From Lachnospiraceae bacterium (GTDB lineage: Bacteria > Bacillota > Clostridia > Lachnospirales > Lachnospiraceae), in assembly GCA_017556805.1 (NCBI GenBank), contig JAFYMC010000027.1, forward strand, positions 31,822 to 95,821: 64,000 nt of DNA. The letters are read 5' to 3'. The stretch's first letter is position 1. Each line of letters starts with the position of its first letter. Shown piece by piece: positions 1 to 64,000 of the stretch. The translations under genes and the position numbers were made by a program. A model generated the notes under the pieces. It searched no databases, was not told the origin of the DNA, and was given only the letters and a program-made list of their open reading frames with translations.

Positions 1-960
1 CGCTCCTACGGAAACCTCCTCTGCCGGCAACTCCTCCTCCGGTAAATCCTCTTCTGCCACAATTTCCGACGCATCTGTTTCCCACATCGGTTCTTCCGTA
101 GCGGCCACTTCCTCCAAGAAGTCATCTTCCGCAACCGCTTCCTGTTGCTCGCCCGCTTCCTCGGCTTCAAAACGTTCCTCTGCCACCGCACGGTATACCT
201 CGGTCAGTGCCAGATGCTCTTCTTCCTCGATACGCTGGGACTCTTCCTCCGCCAATTGCTGTTCCTCAGCAATCCGGCGCTGTTCTTCTTCAAAAGCCTT
301 GCGTTCCTCTTCTTCTCTTGCTCTGCGCTCTTCCGCCTCACGCACACGACGGTCCGCTTCCTGACGAATATCATCCGCCGAAAGCTCTCCCCGGTAATAT
401 GCCTGTAATACCTTTGCACGCTCCACATAGGTACCCTCGCCGAACCAGAGAATCAAATCCGAACACTCTGCCATACACTCTTCTTCCCGGCCCAGCTTAT
501 GATACAGCTTTGCCAGCTCATAAGCATACTTTTCCGTGTATTCCTCTGCCTTTAATGTCTGCAATACCGGCAAAAGCTCTTCGTCCGGTCGATGCATCTG
601 ACGGCCGATCCGGTATTCGAAAATATACCCTCTCGGATCTCCTCCGGAAAGCTTTCCGTATTGCTTTAAATAGGTCTGCGCCTCCTCCGGATTCTTTTCC
701 GCGAGACAAACCTCCATCAGTTCTTCTAACACACGCCAGGTGACTTTTTTCTCATACACGCGCAGCAAAATCTCTTTTGCGGTGGCAAGCTCTCCGCACT
801 TTCTGTAGACCTCCGCCAACAAAAACAAATCCGCGCTGTCTTTTAGCTTCTCCTTGCGGATACTGTCCGCAATTTCTTTTGCGGCCTCATAGTCTCCCGC
901 GTCCGAAAGCGTCCGGATTTCTTCCAGCCGCACAATCGCCCGATAACGTTCAATTCCCAT
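1..960 (-). CDS. TPR-like helical repeat protein with Glu-rich tail (partial, C-terminus beyond window)
   Basis: The reading frame opens at ATG 960 and stays open to the window edge (320 codons), so the C-terminus is missing. Residues 1 to about 210 are paired amphipathic helices with TPR-like spacing (for example AGDYEAAKEIADSIRKEK and CGELATAKEILLRVYEKK). About residue 215 onward becomes a long charged helix of E/R/A repeats and then an acidic Glu/Ala-rich tail. The start lies one base after the stop of the SMC-like gene, and its GGAGG site sits inside the end of that gene, so translation is probably coupled. I infer a scaffold or accessory subunit of the SMC-like complex. The function is unknown; the start and frame are secure. 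Confidence 0.8.
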   Translation of the reverse strand, partial: MGIERYRAIVRLEEIRTLSDAGDYEAAKEIADSIRKEKLKDSADLFLLAEVYRKCGELATAKEILLRVYEKKVTWRVLEELMEVCLAEKNPEEAQTYLKQYGKLSGGDPRGYIFEYRIGRQMHRPDEELLPVLQTLKAEEYTEKYAYELAKLYHKLGREEECMAECSDLILWFGEGTYVERAKVLQAYYRGELSADDIRQEADRRVREAEERRAREEEERKAFEEEQRRIAEEQQLAEEESQRIEEEEHLALTEVYRAVAEERFEAEEAGEQQEAVAEDDFLEEVAATEEPMWETDASEIVAEEDLPEEELPAEEVSVGA

Positions 961-961
961 A

Positions 962-3900
962 CTACACCTCCGAAATATTAAGGCTGGTCTGCTCAAACTG
1001 CAACGGAATATATTCCACCGAGTCTGCCTCCACGCGACTGCAATAATCCACAACCACCGTCTGCTGTCTGCCGTCAATCAGCTTCTGTCCCAATACATAG
1101 TTCACATCAAAGCGCCCCGTAATGGCCGGCGTGGTTCCGCGGGCCGGAACAATAAGCTGTACATGGTTGGCACGAAGTAGTTCAAAAATCGGTTCCCAAA
1201 TATACACATCCTTTGCGGCACCGAACGGGTTATCGATAAAGATGACCTTGCGCAGCCCCGCCGCATCTCCCTTCGGGGAATAAATGCTGGAAATATAGTT
1301 GATGACCGCAATTAAAAACTGAATGTAAATACCCTGAGACTGGCCGGTACTTCCTACCGCTTCCTCATAGCGTAAATGTCTGCTCTGCTCTTTAATACGT
1401 TCCCGCTTATACAACAGTAACTTAATACCGTTCATATCCGATACAATAACGGAAAACAGCTTCTTGTAGGACAAGGCCGTACGGATATATTTCATGCGCT
1501 CCGTCGGATTCGCAATTGCGTCCACCGCCTGTATAACCTCATCGATATAGGCCGTCATCCGCTCTTTGAAGAACTCTTCCTTTACATACGGAATCTGCAG
1601 GGAAATCATCGGAATCTGCTCCCCATCAAGCATGATTCTGGACAGTTTCGGAAGCCGCTCTAAATCCGCCTTTATGTTCAGGCAACGTTGTAAACACTGG
1701 CTCTCGAAGTTTTCCTTAATGGTCTCCAAATCACCCAGCCCCGCCTCAATTCTGGTTCTCTCAAGCTGCAGACACTCCCTCACTTCCTTTAAGCCACGGA
1801 TGACTTCTTCCGTCTCCCGTCTGCTTCTCGGCATCATGACACTGCTGCCGATTTCTTCGGAAAGAGCCTGTGCTCCCAGCACCTGTAATGTCTCCATAGT
1901 CTTCTGGCGGTTCCGGTAAAACTCTTCCTGACGCTTTAACAGCTCTCTTCCGCATGCGGCATAGCGCTCTCTTGCTTCCTTGTAGCACTCTGCCAGACGT
2001 ACGTTATTCTCCAGTCTGCCGCACTCCTCCGTCAGAGCTTCCGCACCTTCAAACATCCGGGCAATTTCATTCCGGATTACGGTATACGCAGAAAGCTCCT
2101 CCGTAAGCTCTGCCTGGGAACGTCTTAGCGCTCCGATGTCCTTTTGCTTCTGCTCCGTTTGCGCTCTACGCTTGGCTATGAACGCAGAAAGAGCTTCTCC
2201 CGTCAGTTCCACCGGATGATACTCGCCGTATTTTTCTATAATAGTTGCTTCCGCCTGGCTGTTCTTTCCTTCCAGACGATACAGCTTTTCCTGCATTTGC
2301 TTTATCTGACGTTCCAGCTGCTCCGTTTCCTCCGCCAAAGAAGCAATCTCTTCTCCGCGTCTGGTCAACTCTGCCTCCGACGTCTCGTACACTTCATTCT
2401 TCTCATACAGCTCCGACAACTCCGCCACACTGAAATCTCTGCTGCGGATATTCCGAAGCAAACGGTTCATTGCTGCCACATAGGAATCCAACAAGCGTTG
2501 CTTGTCCTCCAAAGAGGACGCCTCCGTATGTAACGCCGCAATTTTTCCGTCAATCTGCACCGACAGTTCATTGATATCATAATCTACATTTGCTGCCGGT
2601 CCGTCCGACTCATAAATGGAATAGCTGCTCCAGGTACGGGAAATTTCCTCTCCACGGGCACGCAGACTGTCGACTTCCGCCTTCTTTGCCTCACACTCCG
2701 CTTCCAGGGCTTCTGCCGTTGTTTCCGCATCCTTCTTCCATTCGGTCAGGCGTTCCTTCTTTTTCTGATAGTCCTGTATCGCCTTTTCCTTTTCCTCTGC
2801 CTGCTCATATAACGCAACAATGGCATGATAGGAAAGAATCTCCTTTTCCGTTGCTCCTATTGTATCCCGACAGGTTTCTGCCTCCTCGGAGACCTCCTTT
2901 AAACGGTCTGTAAGAGCGGTCAGGCGCTCCGACTCCTCCCGCAGCTTCTCCTGCAGACTGTCCTCGGTCCGGTCCGTGCCGTACTCCGCCCTCTTGGCAT
3001 ACATGGTATCGTAATACTGCTTTACAAAGCCGGTTAAGAATTCCTCATCCTCTTCGTAAGCCTCTAACAACGTTTCCAGACGACGAATGCCGTACTCGGC
3101 CTCCTCCTCGATTCTGGATAAACGCACAATCTCCTTCTGTCTTGCCTTTTCTTCGAACAACGCCGCACCGTCCCGTACACAAAGAAGCATCTGTTCTCTG
3201 TGGAACAAATCCTTGCCGGCACGTAACGACTCCATGCGGAGTAACGGCACCATTGCCCCCTCCGGTACGCATTCTGCCAGAAGATGGTCATCGAATACCG
3301 TCTCAAATCCCTCTGTAATCACCGCATAAGTGAGCCCCGCATACTTCCTTAACAGCTCCTCCTGCTCCTCCAAGGATTTGGTCTGCAAATACTCTGCACC
3401 GGTCATAGCCTTCTTTTTATGTCTCGTACAAATATATTCCTTTACCGTCTCTGCCGCCTCGGTGGAAGAAAACAGCTCTCCCGCCTCTACTGCCTGACGT
3501 CTTGCCTTCGCCGTCCGCATCTGCTCGGACAACCGGGTCTGCTCGGCATATGCTTCCCTGCAACGGGTACGAACCGCCATGCGAAGGGCACGGTAATCCT
3601 TCTCGCCATAGGCCTCCGCCAGCTTATCCGCCCGGAGCTTCGCCTCGGCAAGCTTCTCCTGCTCTGCTTCCGTCGTCTGCTGCTCCTCTCGATACTTCTG
3701 CAGTTCCGTCCGGGCCTGATGCACCGCATATACCGCATCTTCCCGTTCCTTTGCCAGCTTCTCCGTTTCCTCTTTTAAGGCATTGTATTTAATAGACGCA
3801 GCCACACTGCGCTCTCTGCATTCCTTCTCCAAAGCGACCGCATCTTCCATAAGTAACAGGCCCACCGCATCCTTTTGTTCCTTTATCTTTCCGTACAATA

Positions 3901-5356
3901 CGGACAATTCTTTCTTCGTCTGCTCCGCCAGAACATCAGACACAGCAATTTCCCGCTCTACATCCTTTCTGGAATTCTCCGCCGTTTTGTACTTTAACAG
4001 AGCTCCCGTAGCTGCGCTCTCCGCCTTGGAAACCGCCGCGGCAAGCTCTGCCTCGTAGTGCTCCTTCTTTTCCTTATAGGCACGCACTAACGCGGAAATC
4101 TCCTCCTGAAGACCGTTCCCTTCCGTCATGGCCTGGAGTGTTACCGCCGTCTCGTCCCTCTTTTTCTTCTCCTCTAAGTACTCCAAATAGTCATTGGCAC
4201 ATTCCTTCCTCTTAAGAAGGGCTACCAACGACTCTCTTCTCTCACGCTTCTGCTCCTTTTCGGCTGTCAAACGCTCTACCTGGGTACTGTACTCCTTCGC
4301 CAGCTCCATATCCTCGGAAATCGCCGCGGATAACAGCTCCGCCTCATAGCCGCGCAACTCTTTTTCCGCTTCCGCCTCTGCCGTCTTTAAACGCTCTACC
4401 GCATCCTCCCGGCCATCCAGATAATGTACCGCAGCATTATAAATACGGTTTAACTGGGTCTTTTCGTCCTGCTGCTCTCCGTATACAGAGCCTAAAAGCT
4501 CCACACGGGAGGAAAACTCGGACAGTACTTCCTCCTGCCGGTCAAAGCTGCGCATAGCGTCCTTTTGCTTTGCCAGATCCACCAGCTTATCCTTCATATC
4601 CAGAAGAGTCTGGGACATGGTATCCTCCGCATCCTCCTTGCCCGCCTTTCTGCGGAAAGAGGTACCGAGAATCTCCTCAATCAATAAATCCTCTACTACC
4701 TTACGGGTCGTCTTATAATTGCTCTCGAAATACGTACGTACATGACCCTCGGTCTTATTGATGCCGCGGATAATCTCCCATTCGCTTTCGTAAATACCGT
4801 AATCCGCAATAAAGCTCTGGTACTCTCCCTTACGGTCAAAAATACGTACCACCAGGGAATTATCCCGCTCCAGCTCCTTCAAATAACGGCGAAGGCCGCT
4901 GTAGGTAATCCGCTCCTTATCCTTTACAAGCGGGAGATTGCGAATATCGTTTGCATTATATTCCCGGTAAAAAATACAATAGTTAAAATACTCGATGGAC
5001 GCCGTGTCCTTCGTTTCTCCTTCGGTCTCCGCTGCCTTTCTGGCACAAAAACCGGTGGTCATATATTGAAAACCGTTCTCTATGTTCTCGTCGTCTAATT
5101 TCCACTCAATAAGGGAGTGAATGGTCTTACTGCCCTCGCCGGTACGGAACAACTTCTCAATCGGCTGCTTTTCATCTAGGGTACAATTCGGAATCACATT
5201 CTGTAACAAAAGCAGCATAAGTACACTTTTTCCGCCACCGTTTGCAAGGTCGTACAACGTATTTCCGCAAAACGGCTTCATCAAAAAGTCATCATATGCC
5301 TGGGTTCCGAAATTATATTTTACGTTATTGACACGAATACGGTTAATATGCGGCAC
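962..5356 (-). CDS. SMC/MukB-like coiled-coil ATPase
   Basis: This encodes 1464 aa, close to MukB length. Near the N-terminus there is a P-loop-like NGGGKS (about residues 39-44) after the short strand HINRIRVNNVKYNFG. A very long Glu/Lys/Ala/Leu heptad coiled coil fills about residues 270-1280, interrupted by a more globular, hinge-like stretch. The C-terminal head carries an ABC-signature-like STGQSQG (about 1336-1342) and a Walker B strand KVIFIDNPFG (about 1370-1379). The usual Walker B glutamate is Asn here. I chose the GTG at 5356 because AAAGGAGG lies 8 nt upstream and the protein then begins VPHINRI; an upstream in-frame ATG at 5419 has no good ribosome site and lies inside the preceding gene. 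It overlaps that gene by 14 bp. It is probably the motor of a condensin-like complex. The role (chromosome organisation or DNA defence) is not decided by the sequence. Confidence 0.85.
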   Translation of the reverse strand: MPHINRIRVNNVKYNFGTQAYDDFLMKPFCGNTLYDLANGGGKSVLMLLLLQNVIPNCTLDEKQPIEKLFRTGEGSKTIHSLIEWKLDDENIENGFQYMTTGFCARKAAETEGETKDTASIEYFNYCIFYREYNANDIRNLPLVKDKERITYSGLRRYLKELERDNSLVVRIFDRKGEYQSFIADYGIYESEWEIIRGINKTEGHVRTYFESNYKTTRKVVEDLLIEEILGTSFRRKAGKEDAEDTMSQTLLDMKDKLVDLAKQKDAMRSFDRQEEVLSEFSSRVELLGSVYGEQQDEKTQLNRIYNAAVHYLDGREDAVERLKTAEAEAEKELRGYEAELLSAAISEDMELAKEYSTQVERLTAEKEQKRERRESLVALLKRKECANDYLEYLEEKKKRDETAVTLQAMTEGNGLQEEISALVRAYKEKKEHYEAELAAAVSKAESAATGALLKYKTAENSRKDVEREIAVSDVLAEQTKKELSVLYGKIKEQKDAVGLLLMEDAVALEKECRERSVAASIKYNALKEETEKLAKEREDAVYAVHQARTELQKYREEQQTTEAEQEKLAEAKLRADKLAEAYGEKDYRALRMAVRTRCREAYAEQTRLSEQMRTAKARRQAVEAGELFSSTEAAETVKEYICTRHKKKAMTGAEYLQTKSLEEQEELLRKYAGLTYAVITEGFETVFDDHLLAECVPEGAMVPLLRMESLRAGKDLFHREQMLLCVRDGAALFEEKARQKEIVRLSRIEEEAEYGIRRLETLLEAYEEDEEFLTGFVKQYYDTMYAKRAEYGTDRTEDSLQEKLREESERLTALTDRLKEVSEEAETCRDTIGATEKEILSYHAIVALYEQAEEKEKAIQDYQKKKERLTEWKKDAETTAEALEAECEAKKAEVDSLRARGEEISRTWSSYSIYESDGPAANVDYDINELSVQIDGKIAALHTEASSLEDKQRLLDSYVAAMNRLLRNIRSRDFSVAELSELYEKNEVYETSEAELTRRGEEIASLAEETEQLERQIKQMQEKLYRLEGKNSQAEATIIEKYGEYHPVELTGEALSAFIAKRRAQTEQKQKDIGALRRSQAELTEELSAYTVIRNEIARMFEGAEALTEECGRLENNVRLAECYKEARERYAACGRELLKRQEEFYRNRQKTMETLQVLGAQALSEEIGSSVMMPRSRRETEEVIRGLKEVRECLQLERTRIEAGLGDLETIKENFESQCLQRCLNIKADLERLPKLSRIMLDGEQIPMISLQIPYVKEEFFKERMTAYIDEVIQAVDAIANPTERMKYIRTALSYKKLFSVIVSDMNGIKLLLYKRERIKEQSRHLRYEEAVGSTGQSQGIYIQFLIAVINYISSIYSPKGDAAGLRKVIFIDNPFGAAKDVYIWEPIFELLRANHVQLIVPARGTTPAITGRFDVNYVLGQKLIDGRQQTVVVDYCSRVEADSVEYIPLQFEQTSLNISEV

Positions 5357-6077
5357 CGTCTTCTCCTCCTTTGCTGCTTCGCAGCTGTAACTCGTACAGC
5401 CGTCCCTTTTCCTCTTCAAAATACCGGCGGATCAGCGCGTGCATCCGGTTCGTCGGATAATAGCGTTCCCCCACTTCGGTAAATAAGCCCTGGGCTACCA
5501 TAAAATTAAATACCAGCTTTACAAAACCGCTCTTTGAGCCGCGGCCGGCACGTACCCCCTGGGTATCCTCGTTAGCGATGAGCGGAAGCTCGTCCCAGGA
5601 AATCGCCAGTGCCCTAAAGCTGGTCTCCTCCGGTGTTTCGCTCTCAAACCGGTGAAGCTCCGATACCATGCCGGACAGTCCGTGATTTACCGCCTCAAGA
5701 AGATCCTCCAGCTTAATATATTCTCTGTAATTGTAGGTGGCAGAGTCCTGATAAAAAAGGGCCGCCGCCTGATAAATCAAATAATAGCAAAGATATAACT
5801 CTTTATTTAAACGCAAGCCCATGATGCGTTTTAAGTCATCGTTGGAATATCCGAAGACACGGTTCTTTTCTCCCACAGCTAAATATAATCCGTAATTATA
5901 CTCATACACCCGCAGATTCAGCTTCTTTAACATCAAATCCAGAGCATCACTGACCTCGCCGGACTCGTGATACGCCTCATAAAGTCCCGTATTCTTCCCG
6001 TTTTTTGCCTCCACCGGGTCTCCCACCAGGAGAGCCGCCAAAAGCTCCGTTGCCTTTTCCAAGCTCTTTTGTTCCAT
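5343..6077 (-). CDS. small kite/MukE-like subunit (DUF6063-type)
   Basis: This is a 244-aa soluble protein with alternating helices and short strands, consistent with winged-helix folds (for example the segment with NYREYIKLEDLLEAVNHG and a C-terminal YYPTNRMHALIRRYFEEEKG). It begins 2 bp after the kleisin-like gene and overlaps the SMC-like gene by 14 bp. I believe it belongs to the uncharacterised DUF6063 family, from memory and not from a search. In MukFEB and JetABC operons the gene between kleisin and SMC encodes the kite protein that binds the kleisin middle region. That position is the main reason for the call. Confidence 0.7.
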   Translation of the reverse strand: MEQKSLEKATELLAALLVGDPVEAKNGKNTGLYEAYHESGEVSDALDLMLKKLNLRVYEYNYGLYLAVGEKNRVFGYSNDDLKRIMGLRLNKELYLCYYLIYQAAALFYQDSATYNYREYIKLEDLLEAVNHGLSGMVSELHRFESETPEETSFRALAISWDELPLIANEDTQGVRAGRGSKSGFVKLVFNFMVAQGLFTEVGERYYPTNRMHALIRRYFEEEKGRLYELQLRSSKGGEDGAAY

Positions 6078-6079
6078 CT

Positions 6080-7645
6080 TTATTCCGCCTTTTCTTCCGT
6101 CATCCGTTCAAATACAATTTCTGTTGTTACAAAGGAGGCATCCCGTTCCAGGCCCGCAATCTTATGCACCAGTTCCTCGGCCTCCGGCTTCATTACCAGC
6201 CGGAACTTAAGCCCCGCATATTTCTTCATACCGGACTCTTGTAACAGTTCTGCCAGAATCCCTTCAAAAAACGTATCCTGCTTTGTCCGGACACGATCCA
6301 AATCATACTCCTTCTTCTGGCAGATATGCACCAGGAAGGAATAGTAATCACTGTTCCTAAAGATACCGTCGAAAAACTTCAGCTCCAGCTTCCGGTTCAA
6401 AGCAGAAAGCGATACCCGCTCCGCAGCCAAAAGCTCGTCAAACAAGGTCTTCACAATTGCCGCATAGTTGCCGGAAATACGCTCCTCTTCGATTTCATCG
6501 TCAAAGCGGTACATTTCCTCCTTCGCCTCTTCCACCACCTCGGCGGACTCTCCGCCTTCCGCCGGCAGGGACAAAAGCTCATCCGTCTGCAAAAACGCAA
6601 ACTGCTTTTGCAGCTTCGGGGCCAAAAGCGGCTCCACCAAATGGGCAAGAAGCGTCACATCCTGCGCTTCCTCCGCCGCTGCCACAAATCCGCGGAAATC
6701 AAAAGCTCCCCGCAGACGACTGTATTTATATTTATGAATCATCTCATCGGCACGTACCTGCAGATCCATACAATCGGAAAGCAACTCACCGTGATTTGCC
6801 ATAGCTTTTTTAAGCTCTGTTTCCAGCTGATAAATCCCCCGCAAAGACTCCACATCCTTTACGCCGTCCACGGCCTCCTCCGCTTTGGCCCGGGCCCGTT
6901 CCATCAGCTCCATGTTATGGGAAAACAGCTTCTGTTCCTCGGAAAACCAACGCATTCCGGTTTGGTTAAACTCCTCCAGCGCCTTTACACCGTCAAACAC
7001 ATTGCTTCCCAAAAGAGCCAGCACCTCTCTCTTTTGCAGGCGAAGACGGTTTACCTCGCTGTTGATCCGGCGGATTACATCGATTCCGCCCTTAAAATTC
7101 TTCGTATGTATCATCTTCTCCAACAAAATCTGCTGGATATTAATCTTACTCTCGTCCCGGATTTCTTTTGTGTCCAGATAAAACTCAATGGCATCCGCCG
7201 TCACGGAATACAATACCGTATTTCCCGACAACGTAGCATCAATCAGCTTCATACGCACCGACGCATTTGTCTTTTTTACCGGGTCGAAGTACTCCATCAC
7301 AAAAGGCTTACCGTCATTTTTCAACTTATCGAAAATATAATCCGTCAGTTCCTTTTCTTCCTCCGCCGGCAGCAGCAACTCAAAATCTCTTGTAAGCACC
7401 CCGGAAATAAATGCCGTAATTTCCGGATATGCTATTGGCCGGTCGTTAAACTGGTTCTCCTCAATAAAGAAACGAAGCACCGCCAATGTAATATAGCCCA
7501 TGTCAAGAAAGGCATACTTCCCTTCCTTAAACAAATGAAATGCGGTGTTTTGGAGACAGAAAAACGGGTAATACCGTCTCAGATTCCGCATACGGTCATT
7601 ATGAAAATCTATGATATCATGCAGCATCTGATACGTGCCGTCCAT
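6080..7645 (-). CDS. kleisin/MukF/JetA-like subunit
   Basis: This encodes 521 aa with no signal peptide. Residues 1 to about 170 look like winged-helix and helical modules (MDGTYQMLHDIIDFHNDR, then DMGYITLAVLRFFIEENQF). About 190-340 is strongly helical with heptads, like the helical neck of kleisins. About 365-395 is an acidic linker (EVVEEAKEEMYRFDDEIEEE), followed by a C-terminal globular domain. It lies between the cNMP-fold gene (32-bp gap) and the kite-like gene (2-bp gap). The architecture and place in the operon match MukF and JetA. No sequence motif proves it, so this is an inference from context and fold pattern. Confidence 0.65.
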   Translation of the reverse strand: MDGTYQMLHDIIDFHNDRMRNLRRYYPFFCLQNTAFHLFKEGKYAFLDMGYITLAVLRFFIEENQFNDRPIAYPEITAFISGVLTRDFELLLPAEEEKELTDYIFDKLKNDGKPFVMEYFDPVKKTNASVRMKLIDATLSGNTVLYSVTADAIEFYLDTKEIRDESKINIQQILLEKMIHTKNFKGGIDVIRRINSEVNRLRLQKREVLALLGSNVFDGVKALEEFNQTGMRWFSEEQKLFSHNMELMERARAKAEEAVDGVKDVESLRGIYQLETELKKAMANHGELLSDCMDLQVRADEMIHKYKYSRLRGAFDFRGFVAAAEEAQDVTLLAHLVEPLLAPKLQKQFAFLQTDELLSLPAEGGESAEVVEEAKEEMYRFDDEIEEERISGNYAAIVKTLFDELLAAERVSLSALNRKLELKFFDGIFRNSDYYSFLVHICQKKEYDLDRVRTKQDTFFEGILAELLQESGMKKYAGLKFRLVMKPEAEELVHKIAGLERDASFVTTEIVFERMTEEKAE

Positions 7646-7677
7646 GGTGTTCCTCCTCCCGATATAAAACCCTCGGT

Positions 7678-9957
7678 TTAATGATTTTTATAATATGCCA
7701 TGGTATCGATTAACTCCTGCGGAAGCTCGATACCGTTTTTTGTAATGGCAAAATGGCGAAGCTCTGTTTCACGAAGCTTCTTGGCGCTTTCTCTGCGATA
7801 TCTTGCCATCGCATCCTCAAAGGCCGGCTGCGACACCAGCTGGGCCCGGATATTTTTTTCAAACGGACAATAGGTCGCCATAATTTCTCTGGCCACCTTG
7901 TTTAACTTCATGGCACCGTTTACCTCGTTCTTCATCCACATCTCGTAATCCATGGCAAAGACCTCCCGGTAATTGTTCTTGCCCTTCTGAAGCTGGGCCT
8001 TTACCCGCTCCTTCCGCTCCTCGGAAATATCCCGGTTCTTTTTGTAGTACATCAAATAGTCCGTATACTCTGACGTAAGCGACTTAATCTGGATATTGTT
8101 CCAGGCCGCGCCCTGTACCGTACGGCAAAGCTCCCAACGATACCGGCCGCACACGCGAATCAGTAAATCGTCAATGGATACTTCCGCAAACAAGGGAAGC
8201 AAAAAGCGTCCCGGTGTATCTCTTCTGCGGCAGCTGATATCCTGCCATACGATACTCTTGCTTCCCATGGTCGGGAACAAAATAATATCCGGTAAGATTT
8301 CTGCCATCCGGTATTCTTTTTCAATGCCGAGGTCCTTGTTCATGTATAAAAACTCCCGATAAAACAGGGAGAAGTCCATACTGCGTAACTTATCCACCGC
8401 AGCCTGTACCTTCGCCTTGGACAGGAAAGAACGCTCCGGATCTCCACCCAAAAGCTCCTCGTACAAGAACGGCACAAAAATACTGAGCTGACCGTTTACA
8501 AGACGATGGTTGTAACGGAACAGATTCTGAATCTCGTAATGCAACCGCTCATCATAATCCTTAAACTTTTCCTTTTCTTCTTCCTCGGTAATCTGACCGG
8601 TCTTCTTCTGCTCACGGAGCATCTCGGAGTATTCCTGGTCAAACTCATTCTTAGAAGGCTCTCTCTTTCCCTCGTATACCCAGGAAAGCCACTCCCGGAT
8701 CGTAAATATATGGCATCCGTCCGCTTCGGTATTCACCGGCTCCGACACCAGCTTTTCCAACTCCAACAGCTGGGCACGGGAAATCAACGTTTCGTCTACA
8801 AAACCGAACTCCAGGAACAGGCGGATCGGCAGCGCAATGTCCGTATCCTCCATTCCGTAAGTCTTTCGGAAAATAATCTCGTATATCTGATAAAAAATGT
8901 CGGAAACTTTTCTTCTGAGACGACGTACCTCATCCTCGGTGGATGTCTTATCCTCCAAGGCCGCAAAGCTCTTTAACAGACCGGTAAACTCCGCTCCTGT
9001 CTCTGCAGAAACGCCGGCAAAAGAAAGAATCTGCTCCAGTGCATGTTCGCACGGCTCCTCGCCCTCTGCCACATGCCCTGCACCCTGCTTTCTTGCTTCT
9101 CTCTTTTTCTGATAGCTTTCAAACGGTTCTCCACCGCATTTTTCAAACAACGCAGCAAGCTCCGTCAGCTTTTTCTCCGCCACATCCCTTAACAACACCG
9201 CCGCTTTACGGGTTTCCTCCGTAGTTGCCTTCTCTTCCAGGGAACAAAAATAGAAAAACAGGTTGTCCGCGCCTCCGTTCATCAATACGGAACCCTGACG
9301 TCGTAAAAACGCCCCAAACTTTTCACACTCCCCAAACAACCACCGGAGAATGGTAACCTGCTCCTTAATATGGCGGTATGCCACCTTCGCTCCACAGGTA
9401 AAATAATTCTTCTGTGCCTCTCCCGGAATCTTCGCCGACTCCAAATAGTACTCCAGCCATTCCGGGCTTTCGGACAGCTCTGCTCCGCCCTTTCCGGCAT
9501 TTGGCATATCCGCCGCGCGCAATTCCTCCGCTTTACAACGGGCACAATACTGACGGTATAATTCCTCTACGGCATTCGGCAATCCCTTTGCCTCCTGAAG
9601 ATAACATCCAAGCTTCGTATATAACTCCGTAATCAAACGTCCGAAGGTTGCGGTTACTCTGCCGCTGTATTCCTTATTCCCATCCAGAAACGCCAACAAC
9701 TCCGCATCGGAGGTTGCGGAAAACGCAAAAACCGTCATCTCCTCCGTTGCAATACAGTCGGTATTATAGGTGCCGGCATACATATCCCAAATTCCTAAAA
9801 AATCGCCGCTTACTACCGGCAAACAAACACTGGAGTTTACCAATTTTCCTTTGCCTTTGAGCACGACAAAAATACCGTTCGATTCCGTTCCCGCTTCGAA
9901 CAGCTTCTCGCCCACAGGCACCTGATTCATCGCATTCATTTTCATAGTAATCGCCAT
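7678..9957 (-). CDS. large protein with N-terminal cyclic-nucleotide-binding fold
   Basis: This encodes 759 aa. Residues about 10-110 have the CRP-like beta-roll pattern: an F-E-A-G turn, then GIFVVLKGKGKLVN, then a GDFLGIWD turn and an ATEEMTVFAF strand. The phosphate-binding cassette is degenerate, because the usual Glu and Arg that hold cAMP are not at their expected places. The rest is a long helical region I do not recognise (about 110-560) and a compact C-terminal part with FAEVSIDDLLIRVCGRYRWE. No HTH typical of CRP/FNR is evident, and no Toprim DxD. It is the first gene of the SMC-like unit, so it may sense a signal or a membrane/DNA state for that complex. A weak -10-like TATACT precedes it in the 67-bp gap after tadA. 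Confidence 0.7.
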   Translation of the reverse strand: MAITMKMNAMNQVPVGEKLFEAGTESNGIFVVLKGKGKLVNSSVCLPVVSGDFLGIWDMYAGTYNTDCIATEEMTVFAFSATSDAELLAFLDGNKEYSGRVTATFGRLITELYTKLGCYLQEAKGLPNAVEELYRQYCARCKAEELRAADMPNAGKGGAELSESPEWLEYYLESAKIPGEAQKNYFTCGAKVAYRHIKEQVTILRWLFGECEKFGAFLRRQGSVLMNGGADNLFFYFCSLEEKATTEETRKAAVLLRDVAEKKLTELAALFEKCGGEPFESYQKKREARKQGAGHVAEGEEPCEHALEQILSFAGVSAETGAEFTGLLKSFAALEDKTSTEDEVRRLRRKVSDIFYQIYEIIFRKTYGMEDTDIALPIRLFLEFGFVDETLISRAQLLELEKLVSEPVNTEADGCHIFTIREWLSWVYEGKREPSKNEFDQEYSEMLREQKKTGQITEEEEKEKFKDYDERLHYEIQNLFRYNHRLVNGQLSIFVPFLYEELLGGDPERSFLSKAKVQAAVDKLRSMDFSLFYREFLYMNKDLGIEKEYRMAEILPDIILFPTMGSKSIVWQDISCRRRDTPGRFLLPLFAEVSIDDLLIRVCGRYRWELCRTVQGAAWNNIQIKSLTSEYTDYLMYYKKNRDISEERKERVKAQLQKGKNNYREVFAMDYEMWMKNEVNGAMKLNKVAREIMATYCPFEKNIRAQLVSQPAFEDAMARYRRESAKKLRETELRHFAITKNGIELPQELIDTMAYYKNH

Positions 9958-10024
9958 TTTTCACCCCACAGTAAAAATATAGATTCCAAAGAATAGTATA
10001 CTCCTTTTTCATCGTAAAGAAAAG

Positions 10025-10645
10025 CTATTTTTCAATCTTCTTGCCGTTTCGACGCAATTCCCGAAAAAAATTCTGTAATAATTCGCTACATTCCTCCTCC
10101 AACACACCTTTTTCGAACTTTACCTGATGATTTAGCCCCGGTGTGTTGAGAATATTTAACACGGAGCCCGCACATCCGGCCTTGGGATTCATGCACCCGG
10201 CCACCACCCGCGGTATCCTTGCCTGCACAATGGCCCCGGCGCACATCGGACACGGTTCCAGCGTCACATACAACGTGCAATCCTCCAGCCGCCAGTCCGC
10301 AAAAAGTTTACTTGCTTTTTTGATCACCGCCATCTCCGCATGGGCAAGGGTGGTTTTGTCCGTATTCCGCCGGTTATATCCACGAGCCACAATCTGCCCG
10401 TCCTTTACCAGCACACATCCGATAGGAACCTCGGAAAGTTTTGCTGCCTTTTTCGCCTGCCGGAGTGCCTCCTTCATAAAGCGGGCATCCTCTGCCTCTT
10501 TTGTCCGTTGCTGTTCCAGACGCACGACGGCTTCCTTTTCTTCCTTCTCCTGTTTTGCTTTCATACGGCGCAAATAGGCACGCTCCTTCGCCTCTTTGTC
10601 CGTCAATTTATTTTGTATCTTTTTCTCAGCCTCACTGCTACCCAT
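10025..10645 (-). CDS. tadA: tRNA-specific adenosine deaminase TadA
   Basis: TadA deaminates A34 to inosine in the tRNA-Arg anticodon. The catalytic motifs are clear: HAEMAV (zinc His and proton-shuttle Glu) and PCPMCAGA (two zinc Cys). The protein has 206 aa, against about 150-170 for most TadA. The extra ~55 residues are an N-terminal highly charged helix rich in K/E/R. The start overlaps the end of the preceding GNAT gene by 8 bp, which suggests coupled translation. A later start near VRLEQQRTK would remove most of the extension, but no better ribosome site was seen. Confidence 0.93.
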   Translation of the reverse strand: MGSSEAEKKIQNKLTDKEAKERAYLRRMKAKQEKEEKEAVVRLEQQRTKEAEDARFMKEALRQAKKAAKLSEVPIGCVLVKDGQIVARGYNRRNTDKTTLAHAEMAVIKKASKLFADWRLEDCTLYVTLEPCPMCAGAIVQARIPRVVAGCMNPKAGCAGSVLNILNTPGLNHQVKFEKGVLEEECSELLQNFFRELRRNGKKIEK

Positions 10646-11468
10646 CTGACACCTCTGTTTTATAATACTCTCGTTCTTCCTCCGTCACAAAGCCCAGTTT
10701 CCGGTATAACCGCTCCGCCGGCTCGTTTTTCGAGGATACCTGCAACCGCATCACCGCCTCGTCCCGGACCGCATATTCCTTTGCGATTTCTACCAGCAGC
10801 CGGGTAGCCATCCCGGTTCTGCGAAGCTCCTTTTTCGTCTTCAAACCGAACAAATAGCACTGCATTCCTTCCGCCCCGGGAAGAATCCTGCATTCCGCAG
10901 CCTCTTGCCCGTTCCAAAGCAGCACATACCGAAGAGTCCCGTCATCCTCCGGTGCGTCCTCTTTTATGACCTCCGTCTCTATAGATCCTTCCACATTCGA
11001 AGACCGTACCGCACCTGCTGTCGCCAATTCTTTCATTCCGATACAAAGCATATATTCCGACCATTCGTAAGAAAAAACAATTCCGTTCACACGCTTCAAA
11101 TCAAATCCGTGTACCGGATTCCGCACCGTATGAACCGCCTCTGTACCGACCCGCTTACACTCCTTCAACGCACTCCGATACAACTCGGGAAGTCCCCCTC
11201 CCTCCGGTACAAACTCCGCCACGGTAATTTCCGCATGCTCCTCGTCCGGAAAAAAAACGGTTAACAAGCCCTTCGGCCGCAATCTGCTTCCGTAAAAGAA
11301 AAAACAATCCGCATCCGACAGCGCGTTCATTTCCCCTTCCAAAAAAAGCGAGGCGGATACCCGTCCGCACTTTTTGGCTTCTTCCGTTTTCTTCCGCAAC
11401 CGTTTCCGTTCCCGACAATACAGCCGGTTTGCCATCCTTACCATGCTCCGTTTATCCCCCTTTTGCAC
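10638..11468 (-). CDS. GNAT family N-acetyltransferase
   Basis: This encodes 276 aa. The C-terminal ~90 residues form a GNAT domain: KKELRRTGMATRLLVEIAKE is the acetyl-CoA pyrophosphate-binding loop in R-x-x-G-x-A form, and AERLYRKLGF is the typical final motif. The N-terminal half is an unrecognised domain, perhaps a second degenerate GNAT fold. The start is GTG at 11468, with AAGGAG 5 nt upstream. A promoter TTGGTT-17-TATGAT lies at 11486-11514. The substrate cannot be told. Confidence 0.85.
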   Translation of the reverse strand: MQKGDKRSMVRMANRLYCRERKRLRKKTEEAKKCGRVSASLFLEGEMNALSDADCFFFYGSRLRPKGLLTVFFPDEEHAEITVAEFVPEGGGLPELYRSALKECKRVGTEAVHTVRNPVHGFDLKRVNGIVFSYEWSEYMLCIGMKELATAGAVRSSNVEGSIETEVIKEDAPEDDGTLRYVLLWNGQEAAECRILPGAEGMQCYLFGLKTKKELRRTGMATRLLVEIAKEYAVRDEAVMRLQVSSKNEPAERLYRKLGFVTEEEREYYKTEVSDG

Positions 11469-11485
11469 AAGAACTCCTTCTTAAA

Positions 11486-11514
11486 ATCATAGCATAGAAA
11501 GAGGAAAAAACCAA
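11486..11514 (-). promoter_or_regulatory. promoter for GNAT-tadA
   Basis: Reading the minus strand, -35 TTGGTT (11509-11514) and -10 TATGAT (11486-11491) are 17 bp apart, about 20 bp upstream of the GTG start. Confidence 0.6.
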
Positions 11515-11553
11515 TAAAAAAACGAAAGAATTTGTGAATCTTTTTCGCTGTTC

Positions 11554-11582
11554 TTGCAGTTCCGGCACTTTTGTGCTATTCT
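11554..11582 (+). promoter_or_regulatory. promoter for ltaS
   Basis: -35 TTGCAG (11554-11559) and -10 TATTCT (11577-11582) are 17 bp apart, with about 38 bp to the ATG at 11621. It is divergent from the GNAT-tadA promoter. Confidence 0.6.
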
Positions 11583-11620
11583 ATACAAAATCCATGTTGG
11601 TTTGCCTTTTGGGAGGGATT

Positions 11621-13768
11621 ATGAACACATCAAAAATAAAAGGGTATTTTAAAAAATTACTTTATCAGCTTCGCCTGTTCGCTGCGGAATGTCTCATTCC
11701 GGCAGTCTTATTAAATTTGTGCATCGAAGGCTTTTCCAGAGAATCGGTTATCCGTCCGTTTTTCTACATGATACAATCACCGTTGGTGTTTTTATATAAC
11801 ACCTTACTCATCTGTGTAACACTGACCGTCTCTTTCTTTTTCAAGCGACGGAAGTTTGTGCGTTTCCTGATTTGTGTTCTTTGGCTGGCAACCGGTATTA
11901 CGGACTTTGTTTTATTACAATTCCGCACCACCCCGTTTACTGCGGTGGACCTGCTTTTACTTGACTCGGCCTTTTCCATTATGGGACATTATCTGACGGT
12001 CTTCCAGATTATTCTGGTGGTCCTTGCAATCCTTTTGGTTCTCGGTCTGGGTATCTTTTTATTTTTACGTACCAAGAAAGAAACCGTAGGGACCTCCCGC
12101 ATTTATGCAGGCCTGGTCTTCGGATTGTTTCTTCTGGCAAGCACCGGCTTTACAAACCTGTTTATGTCCTGCGGCGTGTTGGAACGCAACTTCGGTAATC
12201 TGGCACAAAGCTTTCACATCAACGGTCTTCCTTATTGCTTTTTCTCCAGTATTTTAAATACCGGCATTTCCAAGCCGGCATCCTATTCGGAAGAAGAAAT
12301 CGATCGTATTGTATCATCGATTACCGCTTCTCCGGCACCGACCGCAACACCGGTCCCGCAATCCGGAGCAACGCCTCTCCCGACAGGCACACCGGATTCT
12401 ACCGGCTCCCCGGATGCAACAAGCGCACCGGCACCGGAAGGCTCTGACAAACAAACAATTACCGAACATCCGAATTTTATCTTCCTGCAGCTGGAATCCT
12501 TTTTTGACCCGACCCTTATCAAAGGCGCCGAATTCTCTAAGGACCCGGTACCGAACTTCCGCCGGATGAAAGAAAACTTCTCTTCCGGATTCTTGACGGT
12601 GCCGTCCATCGGTGCAGGTACCGCAAACACGGAGTTTGAAATTTTAACCGGTATTAATCTGGACTTTTTCGGTCCGGGAGAATACCCGTATAAGACCGTT
12701 TTGAAGGATACGGTATGCGAAAGCATTGCCTTTAATTTGTCCTCTTTGGATTTAACCTCCCATGCCATCCATAACAACGACGGCACCTTTTACGGCCGTC
12801 ACACCGTATTTTCCCAGTTGGGCTTTGACACCTTTACCCCTATCGAGTATATGGGTTCCTACCCTACCACTCCTCTGGGCTGGGCAAAGGACAGCATCTT
12901 AACCGAACAGATTATGAAAGCACTGCACTCTACCGAAGGACAGGATTTTATCTATACCATCTCGGTCCAGGGACACGGCGCATATCCGGAGGAACCGGTT
13001 TTGGAACACCCGGTCATTACCGTGGATGCCCTTCCGGAGGAGCTGTCGGATTCCTATTACGAGCTTTTGTATTTTGTGAACCAATTATATGAAATGGACC
13101 GCTTTCTGGCCTATTTAACCGCAACCTTAGAGGAATACGAAGAAGAAGTTGTTCTTGTGCTATACGGCGATCACCTGCCTACCTTTCCGTTTACGGACGA
13201 CCTGATGGAAAACGGTTCTGTCTATGAAACGGAATATGTAATATGGACCAATCGTCCGGCCGGAGCACCGGTAGAAAGAGATGTGGAAGCCTACGGTCTT
13301 TCCGCACATGTATTGAACCTTTACGACATTCACGAAGGTTTATTTACAAGGTTCCATCAAACCAATGCGGAATCCAAAACCTATCTCGAAGATATGGAAC
13401 TTTTGGCGTATGACGTTCTGTACGGTTCCTATGAAAGCTACGACGGTGTAGTTCCGTATTATCCGACTAAACTACAATTCGGTCTGGACCCTATCCGGGT
13501 TCGCAGTGCACACTTACATGACGAATTGAAAGATTATTTCTGTCTGTTTATTAACGGAGATAATTTTACACCTTACAGCACCGCATATATCAATGGCGAG
13601 AAGTGCAAAACCACCTATATTAATTCACAACTCATATCCGTCATCGGCTTTGACCTGACCGAGGAACTGAATATCCGGGTGGCTCAGGTAGGTGCGGATT
13701 CCTATCCTCTCTCCTACACAAATGAGATTACTATCTCTCTCGCCCCGGCCTTATATGAGAGAAACTAA
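11621..13768 (+). CDS. ltaS: LTA synthase family phosphoglycerol transferase
   Basis: This encodes 715 aa. Five predicted transmembrane helices lie within about residues 10-210, followed by a flexible Pro/Thr/Ala/Ser linker, then an extracellular sulfatase-fold domain. Active-site-like motifs are NFIFLQLESFFDP (metal-binding Glu), GTANTEFEILTG (nucleophile Thr) and VLYGDHLPTF (metal Asp/His). A C-terminal ~100-residue domain beyond the catalytic core is extra compared with S. aureus LtaS. I chose ATG 11621 because GGAGGG lies 5-8 nt upstream. An ATG 87 nt earlier would add an implausible Cys-rich leader and precede the promoter. It makes lipoteichoic acid or another glycerophosphate polymer at the membrane surface. 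Confidence 0.88.
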   Translation: MNTSKIKGYFKKLLYQLRLFAAECLIPAVLLNLCIEGFSRESVIRPFFYMIQSPLVFLYNTLLICVTLTVSFFFKRRKFVRFLICVLWLATGITDFVLLQFRTTPFTAVDLLLLDSAFSIMGHYLTVFQIILVVLAILLVLGLGIFLFLRTKKETVGTSRIYAGLVFGLFLLASTGFTNLFMSCGVLERNFGNLAQSFHINGLPYCFFSSILNTGISKPASYSEEEIDRIVSSITASPAPTATPVPQSGATPLPTGTPDSTGSPDATSAPAPEGSDKQTITEHPNFIFLQLESFFDPTLIKGAEFSKDPVPNFRRMKENFSSGFLTVPSIGAGTANTEFEILTGINLDFFGPGEYPYKTVLKDTVCESIAFNLSSLDLTSHAIHNNDGTFYGRHTVFSQLGFDTFTPIEYMGSYPTTPLGWAKDSILTEQIMKALHSTEGQDFIYTISVQGHGAYPEEPVLEHPVITVDALPEELSDSYYELLYFVNQLYEMDRFLAYLTATLEEYEEEVVLVLYGDHLPTFPFTDDLMENGSVYETEYVIWTNRPAGAPVERDVEAYGLSAHVLNLYDIHEGLFTRFHQTNAESKTYLEDMELLAYDVLYGSYESYDGVVPYYPTKLQFGLDPIRVRSAHLHDELKDYFCLFINGDNFTPYSTAYINGEKCKTTYINSQLISVIGFDLTEELNIRVAQVGADSYPLSYTNEITISLAPALYERN

Positions 13769-13787
13769 TATACGCACACTTTGTGAG

Positions 13788-13819
13788 AAGCCAATCGCAA
13801 TATTTGATTGGCTTTTTTC
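13788..13819 (+). terminator. intrinsic terminator after ltaS
   Basis: A 9-bp stem AAGCCAATC/GATTGGCTT with a 9-nt loop is followed by a run of T. Confidence 0.85.
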
Positions 13820-13837
13820 ATTGAAATATGCTACAAT
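13808..13837 (+). promoter_or_regulatory. candidate promoter for xylanase
   Basis: -35-like TTGGCT (13808-13813) and -10 TACAAT (13832-13837) are 18 bp apart. The -35 lies inside the right arm of the ltaS terminator. Confidence 0.45.
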
Positions 13838-13889
13838 CAAGCCGTGTACATCATTCTTTTTACACATATTTTTATAAGGAGGAACCCTC

Positions 13890-15716
13890 ATGAAAAAGAA
13901 ACTTCATGTATTGCTTTCCGTTGTTGCCGCTTCTTTATTTCTCGCGGCATGTAATACAGCTCCGGAACAGGCAAATACCGATATTACCCCTACCGTTGCG
14001 GTAGAAAACCCGAAGGACACCGTTCCGACCGAGGCACCTGCCGCCACAGAAACCCCGGCACCGACCGAGGCCCCTATCGCAGAGCCGTTACCGACTGCCA
14101 CCCCGGCACCGACCGCAACCCCGCGTCCGGATATCTCGGGTGTCAGCTTAAAAGAAATCTACAAAGATGACTTTATGATCGGTACCATCTACAACACCTA
14201 CATTGATTCCGGCAAAGATAACGAGCTGGTAAAACAGCATTTTAATGTAATCACTCCGGAAAACTTAATGAAACCGGAATACATGCAGCGCCCGCAGGGC
14301 ACCTTTAACTTCCGCGAATCCGATCACATGATGAGTATTGCAGAGCGAGACGGCCTTACCGTAATCGGCCATACCCTTGCATGGCACAGTCAGTCCGGCG
14401 ACTTCCTCGGCATCAGGAACAAGGAAGGGAACCCGGTTACCAGAGACGAGGCCATTCAGCAATTGAAGGATCACATCTACGGCGTTGCCGGTCAGTACAA
14501 GGGAAAGATTTATTCCTGGGACGTTTTAAACGAAGCCATTGCCGACGGTGCCAAACTCGGAGAAGACGGCGACTGGACCAAGTGCCTTCGTGATACCCAA
14601 TGGACCCGTTCCATCGGACCGGAGTTTGTTGCCATGGCCTTCCAATTTGCTCATGAAGCAGCTCCGGATGCCCTTTTATACTACAACGACTACAACTTAA
14701 ACGACTCCGAAAAGGCCAAAATTGCTGCTGCCATGGTGGCGGATTTACGTTCCCAGGGTGTTCCGATTCACGGCATCGGTATGCAGGGACACTACAGCAT
14801 CAATACCGGTCTTGGTTCTGTACGCAACAGCCTCAAGCTGTTTTCTCAGATTGAAGGCATTAAGATTTCAGTTACCGAGCTGGATGTCGGCGTTCCTAAT
14901 TCCAACGGAAAGCTCTCCTCCCAGAACGAAAAGAAGCAGGCTCTGTTTTATGCAAAGCTGTTCTGCATTTACAAGGAGTATGCGGATGTCATCGAACGTG
15001 TTACCTTCTGGGGCTATCGTGACGATACCAGCTGGAGAAGCGAAAATTGTCCGCTTCTGTTCAATAAGGATCTCACTCCGAAGGAAGCTTTTTACGCTTT
15101 AATGGATCCGGAGGCATATATTGCGGCCGCGGATGCGGAAGAAAAGGTAGTAGCCCGTGTAGCGAACGCAAGCTACGGAACTCCGGAAATCGACGGAAAG
15201 AAGGACGCTGTCTGGTTACAGGAGACCATGCCGTATAAGATTAACACTCCGCTTTTCGCTTATCAGGGAGCTACCGGTACGGTTCGCATTCTTTGGGATG
15301 AACATTATGTTTATACCTTATTTGAAATTACCGACAAAGACTTAAATGCCGACTCCTTCCAGATGCACGAGCAGGATTCCGTTGAATTATTCCTGGATCC
15401 GGAAAACATGAAGGAAGATTACTTTACCGACTACGCCGGCCAGTACCGCGTAAACTATAAGGGAGAGCTTTCCTTCGGTACGGTTCCGACCACCGAAGGC
15501 GTAAAGGCTGCCGCAACCAAAACCGCAAACGGCTATCTCATAGAGCTTGCAATTCCGGTTAAGAATACACTTGCCGCAGGCATGACTCTGGGCTTTGAAG
15601 CACAGATTAACGACAGTAACAACTCCGGTATGCGTCAGAGTGTCATGAAGTTTAATGACTCCACCGACAATTCCTACATGTCCACTGCACTTTGGGGCGA
15701 GCTGTTATTGAAGTAA
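13890..15716 (+). CDS. GH10 endo-1,4-beta-xylanase lipoprotein with CBM9-like domain
   Basis: This encodes 608 aa. The lipoprotein signal ends with lipobox FLAAC (Cys21), then a Pro/Thr linker to about residue 80. The GH10 catalytic domain (about 85-420) shows ENLMKPEYMQ, HTLAWHSQ, the acid/base Glu in WDVLNEAI (E215) and the nucleophile in SVTELDVGV (E330). The C-terminal domain (about 430-608: PEIDGKKDAVW, VRILWDEHYVYTLFEITD, DSVELFLDPEN) fits family 9 carbohydrate-binding modules. GGAGG precedes ATG 13890. It hydrolyses xylan at the cell surface. Together with the four-CBM lipoprotein at 34457-36631 it points to plant-fibre use. Confidence 0.94.
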   Translation: MKKKLHVLLSVVAASLFLAACNTAPEQANTDITPTVAVENPKDTVPTEAPAATETPAPTEAPIAEPLPTATPAPTATPRPDISGVSLKEIYKDDFMIGTIYNTYIDSGKDNELVKQHFNVITPENLMKPEYMQRPQGTFNFRESDHMMSIAERDGLTVIGHTLAWHSQSGDFLGIRNKEGNPVTRDEAIQQLKDHIYGVAGQYKGKIYSWDVLNEAIADGAKLGEDGDWTKCLRDTQWTRSIGPEFVAMAFQFAHEAAPDALLYYNDYNLNDSEKAKIAAAMVADLRSQGVPIHGIGMQGHYSINTGLGSVRNSLKLFSQIEGIKISVTELDVGVPNSNGKLSSQNEKKQALFYAKLFCIYKEYADVIERVTFWGYRDDTSWRSENCPLLFNKDLTPKEAFYALMDPEAYIAAADAEEKVVARVANASYGTPEIDGKKDAVWLQETMPYKINTPLFAYQGATGTVRILWDEHYVYTLFEITDKDLNADSFQMHEQDSVELFLDPENMKEDYFTDYAGQYRVNYKGELSFGTVPTTEGVKAAATKTANGYLIELAIPVKNTLAAGMTLGFEAQINDSNNSGMRQSVMKFNDSTDNSYMSTALWGELLLK

Positions 15717-15792
15717 TCCTATATTTTCATATGGATTTTTTCCGGGTTCCCCTGTATACTGGAAGGGAACAAAAAGAAAGGAGGCACTCCTT

Positions 15793-16692
15793 TTGAAGCA
15801 CATCTTTATTCTGAATCCCAATGCGGGGCACGGCACCGCAAAAAAGGAACTGGAAGATAAATTATCGGGAACCGGCTTCGATTGGCAGATTTATACTACC
15901 ACCGCTGCCGGTGACTCGGTGCGATTTATCCGGGAATGGTGTGAAGCCCACCCGGAACCGGTACGGTTTTACGCCTGCGGCGGAGACGGCACCATTCACG
16001 AGGTGGCCAATGCGATATACGGCTACTCCCAGGCTTCCATGTCTTGCTATCCGGTAGGAAGCGGCAACGATTTTGTAAAATACTACGGAGGAAAGGAACG
16101 CTTTTTGGACCCTGTGGCATTATGCTCCGCACCGGAAGAGGCCATTGACTTAATCCGGGTCAACGACTACTATGCCATTAATGCCTGTCACTTCGGCCTG
16201 GATTCCTGCGTTGCTTCCATGATGGATAAACTCCGTCACAAAAAGATTCTGGGCGGCAAGCGTGCATACCCGATCAGCGTGCTATACGCTTTCTTTAAAG
16301 GAATGCGCCACAAGGCAACCATCTCAGCGGACGGTGAACTCCTTTGCGATACCGAGTTTCTCCTCTGCACCGCGGCAAACGGTACCCATGTCGGCGGCTC
16401 CTATCGTTGTGCACCCCGTTCCTCCAATACCGACGGCTATATGGAGCTTTGTCTGGTACGACGGATTTCCCGTCTGCGCTTTTTGTCGGTCATAAATAAA
16501 TACAAGGCAGGAACGCATTTGGATGATCCCACCCTGGAAAACTACATCGTCTATCGGCGATGTAAAACCATGAAAGTATCCGCTCCCGATGGCTTTTTTG
16601 TATCCCTCGACGGCGAGGTAAAACAAATCTCCGAGTTTACCGCGGAGATTGTCCCTTCCGCAATCCGCTTTGCGGTACCGAAAGAAAAGTAA
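15793..16692 (+). CDS. diacylglycerol kinase family (YegS/DgkB-like) lipid kinase
   Basis: This encodes 299 aa. It shows the NAD/DAG-kinase-fold motifs NPNAGHGTA at the N-terminus, ACGGDGTIHEVANAI (nucleotide loop) and PVGSGNDFVKYYGG. The C-terminal domain includes ANGTHVGGSYRCAP. The start is TTG at 15793, with GAAAGGAGG 8 nt upstream. Members phosphorylate diacylglycerol or related lipids in the inner leaflet. The gene lies downstream of LtaS, and LTA synthesis releases diacylglycerol, so recycling is a plausible job; this is an inference, because the xylanase lies between them. Confidence 0.85.
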   Translation: MKHIFILNPNAGHGTAKKELEDKLSGTGFDWQIYTTTAAGDSVRFIREWCEAHPEPVRFYACGGDGTIHEVANAIYGYSQASMSCYPVGSGNDFVKYYGGKERFLDPVALCSAPEEAIDLIRVNDYYAINACHFGLDSCVASMMDKLRHKKILGGKRAYPISVLYAFFKGMRHKATISADGELLCDTEFLLCTAANGTHVGGSYRCAPRSSNTDGYMELCLVRRISRLRFLSVINKYKAGTHLDDPTLENYIVYRRCKTMKVSAPDGFFVSLDGEVKQISEFTAEIVPSAIRFAVPKEK

Positions 16693-16725
16693 TTGTTAAT
16701 ACCGGAGAATTTTCGTAACTTTCTC

Positions 16726-16754
16726 TTTACAAACCGCATAGAGTGTTGTATGCT
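16726..16754 (+). promoter_or_regulatory. promoter for ribU leader
   Basis: -35 TTTACA (16726-16731) and -10 TATGCT (16749-16754) are 17 bp apart. The expected start site is near 16761, just upstream of the hairpin and the FMN riboswitch. Confidence 0.6.
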
Positions 16755-16759
16755 TAATG

Positions 16760-16793
16760 ATGCGGGCGAAGTGAGCGCTCACTTTGCCCGCAT
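16760..16793 (+). repeat. 17-bp perfect hairpin at the 5' end of the ribU leader
   Basis: The arms 16760-16776 and 16777-16793 are complementary over 17 bp with one G-U pair and no spare loop bases. The hairpin starts at the predicted +1. It could be a 5' stabilising stem, a palindromic operator, or the terminator of the upstream lipid-kinase gene (only a weak AT tail follows). Confidence 0.7.
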
Positions 16794-16795
16794 TA

Positions 16796-16923
16796 TTTAT
16801 TCTTTTGGGGCAGGTGTAATTCCTGACCGGTGGTATAGTCCACGAACTCCGAAAGGGAGCCGAACCGGTGAGACTTTTGTCAATTCCGGTACCGACGGTA
16901 TAGTCCGGATGGGAAAAAGGAGG
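16796..16923 (+). ncRNA. FMN riboswitch (RFN element)
   Basis: Conserved RFN segments appear in order: GGGGCAGG-TG-AATTCCTGACCGG, GGTATAGTCCACGA, then AATTCCGGTACCGACGGTATAGTCCGGATGGGA. The 3' P1 strand runs into AAAAAGGAGG, so the ribosome site of ribU (AAGGAGG, 16917-16923) is next to or inside the closing stem. That points to translational control by FMN; no separate intrinsic terminator is seen before the ATG. Confidence 0.93.
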
Positions 16924-16931
16924 ATATAACT

Positions 16932-17561
16932 ATGAACAACACCCAAAGTAGCAACTCTCAGTCTATTTCAACCACAGCCAAATTGACCATTACGGCAATG
17001 TTTGGTGCCCTGGCAGCACTTCTTATGCTGTTCGAACTCCCTATCTTTTTTACATTACCTTTTATCAAACTGGACTTTTCCGACGTTCCGGTTATTTTAG
17101 GTGCGTATATGTTGGGCCCGGTATGGGGATGTATCATCGGCGGTATTAAAATCGCGCTGAATTTCGTCTTGAACGGCACCATTACCGGCGGTATCGGTGA
17201 ACTGGCAAACCTGATGTTTACCCTTGCCTATGTGCTTCCGGCCAGCCTGATTTACCGCGTGAAGCGTACCAAGGGCGGCGCTGTGATAAGTCTTATCGTA
17301 GCCACTGTGCTCGCTTCCGTGATTGCCGTCATCTTAGACTGGTTTGTGGTATTCCCGGTATACATGAAGGCCTTCCATCTCGATATGGAAGCTATCCTCG
17401 GTATGGCAACCGGTGCGAACTCCCTGGTAAAGAACGAAGGAACCCTTATGTGGCTTTCCGTATTCCCGGCTAATATGCTGAAATACGCATGCGCCTCCGT
17501 GATTACCTTCTTTGTGTATCAACCGTTGCGGAAGTTGATTAATTCGGTGACACATAAGTAA
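16932..17561 (+). CDS. ribU: ECF transporter riboflavin-binding S component RibU
   Basis: This encodes 209 aa with about six transmembrane helices. Typical RibU features are the long first helix, KLTITAMFGALAALLMLFE, and KLDFSDVPVILGAYMLGP, with the small-residue helix that docks on EcfT. It captures riboflavin for import with the shared EcfAA'T module, which is not in this window. The FMN riboswitch directly upstream supports the substrate. ATG 16932 sits 8 nt after AAGGAGG. Confidence 0.93.
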   Translation: MNNTQSSNSQSISTTAKLTITAMFGALAALLMLFELPIFFTLPFIKLDFSDVPVILGAYMLGPVWGCIIGGIKIALNFVLNGTITGGIGELANLMFTLAYVLPASLIYRVKRTKGGAVISLIVATVLASVIAVILDWFVVFPVYMKAFHLDMEAILGMATGANSLVKNEGTLMWLSVFPANMLKYACASVITFFVYQPLRKLINSVTHK

Positions 17562-17595
17562 AAGTTGCCGTAGTCCGGAATATCAACACAAAAAC

Positions 17596-17648
17596 AAAAG
17601 CGAAACCCTGTCTTATCCACAAGACCTGCGTTTCGCTTTTTCTTTTTG
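17596..17648. terminator. bidirectional terminator between ribU and rsmA
   Basis: The 11-bp stem AAAAGCGAAAC / GTTTCGCTTTT has an inner 5-bp stem. T runs lie on the right for plus and on the left (as A) for minus transcription, where two convergent genes end. Confidence 0.85.
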
Positions 17649-17651
17649 AAA

Positions 17652-18521
17652 TTATTTCATCTTCCAAAACACATTCGCCAACTTCGCAAACTCCGCTAAG
17701 GTCAGCGCCTCCCCCCGTATGGTCGGGGAATATCCGCATTCCTCCAGCGCCTTGGTTACTTCTTCCTTTGAGAACGAAAGCTCCGGGGAATTGGTCAAAC
17801 CGTTTACCAAGGTCTTTCTGCGCTGTGCAAAAGAGGCCCGAATCAGCTTAAATAAAAGCTTCTCGTCCGTCACCTCTACCGGTGCATTCTCATGCAATGT
17901 AAGCCGGATAACCGCGGAGCCTACGTTCGGCCGTGGCATAAAGCAATTCGGCGGTACGTTGGCGGCGATATACGGTTCTGCGTAATACTGCACCGCCAGG
18001 GACAGGGCACCGTAATCCTTACTACCCGGTCCTGCCTGCATACGGTCTGCCACTTCCTTCTGTACCATTACCGTAATGGAAGCTAACGGTACGCCTGCTT
18101 CGAACAATCCCATAATAATCGGCGTCGTAATATAGTACGGCAGATTTGCCACTACTTTAATGGGACGTCCGCCGTTTTCTTCCTCCGCCAGCTTCTTTAA
18201 ATCCAGCTTCAGTACATCGGAATTGATAACCTTTACGTTATCATAGGCCGCAAGGGTATCCTCTGTCAAAATCGGTATCAGATTCTTGTCGATTTCCACC
18301 GCAATGACCTTCCCCGCATTTTCACAAAGATACTGGGTCATAGTACCGATGCCCGGGCCGATTTCCAGCACACAATCATCCTTTGTGATGTCTGCGGCAC
18401 GAATAATCTTCTCCAGCACATGAGTATCGATTAAGAAGTTCTGGCCGAACTTCTTTTGGAAATTAAACCCGTATTTATTCAAAATCGCTATGGTTTCTTT
18501 TGGATTTCCTAAGGTTGCCAT
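17652..18521 (-). CDS. rsmA: 16S rRNA (A1518/A1519-N6) dimethyltransferase RsmA
   Basis: This encodes 289 aa. The motifs are KKFGQNFLID near the start, SAM site VLEIGPGIGTMTQYL, VIAVEID, and catalytic NLPYY followed by ITTPIIM. It dimethylates two adenines in the 3' hairpin of 16S rRNA. I chose ATG 18521 (MATLGNPKETI) because AAGGAGG lies just upstream. A longer frame opening at 18689 overlaps tatD and has no family support. It follows tatD by 11 bp, so they form an operon. Confidence 0.95.
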   Translation of the reverse strand: MATLGNPKETIAILNKYGFNFQKKFGQNFLIDTHVLEKIIRAADITKDDCVLEIGPGIGTMTQYLCENAGKVIAVEIDKNLIPILTEDTLAAYDNVKVINSDVLKLDLKKLAEEENGGRPIKVVANLPYYITTPIIMGLFEAGVPLASITVMVQKEVADRMQAGPGSKDYGALSLAVQYYAEPYIAANVPPNCFMPRPNVGSAVIRLTLHENAPVEVTDEKLLFKLIRASFAQRRKTLVNGLTNSPELSFSKEEVTKALEECGYSPTIRGEALTLAEFAKLANVFWKMK

Positions 18522-18532
18522 CTGTGTCCTCC

Positions 18533-19306
18533 TTAAAGCCGGTACAACGCTCTCGCATTCTCTTCCGTCAAACGTTCTACTTCCTCCGCAGTCATGCCTC
18601 GCAGAGCCGCAATTTCCTCTATTACAAGCGTAAGAAGCGTGGAATCGTTCCGTTTCCCCCGATGCGGCACCGGTGCCAGATACGGACAATCTGTCTCAAT
18701 CACCAGCTTATCAAGAGGCATGGTTTCCACCACTTCCTTCAGCTTCTTTCCGTTCTTAAATGTCACTACACCGCCCACACCGATATAAAATCCCATGTCG
18801 GTATATTCCTTTGCAATTTCCGCCGAGCCGGAAAAGCAGTGAATCACTCCCCGAAGCGTTCCGCCGGACTGTTGATAAGCAGCCCGCATAATCTCCAAGG
18901 TCTCCTGCGCCGCCTCTCTGGAATGAATGACCACCGGCAAATCCTTTTCCACCGCCAGGTCAAGCTGACGTAAAAACCACTGTCGCTGCACCTCGTGAGG
19001 TGCCGTATCCCAATAATAATCCAGACCGATTTCTCCGATGGCAACAATCTTCTCTTCATCCGCCAATCTCGAAATCTCCTGAAACATCTCCTCCGTCAAC
19101 TCTCCCGCATGGTCCGGGTGAATCCCCGCTGCACCGTACACAAAAGGATACTTTGCCGTCAGCGACCGAATTCTCTTTAAAGAATCCGGACTTGCACAAA
19201 TATTCACTACCGTACCCACTCCTTTTTCATTCAAAGAAGAAAGCACCGCATCTCTGTCCTCGTCAAACGCCTCATCATCATAATGGGCATGGGTATCAAA
19301 AATCAT
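18533..19306 (-). CDS. tatD: TatD family metal-dependent hydrolase
   Basis: This encodes 257 aa. The signature motifs are FDTHAHYDDEAF (metal His), GEIGLDYYWD (Glu), VIHSREA, VIHCFSG and ETDCPYLAPVPHRGKRN. Members are Mg-dependent DNases or deoxyribonuclease-like phosphoesterases. I chose ATG 19306 (MIFDTHAHY), with AAAGG upstream, over the 19366 frame opening, which adds a non-family leader. In many Firmicutes tatD sits next to rsmA, as here. Confidence 0.93.
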   Translation of the reverse strand: MIFDTHAHYDDEAFDEDRDAVLSSLNEKGVGTVVNICASPDSLKRIRSLTAKYPFVYGAAGIHPDHAGELTEEMFQEISRLADEEKIVAIGEIGLDYYWDTAPHEVQRQWFLRQLDLAVEKDLPVVIHSREAAQETLEIMRAAYQQSGGTLRGVIHCFSGSAEIAKEYTDMGFYIGVGGVVTFKNGKKLKEVVETMPLDKLVIETDCPYLAPVPHRGKRNDSTLLTLVIEEIAALRGMTAEEVERLTEENARALYRL

Positions 19307-19352
19307 AACAAACCTTTCTTTATTGCCTGTCAAAACAACCTGCTGAAACACA

Positions 19353-20315
19353 TCAAAAATTACCACTCAACGCTTCTTTTGTAATCGCAAAAAACTCCCG
19401 CACATAATACTGTATGGTCACCGCAAAAAACTCCGTGGCACCAAGTCCCGATACCTCGGTATAGCCGAGATTTTTCGCCAGCTTTACCGCCCGGAATACG
19501 TGAAAATCATTGGTCACCAGAACAACTTTTTCAGGCACGTTATAAATCAACGGCTCTGCATTTCCGCAGAAAAAAAAGGGTGCCTGTACTCCTGATTTTT
19601 CCCATTCATATCGCTGAATTTCCCTTGCGGAAAACCTTAAATTCTCCGCCGTACTGGTAGACGTATCCTCCATCAGAATCCGTTCCTCCGGAATACCGAG
19701 ACGAATGAGTCCTCTGCGGATTGCTTCCGCCTCGCTGATGTTTTCACCGTTTCCCTTTCCGCCGGATGCCACAGCAATCGCCTGCGGATGCTCCTTTAAA
19801 TACTCCGCCGCCGCGCGGATTCTGGCAGAAAGCACCAAGGTCGGTACCTCTCCCCGGACCTGCGCACCGAGCACAATCACATACTTCGCATCCGTAGCAG
19901 GCGCCTTTCGTCCCGCAGAAAACACCACCGCCTCCACAGAAAGAAACACTGCCACAAACAGCCAGAACAGCCCGCACAAACACATAGCCGCCGTCTTAAA
20001 CTGTACCAATCGCTCCGTCAGCACCAAAAATAACAGCACTACCGCAGCAAGCGCAACCACACAGGTCAACGGCCAGAACCACAAAAAAGAAGTGCCCGTA
20101 CCGGAAGCATACACCACTACCGTGGAGTAAAGAAAGGCAAACACAGCATACAAGAGCAGAACCGCCAAAGTAACCCACAAAAACACCTGCATCCCTTTGC
20201 TCCTTTCCAACCGTTTCACACGCTCACCCACCGACAACCTCTCCTTCGTCAAACAGCGCGTAAGCCTCGTAAGATCCGACTTGTCGCGCCTAAAAAACAA
20301 ACCCTTCAAACCCAT
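19353..20315 (-). CDS. YdcF/SanA-like (DUF218) membrane protein
   Basis: This encodes 320 aa. Three to four transmembrane helices lie within about residues 43-145, followed by an extracytoplasmic DUF218 domain: KYVIVLGAQVRGEVPT, AVASGGKGNGENISEAEAI, ILMEDTSTSTAENLRFS and VVLVTNDFHVFRAV. This family (YdcF, SanA, ElyC) affects the cell envelope, and ElyC acts in peptidoglycan/ECA lipid metabolism. The exact reaction is unknown. Confidence 0.85.
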   Translation of the reverse strand: MGLKGLFFRRDKSDLTRLTRCLTKERLSVGERVKRLERSKGMQVFLWVTLAVLLLYAVFAFLYSTVVVYASGTGTSFLWFWPLTCVVALAAVVLLFLVLTERLVQFKTAAMCLCGLFWLFVAVFLSVEAVVFSAGRKAPATDAKYVIVLGAQVRGEVPTLVLSARIRAAAEYLKEHPQAIAVASGGKGNGENISEAEAIRRGLIRLGIPEERILMEDTSTSTAENLRFSAREIQRYEWEKSGVQAPFFFCGNAEPLIYNVPEKVVLVTNDFHVFRAVKLAKNLGYTEVSGLGATEFFAVTIQYYVREFFAITKEALSGNF

Positions 20316-20451
20316 CCGTCAATCCTCCTGTGTAGTACAATGCTCATACCGGCCAAACAAAAACCTGCCTATAACATTACTCTAACACAGAAACATTAAC
20401 CTTATCTTTCCGACTTCTTAAGGCTTCTTAAACAAAGTCTTTCATTTTGCT

Positions 20452-21525
20452 TTAGTCAAAGGAATTCTCGATATGCCAAAGTCCGTCCGTATCTCCTTCG
20501 TACAATTCCCAATCCGTATCGGACACTTCGATGTACCAATCCTCTCCTTCGCACTCCATCCAGCCATAGTAATTATCTCCCACAATGTCATCATACCAGT
20601 ATTGCCACAAATTCGGACTGACATCCGTATTATACCATAAGTAGCAGTCACTGTCATAATCATAATAGGACCGGGCACCGTAATCCCAGGTAAGATGCTT
20701 CTCGTAGTCCTCTTCCTCATCACAAATGCGGTAAATATCCGGCGAAATCTCATCCAGATAAATATCCGTTCCGTAAATTTCCAAATTGGTTTCCGTCTCT
20801 TCCACCGAATCATACTCCCCTACCGAGTCAGTCACCGTGGAAATAACCCTATCAAATACCGAGTCTGCCTCCCGATTAATTCTTGCCGTCATTGCAAACA
20901 TAACAACCATGACAACCATCGGCAAAGCAAAACTAAGCAGCATACTCTTTAACAAACGATGCGAAATATTCTTTACTATTTCACCCGAATCACCATAGGA
21001 AACCGTTCCGGTGCCGATATTGACAATCTCATCGATATACACCGGCGTCTTATTCATTTCCGCACCGCAATTTTGACAAGTCGGGTAGAAGCCTTCCTTC
21101 CAATTAGCCTCTAATTCCGTACCGCAATAATCGCACACATAATGCGCCTCGTAAGACCCATCCGGCTTCTTAAAAACGATACTGTCCGCATCATAATAGG
21201 TTCCGTTCTCATCGTAGTAACCCTTCCGATAAGAAACACCCGTCTTCTCATCCGTCCAGGCCTCGTTATAATACATATAATCATGGTTCTTACAACGCAT
21301 CAGTACAGACTTCTGTCTCAAATACGACGGAATCCCCGTAGGTTGATTCCTCCGGACCCTTCCGTAAGACACCGACGATGTACTTCTGCTGCTACTGTAC
21401 GACCTGCGATAGGAGCTGCTGTGAGACGAACTGCTCCGTCTACTTGACGAACTGCTCCTACTGCGCGACGAACTGCTTCTGCTGCGCGAACTTCTTGAAC
21501 TTGAACTTCTTCTTCCCGGTGGCAT
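20452..21525 (-). CDS. Ser/Arg-rich zinc-ribbon membrane protein, unknown function
   Basis: This encodes 357 aa. Residues 2 to about 58 are almost only Ser and Arg (RSSSSRSRSSSSSRR and similar), like the RS tracts of eukaryotic splicing factors. Next come a short soluble part with a CDYCGTE...CQNCGAE pair of CxxC knuckles (zinc ribbon), one transmembrane helix (LLSFALPMVVMVVMFAM), and a ~130-residue tail very rich in Asp, Glu, Tyr and Trp. The basic N-terminus would be cytosolic and could bind nucleic acid or acidic lipid, with the acidic tail outside. Low-complexity codons are confined to the 5' end. I do not recognise a family. Confidence 0.8.
   Translation of the reverse strand: MPPGRRSSSSRSSRSRSSSSRSRSSSSSRRSSSSHSSSYRRSYSSSRSTSSVSYGRVRRNQPTGIPSYLRQKSVLMRCKNHDYMYYNEAWTDEKTGVSYRKGYYDENGTYYDADSIVFKKPDGSYEAHYVCDYCGTELEANWKEGFYPTCQNCGAEMNKTPVYIDEIVNIGTGTVSYGDSGEIVKNISHRLLKSMLLSFALPMVVMVVMFAMTARINREADSVFDRVISTVTDSVGEYDSVEETETNLEIYGTDIYLDEISPDIYRICDEEEDYEKHLTWDYGARSYYDYDSDCYLWYNTDVSPNLWQYWYDDIVGDNYYGWMECEGEDWYIEVSDTDWELYEGDTDGLWHIENSFD
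21360..21520 (-). repeat. low-complexity Ser/Arg codon tract
   Basis: This 5' coding segment of the Ser/Arg-rich gene is built of degenerate AGC/AGT/TCG and CGC/CGT/AGA codon repeats. It is prone to slippage. Confidence 0.8.
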
Positions 21526-21690
21526 AAAAACTCCCCCTATTCTCTAAAAAAATATACCGTACTTCATCTTATTGCCGACACTGTAACAACACTCTATATC
21601 CTCGTATCCTTTTTTTCAAAACCAGCCTCTCCCCCGCACAGATGCTTCGACGAAACCCTTCCTTCCGAGGAATGGTTTTCGAACTTTATG

Positions 21691-21846
21691 CAGGGTATTA
21701 GGCAGTTCTTATTTCTCCGAAAGCACTCTGCTATGCCCGGACACGGATGTCCGGGCAAGTGACGCACGCGCCACGGACGGCGCGTAAGGAACGGTAGCAA
21801 GCCTCTTCCTACTATCTGTCCCGGAGAAATTAGAACTCCTTATACC
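21691..21846. repeat. 156-bp structured inverted-repeat element in the gap before metG 3' end
   Basis: The gap 21526-21922 has no gene. It holds an element whose outer arms pair over about 28 bp with few mismatches (GGGTAT..AGTTCTTATTTCTCCG against CGGAGAAATTAGAACT..ATACCC). Inside are two perfect hairpins, TGCCCGGACA-cgga-TGTCCGGGCA and ACGCGCC-acggac-GGCGCGT. A smaller hairpin flanks it on the left near 21645-21680. It may be a MITE-like repeat, a structured RNA or the metG 3' UTR. Confidence 0.65.
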
Positions 21847-21922
21847 CGGAAGACGAGAGAAACCACATTCAATTAATGAAAGGTTTGACCCATACATTCC
21901 GGGGGTAGAGGCGTTTAAAATC

Positions 21923-23938
21923 CTAGCAGATTTCTGCGCCCGCCGGCATCTTCTTCTCCGGCGTCATCAGTGCCAACTCACCATTCTCATCCTCGGCACA
22001 CAAAAGCATACCCTCGGATACGATGCCCGCAAGAGTTGCCGGCTTTAAGTTCACCAGAACCATAACCTTCTTGCCCACCATTTCCTCCGCGGAATAATGC
22101 TGCTTAATACCGGATACAATCTGCTTTACCTGACTTCCGATCTTTACCTGGGAACAGAGAAGCTTCTTGGACTTCTTTACTTCCTCACAGGCAATGATTT
22201 CGCCCACCTGGAACTGCAGCTTTGCAAAATCATCATAGGTGATTTCCGGCTTTGCCTCGATATCAATGACGGACTCCTCTTCCTTTACTTCCTCTTCGCC
22301 AGGAACCGGAAGACCGAGACGCTTTGCTTCCGCAGCCGCCTCTGCCGCTGCCTCCGCACGCTGCTTCTCCTGAATCACGGCTACCTTCTCCATCACTTCC
22401 TTGGCATCCAAACGTGCAAAGAGAATTTCCGGAGCATCGGTCACCTTGGTGCCGGATACATACAATCCGTAAGTCGCGAGATCTTCCTGACTGCGCTCCG
22501 TCGCATTTAACTGAGCGAAAATCTTATCTGCGGTACGCGGAAGGAACGGCTTTAACAAAGTTGCGCCGATGCAGATGCTCTCCACCAAGTTGTAAAGGAC
22601 GGTGGCAAGACGGTCTGCGTTTGCCTCATCCTTTGCCAGAGCCCACGGAGCGGTCTCATCGATATATTTATTACAACGCTTGAACAAATTAAATACTGCG
22701 GAAATGGCATCAGCCACACGAAGCTTTTCCATCTTCTCTTCCACAAGACCCGGGGTCTCAAGGGCAAGCGCCTTTAACTCCTCGTCTACCGGCTCAGCCA
22801 CGCCGCCGTTCCGAACCACGCCGTCAAAGTACTTGTTGCTCATGGAGATGGTACGATTCACAAGGTTTCCGAGCGTATTGGCAAGGTCCGCATTGAGACG
22901 CTCCACCAAAAGTTCCCAAGTAATGGTTCCGTCGTTATCAAACGGCATCTCGTGAAGTACGAAGTAACGCACCGCATCCACGCCGAACAAATCAGCCATA
23001 TCGTCCGCATAAATCACATTGCCCTTGGACTTACTCATCTTGTCTCCGCCCTGAAGCAACCAAGGATGTCCAAAAATCTGCTTCGGAAGCGGAATATCTA
23101 AGGACATAAGGAAAATCGGCCAGTAAATGGTATGGAAACGGATAATATCCTTACCGATCAAGTGTAAATCTGCCGGCCACAGCTTATTGAACTGCTCTGT
23201 CGGGTTGCCATCTGCATCATAACCGATACCGGTGATGTAGTTGGTCAGTGCGTCAAGCCATACATATACTACATGTTTCGGGTCCTCTTCTACCGGAATA
23301 CCCCACTTGAAAGAAGTACGGGATACGCAAAGGTCCTGTAAGCCCGGAAGCAGGAAATTGTTCATCATCTCATTCTTACGGCTCACCGGCTGAATGAATT
23401 CCGGATGGGTATTGATGTGCTCAATCAAGCGGTCTGCATACTTGCTCATCTTGAAAAAATATGCCTCTTCCTTTGCCGGCTGTACGGCACGACCGCAGTC
23501 CGGACACTTGCCGTCCACCAACTGGGAATCGGTCCAGAAGGACTCACACGGGGTACAGTACATTCCCTCGTAAGCGCCCTTATAAATGTCGCCCTTGTCC
23601 ACCATCTTCTTGAAAATCTTCTTTACCTGGGCCTCGTGGTCCGCATCGGTGGTACGGATGAACTTATCATAGGAAGTATCCACCAAATCCCAGATACGCT
23701 TAATCTCGGTGGAAACATTGTCTACGAATTCCTTCGGAGTTACGCCTGCCGCAGCTGCCTTCTCCTCAATCTTCTGACCGTGCTCGTCGGTACCGGTCTG
23801 CAAAAATACATCATAGCCCTGGAATCTCTTATAACGGGCAATGCTGTCCGCCAAAATTGCCTCGTAGGTGTTGCCGATGTGCGGCTTACCGGAGGTATAC
23901 GCAATTGCGGTTGTAATATAATACGGTGTCTTACTCAT
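21923..23938 (-). CDS. metG: methionyl-tRNA synthetase
   Basis: This encodes 671 aa. The class I signature is KPHIGNTYEA, and the KMSKSKGN loop is present. Zinc knuckles read CTPCESFW...CPDCGR. The C-terminal ~110 residues are a fused EMAP/Trbp111 tRNA-binding domain (DFAKLQFQVGEII... to MPAGAEIC) after a Glu/Ala linker. It charges tRNA-Met. It lies 100 bp downstream of metI on the same strand, with no terminator seen between, so it may share the T-box-controlled met transcript. Confidence 0.97.
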   Translation of the reverse strand: MSKTPYYITTAIAYTSGKPHIGNTYEAILADSIARYKRFQGYDVFLQTGTDEHGQKIEEKAAAAGVTPKEFVDNVSTEIKRIWDLVDTSYDKFIRTTDADHEAQVKKIFKKMVDKGDIYKGAYEGMYCTPCESFWTDSQLVDGKCPDCGRAVQPAKEEAYFFKMSKYADRLIEHINTHPEFIQPVSRKNEMMNNFLLPGLQDLCVSRTSFKWGIPVEEDPKHVVYVWLDALTNYITGIGYDADGNPTEQFNKLWPADLHLIGKDIIRFHTIYWPIFLMSLDIPLPKQIFGHPWLLQGGDKMSKSKGNVIYADDMADLFGVDAVRYFVLHEMPFDNDGTITWELLVERLNADLANTLGNLVNRTISMSNKYFDGVVRNGGVAEPVDEELKALALETPGLVEEKMEKLRVADAISAVFNLFKRCNKYIDETAPWALAKDEANADRLATVLYNLVESICIGATLLKPFLPRTADKIFAQLNATERSQEDLATYGLYVSGTKVTDAPEILFARLDAKEVMEKVAVIQEKQRAEAAAEAAAEAKRLGLPVPGEEEVKEEESVIDIEAKPEITYDDFAKLQFQVGEIIACEEVKKSKKLLCSQVKIGSQVKQIVSGIKQHYSAEEMVGKKVMVLVNLKPATLAGIVSEGMLLCAEDENGELALMTPEKKMPAGAEIC

Positions 23939-24038
23939 AGTTTTTCCTTCTTTCGGTTCTTATTTTCTATTTTTTGCCCCTATTCCATCTTGCCGACGGT
24001 CCACAGGCATTTCATACATTTCTCTTCTTATCGCATTC

Positions 24039-24743
24039 CTAATGCTTTACTCTTCGGTCTAACTTCACCGCCAGCTTCGTTCCCACGCTCTGGAACACCT
24101 GTACCAGCACGATGAGAATAATCACTGCAATAAGCATCACAAGATACTTATAACGATGATATCCGTAGTTAATGGCAATCTTACCAAGTCCACCGCCACC
24201 GATTGTACCACTCATGGCAGTATAGCCGAGAATCGTGGTAATGGCAATGGTAAAATTGGAAATCAGGGACGGAATGCTCTCCGGCAACATGACCTTTACA
24301 ATAATCTGCATCGGGGATGCGCCCATACTCTGAGCCATTTCGATGATGTTCGGATTAATCTCACGTAAACTGCTCTCCACCAGTCTTGCCACAAACGGGA
24401 ATGCCGCAATCACAAGAGGTACGATAGAAGCTGCCGTTCCTACCGTTGTTCCCAAAATCACTCTGGTCAACGGAAATGCCAAAATCATCAACAGCAAAAA
24501 CGGAACCGAACGCAGTAGGTTAATCACCACATTCAATACATACATGACTCCCTTTGGAAGCGGCAATACACCGTCCTTTTCTCCCACAACAAGCAAAATA
24601 CCGAAAGGCAATCCCAGAAGAATCGCAAATGCTGTCGCTAAAAGCGTTGCATAGGTGGTTTCCCACAAAGCAAAAGGCACTTCTTCCTTTAATATTGTCA
24701 ATGCTTCTGCCACATTCTCCGGTGAAAACATTTTATTGAACAT
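24039..24743 (-). CDS. metI: methionine ABC transporter permease MetI
   Basis: This encodes 234 aa with five to six transmembrane helices and the BPD-transporter EAA-like segment MAQSMGASPMQIIVKVMLPE. It overlaps metN by 11 bp. With MetN and MetQ it forms the D/L-methionine importer. The permease sequence GYTAMSGTIGGGGLGKIAINYGY is typical of MetI. Confidence 0.95.
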   Translation of the reverse strand: MFNKMFSPENVAEALTILKEEVPFALWETTYATLLATAFAILLGLPFGILLVVGEKDGVLPLPKGVMYVLNVVINLLRSVPFLLLMILAFPLTRVILGTTVGTAASIVPLVIAAFPFVARLVESSLREINPNIIEMAQSMGASPMQIIVKVMLPESIPSLISNFTIAITTILGYTAMSGTIGGGGLGKIAINYGYHRYKYLVMLIAVIILIVLVQVFQSVGTKLAVKLDRRVKH

Positions 24744-25746
24744 TTTCCTTCACCTCCGTTACCAGTACATTTCCGCCCTTGGTTAGATACCGGATGGCAC
24801 GCTGCACCGTTTCTTCCTCCTCCGGAAGCCCCAGAAGCATATTGCCGTATACCTTATCTCCGAGACATTTCGTGGACGCGTACAAAATATTTGCCGCAAT
24901 CTTTTCATCGATGGCCATCTGGGTAATGAGCGGTGCACCCGCTGCCATTGCCCCGTTAAATACGACGCGGAGAACACGCTCGCCCGGATGCACCGGAACC
25001 ACTTCTTCTTCCCCGTCCGGGAACACGAGACGCTTTGCCGCATCGGACTGCGGGTTTGCAAACACTTCGGAAACCTCGCCCTCTTCGGCAACAACGCCGC
25101 CGTCCAAAATCGCCACGCGGTTACAAATCTCCTCCACCACGCTCATCTGGTGAGTGATAATAATAATCGTAATACCGAGACGCTCGTTGATATCCTTTAA
25201 AAGCTCCAAAATATCATGGGTGGTCTTCGGGTCCAGTGCACTGGTTGCCTCATCACAGAGAAGCACCTTCGGCTGGGTAGCCAGCGCTCTTGCGATAGCG
25301 ATTCGCTGCTGCTGACCGCCGGATAACTGGGCCGGATAGCTTCCTGCCTTATCCGGAAGGCCTACGATTTCAAGCAGCTCCATAGCGCGCTTTTTGGCCT
25401 CCTCTTTCTTTACTCCCGCCAGCTCCAGCGGGAAGCAAATATTCCGAAGACAAGTCTTTTGCATCAAAAGATTAAAGCCTTGGAAAATCATGGTTACGTC
25501 CCGGCGAACCTTGCGAAGCTCCTTTTGCGTCAGCGCTCCCAAGTCCTGTCCGTCCATAAGGACCGCACCCTCCGTCGGGCGCTCCAGCATGTTGATACAG
25601 CGTACCAGCGTACTCTTTCCCGCACCGCTCATACCGATAATGCCATAAATATCACCGTCGTTCACGGTCAGGGAAATGTTCTTTAATGCCTCCACCGTTC
25701 CGGCTGTTGTCCGGAAGGTTTTGGACAAATTTTTAATTTCTATCAT
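24733..25746 (-). CDS. metN: methionine ABC transporter ATP-binding protein MetN
   Basis: This encodes 337 aa. Walker A is GMSGAGKST, the signature is LSGGQQQRIAIARA, and Walker B is VLLCDEATSALDP. The last ~75 residues form the NIL/ACT-like domain that senses internal methionine in MetN proteins (RVVFNGAMAAGAPLITQMA). I chose ATG 25746 (MIEIKNLSKTF), with GGAGG 7 nt upstream, over the longer frame from 25806. Confidence 0.95.
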   Translation of the reverse strand: MIEIKNLSKTFRTTAGTVEALKNISLTVNDGDIYGIIGMSGAGKSTLVRCINMLERPTEGAVLMDGQDLGALTQKELRKVRRDVTMIFQGFNLLMQKTCLRNICFPLELAGVKKEEAKKRAMELLEIVGLPDKAGSYPAQLSGGQQQRIAIARALATQPKVLLCDEATSALDPKTTHDILELLKDINERLGITIIIITHQMSVVEEICNRVAILDGGVVAEEGEVSEVFANPQSDAAKRLVFPDGEEEVVPVHPGERVLRVVFNGAMAAGAPLITQMAIDEKIAANILYASTKCLGDKVYGNMLLGLPEEEETVQRAIRYLTKGGNVLVTEVKENVQ

Positions 25747-25814
25747 GACTTCACCTCCGTCACCGGGCATAATGTCCGGGACTTCTTTCTGCCGAAAATC
25801 ACTCAAATAGTATC

Positions 25815-26669
25815 TTACTGTTGTGCCTTAATTGCATCCAAAGAAGTCTGCTTGCCGCCGTAAATGCCCATCGGCTCTACGTGAACAGCACTTGCGGATA
25901 CGATATGAGTACCGTTCTGTGCATTGAAATCATCCAAATACGGAGTATGCTGGAAGTAATTTGCATCTACCTCACCGCTCTCAACCACGTTGTTCGGCTG
26001 CACATAATCGGTGTACTCGATAATCTCAAGAGTAATATCCTTTGCTGCAAGAATATCCTTCGCAAGCTCTAAAATCTCTGCATGCGGGGTCGGAGAAGCC
26101 GCAACGGAAATCTTGGTGCCTGCCAAAGCCGTATAATCTACAGATGCATCGTAACCGTCCCCCGGCTCAGCCACAACGCTGACAACCGCACCCGCATAGG
26201 TCTTTGCAATATAGTCAGCCACTGACTGACTCTCTAATGCCGCTACAAGGGCCTTAATCTTATCGGAGGACTCATTGCCTTCCTTTACCGCTAAAATGTT
26301 GCTGTAAGCAGAAAACGCGCCTTCAATGGCAAGAGAATCCTCTACCGGATTAATATCTGCGGAAATTGCATAGTTGGAATTAATTACCGCATAATCCACA
26401 TCCTGCAATACGTTCGGAAGCTGCGCCGCCTCTACTTCGTTAAAAGAAATATTGTACGGATTCTCCGCAATGTCTCTTACGGTAGCGGTAATACCCGCAC
26501 CTTCCTTTAAGGTAATATACCCAAGTTCCTCCAAAAGAAGCAATGCTCTTGCCTCATTGGTGGTATCGTTCGGAACCGCAATGGTGATTCCCTTGTCCTT
26601 GCCGCAACCTGCAAAAGCTACGATTGCCAGAACTGCTGTGAGTAAAAGTGCTGTGAGTTTTTTCTTCAT
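25815..26669 (-). CDS. metQ: methionine-binding lipoprotein MetQ
   Basis: This encodes 284 aa. The lipoprotein signal has lipobox AFAGC (Cys22). The NlpA/MetQ fold shows the typical DVDYAVINSNYA and EVDANYFQHTPYLDDFN motifs. I chose ATG 26669, with AAAGGAG upstream. The longer frame to 26777 is palindromic leader sequence, not protein. It delivers methionine to MetNI. Confidence 0.95.
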   Translation of the reverse strand: MKKKLTALLLTAVLAIVAFAGCGKDKGITIAVPNDTTNEARALLLLEELGYITLKEGAGITATVRDIAENPYNISFNEVEAAQLPNVLQDVDYAVINSNYAISADINPVEDSLAIEGAFSAYSNILAVKEGNESSDKIKALVAALESQSVADYIAKTYAGAVVSVVAEPGDGYDASVDYTALAGTKISVAASPTPHAEILELAKDILAAKDITLEIIEYTDYVQPNNVVESGEVDANYFQHTPYLDDFNAQNGTHIVSASAVHVEPMGIYGGKQTSLDAIKAQQ

Positions 26670-26694
26670 AATTTTGTCTCCTTTCTTCGCCTTC

Positions 26695-26826
26695 TGCGTG
26701 CCGGCAGTGCTCTGCACTCCCCCACCTCGTGACTTCGTCACTCGGTCGTGGGCGCGTTCGCATGACTGAGCAATCATCCGAGAACAAGTTCTCGCGATTT
26801 GCTCGCATGCTCACTTTGCCTGCACG
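26695..26826 (-). repeat. palindrome-rich leader between T-box terminator and metQ
   Basis: Several nested inverted repeats are present: AGTGC-tct-GCACT (26706-26718), CCCAC..GTGAC-ttc-GTCAC..GTGGG (26721-26752) and a ~50-nt compound stem at 26760-26810 (GCATG, GAGCAATC, CGAGAAC pairing with GTTCTCG, GATTTGCTC, CATGC). No coding sense is evident. Confidence 0.7.
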
Positions 26827-26828
26827 CA

Positions 26829-27112
26829 AAATAAAAAACCGCCTTTAAGCTCTGCGAACTTAAAGACGGAATATACTCCGTGGTACCACTTTAATTCATG
26901 TATTCCTCGCGAAATACACCTCACTGACTGCTCCCTTGCGGTTTACAGTCGCACACGATAACGGGCGTACCCGTCGCAGCCTAAGAAATACTCCTCGGTG
27001 CGAAGCTCCGGAACCATGTTCGGTAAGTATTCACTCATCTGCTCTCAGCGTCCGCAGAATTCTCTGTAAAGCCCTTCGTTACCTACTCTTTCCTTCACTG
27101 CCTTTAGCTATT
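26829..27112 (-). ncRNA. T-box riboswitch, probably methionine-specific
   Basis: On the minus strand the T-box core AAAGTGGTACCACGG (around 26876-26891) is followed by an intrinsic terminator: 11-bp stem CCGTCTTTAAG/CTTAAAGGCGG at 26839-26869, then a T run to 26831. Upstream is stem I sequence with AGAGTAGGTAACG. A plausible specifier AUG lies in GAAC-AUG-G (27015-27017). Uncharged tRNA-Met would favour antitermination and expression of metQNI and possibly metG. Confidence 0.9.
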
Positions 27113-27539
27113 TGTGCCGATTATAGCACGATTTACGGGATTTGTCAAATCTTTTCTTTTTTACATGATACCATTGCAGCCTCTCATACACTCCGAGCAA
27201 CCCGCAGCCCACACCGTAACACACAATATCCTTCCAATCAAACACCGAACCGATAACCACCGACAGCACCCGGTTGTCCGAAAGTCCCAGCACCTCTGCA
27301 ATCCGGAAGTACTGCAACACCTCTACTCCCGCAGCAAACAGGAAAATCCAGAGCGGCAGCAGGCACACTCCTTCCGGTATAAAAATACGTACAAACGTAT
27401 AAAGTAACACTACCACCAGCACATCTCCCACATAAGGTCGTATAAATTTGTCATGCACAAACAAGGCGATGAACAGTTCGACAACAAATAAGAATACTGT
27501 TACAGCCAAGTAAATACTACGCTTTTTCCGGGTACTCAT
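27108..27539 (-). CDS. DUF2809-type small membrane protein
   Basis: This encodes 143 aa with about four transmembrane helices; the segment PYVGDVLVVVLLYTFVRIF and FLFAAGVEVLQYFR fit DUF2809. The last codons overlap the consensus promoter of the downstream T-box/met unit. The function is unknown. It is divergent from the VanY gene. Confidence 0.8.
   Translation of the reverse strand: MSTRKKRSIYLAVTVFLFVVELFIALFVHDKFIRPYVGDVLVVVLLYTFVRIFIPEGVCLLPLWIFLFAAGVEVLQYFRIAEVLGLSDNRVLSVVIGSVFDWKDIVCYGVGCGLLGVYERLQWYHVKKKRFDKSRKSCYNRHK
27120..27148 (-). promoter_or_regulatory. consensus promoter of the T-box/metQNI transcript
   Basis: -35 TTGACA (27143-27148) and -10 TATAAT (27120-27125) are 17 bp apart, a perfect vegetative consensus. 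It lies inside the last codons of the DUF2809 gene. Confidence 0.92.
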
Positions 27540-27676
27540 CCGCTTCCTCCGCCTCCTTCTACCTTTTTTTAAATATTACGCTTCTATTATACTTTGTTTC
27601 TTCTTCTGATGCAACCTGACATGCTCTCTGTTCCTATGTTTCTATTGATTTTTTGTATAAAATCAAAGATTTTCCA

Positions 27677-27705
27677 TTGACTTTTTTTCCGATAACTCTT
27701 ACAAT
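27677..27705 (+). promoter_or_regulatory. promoter for VanY-type gene
   Basis: -35 TTGACT (27677-27682) and -10 TACAAT (27700-27705) are 17 bp apart, 31 bp upstream of ATG 27737. Confidence 0.75.
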
Positions 27706-27736
27706 CAACGTAGCATGTACCACTTGGAGGCTTTTT

Positions 27737-29086
27737 ATGAATACCAGAAAAGCAATTATCTTTTTCATTATAAATACGTTATTGTTGGGTGGGTTTCCTG
27801 ATTTTCGTACGAATATGCCGGCGGATTACAGAGTTCCGGCCTATTCCGGCATACATACCGTTCCTTCCAAAACCTATGATTTTACGAACATAAAGTGTCC
27901 GGAGCGGCTTCCGTCTCCTTACGAGTTAATTGCCACACCGACACCGATTCCTACACCGCAACCGACAGCCACTCCGGCTCCGACTTCAACACCGACGCCG
28001 ACGCCGGTACCGACCCGGGTTCCTCTGGGTGGCAAAAAGGTGCAGTCTAAAAAGCCGGGCGACCTAACCTTCTGTTATCCGGAGCCGGCCGCATTAAATA
28101 CAGATACGGCCACTTATACCGTGTTGGTAAATAAAGAATATCCTCTTTCTTCCAAATACATTCCGTATATGGTAGAACCGGAAGTGGAAATTTACCATAA
28201 AGGCATCAACGAACGTCGTTATTTGCAGCCGATTGCAGCTACTGCTTTAGAAGAGATGTTTGCGGCCGTAGAGGAAGCCGGTCATCATCTGGTACTCCGC
28301 TGCGGATTCCGTTCCTACAACTTACAAAGATCTATTTATTCCTGGAATCTGAAGACCTACGGCTACTACGAAGTATCCCGCTATCATGCTTTGGAGGGAA
28401 CCTCGGAGCATCAGACCGGACTGGCGGTTGACCTTTGTTGTGAAGCCACCGGCTATAAGAATAATTTTGACTTTTTGAAAACACCGGAATATGCATGGCT
28501 ACTGGAAAACGCTCACCTTTACGGTTGGATTTTACGCTATCCGGAGGGCAAAGAAGAAATTACCGGCTATAATTTCGAACCGTGGCATTTCCGTTATGTC
28601 GGTGTAGAACTGGCTACCTATTTAAAGGAACATAACATTACGCTGGAGGAATATTACGGCGCCATTCCGACCACTTATCTTCTGGCGGTTCCGGAAAAAT
28701 ACTGGTCCTATCTCTCCAAAGAAGATTTAAAGATTATGCAGAAAGAAATTGCTGCCTTTGAAAAAAAGCAGGAAGAAGCCGCAAATCAGCCGACTCCGAC
28801 CCCAACGGAGGCTCCGGAGCCTACAAGCGAGCCGGCCATCGAGCCGACCGAAGCCCCGGAACTAACAGGTGAACCGGCCATCGAGCCGACCGAAGCCCCG
28901 GATCCTACAGGTGAACCGGCCATCGAACCGGCCATCGAACCGACCGAAGCCCCGGAGCCTACAGGTGAACCGGCCATCGAACCGACGGAAACTCCGGAGA
29001 ATACGCCTACGGCCACTCCTATCCCGGAACCGGATACCCCGAAGGATGACCTTGCTTCCTTTTGGGAACAGTTCCGGCATCACTGA
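27737..29086 (+). CDS. D-alanyl-D-alanine carboxypeptidase, VanY type, with Pro/Thr repeat tail
   Basis: This encodes 449 aa. An N-terminal hydrophobic anchor or signal is followed by a Pro/Thr linker, then a VanY/peptidase M15B domain with TSEHQTGLAVDLC (zinc His/Asp) and NFEPWHFRYVG (catalytic Glu and zinc His). The tail (from about residue 350) is a PTEAPEPTGEPAIE repeat encoded by a 42-bp tandem repeat, ending in a short non-repeat FWEQFRHH. I chose ATG 27737, with GGAGG upstream. It trims the terminal D-Ala of peptidoglycan stem peptides outside the cell. Confidence 0.9.
   Translation: MNTRKAIIFFIINTLLLGGFPDFRTNMPADYRVPAYSGIHTVPSKTYDFTNIKCPERLPSPYELIATPTPIPTPQPTATPAPTSTPTPTPVPTRVPLGGKKVQSKKPGDLTFCYPEPAALNTDTATYTVLVNKEYPLSSKYIPYMVEPEVEIYHKGINERRYLQPIAATALEEMFAAVEEAGHHLVLRCGFRSYNLQRSIYSWNLKTYGYYEVSRYHALEGTSEHQTGLAVDLCCEATGYKNNFDFLKTPEYAWLLENAHLYGWILRYPEGKEEITGYNFEPWHFRYVGVELATYLKEHNITLEEYYGAIPTTYLLAVPEKYWSYLSKEDLKIMQKEIAAFEKKQEEAANQPTPTPTEAPEPTSEPAIEPTEAPELTGEPAIEPTEAPDPTGEPAIEPAIEPTEAPEPTGEPAIEPTETPENTPTATPIPEPDTPKDDLASFWEQFRHH
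28802..28996 (+). repeat. 42-bp coding tandem repeat (about 4.5 copies)
   Basis: It encodes PTEAPxPTxEPAIE units, with an inner 12-bp duplication adding one extra PAIE in the third unit. Copies are 85-95% alike by eye, so copy-number change between strains is likely. Confidence 0.9.
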
Positions 29087-29125
29087 TACCAATCACACAA
29101 AAGAGACTCTTGAAAGGAGTTTGTC

Positions 29126-30433
29126 ATGAAACACTTCCTTCCAAAAAAAAAGACAATCAAAGCCCGTTATGTGATCTGCGGGCTTTTCTTCCTTTTTGCA
29201 CTTTCCGGCTGTAACCGGGTAACGTCTGTTTTTTCTCCCGGTCCGGATTCCACAAATACTCCTCAGCCTACCAGCGGTCTGACCCTGGCGCCGACAAAGC
29301 TGCCGGATCCTACGGCCACACCGGCCCCGACCGCTACGCCGGAACCGACTCATACGCCTACTCCTGCTCCCACTCCCACCCCGGAGCCGCGACAGGTAAC
29401 CTTGCTTGCGGTCGGAGACGACCTGGTTCACGACAGCACCTTACTAGGCGGTTTACAGGAGGACGGTACCTACGACTTTAACGGATTTTACCGTCATCTC
29501 ACAGAAGAAATCAGCGCCGCCGACATCGCGATTATCAATCAGGAAACCATTCTCGGAGGTTCCGAATTTAAATACAAAGGATACCCGGCCTTTAACACCC
29601 CGGATGCCATGGGACATGCTATTGTAAACGCAGGCTTTGACGTAGTATTGCACGCCACGAACCATACCATGGACAAAAGCGCAAAGGGCGTGGAAAACTG
29701 TTTAAACTTTTGGAAAACCACTTATCCGGACATTACGGTTTTAGGAATTTATGAATCGAAAGAGGCACAGGATACGGTAACCGTGGTAGAACGAAACGGC
29801 ATCCGAATAGCCATGTTAAACTATACCTACGGCTTAAACGGCATTAAAATCCCGGCAGGAAAAGAGCATCTGGTTACTTTGCTTACCTGGAACAATCGTG
29901 ACTATATCCGTTCCCAGATACGGCAGGCAAAAGAAGTAGCGGATTTCGTCATCGTGTTCCCGCACTGGGGTACCGAATACGTTTATAAACCGGACAAAAA
30001 TCAGGTTGCCTGGACCAATATTTTTGCGGAAGAAGGCGTGGACCTTGTCATCGGCACCCATCCGCACGTCCTGGAACCGGTAGAATGGATTGACCGACCG
30101 GACGGCGAAAAGATGCTGGTACTCTACTCTTTGGGCAACTTCATCTCCGGACAGATTGAAGCTCCGCGCCTCCTTGGCGGAATGGCAAACATTACCGTTA
30201 CCGAAACCCCGGAAGGTACCTTTGAAGTTACCCATTGCTCCGTTATTCCGGTGGTGACCCACTACAGCGAACAGGTCGGCGACGGTACCTACACCACCTA
30301 CCGCTTGTCGGAATATACGGAAGAGCTTCTGCAACTTCACGGTATTCATAAGCGGGCGGAACATACGGTATTTACGTTAGAGGATACTTGGGAACTGGCA
30401 AGAGAGATACTTGGAGAGTATTTGGAGGAATAA
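29126..30433 (+). CDS. CapA family lipoprotein (PGA_cap metallophosphatase fold)
   Basis: This encodes 435 aa. The lipobox is ALSGC (Cys29), with a Pro/Thr linker to about residue 85. The CapA domain shows LLAVGDDLVHDSTLL, IINQETILGG, HATNHTMDKS and HWGTEY...GTHPHVLEPVEW. CapA acts in poly-gamma-glutamate anchoring or capsule work in Bacillus; in gut Clostridia the role is mostly unknown. It lies 39 bp after the VanY gene and is probably co-transcribed. Confidence 0.9.
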   Translation: MKHFLPKKKTIKARYVICGLFFLFALSGCNRVTSVFSPGPDSTNTPQPTSGLTLAPTKLPDPTATPAPTATPEPTHTPTPAPTPTPEPRQVTLLAVGDDLVHDSTLLGGLQEDGTYDFNGFYRHLTEEISAADIAIINQETILGGSEFKYKGYPAFNTPDAMGHAIVNAGFDVVLHATNHTMDKSAKGVENCLNFWKTTYPDITVLGIYESKEAQDTVTVVERNGIRIAMLNYTYGLNGIKIPAGKEHLVTLLTWNNRDYIRSQIRQAKEVADFVIVFPHWGTEYVYKPDKNQVAWTNIFAEEGVDLVIGTHPHVLEPVEWIDRPDGEKMLVLYSLGNFISGQIEAPRLLGGMANITVTETPEGTFEVTHCSVIPVVTHYSEQVGDGTYTTYRLSEYTEELLQLHGIHKRAEHTVFTLEDTWELAREILGEYLEE

Positions 30434-30452
30434 CTTAGAGAATAAAAATGTT

Positions 30453-30483
30453 GGGCCCCACCGGAAACGGTGAGGCCCTTTCA
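30453..30483 (+). terminator. terminator after CapA gene
   Basis: The stem GGGCCCCACCG/CGGTGAGGCCC with a GAAA loop is followed by a short T tract. It may also serve the minus-strand feo operon. Confidence 0.75.
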
Positions 30484-30495
30484 AATTACTTTCTC

Positions 30496-30696
30496 TTAAC
30501 TGCTCTTCTCACTTTCTGCGTTACTTTCGCACGCACATCCGCTGCAGCCTCCACAGGTGCCACCCTTCTTCGCTCCGCAAATACCGCACGCGGAACAGCC
30601 GATGCATTTCACGCCGCGCTTCTTTGCTCTTACGATATACGCGATTGCTCCGCCCAGGATAGCGACAAGCACTGCAATCAATATCACATTTTCCAT
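30496..30696 (-). CDS. FeoB-associated Cys-rich membrane protein
   Basis: This encodes 66 aa: one N-terminal transmembrane helix, a basic segment, then CIGCSACGICGAKKGGTCGG with eight cysteines in the tail. It matches the small Cys-rich proteins that follow feoB in Clostridia. It probably supports FeoB, perhaps by iron handling. It is the last gene of the feo operon. Confidence 0.88.
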   Translation of the reverse strand: MENVILIAVLVAILGGAIAYIVRAKKRGVKCIGCSACGICGAKKGGTCGGCSGCACESNAESEKSS

Positions 30697-30776
30697 GGTC
30701 CGCTCCTTTCCGCGTAACGCATTCCACTGTCTCCGGACGATCGGTCACAGCGCTTACCGCCACCGACCAAAGCACT

Positions 30777-32786
30777 TTATGCACGCTGCTTTGCCGCACG
30801 CTCCTGTGCAATCTTACGGTTTGTATTCAAAATGAGAGCCGACAAAATTGCCACAAACACTCCGATGGCTACCATGCCCGGTACAAAGCCCTTACCGAAG
30901 CTTCCGGTGGTAAATAACGTACCGAACTGGAATACCAGACAACTCACAGCAAAACCGACTCCCAGCTGTAAGCCGATGCCGCCCCAGAGCCACTTGGCGC
31001 TCTTCATCTCCGCATTCATGGCACCGATGGCCGCGAAGCACGGCGGAGTATATAAGTTAAACATCAGATACGCCAGAGCTGCTACCTTTGTAATGGCAAA
31101 TGCAGAAGCAACCTCCGCACCGGCACCTTCCATCATCTCCATTGCCTCGGCATCAATCAAATTATCAAGGCCCACAAAGCACACTGCCAATGTGCCCACG
31201 ACGTTTTCCTTTGCAATAAATCCGGTAACCGCTGCCGCTGCCATCTGCCAGGAAAGAACACCGATGACCGGTACCAAAAGGTACGCAAACGGCCCTGCAA
31301 TGGATGCAAGAATGGAAGTATCCGCACTCTCCGCCACCTGAAAACTCCAGGTAAAGGTCTGCATAATCTGCACCACCGTATTACAAACAAGAATAATCGT
31401 TGCTGCTTTTACAATATATTCCTTACCTCTGCCGCACATGGAAGTAAAGGCTCTCCACACGCTCGGAAGCTTATACTCCGGCAACTCAATAATAAAGTAA
31501 GACTTCTTTGCACTGTTTCCCGTAATCTTATTTACCAAAAGTGCACCGATAAAAATCAATGCAATTCCCGCAAAATACATCACCGCACTGATAAGACCCT
31601 TATTCTCGGTAAAAAATGCACCCGCAAACAGGGAAATTACCGGAATCTTCGCACCACACGGCATAAACGGAGCCAGCATTGCCGTCGCTCTGCGCTCCCG
31701 CTCGTTCCGAATGGTACGGGATGCCATAACACCCGGCACCGCACAACCAATGGTAATAACAAACGGAATCACGGACTTGCCGGACAAACCTACCTTCTTA
31801 AAAATCGGGTCCAGTACCACCGTGGCACGAGCCATATAGCCGCAATCCTCCAAAAGCGCAATAAGGAAGTACATCACCATAACCAACGGCAGGAAACCGA
31901 TAACCGCAATGACACCACCGATGACGCCATCCACCAAAAGAGCGGCCAAGAGCGGATTTGCATTTTCAAAAAAGCCGCCGACCCATTCCTGGAACGTCTC
32001 CAGCCAACCTACCAATGCATCTGCCACAAAAGGACCGACCCACGCCTGGGAAATCTGGAACACCAGATACATAATTACCGCAAAAATCGGAAGTCCTACC
32101 CAGCGATTGGTCAACACTGCATCAATCTTATCTTGGAAATTCCGGTCCTTCGTGAATACCTTACGGGTCTCCACCTCAGCCACAATCCGATTAACAAAGG
32201 CGAAGCGCTTTTTGTCCTCAACCACAACCGCTGCCTTATCCGTCAGATCAATATCGTCTTGCGTATACGGTGCCTTCTGCTCGGTACCTGCCACTGCCAC
32301 CGCAGCCGTTATAACCTCCTTCAGACCCGCTTCGTTAAACGCTGTGGACACTGTCTCAATAACCGGGCAACCAAGCTTTTCTGCCAGCGTCTTCACGTCA
32401 ATTGTCGTCTTCTTCTTTGCATTTACATCACTCTTATTTAATGCCACCACCATCGGCACCTTAAGCTCCAGAAGCTGGGTCGTGAAAAACAAACTGCGGC
32501 TCAGATTCGTCGCATCCACGATATTGATAATCACGTCCGGCTTTTCATTCTGTATGTACTCACTGGTAACACTCTCCTCCGAGGTAAACGGCGACATGGA
32601 ATAGGCACCCGGCAAATCCACCGCCACCAGCTCTTCACTGCCTGCATATAAGCTCTTCTTGATCTTACTTTCCTTTTTATCCACGGTAACACCGGCCCAG
32701 TTGCCGACCTTTTCACTTCTGCCGGTAAGTGCGTTGTACATCGTTGTCTTACCGCTGTTCGGATTTCCCGCAAATGCAATTCTCAT
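30777..32786 (-). CDS. feoB: ferrous iron transporter FeoB
   Basis: This encodes 669 aa. The N-terminal G domain has GNPNSGKTT (G1), DLPGAYS (G3) and NKSD (G4), followed by the helical GDI domain and about ten transmembrane helices with the two Gate domains (Cys-containing IGCAVPGVMASRT and similar). It imports Fe2+ across the membrane. No C-terminal FeoC-like part is seen. It lies 78 bp after feoA. Confidence 0.97.
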   Translation of the reverse strand: MRIAFAGNPNSGKTTMYNALTGRSEKVGNWAGVTVDKKESKIKKSLYAGSEELVAVDLPGAYSMSPFTSEESVTSEYIQNEKPDVIINIVDATNLSRSLFFTTQLLELKVPMVVALNKSDVNAKKKTTIDVKTLAEKLGCPVIETVSTAFNEAGLKEVITAAVAVAGTEQKAPYTQDDIDLTDKAAVVVEDKKRFAFVNRIVAEVETRKVFTKDRNFQDKIDAVLTNRWVGLPIFAVIMYLVFQISQAWVGPFVADALVGWLETFQEWVGGFFENANPLLAALLVDGVIGGVIAVIGFLPLVMVMYFLIALLEDCGYMARATVVLDPIFKKVGLSGKSVIPFVITIGCAVPGVMASRTIRNERERRATAMLAPFMPCGAKIPVISLFAGAFFTENKGLISAVMYFAGIALIFIGALLVNKITGNSAKKSYFIIELPEYKLPSVWRAFTSMCGRGKEYIVKAATIILVCNTVVQIMQTFTWSFQVAESADTSILASIAGPFAYLLVPVIGVLSWQMAAAAVTGFIAKENVVGTLAVCFVGLDNLIDAEAMEMMEGAGAEVASAFAITKVAALAYLMFNLYTPPCFAAIGAMNAEMKSAKWLWGGIGLQLGVGFAVSCLVFQFGTLFTTGSFGKGFVPGMVAIGVFVAILSALILNTNRKIAQERAAKQRA

Positions 32787-32864
32787 CCTTATTCCTCCTC
32801 AATAGGACTGATTTCTATCCCTCCGCTTTAGGTAGCGAAGGCTAACCGCTGTATAATAAAAAAA

Positions 32865-33077
32865 TCAGATTGTGATTGCCGATGCCAGCTCACGGTCAAT
32901 GGAGTATCTTCCGTCCTTGATGGAAATAACGCACGAACGCTTTAAGCGAGAAATCACCGTCACCGGCTCCCCGCTGTAACAGCCCAGCGTGAAAAGAAAC
33001 GCATCCAGCTCTTCGTCATCCGTAGCAATCTCTTTGATTCTATATTCCTTGCCAACCTGTGCTTCTGCTAACGTCAT
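32865..33077 (-). CDS. feoA: FeoA domain protein
   Basis: This encodes 70 aa with an SH3-like fold (TLAEAQVGKEYRIKEIA, GCYSGEPVTVISR, YSIDRELASAI). It is a cytosolic partner of FeoB. CAGGAGG lies 5 nt upstream. It is the first gene of the feo operon. Confidence 0.93.
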   Translation of the reverse strand: MTLAEAQVGKEYRIKEIATDDEELDAFLFTLGCYSGEPVTVISRLKRSCVISIKDGRYSIDRELASAITI

Positions 33078-33115
33078 AACTGCCTCCTGACTTTACAATC
33101 AAAACTCACACCTTT

Positions 33116-33135
33116 CAGTTAGTCACGACTAACTG
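33116..33135. promoter_or_regulatory. palindromic operator at the feoA start site
   Basis: CAGTTAGTC-ac-GACTAACTG is a 9-bp-arm palindrome placed just after the -10 box. The TTAGTnnnnACTAA core resembles DtxR/IdeR-family iron boxes, so iron-dependent repression is likely (inference). Confidence 0.7.
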
Positions 33136-33143
33136 CTGATAAA

Positions 33144-33172
33144 TTTATATCACACAAAACGACATTTGTCAA
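33144..33172 (-). promoter_or_regulatory. promoter of the feo operon
   Basis: -35 TTGACA (33167-33172) and -10 TATAAA (33144-33149) are 17 bp apart. Confidence 0.85.
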
Positions 33173-33240
33173 GCGGTACTCTTCGTTTTTTCCTTATTTT
33201 TCTTTTTCCTCCTACTGATCGCCGAATTTGCGGCTGTTTA

Positions 33241-33268
33241 CAAAATAAAGGAGACCATCGGTCTCCTT
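33241..33268 (-). terminator. terminator after alarmone synthetase gene
   Basis: The 9-bp stem AAGGAGACC-atc-GGTCTCCTT is followed on the minus strand by a T-rich TTTATTTTG. Confidence 0.75.
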
Positions 33269-33283
33269 CGTATACCCTTCCGT

Positions 33284-34222
33284 TTACTGCTTCATTGACG
33301 CCTTCCGCCCTTTCGGAATGGAAAACATCCTTTTCTTTACGGTCGCCGCCTCCGGTGCATCCTCGGCTCTTCGCAACTGTACCTCATCCAAATCGATAAC
33401 AATCGTATCCTTTGCCTCCTGCACCACCGTCTCTTTCGCATCGTTTTCTTCATTCACCATACCGTACAGCCTACGCAGGGACTCGGAAATCAACACGCCT
33501 TCTTCTTCCTCGTTGCTGTACTTTTGAATCTCTTCGTTAATCGCCATCATCTTACGGTCCAGGAAACCTACCAAATCCGCACATTCCTTCAACTCTCTGC
33601 GGATATTCTCCGGCGCATTGCCCTCGAACTTATAATACATCTTATGCTCCAGGCTTGCCCAAAAGTCCATGGCAATGGTACGAATCTGAATCTCGACCTT
33701 GGTATCGATGGTCATATCCGACAGGAAAATCGGCACCGACACAATCATATGATAGCTGGTATAGCCGTTGGGCTTCGGATTGGCGATGTAATCCTTAATC
33801 TTCAACACCTTTACATCGCTTTGCTTCTGAATCAACTCGGAAATCCGGTAAATATCCGATGTGAAAGAACATATTATACGAATCCCCGCCACATCGTTAA
33901 TATAACGTACAATATTCTCTACCGTCACCGCTCTTCCCTGATGACGAAGCTTCTTGGCAATGCTCTCCGGAGACTTAATCCGGGCAGAAAGATGCTCGAT
34001 CGGATTATACCGATGGGCCATCTGAAACTCCGCATTCAAAATCTCCAGTTTTGTATTCACTTCCTTTAATGCTGCCGAATAAATCAACTGCATCCGCTTC
34101 CACTCATCCAACGACGCTGTCGGCGCCGGCACATATTTACTCAAAGACTGACGCTCCGGTGCAATTCTGCTTCCGTTCTCTTCCTCTGTATTTTCATTGT
34201 ATCTGTTCTCGTTGTCCAACAA
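33284..34222 (-). CDS. small alarmone synthetase ((p)ppGpp synthetase, RelQ-like)
   Basis: This encodes 312 aa. The synthetase domain (about 40-240) shows ARIKSPESIAKKL, NDVAGIRIIC, the G-loop NPKPNGYTSYH and catalytic VEIQIRTIAMDFWASLEHK. There is no HD hydrolase domain and no TGS/ACT, so it is a single-domain synthetase. Compared with ~210-aa RelQ it has a ~35-residue N-terminal and a ~60-residue acidic-then-basic C-terminal extension. The start is TTG at 34222 (or the next TTG codon), with GGAGG upstream. Confidence 0.9.
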   Translation of the reverse strand: MLDNENRYNENTEEENGSRIAPERQSLSKYVPAPTASLDEWKRMQLIYSAALKEVNTKLEILNAEFQMAHRYNPIEHLSARIKSPESIAKKLRHQGRAVTVENIVRYINDVAGIRIICSFTSDIYRISELIQKQSDVKVLKIKDYIANPKPNGYTSYHMIVSVPIFLSDMTIDTKVEIQIRTIAMDFWASLEHKMYYKFEGNAPENIRRELKECADLVGFLDRKMMAINEEIQKYSNEEEEGVLISESLRRLYGMVNEENDAKETVVQEAKDTIVIDLDEVQLRRAEDAPEAATVKKRMFSIPKGRKASMKQ

Positions 34223-34413
34223 ACTACCTCCGCAATTATCTCAAAAAAATATGTATCGTCCCACTAATAACGGTATCCCATACCCCAACACCGGTACTTT
34301 TCTCCTATTCTTATCATATCATTCACTTATGAACAAACTTTGAAATATTATATTTTTAATCGAATCTTAATCTTTCGTTTACAATGTGGTTATGCACCCT
34401 CTGCGCTTCATAC

Positions 34414-34443
34414 AAAAAGGGCCACGCTTACTTTGCGTGGCCC
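34414..34443 (-). terminator. terminator after CBM lipoprotein gene
   Basis: The stem GGGCCACGC/GCGTGGCCC is followed on the minus strand by five T. The rest of 34223-34456 is AT-rich and has no gene that I can see. Confidence 0.85.
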
Positions 34444-34456
34444 AAAATTTGTTTCA

Positions 34457-36631
34457 TTACTGTAATGTGATGGAAACATCATCAATATAGAACTCTGCCG
34501 TCTCGTTCGGAGATTCGAAGTAAACGATAAGAGCCTTAACATTTTCCGGAATGGTATATGTATTGTTAAACTTAATCCACTTACCGTCCTGCATCTCGGT
34601 ACCGGTAACAATCGGCGTATATGTCGTCGTCTCACCGTCGTTCTGCTCTGCCGTCATGTTAACCTGTAACGGTGTCGTGTACTCATGGTATACCCAGTAG
34701 GTAACTTCGATGGTTCTGCCTGCCAAATCAAACTGGGACAAGTCTGCCTGTACACCGTGCCAGTTCTGTAAACGTCCCTTTACAGCCATACACATATCAC
34801 TTTCGTGACCACCGTATACAAGAGACGGCTGGCTGCTACCACGGCTCTGGAAATATGCCTCGTTATCCTCGAAATCAAGCTTAATCGGAACAAACGGTAC
34901 CTTTACCTTCTCCTCATACTCCGGATTCGGATCTACGCTGCTGTTCGGGTCATAACCGATCTTAACCTCATCTATCATAAAGTCTGCGGTATCGGAGCCC
35001 GGAAGCTCGAAGTTAATCTGCGGAACCTTTACATTCGCATATACCGGAACCGTACCTTCTACATAGGTCCACTTTCCGCTCGGAATACCCTCTACGGAAA
35101 CTCTCTCCGGCCAGGTAGAAGTACCATCCGGCTTATTTACCTGCAAGGTTGCCGAGAAATCCATCGGAGAACCTGCTTCATGATATACCCAGAAGGAAAT
35201 GTAAACTTCCTTACCGATAACATTAAAGGATTTGTTGTCTAAGTTCGTAAAGTCAATACCGAGACCGTTCCAGTTCTGAGTACGTCCCTTAACCTCGAAA
35301 CAGGAACCGGAATAACCTTTCTTATTAATCTCAAGCGTAGCACTTCCACGCGGTACAAAGATCTGGGATTCCACATCCTTCTCCGCCTTTAAGGTGTGAA
35401 TCATGGTATACTTGGAAGCATCTATAACCACATTGGTATTACCACCCTGGTTGTCACCGGTATTACCACCCTGGTTACCGCCCTGATTGCCACCGAGAGC
35501 CGGATCCTGGCTACTGATTACAATATCATCCAAGGTAAAGTCAGTCACGCCTTCAGACTCGAAGTAAATAATGACAGTCTCTGCATTGGTCGGAATCGTA
35601 TAGCTGCCGGAGCCTTCTACCCATATGTTCGGAAGAACCGACTCCGTAGTCGTTATGTTGTTGTATTTCTCGGTTGCGGAACCGACTGCGGTCCACTGCA
35701 TGGAACAAATGATACGCGCCTTCTGCTTTGCATCATGCTTTGCGGCATACTTAACCCAAATCTTTGAGCCTGCCAGACCATGCTCCGAAAGGTCAATCTG
35801 GACACCGTTCCAGTCAGCGGTACGACCGGTTACAGCCAGTGCATAATTGTCTTTATAACCGCCGCTTACAACCTCTGCCACCGCGGTACCTCTCGATGCA
35901 AACGGATTGGACTGATTTTCGAAATTTGCCGAAACACCGTCAAAGTTACTGGAACCGTAAGACGTATTCGCCGGTACGGAACTGTACGGGTCATAGGTCA
36001 GACGAATGTCATCAAAATAGAACGGATCCTTGGAAGAGGACATCTCAATGCTGATATTCGGATTTACCAAATTGGAGTATACCGGGATATCGCCCTCGAT
36101 TAACGTCCACGTTCCGCTCGGAACACGGGTAATGGTAATGGACTCCGGAGATTCGGTAATACCGTCCGGTCTCTTACCCTGCAATCTACATACGAAGTCA
36201 GCCGGCAAACCGGTCTCCTGATATACCCAGGCTGCTACGTGTACCTTCTTACCGGATACGTTCTTCAGATTGCCGTCCGTATCGGTGAAATTAAGGAATA
36301 CGCAACTTGACGTATCTTCACGATCGGATACATAGAATGAAAAATCTCCGCTGTGCGCAATCTTCTTTACCGACACATTACAGATACCGCGTACCGTAAA
36401 GTTGGAAACCTGATTGTAGTCTTCACCGTTAAGTTCGATGATTCTCAAATTGTTCGCATCCGGCGCTGTCGTCGGCGTCGGGCCTGTCTGTTCCTCTACT
36501 GCCGGTGTCGGTGTGTTACGCGGAGCCAGGGTCGGTAATACGTAACCCGGATTACTTCCGCCGCATGCCGTCATAAATAACGTCATCGCCGTCAGTAAAG
36601 AAAAAACACCTAAAGTTCTTCTCTTTTTCAT
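34457..36631 (-). CDS. lipoprotein of four CBM4/9/22-like carbohydrate-binding modules
   Basis: This encodes 724 aa. The lipobox is FMTAC (Cys23), followed by a Thr/Pro linker. Four beta-sandwich modules follow (about 60-210, 225-375, 410-555 and 575-724). Each starts with an N...SRGTA- or G-S-A-type strand, has a conserved NWxGxQxDL- or LP-type core (DWNGVQIDLSEHG, NWNGLGIDFTN, NWHGVQADLSQFD), and ends with a FYIDDVSI/FYFDDIRL-type strand. A Gly/Asn/Gln linker (repeats of GGNQGGNT) separates modules 2 and 3. No catalytic domain is present, so it is a surface glycan-capture protein. Confidence 0.85.
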   Translation of the reverse strand: MKKRRTLGVFSLLTAMTLFMTACGGSNPGYVLPTLAPRNTPTPAVEEQTGPTPTTAPDANNLRIIELNGEDYNQVSNFTVRGICNVSVKKIAHSGDFSFYVSDREDTSSCVFLNFTDTDGNLKNVSGKKVHVAAWVYQETGLPADFVCRLQGKRPDGITESPESITITRVPSGTWTLIEGDIPVYSNLVNPNISIEMSSSKDPFYFDDIRLTYDPYSSVPANTSYGSSNFDGVSANFENQSNPFASRGTAVAEVVSGGYKDNYALAVTGRTADWNGVQIDLSEHGLAGSKIWVKYAAKHDAKQKARIICSMQWTAVGSATEKYNNITTTESVLPNIWVEGSGSYTIPTNAETVIIYFESEGVTDFTLDDIVISSQDPALGGNQGGNQGGNTGDNQGGNTNVVIDASKYTMIHTLKAEKDVESQIFVPRGSATLEINKKGYSGSCFEVKGRTQNWNGLGIDFTNLDNKSFNVIGKEVYISFWVYHEAGSPMDFSATLQVNKPDGTSTWPERVSVEGIPSGKWTYVEGTVPVYANVKVPQINFELPGSDTADFMIDEVKIGYDPNSSVDPNPEYEEKVKVPFVPIKLDFEDNEAYFQSRGSSQPSLVYGGHESDMCMAVKGRLQNWHGVQADLSQFDLAGRTIEVTYWVYHEYTTPLQVNMTAEQNDGETTTYTPIVTGTEMQDGKWIKFNNTYTIPENVKALIVYFESPNETAEFYIDDVSITLQ

Positions 36632-36705
36632 TGGAAAGACCTCCTCTACTTATATAGATTAAGGCAAATAATTAGTATAAAGTAAATAAAATTCCCTCTA
36701 CTACT

Positions 36706-36734
36706 ATTTTAACAACTTTATCCCGAATCGTCAA
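36706..36734 (-). promoter_or_regulatory. promoter for CBM lipoprotein gene
   Basis: -35 TTGACG (36729-36734) and -10 TAAAAT (36706-36711) are 17 bp apart. Confidence 0.75.
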
Positions 36735-36764
36735 TAGATTCTTTACTTTTAAACCCCTATTTTA

Positions 36765-37709
36765 TCATTTTTTCTCCCTTTTCGGCCCAAAATTGTCAGA
36801 CAACTGTTCTTCAAAATCCGGAATAAAACTTTCCTCCGCCGTTTCCCCCTCTTGAAGGAATCCGTGACCGATTCCAAGCTCTAACGCGAACCCGATTACT
36901 TCCTCATATTCTGCCTCCGTTACACGCCTGCAAAGCTCGGGAAAACCGGCCGCATGAGAGAGCGGTGTATACTGGTTCATAATACTCACCGCCACAGTAT
37001 CCCCGTAGGTCTCGTATAAATAGCGCAATACCTGCTTTGCCTCCTCTGTTCTGCCCGGCAACAGAAGATGACGTACAATTACCCCTCGGCGCATCAGTGC
37101 CCCATCGGGATATTCGGTAGCATTTTTCCACACCCTGCCGTCCTTTTCGTATTCTGCGGTTCCCACCTGCCGCACCATTTCCGCAATAGCCGCCTTGGCC
37201 ACTGCCGGATAATCCGGTGCATGAGAATACTTTCTTGCGGCAGCCTCATCCGGATACTTAAAATCCGCCAGATATATGTCTGCCAGTCCCTCCATGCTCC
37301 GCAGCGCATCTACGCACTCGTAAGAAGAGGTATTATACACCACCGGCACAGAAAGTCGTGCCATGCGTAGTGCTTCCGCAATTTGCGGAATATAATGGCT
37401 GGGAGTCACCAAATTAATATTATGACATCCCTGCTCCTGTAACGAATAAAACGCCTCCGACAGTTGTATCACCGAAAATCTCCTGCCGGCTTTTCCTGCC
37501 GCGATTTTATGGTTCTGGCAATATACGCACCGCAAATTGCACCCGGAAAAAAACACCGTTCCGGAGCCTTTTTCTCCGGAAATACACGGTTCCTCCCAAA
37601 AATGCGGCGCTACTCTTGCCACATACACCTCAGAGCTCATACCGCAAAATCCGCTCTTTCCCCGGCTGCGATCCGCCGGACACTGTCGCGGACAAAGTGT
37701 ACATCCCAT
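36765..37709 (-). CDS. PflA-like radical SAM protein
   Basis: This encodes 314 aa. The radical SAM motif is CNLRCVYCQNH (CxxxCxxC), preceded by an N-terminal CTLCPRQCPADR Cys cluster. The family is annotated as putative pyruvate-formate-lyase-activating enzyme (YgiQ/AmmeMemo-like side groups), but no glycyl-radical enzyme is next door. The substrate is unknown. It starts 22 bp after the sensor kinase gene and may be co-transcribed with it. Confidence 0.85.
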   Translation of the reverse strand: MGCTLCPRQCPADRSRGKSGFCGMSSEVYVARVAPHFWEEPCISGEKGSGTVFFSGCNLRCVYCQNHKIAAGKAGRRFSVIQLSEAFYSLQEQGCHNINLVTPSHYIPQIAEALRMARLSVPVVYNTSSYECVDALRSMEGLADIYLADFKYPDEAAARKYSHAPDYPAVAKAAIAEMVRQVGTAEYEKDGRVWKNATEYPDGALMRRGVIVRHLLLPGRTEEAKQVLRYLYETYGDTVAVSIMNQYTPLSHAAGFPELCRRVTEAEYEEVIGFALELGIGHGFLQEGETAEESFIPDFEEQLSDNFGPKREKK

Positions 37710-37731
37710 ACTGCTCGCCTGCCTTTCCTTC

Positions 37732-39111
37732 TCAGCCTCCCCGTTGTCTCGGAAGCATTACACAAAACGAGCTTCCCTTCGTATACTGGGTCCGGATGGT
37801 GATTTTCCCGGCGTGACCGTCCACAATCAGCCGTGCAATGGAAAGCCCCAGTCCGTGACCGTCTATATTTTTCCCGCGCACCGTATCTGCCCGGAAAAAC
37901 CTGGTAAAAATACCCTCCAGTTCTTCCTTCTTCATACCGATGCCCGTATCCTCCACTACAATTTCACAGGCTCCGGACCTGTTTCTGCAAAACACCGAAA
38001 TCCGGTCGCCCTTTCCCGTATATTTCACCGCATTATCCACAAACACCCGAAGCGCCTGCTTTAACATCTGGCGGTCACCGTACACAGAAACGGATTCGCA
38101 GACAGGACACTCAAACACCCGCTCCTCCGTCATATAGCTGAACTCCTTTTCCAGCTCCCGTACCACCTCTGCCATATCAAACCGTACCTTTGCAAAGGGG
38201 AGCTTCTTCCGCTCATGCCGGGACAAAAACAACAGCTTATCCACCAAATCCTGCATGGACTTTGCCTCGGACTCGATGGCCTCTACAGACTCCGCCAACA
38301 CCTCCGGATCCTCGGCACCCCACCGGCGCAGCATTGAAGAATATCCCTGCAACACCGTAATCGGCGTACGAAGCTCATGAGACGCTTCCGATACAAACTG
38401 CTTCTGGGATTCGTAAGCCTCCTCCATACGGTCTAGCATCCGGTTAATACCGACTGCCAGTTCCTGTAATTCCTCTTCCGTTGCATCCGGCTCCAGCCGG
38501 TTACTGTGGATATTCTGCAACGTCATTTTATTCACACGGTCCGACAGCTTCGAAGCCGAGACCAACGTGGTCTTTGCAATCAGATATACCGCAGCGGTAC
38601 CAAGTGCCGTTGCCACCAGATACCAGAGAAAGAACCACGCCGACTGCCTTGCAAGCTCCTTACCGTCCTCTCTGCAATCGAATACAAACTCCGCCTCACA
38701 AAGCGCATCATACAACACTACCGTTGTCCGGTACCGTCCGTACAAGACACGTTCTTCGTCGTCCTTTGTTAGCGCCCAGTTTCCGATAAAAAACAACTCC
38801 TTCGGACTCCCGACACGATATACCTCTTTCCCGGTATCCGCCGAACGGATACAAAGCGTACCGCCTCTGTCTGCAAGAGCCGTAGTCACCGGTACCTCCC
38901 CGGAGAACGCTTCAAAAAAATCCTCCAGAAACGCCTCACCGGTCCGCTCCAGCTCCCTCCGTACACCCCGCAACCGCAGAACGCCGAACACCAAAACCGA
39001 AAACACACCGATACAAAGAAATACCGCTACGGTCATACGGGCAATCCGTATCGAAAAAGAACCCGTACTCTTTGGCTTTTTTGCCTCTGTCCTAGACTTC
39101 CGTTTCATCAC
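37732..39111 (-). CDS. sensor histidine kinase
   Basis: This encodes 459 aa. TM1 is about 23-46, an external sensor part about 47-156, TM2 about 157-180, then HAMP. The HisKA domain has SEASHELRTPITVLQG (phospho-His about 245), and the HATPase has VEDTGIGMKKEELEGIF and GHGLGLSIARLIVDGH. It overlaps the response regulator gene by 20 bp. The signal is unknown. Confidence 0.94.
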   Translation of the reverse strand: MMKRKSRTEAKKPKSTGSFSIRIARMTVAVFLCIGVFSVLVFGVLRLRGVRRELERTGEAFLEDFFEAFSGEVPVTTALADRGGTLCIRSADTGKEVYRVGSPKELFFIGNWALTKDDEERVLYGRYRTTVVLYDALCEAEFVFDCREDGKELARQSAWFFLWYLVATALGTAAVYLIAKTTLVSASKLSDRVNKMTLQNIHSNRLEPDATEEELQELAVGINRMLDRMEEAYESQKQFVSEASHELRTPITVLQGYSSMLRRWGAEDPEVLAESVEAIESEAKSMQDLVDKLLFLSRHERKKLPFAKVRFDMAEVVRELEKEFSYMTEERVFECPVCESVSVYGDRQMLKQALRVFVDNAVKYTGKGDRISVFCRNRSGACEIVVEDTGIGMKKEELEGIFTRFFRADTVRGKNIDGHGLGLSIARLIVDGHAGKITIRTQYTKGSSFCVMLPRQRGG

Positions 39112-39778
39112 TGATTCGATACCCCACTCCCCGTACAGTCTCCAACAACCGGATTCCGTACGGTTCCTCTATCTTCTGTCGAAGATACCGGACATACACA
39201 TCCACCACATTGGTATCACCCGCATAGTCATAATCCCATACGGCAGACAACAGCTCGTCCCTGGACACCGCCCGGTTCTTATTCTTCAGTAAAAACACCA
39301 GCAAATCAAATTCTTTTTTTGTAAGAGACACCGGACCGCCCCGGAAGGTCACTTTTCGTGCCGCCGCATCCACGGCCAGATCCCCGTAGGACAATACCTG
39401 TTCTGCCGGAGACTTTCTTCCCCGCGGCTTTAACACCGCACGGATTCGGGCCAACAACTCCTCGATGGCAAAAGGCTTTGTCATATAGTCGTTTGCCCCC
39501 AAATCCAGGCCCGCCACCTTATCCGTTACGTCACCTTTTGCCGTCAAAATGATAATCGGCACCTCCGACTCCTGGCGGATGCGTCTGCAAACCTCCATGC
39601 CGGACAACTCCGGAAGCATAATATCCAACAAAACCAAATCCACATCCGGCAAAAGAGCCTTTGCCAAGCCGGTGCGTCCATCATTCGCTGTCTCCGTCTC
39701 GTAGCCCTCATGACGCAGCTCCAGCTCCACAAACCGGGCGATTTTATTATCATCCTCTACAATCAGTATCTTTGCCAT
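39092..39778 (-). CDS. OmpR/PhoB-type response regulator
   Basis: This encodes 228 aa. The receiver has phospho-Asp about 52 (VLLDIMLPELSG) and Lys in IILTAKG. The C-terminal winged helix has TKKEFDLLVFLLKN and TNVVDVYVRYLRQKI. I prefer ATG 39778 (MAKILIVEDD), with AGGAG 7 nt upstream, over ATG 39784, which is only one base from that site. It lies just after the pilus operon terminator. Confidence 0.94.
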   Translation of the reverse strand: MAKILIVEDDNKIARFVELELRHEGYETETANDGRTGLAKALLPDVDLVLLDIMLPELSGMEVCRRIRQESEVPIIILTAKGDVTDKVAGLDLGANDYMTKPFAIEELLARIRAVLKPRGRKSPAEQVLSYGDLAVDAAARKVTFRGGPVSLTKKEFDLLVFLLKNKNRAVSRDELLSAVWDYDYAGDTNVVDVYVRYLRQKIEEPYGIRLLETVRGVGYRISDETEV

Positions 39779-39804
39779 ACCCATACTCCTATCTTACCAA
39801 AGGG

Positions 39805-39841
39805 AAAAACGAGTCCGCCGCAAATTGTGTGCGGCGGACTC
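39805..39841 (-). terminator. terminator of the type IV pilus operon
   Basis: The 12-bp stem GAGTCCGCCGCA/TGCGGCGGACTC has a 7-nt loop and is followed on the minus strand by a TTTTT tract. Confidence 0.88.
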
Positions 39842-39882
39842 CTTTTATCGCTTTAATTCTTCATACAATTCCGTACTGATAA

Positions 39883-42800
39883 CTAGTCTAAGTCGAACAA
39901 GCCACGCGGAATGATGTTGACGTAGGTATTTCCCGGAGGTGCCGGTACCCACAAGGAACCGACCTTATAGGTTTTTTCGATTTCCACCTTTATCTTTGTG
40001 GTAGTTACCGCTGTCTTTCCATCCACAGTCTCCAGCTTCATCGGCACATCTACATAATAGATATTGCCGGCTCCGGCCAATAACTTCGTACTTGACGTTT
40101 TTCCGTCCATAAACACTCCGTCAGACTTTCTGAAAACCGCAAGAGGTGTCGGGTCCGTAGCGCCGTCTAAATAGAACTTCAGAACATACTTGGATGCTCC
40201 TACCGTACCACCGTCGTCAATATAGAATTCTACACGCTTGGACGTTGCAGTTACCTCTTCACCCAAATTATAACCGGCGTCTGCATTCGATGCATCTACT
40301 GCCGTTTGTTTACGATAGGAAGAGAGCGCACCCATCTCTTCGCCACCGAGTAACGCCTCGCTATTTGCGGAATCCACGTCTACACAAAGGAAATATTCTC
40401 CTCCGGTTACATTCTTGGTAGCGTCATTATTCGCTACTACAATCTTTGTGGACCTTCCCGCCGCACGGTATGCCGCAACGAACGTATTGATAAACAGCTT
40501 TATCTCATAGTCTGTCATCTCGGTTTTATGACCCATACCGGAATAAGTAACATTGCCGTAGTTATAAATGTAATAATTATTGCGCACATCGTTGGAGGTA
40601 GAATTATAAAAGCTCTTAATCTTATCTACATCATTCGGATGCTCATAAATATCGGCTCCCGTGAGACAGTACCATACGGTTACCTCTTCATTCTCCATAT
40701 CCAGCTGATAATACTGCGGATGGGTCTTTGCGATTTCGATAGTATCCGGAATCTTATACGGATAATTGGTAATCGCACCTGTGTTAACCTTGGAAATCTT
40801 CTTTGTCAACAAGTTACTTGTCAAGCGCAAGTAACGGTAAATATGACCGTTGGTCAGTCCCTGCGTCAGAGCATAGCCACCGTCATCAGAGCCGAGAGTA
40901 TCGGAAACCTCTGCTCCGGTACCGTCTCTTAATAACAGTTTTCCGATGGCACTTTCATACGCTGTCGCCACATACGGATAATCCGCACGCTTTTCTCCGG
41001 AAGCCAGCACTTCTGCTGCCTTATAGGTACTTACATCATAACGGTCCATGCCGTAGCGATTACGGAAACGTTTTGTTATCTCTTTACCCCAGCTGGCATC
41101 ATCATCTGTACCGATCATGGAAGATGCATCGTGGGTATACAATACCGCCTTCCCGGCCTCCATAAAGCCTTCCAGTGCATTCAGTACAGCTTCCTCCGTT
41201 ACACCCTTATAACAATCGCCGAAACCGAGAATAACCATCTCATAATTATCCTTCAGGTAGTCCGGATTACCGCTTTCTGGATCGGTTAACAAAGGTACTA
41301 ACTGGTCCTCTGTCATACGATAAAAGGTAAGATCCAGACCGTTAATGTCTCTGGTCCATACCCAGAACTTCTTCTTTACGGTATTCGCCTGGGCTTCCGT
41401 CATAGTCTCCGGAAATTCTCCATCCTGCGGAAGCTCCAAGGTATTACCCGGTGTCATAATTTGCAAAATACGCAAGGATTCCTTTGTACCTTCCTTAATA
41501 GCAGACAAACCGCTCAAGGATGCATGGACAATACGTTCCTTCACCTCCGGTGCCGTACCGGCATAAAAATCACTTGTATTTACCAAATCCAACTTCCAGG
41601 CAACGGAACCGTTTCGGTCCTCTACATTTCTCGAAACGACACAGGTCCATCCGGCATATACAATATTACTTCCGTCGCCTCCGTGACCGTCCTGTCTGAC
41701 ACTTACACCGGACATTCTTTCATCCTCGGTAAATACACCGTCTCCGTTATTATCAATATAAAGCTCTACCTGATACTTCGTTCCTGCCGGAGCGTTCAGC
41801 TTAAACTTAAAGTTTAAGGTCTCTCCGGAAAGATACTTGTTCGCTTCGGATGCATCTTCGTCATACAGTCTCGGTGTGGTTACATCCGTCAGGAATACAC
41901 GACGGGTTTTTACCAGACCGTGACGCAATGCATTTTCGGTTGCCACACGGGTGGATGTCTTACTTAACGCATACTCATAAATCGGAGTCGTTGCATACGT
42001 GTCCGCAAAATGATATACATTGGAGTTGCGGTCGATGTTATCCTTTATCGATGTTGCATTCTCATTGGTATAGAATCCGGTTCCGAATAATACCGGACCT
42101 CCCGCCTGAATAAAGTCAATCAACTGCTGCTCCGCAAGCTTCGTTAAATCGTTACCGGACAACGGAAAATACTGTTCCGCGGTATCCGCAACCGGATCAA
42201 ACCAACCGCGCATTGCCTGGGTATCTGTCTGAATCACCGGACCGGAATGCGCATACACAAAATCCGTACCGGAGAAATCCATACACCAGTTATCCGATAA
42301 AGTATTCACACCGATATAAATCAAATCATACTCACTGGTACACTCCACATGCTTACCGATAAACTCAGAGGTGGACATTCGGTCTACCGTAACATTACCG
42401 GTGGTATTGGCATAGTTCGCAATAAATGCGCTCCAAAAAGCATCGTTGGTTATTGTTCCGGAAGTGGTACCGCCTTTATACTTAGCTACCGGCTGAAGCT
42501 CCAACACCTTGTAATCATAATTATTTCTGGCTCCCGGACCGTGCTCCAAACCGTTTAACAGGTAGTAAAGTACCTCTGCTGTAGACAAATCAGTTTCCGG
42601 CTGAGGATCCTGTACGCTTTCAAAATATTCGTATACCTCTCTGCCGTATTGGTCATTGTCTACGCCACAGTCACTCATGAAACCGGTAGTCAGATACGTA
42701 CTGCCGTCAAAAATATGAATACCGTTACGTACCATATTCTGCGCATCCCCGGAATTATAATGGAACATCGGACTTCCGCCGTTATTCATAATTCCAAGCA

Positions 42801-44451
42801 CATCTAAAATAGCCACATTGGCTGCATCATCCAAGGAAGTCTTATTCGGGAGCATACCGGTATTCCACGGATACAACGTCTGATTTGCCCAGTAACGCTG
42901 TCCTCCTTCTTCTCCCGCTCCCGGTCCTTTTTTCTTATAAACCGTTAATAACGGCGTTGTAAATGTCTTTGTTACGTTAGTTCCGTTGACATTAAAGGTC
43001 TGATCATAGGACACCGTCGGGAACGTTGCCGGATCACCGAAAAAGCTCTCAAACAACGGAGTCGACATTTCATATAACATCAAGTACAGCTTAAACATGC
43101 TGTCCTGAGAACCGTTTACCTTACTGTCCACCTTACCGTCAATCTTTAACGGAATTTCACTTACGAAAGTAGTGGTAAAATTACTATAGGTGTGCGTATC
43201 CCAGATAATCGGCAACGGGTCTGTGATACTGGAGGCTCTTTTGTAAATTTCCAAAGCCGCCGGCCAGTCTAACGGATTATCGTTAAATGTCGTCTTTACG
43301 GAAGTTCCGTCCATAATCTTCCGGTTCAATTCACAAATCAGTCCCGAGCTGTCGTATTTCTTATAGGTCTCATAGGCGTTAACTGCCGCACCAGTAGAGT
43401 CGATAGAGGAAAAGCTGATTAAATCCGCTCTTTCGATCAATGCCTTGTTTACCAATACACCATTCTTTACAACATTCAAATCCTCCGGTGTTACGGTGTA
43501 GACTACACACTTGTAATCCGCAATCTTCTGCTCCAGAGTCGGTTTTTCTCCGCCACCTACATACGCAATACGCTTGCCCGTATCGTCAAAGTCGTAGGCA
43601 AGACCTACGCTCTCCTTTAAGAACTCATTTTTATGTACATACTCCTTGATATTCTCAACCTTATAACACTCCACACCGGTCAAATAGGTCTTGAACTCGC
43701 TTATTGCGTCATATTTCTGTCCGTACTGTGCTGCGTCTTCAGCAGACATTGTTGCACAGGTCTGGGCATCCAACGGCGTCCATACATAACTACCGCCGGT
43801 ACCGCCGTCCGCCGGCTCAAAGGTTGCCGCACCCGCCGGAATCAAACGCATCCTGTCTCCGTCGGCAGCTGCTGTCGGCTGTCCGTTCACATACTTATAT
43901 TTTGGTCCGGTGTATCCTTCCGGTGCCGCCGGATACTCACACATAAACGGGTCCGGTTCCGCTGTCATATTATAATTACCGCTACCATCCGTTACATACT
44001 TCATAGTACCGTACTGCGGAACATTCGTAACCACCTGCGTAGATGCCGGATAATAGGACGGCTTCGTTTCCGACTTCCACAAATACTCCGTACGCGTAGC
44101 TACCGGGTTTACATATAAATGATCTTCCCCCGGAATCGCTGCTCCCGCATAGGCTGCCTTCTGCATATCAATCGGTTCACAGCCCGCAATATGATAGCCG
44201 ATGGTACCCATTGCTTCGTACGGGACAATTTCTAAGATAAAGAACGGATTCTCCGCCGTTCCCTTTGCCTTTGTCGAATCTGACGGCGGCGGATCGATTT
44301 TACCATCCGCGTTCTTCGTATATCGCGTGGTTGCAGTACCGTCTGCCTGCGCACTACGGTCGGAATTCGATTCCGCAAATACCGCAATACCTGCCGCAAA
44401 CGCAACCAAAACCAAAACCAAACTAATGATTATACGCGCTTTTCTGGTCAT
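39883..44451 (-). CDS. giant secreted pilus-operon protein (DUF5057-type)
   Basis: This encodes 1522 aa. An N-terminal hydrophobic helix (about 6-26) acts as signal or anchor, followed by AENPFFILEIVPYEAMGTIGYHIAG, which I associate with DUF5057 from memory. The body is a long beta-rich extracellular protein with many Tyr/Asn/Thr, DxDxDG-like DNNGDGVFTEDE (a possible Ca site), and C-terminal Ig-like strands. It has no prepilin cleavage site and no LPXTG. As the last gene of the pilus operon, 19 bp after a minor pilin, it is probably a tip adhesin or surface effector; this is an inference. Confidence 0.75.
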   Translation of the reverse strand: MTRKARIIISLVLVLVAFAAGIAVFAESNSDRSAQADGTATTRYTKNADGKIDPPPSDSTKAKGTAENPFFILEIVPYEAMGTIGYHIAGCEPIDMQKAAYAGAAIPGEDHLYVNPVATRTEYLWKSETKPSYYPASTQVVTNVPQYGTMKYVTDGSGNYNMTAEPDPFMCEYPAAPEGYTGPKYKYVNGQPTAAADGDRMRLIPAGAATFEPADGGTGGSYVWTPLDAQTCATMSAEDAAQYGQKYDAISEFKTYLTGVECYKVENIKEYVHKNEFLKESVGLAYDFDDTGKRIAYVGGGEKPTLEQKIADYKCVVYTVTPEDLNVVKNGVLVNKALIERADLISFSSIDSTGAAVNAYETYKKYDSSGLICELNRKIMDGTSVKTTFNDNPLDWPAALEIYKRASSITDPLPIIWDTHTYSNFTTTFVSEIPLKIDGKVDSKVNGSQDSMFKLYLMLYEMSTPLFESFFGDPATFPTVSYDQTFNVNGTNVTKTFTTPLLTVYKKKGPGAGEEGGQRYWANQTLYPWNTGMLPNKTSLDDAANVAILDVLGIMNNGGSPMFHYNSGDAQNMVRNGIHIFDGSTYLTTGFMSDCGVDNDQYGREVYEYFESVQDPQPETDLSTAEVLYYLLNGLEHGPGARNNYDYKVLELQPVAKYKGGTTSGTITNDAFWSAFIANYANTTGNVTVDRMSTSEFIGKHVECTSEYDLIYIGVNTLSDNWCMDFSGTDFVYAHSGPVIQTDTQAMRGWFDPVADTAEQYFPLSGNDLTKLAEQQLIDFIQAGGPVLFGTGFYTNENATSIKDNIDRNSNVYHFADTYATTPIYEYALSKTSTRVATENALRHGLVKTRRVFLTDVTTPRLYDEDASEANKYLSGETLNFKFKLNAPAGTKYQVELYIDNNGDGVFTEDERMSGVSVRQDGHGGDGSNIVYAGWTCVVSRNVEDRNGSVAWKLDLVNTSDFYAGTAPEVKERIVHASLSGLSAIKEGTKESLRILQIMTPGNTLELPQDGEFPETMTEAQANTVKKKFWVWTRDINGLDLTFYRMTEDQLVPLLTDPESGNPDYLKDNYEMVILGFGDCYKGVTEEAVLNALEGFMEAGKAVLYTHDASSMIGTDDDASWGKEITKRFRNRYGMDRYDVSTYKAAEVLASGEKRADYPYVATAYESAIGKLLLRDGTGAEVSDTLGSDDGGYALTQGLTNGHIYRYLRLTSNLLTKKISKVNTGAITNYPYKIPDTIEIAKTHPQYYQLDMENEEVTVWYCLTGADIYEHPNDVDKIKSFYNSTSNDVRNNYYIYNYGNVTYSGMGHKTEMTDYEIKLFINTFVAAYRAAGRSTKIVVANNDATKNVTGGEYFLCVDVDSANSEALLGGEEMGALSSYRKQTAVDASNADAGYNLGEEVTATSKRVEFYIDDGGTVGASKYVLKFYLDGATDPTPLAVFRKSDGVFMDGKTSSTKLLAGAGNIYYVDVPMKLETVDGKTAVTTTKIKVEIEKTYKVGSLWVPAPPGNTYVNIIPRGLFDLD

Positions 44452-44470
44452 GGGCTTTCCCTCCTTGTTC

Positions 44471-45040
44471 CTAATTTCTCTGTATATTCTGAAGCTTAAT
44501 CAACGATGAACTTGTATAGCTCTTTTGATCCACCTGATATTGTATCGTTACAAGTGTTCCCTGAAAAAAGTTATTCTTCGCATCATCGAAAGTCTCTCCT
44601 CCCGAAGCCAGTGAAAAGTCTGTTACATACTGTGCCAGAAAGGTTTTGTTTCTGTCCTGTGCCGCCACATTCGCTACCTTCTCGCTTACGGTTGACCCGG
44701 TTGTCGGTGTGCCGAACCGCAATTCATTTCCTACCAAAGCCAGTATATAATATTCGGTGCCTCTCTCTATCTCCAATGCCGCAGACACTCCCGACGGCAA
44801 ATCGGTCACCTTTCTGTAATCTGTGGACTCCTGAATCAACTCCGTTACAAACAACTCCGTCATCTGGGATTCCATCTGAAGAAGCGACTCGGAATTTACA
44901 TTCCGGAAGTGATTCAATCCGGAGGTCAGAAATCCCATCACTGCCAGCATTACCACTCCGGAAATCAGTACGGTAACAATCAACTCCACCAAGGAGTAAC
45001 CGCCGTTGGATGCCAAAACCTTATGCTTTTTTGCTTCCAT
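44471..45040 (-). CDS. PilW/PilJ-like minor prepilin
   Basis: This encodes 189 aa. Type IV prepilin leader NGG|YSLVELIVTVLISG, with Glu at +5, is followed by one hydrophobic helix and a C-terminal beta domain. It is processed by PilD. Confidence 0.82.
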   Translation of the reverse strand: MEAKKHKVLASNGGYSLVELIVTVLISGVVMLAVMGFLTSGLNHFRNVNSESLLQMESQMTELFVTELIQESTDYRKVTDLPSGVSAALEIERGTEYYILALVGNELRFGTPTTGSTVSEKVANVAAQDRNKTFLAQYVTDFSLASGGETFDDAKNNFFQGTLVTIQYQVDQKSYTSSSLIKLQNIQRN

Positions 45041-45053
45041 AGCCCCTCCTCCT

Positions 45054-45548
45054 TTACTCTATATAACTGCGTCCTGTACTCGTCACCATTCGTACAGTCA
45101 CCGTCTTTGATCCTGTTACAATCAACTTCGTATAGTTGCTGGTAAACGCTCCGTTGGACTTTTGAAAGGTAATATCACAGACATTCGTTCCGCTGACCGT
45201 CTTTGAAATACTTCCGTCGTCATTCTTTGCCACGATAGTCAACGCACTGTCTCCGATTTCTACCTCATCAATCACGGTTCCGCTCTTTAATATCTTCGCA
45301 CTATACCCATCGCCATCTGCCACCACGCGGAGTGTAATATCATTTACTCCGTCCGATGCGGTGGTTTGTATTTTTGCCCTGTTTAACGCCGTCAGCAATG
45401 CTTCTGCAGCACTGGAGGCGTCTCTGTTCCGGATAAAGGAAAATCCGACGACTGCTCCTGCAGAAAGAATCCCCATAATCAGCACCACCACCACAATCTC
45501 TACCAGTGACATGCCCGCATTATTCCATTTTCTTCTGCTCATCTCCAT
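45054..45548 (-). CDS. GspH/FimT-like minor prepilin
   Basis: This encodes 164 aa with leader NNAG|MSLVEIVVVVLIMG (Glu+5), a hydrophobic helix and a beta-rich tail. It is 36 bp downstream of the PilX-like gene. Confidence 0.82.
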   Translation of the reverse strand: MEMSRRKWNNAGMSLVEIVVVVLIMGILSAGAVVGFSFIRNRDASSAAEALLTALNRAKIQTTASDGVNDITLRVVADGDGYSAKILKSGTVIDEVEIGDSALTIVAKNDDGSISKTVSGTNVCDITFQKSNGAFTSNYTKLIVTGSKTVTVRMVTSTGRSYIE

Positions 45549-45584
45549 ATATCTTCCTCCGTCTGCTCTGTTATGAATAATCCG

Positions 45585-47786
45585 TTAATTCTTCTGCCAA
45601 TTATCGAAGGAAATCGAAACTGCCTCGGAAGAAAGGTAAGGACTTGCCGGAGTACTGCTACCACCGGTTGCTCTGAAGTATTCCTGTACCTCCGGCACGG
45701 TCAGTAGTGCCTCTACCGCAGCTTTATCACTCTTTATTGTAGTTTCACTGTTGAACTCTATTCCTCCGGTCGCCAATACCAGGCCGTTAAAAGTCTTAGA
45801 CGTACCGCTAAAGGTAAGCTTTCCGTTTACTAAAATAATACCGCTGTTTGCCGGTACCGTATTATCAATCGTTACATTTCCGTTATACACCCAGAAATCA
45901 TAGGTACCGCTGCTTGTGGTATATGTATTCTTAATCCAGGTATCCGGCGTCGGACGAGTCGGATTGGATACAGCAAACTTCTCCATTTTCAAAATTCTTT
46001 CGGTAATCACATCATAATTTCTATTCTCCGTAGAGGTCGCGTTCAAACGGAAGCTGGAAAATAATCCGCTGGTTCTGCGCTTTGCCAAAAGACTGTCACT
46101 TGCTAATTTGGAAAAATTCGTTGTCGCATTCTGAATTCCGTAGGTGGACTCCGTCACAGTCCCGTCATACTGGAAAGCATTTGCTAAGGTATAGTTGTTC
46201 TGCGCCAGCTTAACAGTACTGTTTCCGAGTGTATCCAATCGCAGCTTCATCGGCGCTTTCAGCTGCGGCACAGCCATATATGCTGCAAAATAGTCCTGTG
46301 CATCCTTCTCTGTCGGGAAATTCAGGTACAAATATACAAACTCGGTAGTACCGCCGTCCAGCTTTACATGACGTACTACATAATTATCCTCAATCAGTGC
46401 ATAATCCGGATCTCCCGGAACTGTGGACCTGCCGAGATACTCTCTGAAATCAAAATATGCTTCATTATTATAATTATCCTTATAGGAAATCCGCGCATCC
46501 GTCATAAGACAGCCTGTAAGAGCATTAAACTCCGTAAGGGTCATCGGATTATGATTCGTTACCAGGCATTCACTCGGTACCAGATATATACTCTGCATAT
46601 CCTTGTATGCCACAGACTCACCCTGCAAAATACCGAGGGCATTTGCCACACCCCCCGCACTCCAAAGAGTATCGTGAATATAGGAACGACCGTTTAATAC
46701 AAGATTTGTTGTTCCGCTGAAATCCAACGAAATATCCTTTGCACTATTAATGGTAATCGCACTGCTAAGTGCAGAAGGGTCTACCGTTCCACCGCTGTTA
46801 TAACCGCTATAGCCGATATACTCGCCGCCGTCAATATCTATCTTTGCCCCCGACTTTTCAATAATCAGGTCATCGGATACATAAAAGTTCGAATTCGCAT
46901 AAAGCTCGCCGCCATCGGATACCTCGATATTGTTCGCCCAAACACCGTCACCGCTTGCATTGGATTCTGTGTTAATATTCAGAATGGCATCATTTGTTAT
47001 CACCAAGTCTCCCGCAATTAAAAACTTCTTCGCCTTGTTTACATTCATTACCATGTTTTCACTGCGGTGAAGCAAAGAACTCTTTGTATAAAAATTACCT
47101 TCCAGCTCAATGGTCTGCTCAGTATTCAAAGGCGTAACCACATCTGCCCCGGAAATAACGGCAAAATCCGTAAAATCGCAGGCAATGGTATTTACCATAT
47201 TACCTTCCACATCCGGAATCTTTGCATCCACTATAATATCAGTAGTGATGGAGGTCTGGCTTCCGCCTGCAGAATAGGTAAAGGTTGCATTCCTAATACA
47301 GATCTGTGTGGAATCCTCACCTGCACCGGTAACATACGGTACATTTTCTACAGAACCAAAAGATACCTGTACTTCCAATGCATCCAGGTCATCTGTAGTC
47401 GGGTCGCCGCCCAATGCCTTACACATCAAGCTTCTTGCCGCATCACTCTCTGTCACCTCATCGTAAAACGCAGTCTGGAAAAACTCAGCAAAACGGCTGT
47501 TTCTGGCATCCGTCGTGTCGAGATTGGAATACTGAACCATCAGGTCTGCAAAGGCCTTTTTTAACGCCTCTTCCGCCTCGATTTCAAGCTGGGATACCAA
47601 CTCATCGGAACCGCTCTCCGCACCGTAAAAGCTCTGTTGCATCTGACGTTCCAAATCCTTCATTTTACGATTGTTCGTAGTAACCACCAACAGCATGGCA
47701 CCAATCATGGACAAGAGTGCCACACAGCCGATAACAAGAATCAAACCGCCGCCCTTGTTATTTTTTAATATCGATTTACGCTTCAT
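45585..47786 (-). CDS. large PilX-like pilus-associated protein with beta-solenoid body
   Basis: This encodes 733 aa. The N-terminal NNKGGGLILVIGCVALLSMIGAMLLV is pilin-like but lacks the Glu+5, as in PilX-like proteins, and is followed by QSFYGAESGSDELVSQLEIE, which resembles the PilX AAE motif. About residues 220-330 and 655-700 have bactofilin-like strand repeats (AGDLVITNDAILNIN; LVNGKLTFSG, GLVLATGGIEFNS). It is unusually large for a pilin. Confidence 0.7.
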   Translation of the reverse strand: MKRKSILKNNKGGGLILVIGCVALLSMIGAMLLVVTTNNRKMKDLERQMQQSFYGAESGSDELVSQLEIEAEEALKKAFADLMVQYSNLDTTDARNSRFAEFFQTAFYDEVTESDAARSLMCKALGGDPTTDDLDALEVQVSFGSVENVPYVTGAGEDSTQICIRNATFTYSAGGSQTSITTDIIVDAKIPDVEGNMVNTIACDFTDFAVISGADVVTPLNTEQTIELEGNFYTKSSLLHRSENMVMNVNKAKKFLIAGDLVITNDAILNINTESNASGDGVWANNIEVSDGGELYANSNFYVSDDLIIEKSGAKIDIDGGEYIGYSGYNSGGTVDPSALSSAITINSAKDISLDFSGTTNLVLNGRSYIHDTLWSAGGVANALGILQGESVAYKDMQSIYLVPSECLVTNHNPMTLTEFNALTGCLMTDARISYKDNYNNEAYFDFREYLGRSTVPGDPDYALIEDNYVVRHVKLDGGTTEFVYLYLNFPTEKDAQDYFAAYMAVPQLKAPMKLRLDTLGNSTVKLAQNNYTLANAFQYDGTVTESTYGIQNATTNFSKLASDSLLAKRRTSGLFSSFRLNATSTENRNYDVITERILKMEKFAVSNPTRPTPDTWIKNTYTTSSGTYDFWVYNGNVTIDNTVPANSGIILVNGKLTFSGTSKTFNGLVLATGGIEFNSETTIKSDKAAVEALLTVPEVQEYFRATGGSSTPASPYLSSEAVSISFDNWQKN

Positions 47787-47813
47787 ATCTGCATTCCCTC
47801 CTAGTCCAAATCC

Positions 47814-49082
47814 TTATTGCAAGCACGCCACAACATCGGTTGCAACCGTATTTCCGTCGGAGTCCTTAACGGTAATCGTCAACTCCTGTACGCGGATTTC
47901 TTCATCCTCCGCAATCATCTGATGACTATGCGCCGACACATTTGATACTCCGCTGGCAAAAGAAATCTCTGCCGGGCAATACAAATCTACCCGGGCCGGC
48001 GATTTTGCAGCAACGCCTTCGCCTCTTTTCGCGAAGGAAACACTGATACTCGGCGCACTTCCAAAACGTTCGTTTAATTTCTTATCGGCTAAGTCGCTGT
48101 TAATCGTTGTCGAAGCCTCCTGGCATACAACAAAAACATCTGCTGCCAGCAACGCCTGCTCATCATAAATTCTAATATCATAACTCATGCTCGCATCTGT
48201 TATACCTGACTCCCAATGGGACTCCGCCGGTGAATACAACAGATACACTCTGTCCAGCTTCTCTGCTCCCGGAGTGGTATCGCCCGCCTTATTAAATTCT
48301 CCGGAAGAAAAGAACTGATACTCTATTCTCCGTGTTGCTGTATCCTCCAAGTCCAGCGAAGTATGCGCTTCATAAGAAAAATAAGCTAACAGCTCCATTT
48401 TCCCGGAAGGTCTCAACACTGTCTCCAGATATACATCCCTGTCAATCTTTGATTTAATTTCATTGACAGCCGCTTCATACTCGGTAGCTGTCATAACGTT
48501 CATATCAATCTCCGGTGTCGGCGTCGCGGTAGGACCTAACGCCAAATTATCTGTTCTGATTTTGCTGTTACGCATTTCAACAAATTCATTTAGCGCCATT
48601 GTATCATAGCCGTTCTCGGCATCCCCCGGCATAAACAGAGTACCGTTTGTACTGGCATTTATCAACACAGACTTACTTCCCGTTTCACCGAAGCTCACCA
48701 CGGATGTGGTGTTCATGCTGTTGTACTCGTCCGGCTCCGTATCTCGGATAATCTCTACACTGTAGGAATAAGAACCCTTGTTTACACCGCTGACGGTACA
48801 TTTTTCTACTTTATTACTGTCTTCCCAGGTAGATGCTCCTCTGCTTCCGCCGAACAAGCCCGCCACCTTATCCGCATACTCGCTGCTGTCCTTTACGGCG
48901 CTTGCCAGCTCCAGTAAATCCTCCATCAAAGACTCCGCACTCTGCACCTTTTTTGTCTTTGCATTTGCTTTTGCGGATAGAGAAAACGCTGTCAGTACCG
49001 AGCTAATCACAATGGAGAGCACGAGCATACTGACAATGACTTCTACCAATGTAAATCCCTTGTTATTCTTTTTTGCTATCAT
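47814..49082 (-). CDS. minor prepilin with N-methylation motif (PilV-like)
   Basis: This encodes 422 aa. Leader NNKG|FTLVEVIVSMLVLSIVIS has Glu+5. The long C-terminal beta domain holds an internal TATPTPEID linker. I chose ATG 49082 (MIAKKNN), with TAGGAG/GGAGG upstream, over the 49133 frame opening. Confidence 0.82.
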   Translation of the reverse strand: MIAKKNNKGFTLVEVIVSMLVLSIVISSVLTAFSLSAKANAKTKKVQSAESLMEDLLELASAVKDSSEYADKVAGLFGGSRGASTWEDSNKVEKCTVSGVNKGSYSYSVEIIRDTEPDEYNSMNTTSVVSFGETGSKSVLINASTNGTLFMPGDAENGYDTMALNEFVEMRNSKIRTDNLALGPTATPTPEIDMNVMTATEYEAAVNEIKSKIDRDVYLETVLRPSGKMELLAYFSYEAHTSLDLEDTATRRIEYQFFSSGEFNKAGDTTPGAEKLDRVYLLYSPAESHWESGITDASMSYDIRIYDEQALLAADVFVVCQEASTTINSDLADKKLNERFGSAPSISVSFAKRGEGVAAKSPARVDLYCPAEISFASGVSNVSAHSHQMIAEDEEIRVQELTITVKDSDGNTVATDVVACLQ

Positions 49083-49111
49083 TATGCTCCTACCTCCTGT
49101 TTCTCTTTTTC

Positions 49112-49177
49112 TGCCGTCTCCGCGAGGAAACAATTCCCGCGGAACGACGGCAAGATACAGACTTTCGCCTGTATCTT
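49112..49177 (-). repeat. paired hairpins inside the pilus operon
   Basis: Compound stem TGCCGTC..CCGCG/CGCGG..GACGGCA (49112-49152) is followed by AAGATACAG/CTGTATCTT (49152-49177), in the 114-bp gap between the pilO-like gene and the next minor pilin. No T run follows on the minus strand. Confidence 0.7.
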
Positions 49178-49196
49178 ACTCTCGCTCGTATTTAAC

Positions 49197-49880
49197 TTAA
49201 TTCGCAAAGATGTTCTCTTCGCCGAGACGGATGCCCGTGATGTCCGGCTCCTCGTACTGTCTGTCCGTACCGGTTACGGCGTACAGATTCAGAACAATGT
49301 TACCGTCCAACAAATTCGTCTCGCTGTTATAGTTTACGGTAATTGATTCCATGTTCATGCGCTCCGAATTCGCATTGATGTAATCCGACATGCGCTTTAA
49401 CTGGTCATAATCACCGCTGTAATTAAAGGAAAGTGTTTCCTTTAAAAGACTAACGTCATAATAGGAAATCGCATAACTGCCGCTTTCCTCGCCCATATCC
49501 TGTACCATCGGCATGGTTACGCTAGTTAGCAGGTTCGGCGCCGAGAAGGTGACATCCGGTACGCGCATCTCCAAATCCGCTTCCATGTCGCTGACAAACT
49601 TGATACTCTTTTCCGGAGTATTACCGGCACTGTATCGGTCCAGTACCTCGGAAATCGCATCACGGGATTTATTAATCTCGTCTTTCCAGAAATCCTCATT
49701 TACGCTCATGTTGTAAAGCTCGATGTAACGCTTATTTAACTCGAAGTTCTCATCCCGAAGTGCCTGACGCTCAGCCAAAAGCGGGCGGTACAAATAGTTT
49801 ACAGCAACAATTACTATGATAACTACCAGTGCTAACATCAACAGGAAAATCTGCATTTCATTGCCTTTTTTCTTCTCCAT
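49197..49880 (-). CDS. pilO: PilO-like pilus assembly protein
   Basis: This encodes 227 aa: a short cytosolic start, one transmembrane helix (about 10-30), a coiled coil (about 30-75), then a ferredoxin-like domain. This is the PilO layout. ATG 49880, with GGAGG 9 nt upstream, lies 1 bp after the pilMN stop. The family is known mainly by position and architecture, so the symbol is tentative. Confidence 0.72.
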   Translation of the reverse strand: MEKKKGNEMQIFLLMLALVVIIVIVAVNYLYRPLLAERQALRDENFELNKRYIELYNMSVNEDFWKDEINKSRDAISEVLDRYSAGNTPEKSIKFVSDMEADLEMRVPDVTFSAPNLLTSVTMPMVQDMGEESGSYAISYYDVSLLKETLSFNYSGDYDQLKRMSDYINANSERMNMESITVNYNSETNLLDGNIVLNLYAVTGTDRQYEEPDITGIRLGEENIFAN

Positions 49881-49881
49881 G

Positions 49882-51663
49882 CTACTGTACCTCCGTTCCT
49901 TCTGTTGTATTCTCGACAGCTTCCTCGCCCTCAGGTACATCTGCCGGTTTCTGTAAGATACAGTTTACCGTAAATACTACCTCGGTACGATTGGTGGTCT
50001 CATCCACGTTCTCAACGATACCGCCGATGGTTACATCGGAAATATACGGAATGGACTTTAACTGCATCAATACCTTAGCTGCCTCATCCTTGGTAACCGT
50101 GGAGAAATTAATCGTCATGGCATTTCCAGTAATGGAGAAGGAATGTACCAACGAACGTGCCGGCAATGCTTTCTCCAAAGCTGCAATAATATCATTGAGC
50201 TGCTCCGCCATGGAGAAACTGAGTGAATCCGTTGCCTTCATGCTTTCAATGGACTCCTGGCTTGCAAGATACACCGCATACAGGTCCTCGATGCTCTCTG
50301 CCTCTGCAATGTTCTGTTCAAACAGCGCCTTCATATCCTTCTCGTAACTGATATCGATGGAGGTCTTAATAACCAGACCTGCAATAATCGCAGCCGCCGC
50401 GATAAATATCGAACCGGACAAAATCGCAATATTCTTCTTTTTCTCTCTTAAGATAGCCTCGGCCGGACGCATACCCAGCGGATTTACTACCGCACCAAAG
50501 CAGGCTAAGAACTCAGCGCCTCTCTGCTCAAACTCTACTGCCGACTTGGAGAAGAGTACGCCCTCGGTTACGTCGAGAATTTCTACCGGCATACCCAGCT
50601 CATCCGAAATCAAGGCGTCTGCACCCTGTACGGAGGTTGCCAGACCGGTCAGGTAAATCTTCTCTATCGGAGAATCCGGATGGTTTGTAGTAAAGTATTC
50701 GATTACTCGGCGCACACGGCCTACGATATCTCTTGCCGCTTCGGAAACATCCTGTCTTGCCGTAATACGACGATTCAAAATATCTCCGTCGGAAAGGATA
50801 CGCTCCACGCTCATGTCGTTGGACTCCGCTGCTTCCTTATCCGCATCTGCCTTTTCGGTCTCGATACGCTTAAAACGGTTCTCACGAATCTTTGCCAGCT
50901 CACGCTTCTCCCATTCCTCGTCCATCTGGGCGTTAATGGTAAGATACTCACCGTCCAGCAACATCTTTAAGGCTTCCGTCTGGTTGGTCACCTCATCGTA
51001 ACAATGGGACTCTAAGAGGGCATCTGCCAGGTTGGCAACACCGTAGTTAACCGTTCTCTGTACACCAAGCTCTCCCTTATCCAGTACCATTACCACCGTA
51101 GCGGTTTCGTTCATCTGCATGATAAGGCTGACATCCTGCAGGGTGGAACGCTTCAACCACTGGAACATGGAGTTACCGGTTACGTCCATGGACAGGACAT
51201 TACACTTCATAGCCTCCGCTAACATATAGAAGCACTGTAACAATGTCTCCGGAATCGCATATACCATCAAACGATACTGATTCTGCTCTTTATCCTGACC
51301 GATAACGGTATGGGAAATCACGTGATCGGAAATATCCATCGGGAAATAGTCGGTTGCTTCCGCCTGTACGATATTCTTTAACATCTTTTCCTTCAAGGCG
51401 GTTACCGTAACCTCACGGCTGATTACCTTATTGGAAGAAATCGTAAAGATAATATCCTTCGTCTTAATGCCGGCTGTCTGCATCTGCATGCTCAGCTTCT
51501 CCGCAAACTCGTCCGTTTCGCGGATATAACCATCCTCTATGGTATTCGGCGGGGTGTCAAATACAACCGCTTTCCGTACGCGCTGTACCTTGCTGCCCAC
51601 TTCCAACTCCAGCAATCTGGTTTGTGTCAGGCCGATTTCAATGCTTACTATTGTTTTTGCCAT
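49882..51663 (-). CDS. PilM-PilN fusion protein
   Basis: This encodes 593 aa. Residues 1 to about 400 are the actin-like PilM ATPase (VSIEIGLTQTRLLELEVG phosphate-1, KIYLTGLATSVQGADALI adenosine loop, FLACFGAVVNPLGM). A transmembrane helix follows (about 414-436, SGSIFIAAAAIIAGLVI), then a PilN-like periplasmic-type coiled coil and ferredoxin fold (about 440-593). In Gram-negatives PilM and PilN are separate proteins joined by the PilN N-terminal peptide; here they are one chain. Confidence 0.85.
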   Translation of the reverse strand: MAKTIVSIEIGLTQTRLLELEVGSKVQRVRKAVVFDTPPNTIEDGYIRETDEFAEKLSMQMQTAGIKTKDIIFTISSNKVISREVTVTALKEKMLKNIVQAEATDYFPMDISDHVISHTVIGQDKEQNQYRLMVYAIPETLLQCFYMLAEAMKCNVLSMDVTGNSMFQWLKRSTLQDVSLIMQMNETATVVMVLDKGELGVQRTVNYGVANLADALLESHCYDEVTNQTEALKMLLDGEYLTINAQMDEEWEKRELAKIRENRFKRIETEKADADKEAAESNDMSVERILSDGDILNRRITARQDVSEAARDIVGRVRRVIEYFTTNHPDSPIEKIYLTGLATSVQGADALISDELGMPVEILDVTEGVLFSKSAVEFEQRGAEFLACFGAVVNPLGMRPAEAILREKKKNIAILSGSIFIAAAAIIAGLVIKTSIDISYEKDMKALFEQNIAEAESIEDLYAVYLASQESIESMKATDSLSFSMAEQLNDIIAALEKALPARSLVHSFSITGNAMTINFSTVTKDEAAKVLMQLKSIPYISDVTIGGIVENVDETTNRTEVVFTVNCILQKPADVPEGEEAVENTTEGTEVQ

Positions 51664-51776
51664 AAAACCCTCCTTATGTTCGTGGTACCCACATATAACA
51701 TTTCAGTAACACATGCCATTTCATACCCTGCTGAAATGTCATATGAGTCTATCTCTCCCATCACCCGTCTGTCCTC

Positions 51777-52550
51777 TTACACAGAAAACAGCCCTAAATA
51801 CGCGTTGATAATCCATTCACCCACCAGCGCGGCAATGAAAATACCTACCGCCAGATACGGTCCGAAGGCCAGCTGCCGGTCTTCTCCCGACACCTTCATC
51901 CGAATCGGATGTACAATGACGGCCAATACGCAACCGATCATCATAGAAAGAAAAATCTTCGGTCCGCCCAGGAGCAGTCCCGCTGCCGCCATGAGTTTTA
52001 CGTCACCGCCACCCATGCCTTCCTTCTTAAGAAACTTAAGGGAAATCCAGGCCGCCAGTAAAAACATACCGCTGACCAGGAAAAATCCTACAACATAAAG
52101 CACCCAATTCTTTAAGTCGGTGCACAACCGTACCACTCCCAACAGGAGAATAAATACATTGAGTCCGAGGGGAATCTCATAGGTACGGAAATCAATGATT
52201 GCAATTACCAAAAGTGCAGAAGCCAACAGACAGTACAAAATTCCCTCTACGGTCAGACCGCGAAGGAAAATAGTACCCAACCATAATAACCCGTTCAGTG
52301 CCTCTATCAGAGGATACTGCACGGAAATCTTCGCTTTGCACTTCCGGCACTTGCCGCCCAGGCAAAGCCATGAAAACACCGGCACTAAGTCGTACCACTT
52401 GAGCCCATAACCACAGCTCATGCAGTGTGACGGAACCGTCACGATGCTTTCATGCTTTGGAATTCGGTAAATGCAAACATTTAAGAAACTGCCAATCAGT
52501 ATTCCGTAAAGAAATACTAACGGATAAATTATCACTTCGTATCCTTCCAT
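51777..52550 (-). CDS. pilD: prepilin peptidase PilD
   Basis: This encodes 257 aa, polytopic. The N-terminal methylase region has GSFLNVCIYRIP and a four-Cys zinc site (CMSCGYG...CRKCKA). Catalytic Asp residues lie in AIIDFRTYEIP and GGGDVKLMAAAG. It cleaves and N-methylates the prepilins of this operon. I chose ATG 52550 (MEGYEVI), with AAAGGA upstream. Confidence 0.95.
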   Translation of the reverse strand: MEGYEVIIYPLVFLYGILIGSFLNVCIYRIPKHESIVTVPSHCMSCGYGLKWYDLVPVFSWLCLGGKCRKCKAKISVQYPLIEALNGLLWLGTIFLRGLTVEGILYCLLASALLVIAIIDFRTYEIPLGLNVFILLLGVVRLCTDLKNWVLYVVGFFLVSGMFLLAAWISLKFLKKEGMGGGDVKLMAAAGLLLGGPKIFLSMMIGCVLAVIVHPIRMKVSGEDRQLAFGPYLAVGIFIAALVGEWIINAYLGLFSV

Positions 52551-52623
52551 ACCAATTGGTCCTTTCTGAAATGAGAGATTCCGTTGGGGATTCATCCTAG
52601 GCTAAATTTGTGCTTAAAAGGTG

Positions 52624-52660
52624 TTCCCTTCCCGGCGGCAAAGCCGCCGGGAGGAGGGAA
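52624..52660 (-). repeat. very stable GC hairpin after a major prepilin gene
   Basis: The stem CCCGGCGGC-aaa-GCCGCCGGG is extended by TTCCCTT/GGAGGGAA. It sits 12 bp after the pilin stop, with only a weak T stretch following on the minus strand. Confidence 0.8.
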
Positions 52661-52671
52661 GAATTGTTACA

Positions 52672-53076
52672 TTAGGTGGTCGGTGCTCCCGGATAACTAA
52701 CCGTTACAACACCGGCACTGCTAATACTAAATGTAAACTTGCCACCAGCAGAAGTCTTTGCAGAATAATCTCCGCCGGTTACCTCTGTTACATATGTTGC
52801 GAAACTACCTAAAGTAGCAACATCAGTAGCATCATAATTCTTACTGGTTACCGTAGGAACTGCTACGCCGTCAGCCTTTGCATCTGCAACTGCAATCTGA
52901 AGTGCAGACTTAATATCCTTTGCAGTGTTTGCATCGGAATTGGTCTTTGCCTTGTCTACCCACTTCATTACCTGCGGAGCAAGTGCTACTGCGATGATAC
53001 CCATGATCAATACTACTACGATGAGCTCGACCAGGGAGAAACCTTTGTTGTTCTTCTTGTTCAATAACTTCTTCAT
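52672..53076 (-). CDS. pilA: type IV major-type prepilin, copy 2
   Basis: This encodes 134 aa. Leader NNKG|FSLVELIVVVLIMGIIAV (Glu+5) is followed by LAPQVMKWVDKAKT and a short Ala/Thr/Ser-rich beta head with no cysteines. It shares the N-terminal half with the pilin at 53183-53593. The stable hairpin downstream suggests high mRNA level. Confidence 0.9.
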   Translation of the reverse strand: MKKLLNKKNNKGFSLVELIVVVLIMGIIAVALAPQVMKWVDKAKTNSDANTAKDIKSALQIAVADAKADGVAVPTVTSKNYDATDVATLGSFATYVTEVTGGDYSAKTSAGGKFTFSISSAGVVTVSYPGAPTT

Positions 53077-53182
53077 ACTTTTTCTCTCCTTTTTGTGTAA
53101 TATTTTATGTTAAACTATCCCCCTACGCCTGCATGCATCACTGCACCGGTTATGTAGGCGCCCCCCGGGAATAGAATTAACC

Positions 53183-53593
53183 TTAATAGGTTCCGGATAC
53201 TGTGGAAACCGTAACCGCTCCCGTATCCTTGATTTCAATCTGAAAAACTTTTCCGTTTTCGTTTTGTACCTCAGGAAAATCACCGCCAGCACATTCTGTC
53301 AATATTGCAATCATTCCACTGTTAGGGTCTGTTCCGTCTGTTGCCGTGATTCCAGCAGAGGTCACAATATAGTTGGCATCAATCAAATTGCCCCCCTCAC
53401 TCTCATACTCAGCAACTGCCGCCTGCCCGATGGACTTTAAATTATCCTTTACGCGCAAGTCCGCACTTTGCTTCGCAGCCGCCACCCATTTCATTACCTG
53501 CGGCGCCAAGGATACTGCAAGAATGCCCATAATCAGCACCACTACAATAAGCTCTACTAAAGAAAATCCTTTGTCTTGATTTTTCTTCTTCAT
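53183..53593 (-). CDS. pilA: type IV major-type prepilin, copy 1
   Basis: This encodes 136 aa. Leader QDKG|FSLVELIVVVLIMGILAV (Glu+5) precedes LAPQVMKWVAAAKQ. The head domain diverges from copy 2. It lies 14 bp after pilC. A 9-bp hairpin (around 53120-53160) follows in the 106-bp gap. Confidence 0.9.
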   Translation of the reverse strand: MKKKNQDKGFSLVELIVVVLIMGILAVSLAPQVMKWVAAAKQSADLRVKDNLKSIGQAAVAEYESEGGNLIDANYIVTSAGITATDGTDPNSGMIAILTECAGGDFPEVQNENGKVFQIEIKDTGAVTVSTVSGTY

Positions 53594-53607
53594 AAGGTAC
53601 TCCTCTT

Positions 53608-54822
53608 TTATAGATTCTCCATACCCCCATACATATCAATCATCGGCATGTACATTGCCAATACCAGTACCGCCACAATAGCACCTAACACTACGATAAT
53701 GAGCGGTTCCATCAAAGTGGTCAAACTGCCGGTGGCAATCTCTACTTCATCCTCATAGTAGTCCGCTGCCTTAATCAACATACCATCGATATTACCGGTC
53801 TCTTCTCCGATTTTAATCATCTGAGGAATCATCATCGGGAACAGTCCGCTTCTGCGAAGAGGCTCACTTAAGTTTGTACCTTGCTCTACCTCTTTCTTAG
53901 CCGCCTGCAGAGCCCGCTTAAAGTGGATGTTCTTCATGGAACGGCTCGTAATGTCCAGTGCCTCGGACAGTGGGATGCCTGCGCCCATCAATGTACTGAT
54001 GGTACGGGCAAAGGAAGCAGAAGCCGTCTTTACCGACAACTTACCGAAGATAGGAGCCTTGATAGCTATCGTGCCGAACACCACCTGCCCTGCCTCTGTC
54101 TTGGCAAAAGCTGTCACTGCAATGCCCACTACTGCGACAATCAAAATCAACAAATACCACTTATGCATCAGGAAATCACTGAATGCCATAACCGCCTTGG
54201 TAATCCCCGGAAGCTCAGAGCCCATACCTGCAAACATCTTAGCAAACTGCGGAATAACAAGGATGGACATAGCAATCAATACACCGATGGCTACAATAAT
54301 GATAACAATCGGATACATTAAAGCCTTCTTTACAAGAGCCTTTAACTTCGCGCTCTTCTCAAACTGCACCGACATACGCTCCATGGCCAGCTCCAAACTA
54401 CCGGAAGCCTCACCCGCTTCCACCATGTTGATTAAAATAGCCGGATAAATCTTCGGACTAGCCTTCATAGCCTCTGCCAAAGTACTACCCTTCTGTACCG
54501 CCGTCTGGGTCTCCTTAATGGCCTTTGCGAATACCTTATTCTCCGTCTGGTCCACCAGCATGCCGAGAGCCTCTACAATGGTCACGCCCGCTGCCAAAAT
54601 ACTCTGGAACTGACGACAGAAGACACTTAAGTCTCGCGGCTTTACCGGATTACCGATGGAAATATTAATGTCCTTATTTAATAACGTCTGCTGCTCTACC
54701 TTGGTAGGAACGAGCCCCTGCTCTCTGAGCATCGCCATGGCACGGCTCTGGGTGTTGGCTGAAATAGTGCCCTTTACCTTCTTACCGTCCTTTGTCACGG
54801 CGGTATATATGTAATCCGTCAT
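53608..54822 (-). CDS. pilC: pilus inner-membrane platform protein PilC
   Basis: This encodes 404 aa with two T2SSF domains and three transmembrane helices. The N-terminal segment YIYTAVTKDGKKVKGTISA is typical of PilC/GspF. It couples the ATPases to pilin assembly in the membrane. Confidence 0.95.
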   Translation of the reverse strand: MTDYIYTAVTKDGKKVKGTISANTQSRAMAMLREQGLVPTKVEQQTLLNKDINISIGNPVKPRDLSVFCRQFQSILAAGVTIVEALGMLVDQTENKVFAKAIKETQTAVQKGSTLAEAMKASPKIYPAILINMVEAGEASGSLELAMERMSVQFEKSAKLKALVKKALMYPIVIIIVAIGVLIAMSILVIPQFAKMFAGMGSELPGITKAVMAFSDFLMHKWYLLILIVAVVGIAVTAFAKTEAGQVVFGTIAIKAPIFGKLSVKTASASFARTISTLMGAGIPLSEALDITSRSMKNIHFKRALQAAKKEVEQGTNLSEPLRRSGLFPMMIPQMIKIGEETGNIDGMLIKAADYYEDEVEIATGSLTTLMEPLIIVVLGAIVAVLVLAMYMPMIDMYGGMENL

Positions 54823-54842
54823 TGTCCTGCTCCTTTCCGTCC

Positions 54843-55898
54843 TTAATAGATACGCTTCTGCATACTGAGAATATCCTGCGCATAGGAAAGCGCGGTATCC
54901 TTTGTAATCTTATTCTTCATGTACAGGTTGTACAAGGAATCATCCATCAGCTCCATGCCCAGCTTCTTACTGGTCTGGATAAGACCGTTAATCTGATGAG
55001 TCTTACTCTCACGGATGAGATTCCGGATGGCCGGGCTACCGAACATGACCTCAAAGGCTGCCACACGGCCGTTACCCTCACTGTTAAGGAGAAGCTGCTG
55101 GGAGATAACCGCCTCCAATACGTTACTAAGCTGGAGACGAATCTGCTGCTGCTGCCCTGTCGGGAATACGTCGATGATACGGTCGATGGTAGCTGCCGCA
55201 CCAGTGGTATGTAAGGTGGAGAGTACCAGGTGACCGGTCTCTGCTGCGGTAATGGCAGTGGAGATGGTGTCCAGGTCTCGCATTTCTCCGAGAAGAATAA
55301 CATCCGGGTCCTCACGGAGTGCCGCACGGAGTGCGCCGGTGTAGTTCTTGGAGTCCATACCGATTTCTCGCTGATTGATGACCGCCTCCTTATGGGAGTG
55401 CAGATACTCGATCGGGTCCTCCAGAGTAATGATATGACAGTTTCGAATCTTATTCATCATATCGATTAAGGAAGCCAGAGTAGTGGACTTACCGGAACCG
55501 GTCGGTCCCGTTACAAGCACCAGACCACGCTTTCTGTGAATCAACTCCTGTACTTCCTTCGGAATCCCTAACTGGTCCGCCGGCGGCACCTGGGTACCTA
55601 CCAAACGGAGTACTGCGGCATATACACCGCGCTGCTTAAATACATTTACTCGGAAACGTCCCTCGCCGATGATGGCATAGGAGAAGTCCGCTTCGCCAAA
55701 CTGGTCCAGACGCTCCTTTGCTGCCTCGTTTAAAATCGGGAAAATCAACTCCTGTAAACGGGCCGGCGTCAGCACCTCGTCCGTCATGGACACCAGCTTG
55801 CCGTGGATACGGGCCTTCGGCGGGATAGCTGCCGTCAGGTGTACGTCGGACGCCTTCAGTTCTTTTGCTCTCAGTAATAGGGAATCAATCTCTGCCAT
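54843..55898 (-). CDS. pilT: twitching ATPase PilT
   Basis: This encodes 351 aa. Walker A is GPTGSGKSTTLASL, the Asp box is EDPIEYLHSH, Walker B is VILLGEMRDLDT, and the His box is LHTTGAAATIDRI. The C-terminal tail is short. It retracts the pilus. I chose ATG 55898 (MAEIDSLL) over the 55952 frame opening, which runs into pilB. Confidence 0.95.
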   Translation of the reverse strand: MAEIDSLLLRAKELKASDVHLTAAIPPKARIHGKLVSMTDEVLTPARLQELIFPILNEAAKERLDQFGEADFSYAIIGEGRFRVNVFKQRGVYAAVLRLVGTQVPPADQLGIPKEVQELIHRKRGLVLVTGPTGSGKSTTLASLIDMMNKIRNCHIITLEDPIEYLHSHKEAVINQREIGMDSKNYTGALRAALREDPDVILLGEMRDLDTISTAITAAETGHLVLSTLHTTGAAATIDRIIDVFPTGQQQQIRLQLSNVLEAVISQQLLLNSEGNGRVAAFEVMFGSPAIRNLIRESKTHQINGLIQTSKKLGMELMDDSLYNLYMKNKITKDTALSYAQDILSMQKRIY

Positions 55899-55908
55899 AG
55901 GAACTCCT

Positions 55909-57642
55909 TTACATATCATCCTCATTTGCGTATGCGATACGCAACAACTCATCTATACTGGTAATGCCTTCCCGCACCAGACGAGCCGCACTCATACGCA
56001 GGGTGCTCATACCCTCCGTCAGTGCCTGCTCCTCCAGCTCCTCAGCGGCTGCGCCGCGGGAAATCAGGCGTTTTACCTTATTGGTAACCGGAAGTATCTC
56101 ATATACACCGATACGTCCTTTATAACCGGTCTCGTTACACTGCGGACAACCGCACGGTTTGTAAATCTTCGTATCCGGCGTACGTTCTCCGATAATCTGC
56201 CACTGCTCCGGCGTCGGCTCGTACTCCTGCTTACAGGTACATAAGCGGCGTACAAGACGCTGGGCGATAACTCCTACAATGGAGTCCGCCAAAAGGTAGG
56301 AAGCAATGCCCATGTCCGCCAGACGGCCGATGGAACTGGCTGCACTGTTGGTATGCAGGGTGCTTACTACAAGGTGACCCGTAATCGACGCGGTAACCGC
56401 GATGCTGGCGGTCTCCTCGTCTCGAATCTCACCGATCATGATGATATCCGGGTCTTGTCGCAGGATAGAACGAAGGGCTGCCGCAAAGGTCATATCCGCT
56501 TTTACGTTTACCTGCACCTGGTTGATACCGTCGATGTTGGCCTCCACCGGGTCCTCAACGGTAATAATGTTAACGTCCGAGGTATTTAACTCACTGAGCG
56601 CCGTGTACAGCGTCGTGGACTTACCGGAACCGGTCGGTCCCGTAACTAAGATAATACCGTTCGGGTTTGCTAAAATGCGTTCAAACTTACGCATCTCTAC
56701 ATCGGAGAAGCCAAGGTTCTTCTTATCTCTGGAAAGTGTCTGCTTGGAGGTAAGTCGCATTACCACCTTCTCACCGAACACCGTCGGTAGGATAGACACT
56801 CGGATATCGTACTCCATACGGTCGACAATCTGAGTGATACGACCGTCCTGCGGCTTTCTCTTCTCGGAAATATCCATACCGCCGATAATCTTAATACGGG
56901 CAATGATGGCGGAAAGTAACGCCACCTGGTAATTATTGATCTCCTGCAGTACACCGTCGATACGGTATCTGACACGGATAATCGTCTCCATCGGCTCAAT
57001 ATGAATATCGGAAGCACGCATACGCACGGCCTGCTCGATAATTGTCTTAACTAAAATAACAATTGGGGAATTTTCTACATCGGCACGAGCCTCTTCCTGA
57101 GCCTTTGCCTCCTCTTCCTTTTCTCCGCGCTCCTGAGTAAAACGGTCCGCCATGGCCTTCGTCTCCTGGCCGCCGTAATACTTATCAATGGTACGCATGA
57201 TTTCGGTATTGGTTGCAAGTACAGGCACAATGTCCATACCGGTTACAATGGAAAGGTCATCGATTGCCATAATGTCCATCGGATCTTCCATTGCTACTTT
57301 GATACCGCTACTATTTTTATCGTCCCAAGCATACGGAATCATTACATATTTTTTTAACAAAGTCGCATCCGTAACAAGTCTCGTAATCTCCTGCGGAATC
57401 TTTACTCCCGCCAGGGATACCGATTCTATATTCAGCTGCTGTTTCAAAACGTCGATAATTGCTTCTTCTGTGGTAAAATTCTTTGCTACCAGCGCAACAC
57501 CGAGACGTATCTTCTTCGGCTGCTGCTTCTGATACTCTAATGCCATCAGTAACTGCTCATTGGAGATAACTCCGGCTTCTACGAGCATGTCACCGAGACG
57601 CTTTTTTTTCCGTCCGAATCCTTCACTTGCAGTGGAACTCAT
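55909..57642 (-). CDS. pilB: pilus extension ATPase PilB
   Basis: This encodes 577 aa. An N-terminal MshEN/T2SSE-N domain (LGDMLVEAGVISNEQL, LGVALVAKNFTTEEAI; this type can bind c-di-GMP) comes first. Walker A is GPTGSGKSTTLYTAL, Walker B is IIMIGEIRDEETA, and the four-Cys zinc site is CTCKQEY...CGCPQCNETG. It powers pilus polymerisation. It is the first gene of the operon, with a strong promoter 80 bp upstream. Confidence 0.96.
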   Translation of the reverse strand: MSSTASEGFGRKKKRLGDMLVEAGVISNEQLLMALEYQKQQPKKIRLGVALVAKNFTTEEAIIDVLKQQLNIESVSLAGVKIPQEITRLVTDATLLKKYVMIPYAWDDKNSSGIKVAMEDPMDIMAIDDLSIVTGMDIVPVLATNTEIMRTIDKYYGGQETKAMADRFTQERGEKEEEAKAQEEARADVENSPIVILVKTIIEQAVRMRASDIHIEPMETIIRVRYRIDGVLQEINNYQVALLSAIIARIKIIGGMDISEKRKPQDGRITQIVDRMEYDIRVSILPTVFGEKVVMRLTSKQTLSRDKKNLGFSDVEMRKFERILANPNGIILVTGPTGSGKSTTLYTALSELNTSDVNIITVEDPVEANIDGINQVQVNVKADMTFAAALRSILRQDPDIIMIGEIRDEETASIAVTASITGHLVVSTLHTNSAASSIGRLADMGIASYLLADSIVGVIAQRLVRRLCTCKQEYEPTPEQWQIIGERTPDTKIYKPCGCPQCNETGYKGRIGVYEILPVTNKVKRLISRGAAAEELEEQALTEGMSTLRMSAARLVREGITSIDELLRIAYANEDDM

Positions 57643-57721
57643 CTACCGGTCCCCCTTCGCCTGTTAATACCGACACTTTCCATCCCAACTCTGTCTATTC
57701 ACGTTCTCTTTACTTGTCCAT

Positions 57722-57750
57722 ATTATAACACAGAATCTGTCCTTTTTCAA
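57722..57750 (-). promoter_or_regulatory. promoter of the type IV pilus operon
   Basis: -35 TTGAAA (57745-57750) and -10 TATAAT (57722-57727) are 17 bp apart. In the gap 57643-58005 I see this promoter, an AT-rich upstream region and the tkt terminator; no gene. Confidence 0.85.
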
Positions 57751-57879
57751 GAGTTTTTATCGTCTAAACCACATATTTTTTCAGAAAATTTTCACTTAGT
57801 GCACTATTTTTTTGTCAATTCGCATATTCTGTGTTTTTTCGTTCTTCTCACACAATCTCTTGTGGTTTCCCAGAAAACG

Positions 57880-57919
57880 ACAAAAATAGTCCGGTCGCAT
57901 TTTTTTGCAACCGGACTAT
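57880..57919 (-). terminator. terminator after transketolase gene
   Basis: The stem ATAGTCCGGT/ACCGGACTAT extends by GC/GC pairs around an A-rich loop and is followed on the minus strand by TTTTTG. Confidence 0.85.
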
Positions 57920-58005
57920 CATAGATACAAAATATCCTTAGATTCTGGCTTTGCGCCCCCGCATTTCCACGGGTTTGCCCATGTCTTTTGGAATTGTTTT
58001 ACAAC

Positions 58006-59988
58006 TTACAGTACGCTCTTCACAGCCTTTACTACGTTGTCTACGGTGAAGCCGAACTTCTCGAACAAGGTGTTAGCCGGAGCGGAAGCACCGAAACCGG
58101 TCATGGTTACGGTAGCGCCGTCAAGGCCGACATACTTGCCCCAACCGTAGTCGATGAGAGCCTCTACTGCTACTCTTGCGCGGATGTTCTTCGGAAGAAC
58201 GCTCTCCTTGTACTCTGCGCTCTGCTGCTCGAAGAGATCCATACACGGCATGGATACAACTCTTACATCTACGCCTTCCTTCGCAAGTACTTCCTTTGCG
58301 TCAACTGCAAGGGATACTTCGGAACCGGAAGCGATGATGATAGCATCCGGAGTAGCCTTGGTGGAGTCAGCGATAACATAACCACCCTTTAATGCTTCCT
58401 TAGAGGAACCTGCAAGCTGCGGAAGGTTCTGTCTGGTAAGAACTAATGCAGTCGGGGTCTCCTTGGAGGTAGCTGCGGAATACCAAGCAGCGATGGTCTC
58501 GGTAGCATCTGCCGGACGGAATACGTTGAAGTTCGGCATAGCACGAAGCATAGCTAACTGCTCGATCGGCTCATGGGTCGGTCCATCCTCACCAACACCG
58601 ATACTGTCGTGAGTTAATACATAAGTGGTCGGAATACGCATGATGGAAGAAAGTCTTGCCATCGGCTTTACGTAGTCACTGAATACGAAGAAGGTGGAAA
58701 CAAAGGCACGAAGACCATGTAAGGTCATACCGTTACCGATTGCTGCCATTGCAAGCTCACGAACACCGAAGTGTAAGTTACGGCCTGCGTAATTCTCCTT
58801 GGAGAAATCTCCCGCATCCTTCATATAGGTCTTGGTGGACGGAGCAAGGTCTGCTGCACCACCGATTAATGCCGGAACGTAGTCCTTTAAGCGGTTAAGA
58901 ACAACACCGGAAAGGTTTCTGGTAGCTTCCGGCTTGTCGTCGAATGCCCAGAACTCTTCGTTGTTGATTAAATCCTTAGCGATGTCAAGGTTGAACATAT
59001 CGTCCCAAGCCTTCTTCATCTCCGGATACTTTGCGCAGTACTCTGCAAACATCTTGTTCCAAGCTTCCTCATCCTTTGCCTTTTCAGCGGAGATTGCCTT
59101 GTAGTTTGCATATACTTCGTCCGGTACAAAGAACGGCTCGGTAGACGGCCAGCCAAGGTTTTCCTTCATAGCTGCTACATTATCAACACCAAGCGGTTCG
59201 CCGTGAGCGCTTGCCTTACCCTGCTTAGCCGGGCAACCGAAACCGATCTGGGTCTTGCAGATAATGAAGGACGGCTTCGTGGTCTCTGCCTGAGCAGCAC
59301 GAATAGCCTTACCGATCTCTTCTAAGTTGTTACCGTCTTCTACGGTAAGCGTCTGGAAGCCGAATGCCTTCATGCGGCCCTCAACATCCTCGGTGAACGC
59401 GATGTCGGTGCTTCCTTCGATGGAAATCTTATTGGAATCGTATAATACGATAAGCTTGCTTAAACCAAGGGTACCTGCGAGGGAGAATGCCTCAGAGGAA
59501 ATACCCTCCATCAAACAGCCGTCACCACCGAGTACATAGGTGAAGTGGTCAACTACATCATAGCCGTCCTTGTTGAACTTTGCAGCAAGGTGAGCTTCTG
59601 CCATAGCCATACCTACAGCCATAGCCATACCTGCACCAAGCGGGCCGGTGGTAGCTTCTACACCTCTGGTGTGACGATACTCCGGATGACCCGGGGTAAG
59701 GGAATCAAGCTGACGGAACTGCATCAAGTCTTCCTTGGTGAGACCGTAGCCGAATAAATGTAATAAAGAGTAAAGCAAAGTGGAACCGTGACCACCGGAA
59801 AGGATGAAACGGTCTCTGTTTGCCCAGTCCGGATTTGCCGGATTGTGCTTCATTTCCTTTGCCCAAAGCTCGTAAGCAACAGCAGCAGCGCCAAGCGGAA
59901 GACCCGGATGACCGGAATTTGCCTTCTGTACGGCATCAGCTGCAAGAACGCGGATCGCGTTTACAGACATGTTATCAATCGTACTCAT
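58006..59988 (-). CDS. tkt: transketolase
   Basis: This encodes 660 aa. The TPP motif is GDGCLMEGISSEAF...YDSN, substrate-site sequences are SGHPGLPLGAA and HDSIGVGEDGPTHEPIEQL, and the GH-rich N-terminus is typical. It transfers two-carbon ketol units in the non-oxidative pentose phosphate pathway, in line with xylose from xylan. tal lies 212 bp upstream. Confidence 0.97.
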   Translation of the reverse strand: MSTIDNMSVNAIRVLAADAVQKANSGHPGLPLGAAAVAYELWAKEMKHNPANPDWANRDRFILSGGHGSTLLYSLLHLFGYGLTKEDLMQFRQLDSLTPGHPEYRHTRGVEATTGPLGAGMAMAVGMAMAEAHLAAKFNKDGYDVVDHFTYVLGGDGCLMEGISSEAFSLAGTLGLSKLIVLYDSNKISIEGSTDIAFTEDVEGRMKAFGFQTLTVEDGNNLEEIGKAIRAAQAETTKPSFIICKTQIGFGCPAKQGKASAHGEPLGVDNVAAMKENLGWPSTEPFFVPDEVYANYKAISAEKAKDEEAWNKMFAEYCAKYPEMKKAWDDMFNLDIAKDLINNEEFWAFDDKPEATRNLSGVVLNRLKDYVPALIGGAADLAPSTKTYMKDAGDFSKENYAGRNLHFGVRELAMAAIGNGMTLHGLRAFVSTFFVFSDYVKPMARLSSIMRIPTTYVLTHDSIGVGEDGPTHEPIEQLAMLRAMPNFNVFRPADATETIAAWYSAATSKETPTALVLTRQNLPQLAGSSKEALKGGYVIADSTKATPDAIIIASGSEVSLAVDAKEVLAKEGVDVRVVSMPCMDLFEQQSAEYKESVLPKNIRARVAVEALIDYGWGKYVGLDGATVTMTGFGASAPANTLFEKFGFTVDNVVKAVKSVL

Positions 59989-60023
59989 GTAAAATACCTC
60001 CGTATACTTTTTTATGAATACCA

Positions 60024-60180
60024 GGCTAAAAAGTAGTGCATTTGCTTATGCCGGCATAAGCACAAATGCACGTACTCTTTAGCCGCCCAAACATGAGGAA
60101 GTAGCGATTTGCGTCAGCAAATCTGCGGATTCCGAATGGTTGGAGGATTGCGAAAGTTGCATAGCAACGAAGCAATCCGT
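60024..60180 (-). repeat. palindromic elements in the tal-tkt gap
   Basis: A ~29-bp near-perfect inverted repeat (60024-60084; GGCTAAA..GTA..TGCATTTG..CTTATGCC) is followed by GATTTGC-gtca-GCAAATC (60106-60123) and a compound stem GGATTGC..GTTGC/GCAAC..GCAATCC (60146-60180). Confidence 0.75.
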
Positions 60181-60200
60181 GGTAATTTAGATTGCTTGTA

Positions 60201-60857
60201 TTACTTGCCGAATACAGCGATGTAGTCCTTCTGGAACTTCTCGATACCCTGATCGGTAAGCGGGTGCTTGGTCATCTGCTCGATTACGGAATACGGAACC
60301 GTAGCGATGTCAGCGCCTGCTAAAGCACAGTCGGTAACGTGAATCGGATTTCTTACGCTTGCTGCGATGATCTGAGTATCGATATCATCGTACATAGCGA
60401 ACATATCGGAAATGGTGCGGATTAAATCGATACCCGGCATGGAGATGTCGTCAAGTCTTCCAAGGAACGGAGAAACGTAGGTAGCACCTGCTCTTGCAGC
60501 AAGAAGAGCCTGGTTAGCGGAGAATACTAAGGTAACGTTGGTCTTAATACCCTCAGCAGCCAAAGCCTTGGTAGCCTTTAAGCCTTCTACGGTCATCGGA
60601 ATCTTAACAACCATGTTCGGATGAATCTTTGCAATCTCTCTACCCTCAGCAATCATACCCTCTGCATCAACAGTGGTAGCCTTAACCTCGCCGCTGATCG
60701 GTCCGTCAACGATGTCGGTGATCTCCTTGATTACTTCCTCGAAGATTCTGCCTTCCTTCGCAATCAGGGACGGGTTGGTGGTAACGCCGCAAATAACGCC
60801 CATGTCATTTGCCTTCTTAATGTCTGCTACATTCGCAGTGTCGATAAAAAACTTCAT
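60201..60857 (-). CDS. tal: transaldolase (Fsa/TalC type)
   Basis: This encodes 218 aa. The Schiff-base Lys lies in [28 protein letters not shown] and [14 protein letters not shown] are typical. The small class may be transaldolase or fructose-6-phosphate aldolase; tkt as neighbour favours transaldolase. Confidence 0.94.
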
Positions 60858-60910
60858 GGATAAATCCTCCTTAAAATAATATCGTTTGTTATAAATGCTC
60901 AGATACCATC

Positions 60911-60939
60911 ACTATACACCAAAAACAAGAATATTTCAA
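60911..60939 (-). promoter_or_regulatory. promoter for tal-tkt
   Basis: -35 TTGAAA (60934-60939) and -10 TATAGT (60911-60916) are 17 bp apart, about 54 bp before the tal ATG. Confidence 0.75.
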
Positions 60940-60968
60940 TCTTTTTTTCGCGATGGGCAAAAAAACCT

Positions 60969-62135
60969 TTATTTCGAAAGCTCCGTCAGCTCCGCAAACC
61001 GATATCCCTCTGCCTTAAGATTATCAATTACATCTCCCAGCGCCTGGGTATTGGATTCGGATACATTATGCATCAGCACAATGGTACCGTTATGATGATA
61101 GGTATTAAAATGGTCTACCACATATGCCTTCCCAGGCTGGTCATTCACGTCATAATCATAGTAAGCAATACTCCAGAAAATCGAAGCATAGCCCATATCC
61201 TGCGTGACTTTCAAGGTACGTTCGCTGTATTCCCCCATCGGCGGACGGAAAAACGGATCAATGGGATAACCTGTCTGCTCTTCCATCACTCTTGCCACTT
61301 CGTGCAGCTCAGCTTCCAGCTCCTCCGGTGTCAAATCCGGAGAACTCAAGTGCCGCACCGTATGGTTGCCTACCAAGTGTCCTTCGTCCTTCATCCGCTT
61401 TACATAGGCCGGATTTTTAACAATAAAATCCTTTGTCACAAAGAACATAACCTTTACGTCTTTTTCCGCCAGGGTATCCAAAATCGACGGTGTAAACCCG
61501 TTCTCATATCCACAGTCAAAGGTCAAATAAATCACCTTATCCTCATCCTGTACATTCTTGTCCAAATAATAGGCAGAGTACTCGTTAATCGGGAACTCCT
61601 CTCCGCTTCCGGACGGCTTATGGTCCTTGTTTCTCCGGAACCACCATGCCTTTTTATCATTCGAGTATTCTTCGTAGTTTGCGTTTACAATTTTAATCGC
61701 TCCCGGCATGCTGTTGGGATGGTCCGACGGTTCAATCACCGGTGTAGCGGTCTCCGACGAAGTCTGCGTCGCAGACTGATTTTCCTCTATGAGCTTGTCC
61801 GAATTCTCCTCCGAACTCTCTCCCGGTGTCATTGTCAGCTCCGGATTTTGCATTGTCTCCGGATTCCGTTCTCCTATTGTTCCTGATGTTGTACCCGGCT
61901 TGTCCCCTGTCTCGCTTCCCGGTATCGTATCCTTTACCGGCGCTGCGGTTGCCTCATCCTTTTTGTCCGGATTCTTCGTCATCTCCGGCGCATCGATCGC
62001 TTCCGGTGCAGGAGTTACTGTTACACTTGTCCCGAAAACTTCCTTTTCCTGTTCCTTTCCGGTACTGATACATATTCCCACAAATGCCAAAGCTACGATG
62101 AAATAAATTGCTTCAGCTATCCACTGTTTCTTCAT
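60969..62135 (-). CDS. polysaccharide deacetylase, PdaA-like
   Basis: This encodes 388 aa. An N-terminal membrane anchor (about 8-24) is followed by a long Thr/Pro/Glu linker (to about residue 145) and a NodB domain with YLTFDCGYENGFT (metal Asp), GNHTVRHLS (metal His pair) and FFRPPMGEYS. The GYENG form fits PdaA-like delta-lactam peptidoglycan de-N-acetylases. It overlaps the upstream gene by 23 bp. Confidence 0.9.
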   Translation of the reverse strand: MKKQWIAEAIYFIVALAFVGICISTGKEQEKEVFGTSVTVTPAPEAIDAPEMTKNPDKKDEATAAPVKDTIPGSETGDKPGTTSGTIGERNPETMQNPELTMTPGESSEENSDKLIEENQSATQTSSETATPVIEPSDHPNSMPGAIKIVNANYEEYSNDKKAWWFRRNKDHKPSGSGEEFPINEYSAYYLDKNVQDEDKVIYLTFDCGYENGFTPSILDTLAEKDVKVMFFVTKDFIVKNPAYVKRMKDEGHLVGNHTVRHLSSPDLTPEELEAELHEVARVMEEQTGYPIDPFFRPPMGEYSERTLKVTQDMGYASIFWSIAYYDYDVNDQPGKAYVVDHFNTYHHNGTIVLMHNVSESNTQALGDVIDNLKAEGYRFAELTELSK

Positions 62136-63471
62136 TTACACTCCTCTTTCCACAATATAACAGACCGCATATCATCCAGAAATACGGCGCCACCTGAATT
62201 ACGCTGATGTTAAAAAAAGCCTGCGCAATATAACCGAAAAAGGCAAAGAAAGCGATTTTTGAAATCATGTCCTGCTTCTCATGCTCCGCTGTTTTCCGTT
62301 TCCTTCCGAAAAACTGTTTCAATCCCGGTATAAACAAAGAGAATAAAAATACAAGGTAAATAACAAGGGCAAAAAATCCTTCAGTTATCCATAAGTTTAG
62401 ATATTCGTTGTGTGCTTTATCTACATATTGACCGTTAAACGAATATCCCCATTTCTCTATCCAAAGCGACCCGAGATGCTCAACTCCACATCCTAAAACT
62501 CCGTATTCCGGCATCAAAGAGACAATTTGTTTCCAAATCAACATCCGTCCGCTTCCCACACTGTTTCCGAATACACTTCCCTCCGTCTTTATCTGTTCCC
62601 CTACCGTCTTAATTTCGGCCGTAACACCCCCGCCTTTCTCAAGATCAAATAAATAAATGACCGCCACCAAGCCGAAAGCAAGTACAAAAAACTGGAACAG
62701 CTTTCTACGTTCTGACACCAGTGCCAAAAACAAAACCATAAGAAGCATCATAACCAGACCTGCATATACCAACGCAGATCTCGCACAAATACATCCGATA
62801 TATCCCATTATTACAAGTACATACCAAATAATTTGATTCCACCTAGAAAACGGATGTGTCACCTCCAACTCCTTATGATAGGAATAAAATCCACCGATTC
62901 CTACGCCCGTAAACAGTACCGTAAATCCCCCATAGAAATTCGGATTTCGCATCGGAACGTATGCCATCCCCGGAAATCTTCCGCCAAACACATAAATTCC
63001 GGTATATTGAATCACTCCTAAAATGACCACTAACACACCAAGCAGTATAAATAAATGTAATATCCTTTTGTGATACTCCTCTTTATGTAACAATGAAGCC
63101 CCTATAAAAATCAAATAGTAGGCCAACAAAGAAAAAAAACCTTCTCCTCTAAGTTCGCTTCCGTACAAAGCCAGCATTTTATCTTCTGCAGATATCACCG
63201 AAATCACGCCAACTAATACCATTCCAATGATACATTTTACAGGAAGCTTCCCTTTTTCCAATGAAAATCGATTATTCAGGCACTCTGTCAAAAGTAAAAA
63301 TCCAAAATAGAATACAGAAATTGCCAATATCGTCGCCTGCATTCCAACCGCCTTATCCGATTCCGGCAAAAAAAGCTGCGGTACCGGCAGCACAAACATC
63401 AACACTGCTAACCCGTAATACAACAATTTCTGTACCTGTTCTTCCGTAATTTTTTTTATCTTCTCTATCAT
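62113..63471 (-). CDS. O-antigen ligase/polymerase-like membrane protein
   Basis: This encodes 452 aa with about 11-12 transmembrane helices. A large external loop near the C-terminal third contains YGVLGCGVEHLGSLW and DKAHNEYLNLWITEG, the Wzy/WaaL hallmark H-N-x-Y/L. Members join or polymerise lipid-linked glycans outside the cell. I chose ATG 63471 (MIEKIKK) over 63516, with GAAGGAAG upstream. Confidence 0.85.
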   Translation of the reverse strand: MIEKIKKITEEQVQKLLYYGLAVLMFVLPVPQLFLPESDKAVGMQATILAISVFYFGFLLLTECLNNRFSLEKGKLPVKCIIGMVLVGVISVISAEDKMLALYGSELRGEGFFSLLAYYLIFIGASLLHKEEYHKRILHLFILLGVLVVILGVIQYTGIYVFGGRFPGMAYVPMRNPNFYGGFTVLFTGVGIGGFYSYHKELEVTHPFSRWNQIIWYVLVIMGYIGCICARSALVYAGLVMMLLMVLFLALVSERRKLFQFFVLAFGLVAVIYLFDLEKGGGVTAEIKTVGEQIKTEGSVFGNSVGSGRMLIWKQIVSLMPEYGVLGCGVEHLGSLWIEKWGYSFNGQYVDKAHNEYLNLWITEGFFALVIYLVFLFSLFIPGLKQFFGRKRKTAEHEKQDMISKIAFFAFFGYIAQAFFNISVIQVAPYFWMICGLLYCGKRSVNEETVDS

Positions 63472-63528
63472 AGTTATACTTCCTTCTCTATCCGTTTCCG
63501 CCTTCTGAAACAACAAAGGCTATAGCTT

Positions 63529-63558
63529 ATTATACAAGAAAACCAACAAAAAAAGCAA
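63529..63558 (-). promoter_or_regulatory. promoter for the O-antigen ligase-like gene
   Basis: -35 TTGCTT (63553-63558) and -10 TATAAT (63529-63534) are 18 bp apart. The -35 lies in the tRNA-operon terminator. Confidence 0.65.
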
Positions 63559-63570
63559 TCCTACGATTGC
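63548..63570 (-). terminator. terminator of the tRNA cluster
   Basis: The stem GCAATC-gtag-GATTGC is followed on the minus strand by seven T. Confidence 0.85.
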
Positions 63571-63588
63571 CCTTTTGTATTCTTATAC

Positions 63589-63661
63589 TGAGCCACGCGG
63601 GACTCGAACCCGCGACACCTTGATTAAAAGTCAAGTGCTCTACCGCCTGAGCTAGTAGCCC
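63589..63661 (-). tRNA. tRNA-Lys(TTT)
   Basis: The cloverleaf has anticodon loop CTTTTAA, T-loop GGTTCGAGTCC, 7-bp acceptor stem with G-U pairs, and no encoded CCA. Confidence 0.95.
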
Positions 63662-63719
63662 ATCTTTTTTGTCTCGAAAATTTTCCTTATCAAAAATCCT
63701 CGAATTAACAAAAAAATAA

Positions 63720-63792
<73 letters not shown>

Positions 63793-63827
63793 ATGGTATC
63801 GTAAAAAGTGAATTTCTTTCTACTGAG

Positions 63828-63901
<74 letters not shown>

Positions 63902-63925
63902 ATAATCAATTATTCTTTTGTTAAG

Positions 63926-64000
63926 TGGATGGGGAAGGATTCGAACCTTCGAAAGCGTCGCTAACAGATTTACAGTATGCCCCCTTTGGCCACTCGGGAA
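63926..64000 (-). tRNA. tRNA-Tyr(GTA), partial at window edge
   Basis: It has anticodon loop CTGTAAA, a long class II variable arm (TAGCGACGCTTTCG) and a normal T arm. The first bases of the acceptor lie outside the window. The anticodon stem shows a T-C mismatch (position 30 against 40). Confidence 0.9.

Follow-up and report, generated by a model that had tools for sequence, protein, structure and literature searches.

We propose that a five-gene cluster at the start of the analysed DNA, from a gut-type bacterium, encodes a Wadjet type III-derived SMC complex that has no nuclease and is kept as a second chromosome-acting condensin beside Smc-ScpAB, with a TPR/AAA-like protein as a probable partner. 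We regard this as the best explanation of the data and give it an even chance of being correct. The window, that is, the whole stretch of 64,000 nucleotides under analysis, carries the cluster as follows.

7678..9957, minus strand: cNMP-fold gene, 759 aa, with an N-terminal cNMP/CRP-like fold at about residues 13-83 (ORF; PF00027 below cut-off; family alignment A1)
C-terminal region of the cNMP-fold protein, ~450 aa: conserved; no Pfam family
6080..7645, minus strand: jetA-like gene, Wadjet type III JetA, presumed kleisin, 521 aa (PADLOC PDLC00560, 1.7e-196)
5343..6077, minus strand: jetB-like gene, Wadjet type III JetB, DUF6063, presumed KITE, 244 aa (PADLOC PDLC00571, 1.5e-92; PF19539, 7.8e-47)
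962..5356, minus strand: jetC-like SMC ATPase gene, Wadjet type III JetC, 1464 aa (PADLOC PDLC00581, E = 0, 1609.6 bits)
1..960, minus strand: 5' part of the TPR / acidic linker / AAA-like gene, the remainder lying beyond the window edge (TPR_19, 2.5e-08)

Gene order and position of the cluster were confirmed. All five genes lie on the minus strand, and their sizes and their packing (gaps of 32, 2, -14 and 1 bp) are as the initial annotation had described them. The start codon of jetC is GTG, preceded by AGGAGGAG. The last gene had been called TPR-like with at least 320 aa; TPR is indeed present, and a further 15.8 kb of contig sequence showed that the whole gene (G000:C28:30943-32781) encodes 612 aa and includes an AAA-like domain. 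It is followed there by aroK- and murA-like genes. Gene order in relatives is non-random: among 10 genomes of the window's genus, the complete five-gene order was found in 7 and a partial order running up to the contig end in 2, and the tenth (72% complete) yielded a cNMP-fold fragment only.

Comparison of the middle three genes with the PADLOC models for Wadjet type III gave matches to JetA3, JetB3 and JetC3 far past chance, upholding the SMC-type A-B-C core seen earlier. By sequence, the core belongs to the Wadjet type III families and forms no new subtype. Of the proposed distinct SMC subtype with added genes, the JetD-less A-B-C core stands; neither added gene is peculiar to the core, since among 299 Lachnospiraceae genomes the TPR/AAA-like family was matched in 290 and that of the cNMP-fold protein in 103, against 38 with JetA. 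The translated JetC of the window reads NGGGKS at Walker A, GSTGQSQG at the signature and IFIDNPFG at Walker B, and SMC ATPase motifs were detected in both halves of the head. Among 45 JetC sequences of relatives, Walker A was present in 44/44 covering sequences; Walker B appeared as DNPFG, not DE, in 44/44, and the signature as GSTGQSQG in 42/44 and SGGE in 2/44. Both the signature of JetC and its Walker B, which reads DN in place of DE, depart from the canonical form, so that ATP hydrolysis is not assured. Type I JetC of Lachnospiraceae carries DEAF in 15/15. Loss of the JetC catalytic Glu was considered as a mark of JetD loss and rejected, since the DN motif also occurs in the JetD-bearing type III loci L056, L059 and L060. 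An AlphaFold2 model of JetA (pLDDT 81.9, pTM 0.41) is compatible with a kleisin fold and looks kleisin-like. Profile comparison of type III JetA and JetB with type I JetA and JetB revealed no similarity, and searches of PDB sequences with JetA, JetB and type I JetA/JetB returned nothing convincing.

The lack of JetD among the five genes, noted initially, extends to the whole assembly (86% complete), in which JetD_C had no match. A Toprim gene, which was to be sought past position 1, was seen neither among the ORFs in the 15.8 kb past the window edge nor in the first 14 kb of the window. JetD_C was found on the JetA contig in 0/38 Lachnospiraceae JetA genomes. Of the named loci, 73 had 1200 bp or more of upstream sequence; JetD was present in 2 of these (L199, L213), and a third, L191, retains ~57 residues of the JetD C-terminus (E 8.6e-05) directly ahead of jetA. 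We rejected the explanation that JetD had been missed through the ORF filter, as a six-frame search of 128 loci recovered only L056, L059, L060, L061, L199 and L213, together with the L191 fragment. JetD could still be encoded elsewhere and serve JetABC in trans, given that JetD_C is encoded somewhere in 102/299 genomes of the family and in 2/10 of the genus. However, besides its absence from the window's assembly, JetD elsewhere in the genome is no commoner in Lachnospiraceae that carry JetA (13/38) than in those that do not (89/261; Fisher p = 1). Among 20 separate JetD loci that were fetched, moreover, most JetD proteins have a core of their own, because JetA-length and JetC-length genes adjoin JetD in 18 of the 19 loci examined (the twentieth, on a 3.7-kb contig, was left out). 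We consider action in trans highly improbable.

Distances between JetA sequences correlated with those between RpoB sequences (Spearman 0.776, n = 30; 0/500 permutations as high), and JetB gave 0.649 (n = 29). The corresponding values for type I Wadjet in Lachnospiraceae were 0.164 for JetA (n = 18; 39/1000 permutations as high), 0.295 for JetC (n = 18; 3/1000) and 0.286 for JetD (n = 20; 15/500), and may be lowered because these control sets may mix subfamilies. The RpoB-like inheritance of the JetD-less motor genes suggests that a defence machine has been re-used for the cell's own chromosome. The type I control sets, for their part, still correlate weakly with RpoB. Agreement of the dnaX and recR distances (n = 11) was weak or inconsistent, with 0.24 for rpoB-dnaX, 0.22 for rpoB-recR, -0.14 for dnaX-recR, 0.18 for JetA-dnaX and 0.40 for JetA-recR, and no conclusion is drawn from them. 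Carriage on mobile elements was rejected, since searches of viral contigs, plasmids and phages turned up no JetA relative; the positive control for these searches is weak, as type I JetA gave 5 plasmid and 2 phage records.

The patchy presence of JetA (38/299) counts against a needed chromosome factor, for which it would be odd, and some loci keep jetA alone (L183, L203, L204, L221). It would fit a complex that still serves defence, in which JetABC senses small DNA circles and, with no JetD involved, stops them by compaction, by silencing or through an unrecognised effector, for example the TPR/AAA-like or the cNMP-fold protein. Membership of the subunits in PADLOC Wadjet families points the same way, as does the occurrence beside JetABC, in one clade, of cNMP-fold proteins with a C-terminal region without assigned function. 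On the other hand, the cNMP-fold protein matched nothing in PADLOC at E up to 1, nor did the complete TPR/AAA-like protein at E up to 0.001 (two weak matches were obtained with its N-terminal part by itself, the best, 0.00092, to Csx1/Csm6), and both families are widespread without JetABC. Together with the RpoB-like inheritance and housekeeping surroundings of the loci (dnaX-recR, tadA/aroK/murA, aconitase, glgB-type, transketolase), this makes a continuing defence role unlikely in our view. The lone jetA loci could also be taken to indicate a decaying Wadjet remnant that lost JetD first, with the rest following, as could four genomes (L082, L083, L103, L112) in which the cNMP-fold and TPR/AAA genes occur together without JetABC between them; in two of the four, one gene sits between the pair. 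Decay is nevertheless very unlikely: the five genes of the window have open frames and are under purifying selection (dN/dS 0.03-0.09 in comparison with four relatives of the genus, a level close to that of murA), and JetD-less JetABC persists across many genera.

The TPR/AAA-like protein consists of TPR, a long acidic linker and an AAA-like domain. Its family profile matched the PDB sequences of CbbX (2e-20) and EccA1 (2.7e-13), and the protein itself lies far under family cut-offs (26.3 bits against an NCBIfam cut-off of 459 for CbbX). Walker B of the family is degenerate, mostly hhIE-x-AG, with the catalytic Glu not kept in most members; a few rows of the alignment are misaligned and a few keep the Glu. 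Degeneration of the AAA domain was rejected as a sign of partnership with JetABC, since it is seen with and without JetABC. The gene lies downstream of JetC in 27 of the 35 assessable genomes among the 38 with JetA, in several differing settings, and the link changes 5 times on the JetA tree, compared with a mean of 22 with shuffled labels. One JetA clade of 32 rows, some not assessable, shows no such neighbour, so that the partner is not obligatory. JetABC alone might be the functional unit, and the two added genes mere co-transcribed neighbours with separate jobs, as the occurrence of both families without JetABC, and of both genes together in the four genomes mentioned above, would allow. 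The TPR/AAA-like gene, however, stays beside JetABC through changing surroundings with few changes of the link, and we judge this alternative somewhat unlikely as a whole.

For the cNMP-fold gene, a mere neighbour is the likelier reading. PF00027 scored 20.2 bits against the 759-aa protein, under the cut-off of 27.5, and the family profile matched PDB proteins of the CRP/PKA-R type CNB class, down to 4.7e-06. The usual ligand contacts, which we take to be the ribose-binding Glu and the phosphate-binding Arg of the CNB motif, were at neither place in the 15 sequences of alignment A1, as read, and this makes the initial label of 'sensor-like' doubtful. The gene is a looser, clade-specific associate of JetABC, perhaps with a regulatory role.

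Our preferred reading of a second condensin would have JetC as the motor, JetA as the presumed kleisin and JetB as the presumed KITE of a complex that, by analogy with JetABC and MksBEF, would use ATP and pull DNA into loops. Without JetD, no cut would follow once looping of a small circle was complete, and DNA compaction or segregation would therefore be the likely product. The TPR/AAA-like protein, the most probable physical partner, may act as scaffold, loader or regulator, probably with little or no ATP hydrolysis. A fuller scenario is possible, though short of an even chance: a type III Wadjet, an SMC machine directed against plasmids, early lost its nuclease in Lachnospiraceae and kin and turned into a second condensin, passed on vertically and present alongside Smc-ScpAB, with a near-universal TPR/AAA-like scaffold that binds and hardly hydrolyses nucleotide, and one clade added a cNMP-fold protein without cyclic-nucleotide contacts. 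These loci touch on the question of whether defence SMC systems can take on the organisation of chromosomes, a change proposed for MksBEF and MukBEF. Such a switch is directly testable, because close relatives have JetD, a JetD remnant or none, and some of these relatives come from cultured strains that have been named. Laboratory strains that carry the locus include Diplocloster agilis (L159), Anaerosporobacter faecicola (L154) and Catenibacillus scindens (L206). If Wadjet were called on JetABC models only, loci without a nuclease would be scored as defence. Attention is also drawn to an uncharacterised TPR/AAA-like protein present almost family-wide.

Among known systems, the AAA+ proteins EccA, CbbX and SpoVK share with the TPR/AAA-like protein an AAA domain of the CbbX class, and EccA likewise joins TPR to AAA+; the protein described here differs in its sub-cut-off score, degenerate Walker B and long acidic linker. 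MukBEF shares with the core a large SMC and, with kleisin and KITE presumed in the core, the kleisin-KITE-SMC gene order; no Muk family was among the matches at E up to 1, in libraries that may not include Muk models. Replacement of Smc-ScpAB, as by MukBEF, was rejected, since ScpA is present in the window's genome and in 38/38 JetA genomes. With kleisin and KITE presumed, the gene order corresponds to the F-E-B of MksBEF-like condensins. Compared with MksBEF without MksG, the Pseudomonas aeruginosa condensin, the core is of the type III and not the type I lineage, its A and B subunits lacking profile similarity to type I, and it differs further in its TPR/AAA-like neighbour and in the presence of Smc-ScpAB alongside in Lachnospiraceae. 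The Mks motor of C. glutamicum, which is reported to have no chromosome role, speaks against our reading, yet it has its nuclease (PMC10123090). With Wadjet type III (JetABCD) the core shares strong PADLOC matches for JetA, JetB and JetC and the same A-B-C order; whereas JetD-bearing relatives (L056/L199, L059, L060, L061, L213) are arranged D-A-B-C, with JetD ahead of jetA, the cluster in the window is without JetD and has the TPR/AAA-like gene downstream instead.

The products of the three core genes were compared with the PADLOC profiles and matched JetA3 (1.7e-196), JetB3 (1.5e-92) and JetC3 (E = 0, 1610 bits), with JetB falling in the Pfam family DUF6063. JetC carries the Walker A motif NGGGKS, the signature GSTGQSQG and the Walker B motif DNPFG, the last of these located as follows.

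Window about 1200-1250, minus strand: JetC Walker B motif of type III, in which Asn replaces the catalytic Glu.

Among 45 JetC proteins of relatives, Walker A was kept in all 44 that covered the motif, and DNPFG was present in 44 of 44, whether or not JetD was present. The unusual signature was found in 42 of 44, the loci L059 and L060 having SGGE. Type I JetC proteins of the same family showed a Walker B with DE (DEAF) in 15 of 15. An AlphaFold2 model of JetA (59 sequences, pLDDT 81.9, pTM 0.41) starts with helices and strands at the N-terminus, continues through long helices in its middle part and ends in a C-terminal domain that mixes helices with strands, a predicted layout that resembles a MukF-like kleisin when judged by eye. 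Since this likeness is by eye and profile comparison of type III JetA and JetB with type I revealed no similarity, the presumed 'kleisin' (JetA) and 'KITE' (JetB) assignments rest on names and gene order.

The close packing of the five genes described in the initial annotation was borne out, all lying on the minus strand with gaps of 32, 2, -14 and 1 bp. The fifth gene, interrupted by the window edge, encodes 612 aa at full length, and is followed outside the window by aroK- and then murA-like genes. Among named records the closest is L144, from a Lachnospiraceae MAG (JetA identity 96%). On the opposite strand, adjoining the cluster, reading of the sequence suggests a sulfatase/LtaS-like membrane protein (window 11534-13768) and a xylanase-like (GH10) lipoprotein (13890-15716).

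The cluster had also been proposed to lack a nuclease partner, and a Toprim gene was to be sought beyond position 1; none was seen in the 15.8 kb past the window edge. Moreover, JetD_C (PF09983) had no match in the window's assembly (window at G000:C28:31822-95821; 2.9 Mb, 37 contigs, 86% complete), and was found in 15 of the 61 genomes searched, a set that includes this assembly. One survey of 299 Lachnospiraceae genomes detected JetA in 38 and JetD_C in 102, three of these 102 matches lying below the Pfam cut-off, including that of G259, a JetA carrier. No JetA carrier among the 38 had JetD_C on the same contig as JetA, a count limited by contig fragmentation (the contig of genome G183 starts only 128 bp ahead of jetA). 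JetD occurred somewhere in the genome of 13/38 JetA carriers versus 89/261 others (Fisher p = 1).

We also examined 80 named loci, the best of 168 confirmed ones, which overlap with the unnamed survey set; a JetA ORF was found in 79 of the 80, and at least 1200 bp preceded it in 73. Only two of these 73, L199 and L213, had JetD upstream of jetA, its position in JetD-bearing type III loci, and both proteins matched PADLOC JetD3. At the expected site, L191 contains a JetD C-terminal fragment of ~57 residues (E 8.6e-05). These three loci form one JetA-tree clade with L201 and L220 (support 100/98). The outgroup is very distant, so that the root of the tree, and hence the number of JetD losses, is unsure. 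Full-length lone jetA genes without recognised jetB or jetC alongside (L183:4147-5688, L203:9501-11069, L204:9483-11048, L221:4326-5933) lie together in one part of the tree.

JetA tree distances correlated with those of RpoB (Spearman 0.776, n = 30, equalled by 0/500 permutations; 0.67-0.87 in 19-genome subsamples). The 30 are the RpoB loci obtained when 32 of the 38 JetA carriers were searched, without the window's own genome, where RpoB had no match. Values were 0.649 for JetB (n = 29) and 0.773 for the TPR/AAA-like protein (n = 22). The control consisted of Wadjet loci that include JetD, taken from 20 genomes of the family (lengths of about 470 aa for JetA, 220 for JetB, 1110 for JetC and 410 for JetD); the one locus checked with PADLOC, L264, is type I. 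Correlations with RpoB were 0.164 for JetA (n = 18; 39/1000 permutations as high), 0.295 for JetC (n = 18; 3/1000) and 0.286 for JetD (n = 20; 15/500), where n = 18 omits G292, which has no gene of JetC length, and G278, whose contig is short. No JetA relatives were found among the viral contigs, plasmids and phages searched, and the neighbours of JetABC are household genes. ScpA was present in 289/299 family genomes, including all 38 with JetA. Comparison of the window with four relatives in its genus gave dN/dS of 0.03-0.09 for the five genes and 0.01-0.055 for murA, rough values because one was undefined and many dS exceeded 1. A second condensin role of JetABC would fit the RpoB-like inheritance, the household settings and the co-existence with ScpA; the best alternative is that the complex acts in defence without cutting.

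The TPR/AAA-like family matched in 290/299 genomes (E up to 1e-6), an upper bound as some matches are partial; among the matches listed, ~75 nevertheless span the profile. The gene lies downstream of JetC in 27/38 JetA genomes (in a few with one intervening gene) and is absent there in 8; in 3 the contig ends. In the named set (best 80 of 168), it was at most 2.5 kb away in 32/65. It keeps company with JetABC across several settings: dnaX-recR-JetABC-TPR/AAA-transketolase, tadA-cNMP-JetABC-TPR/AAA-aroK-murA, aconitase-JetABC-TPR/AAA, and one with a murE-like gene separating the two. The link required 5 changes on the JetA tree, as against at least 16 (mean 22) in 200 label shuffles. Its AAA part is CbbX/EccA-like; Walker A is often kept and Walker B is mostly hhIE-x-AG, with or without JetABC, suggesting that the protein is probably a poor ATPase. 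Members of this TPR/acidic-linker/degenerate-AAA family (e.g., L109:6586-9594, L104:6150-9158) often lie near aconitase or glgB-type genes. L133, L138, L141 and L142 share a conserved neighbourhood downstream of jetC without the TPR/AAA-like gene: a radical-SAM-like gene (L138, L141, L142), followed by genes for malic enzyme, a MoxR AAA protein, a DUF58 protein and a transglutaminase-core protein, as identified from one member per cluster. L158, a contig of an Alistipes-labelled MAG with the Lachnospiraceae-type dnaX-recR-JetABC arrangement, is probably mis-binned.

The cNMP-fold family occurred in 103/299 genomes and 19/38 JetA genomes (p = 0.04), and adjoins jetA in only 4/38 of the latter and 10/69 named loci (best 80 of 168). 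All jetA-adjoining copies fall in one clade, of which L149 lacks the gene. Neither the Glu nor the Arg that usually contacts the ligand is retained in the family alignment. The C-terminal region of the protein has no Pfam family.

Window 7678-9957: cNMP-fold gene, whose C-terminal region of ~450 aa (residues about 300-759) is strongly conserved.

By title and abstract opening, we found no literature on type III JetABC loci that lack JetD, or on the TPR/AAA-like gene next to them; subscription papers and preprints were outside this scope, and the absence is therefore not proof of novelty. Type III Wadjet operons have been named in three Weizmannia coagulans strains in a paper that describes Wadjet as jetABCD and, in the passage concerned, does not mention JetD-less loci (PMC8954581). 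By analogy with Wadjet, complexes of dimeric JetC, JetA and JetB would carry out ATP-driven DNA loop extrusion, an activity proposed in the total-extrusion model (PMC10586767) and taken as given in the opening of the PMC12647877 abstract. With JetD missing, the DNA would be left uncut. A comparable case is P. aeruginosa MksBEF, which probably originated by JetD loss and acts on the chromosome, according to the same review (PMC10586767).
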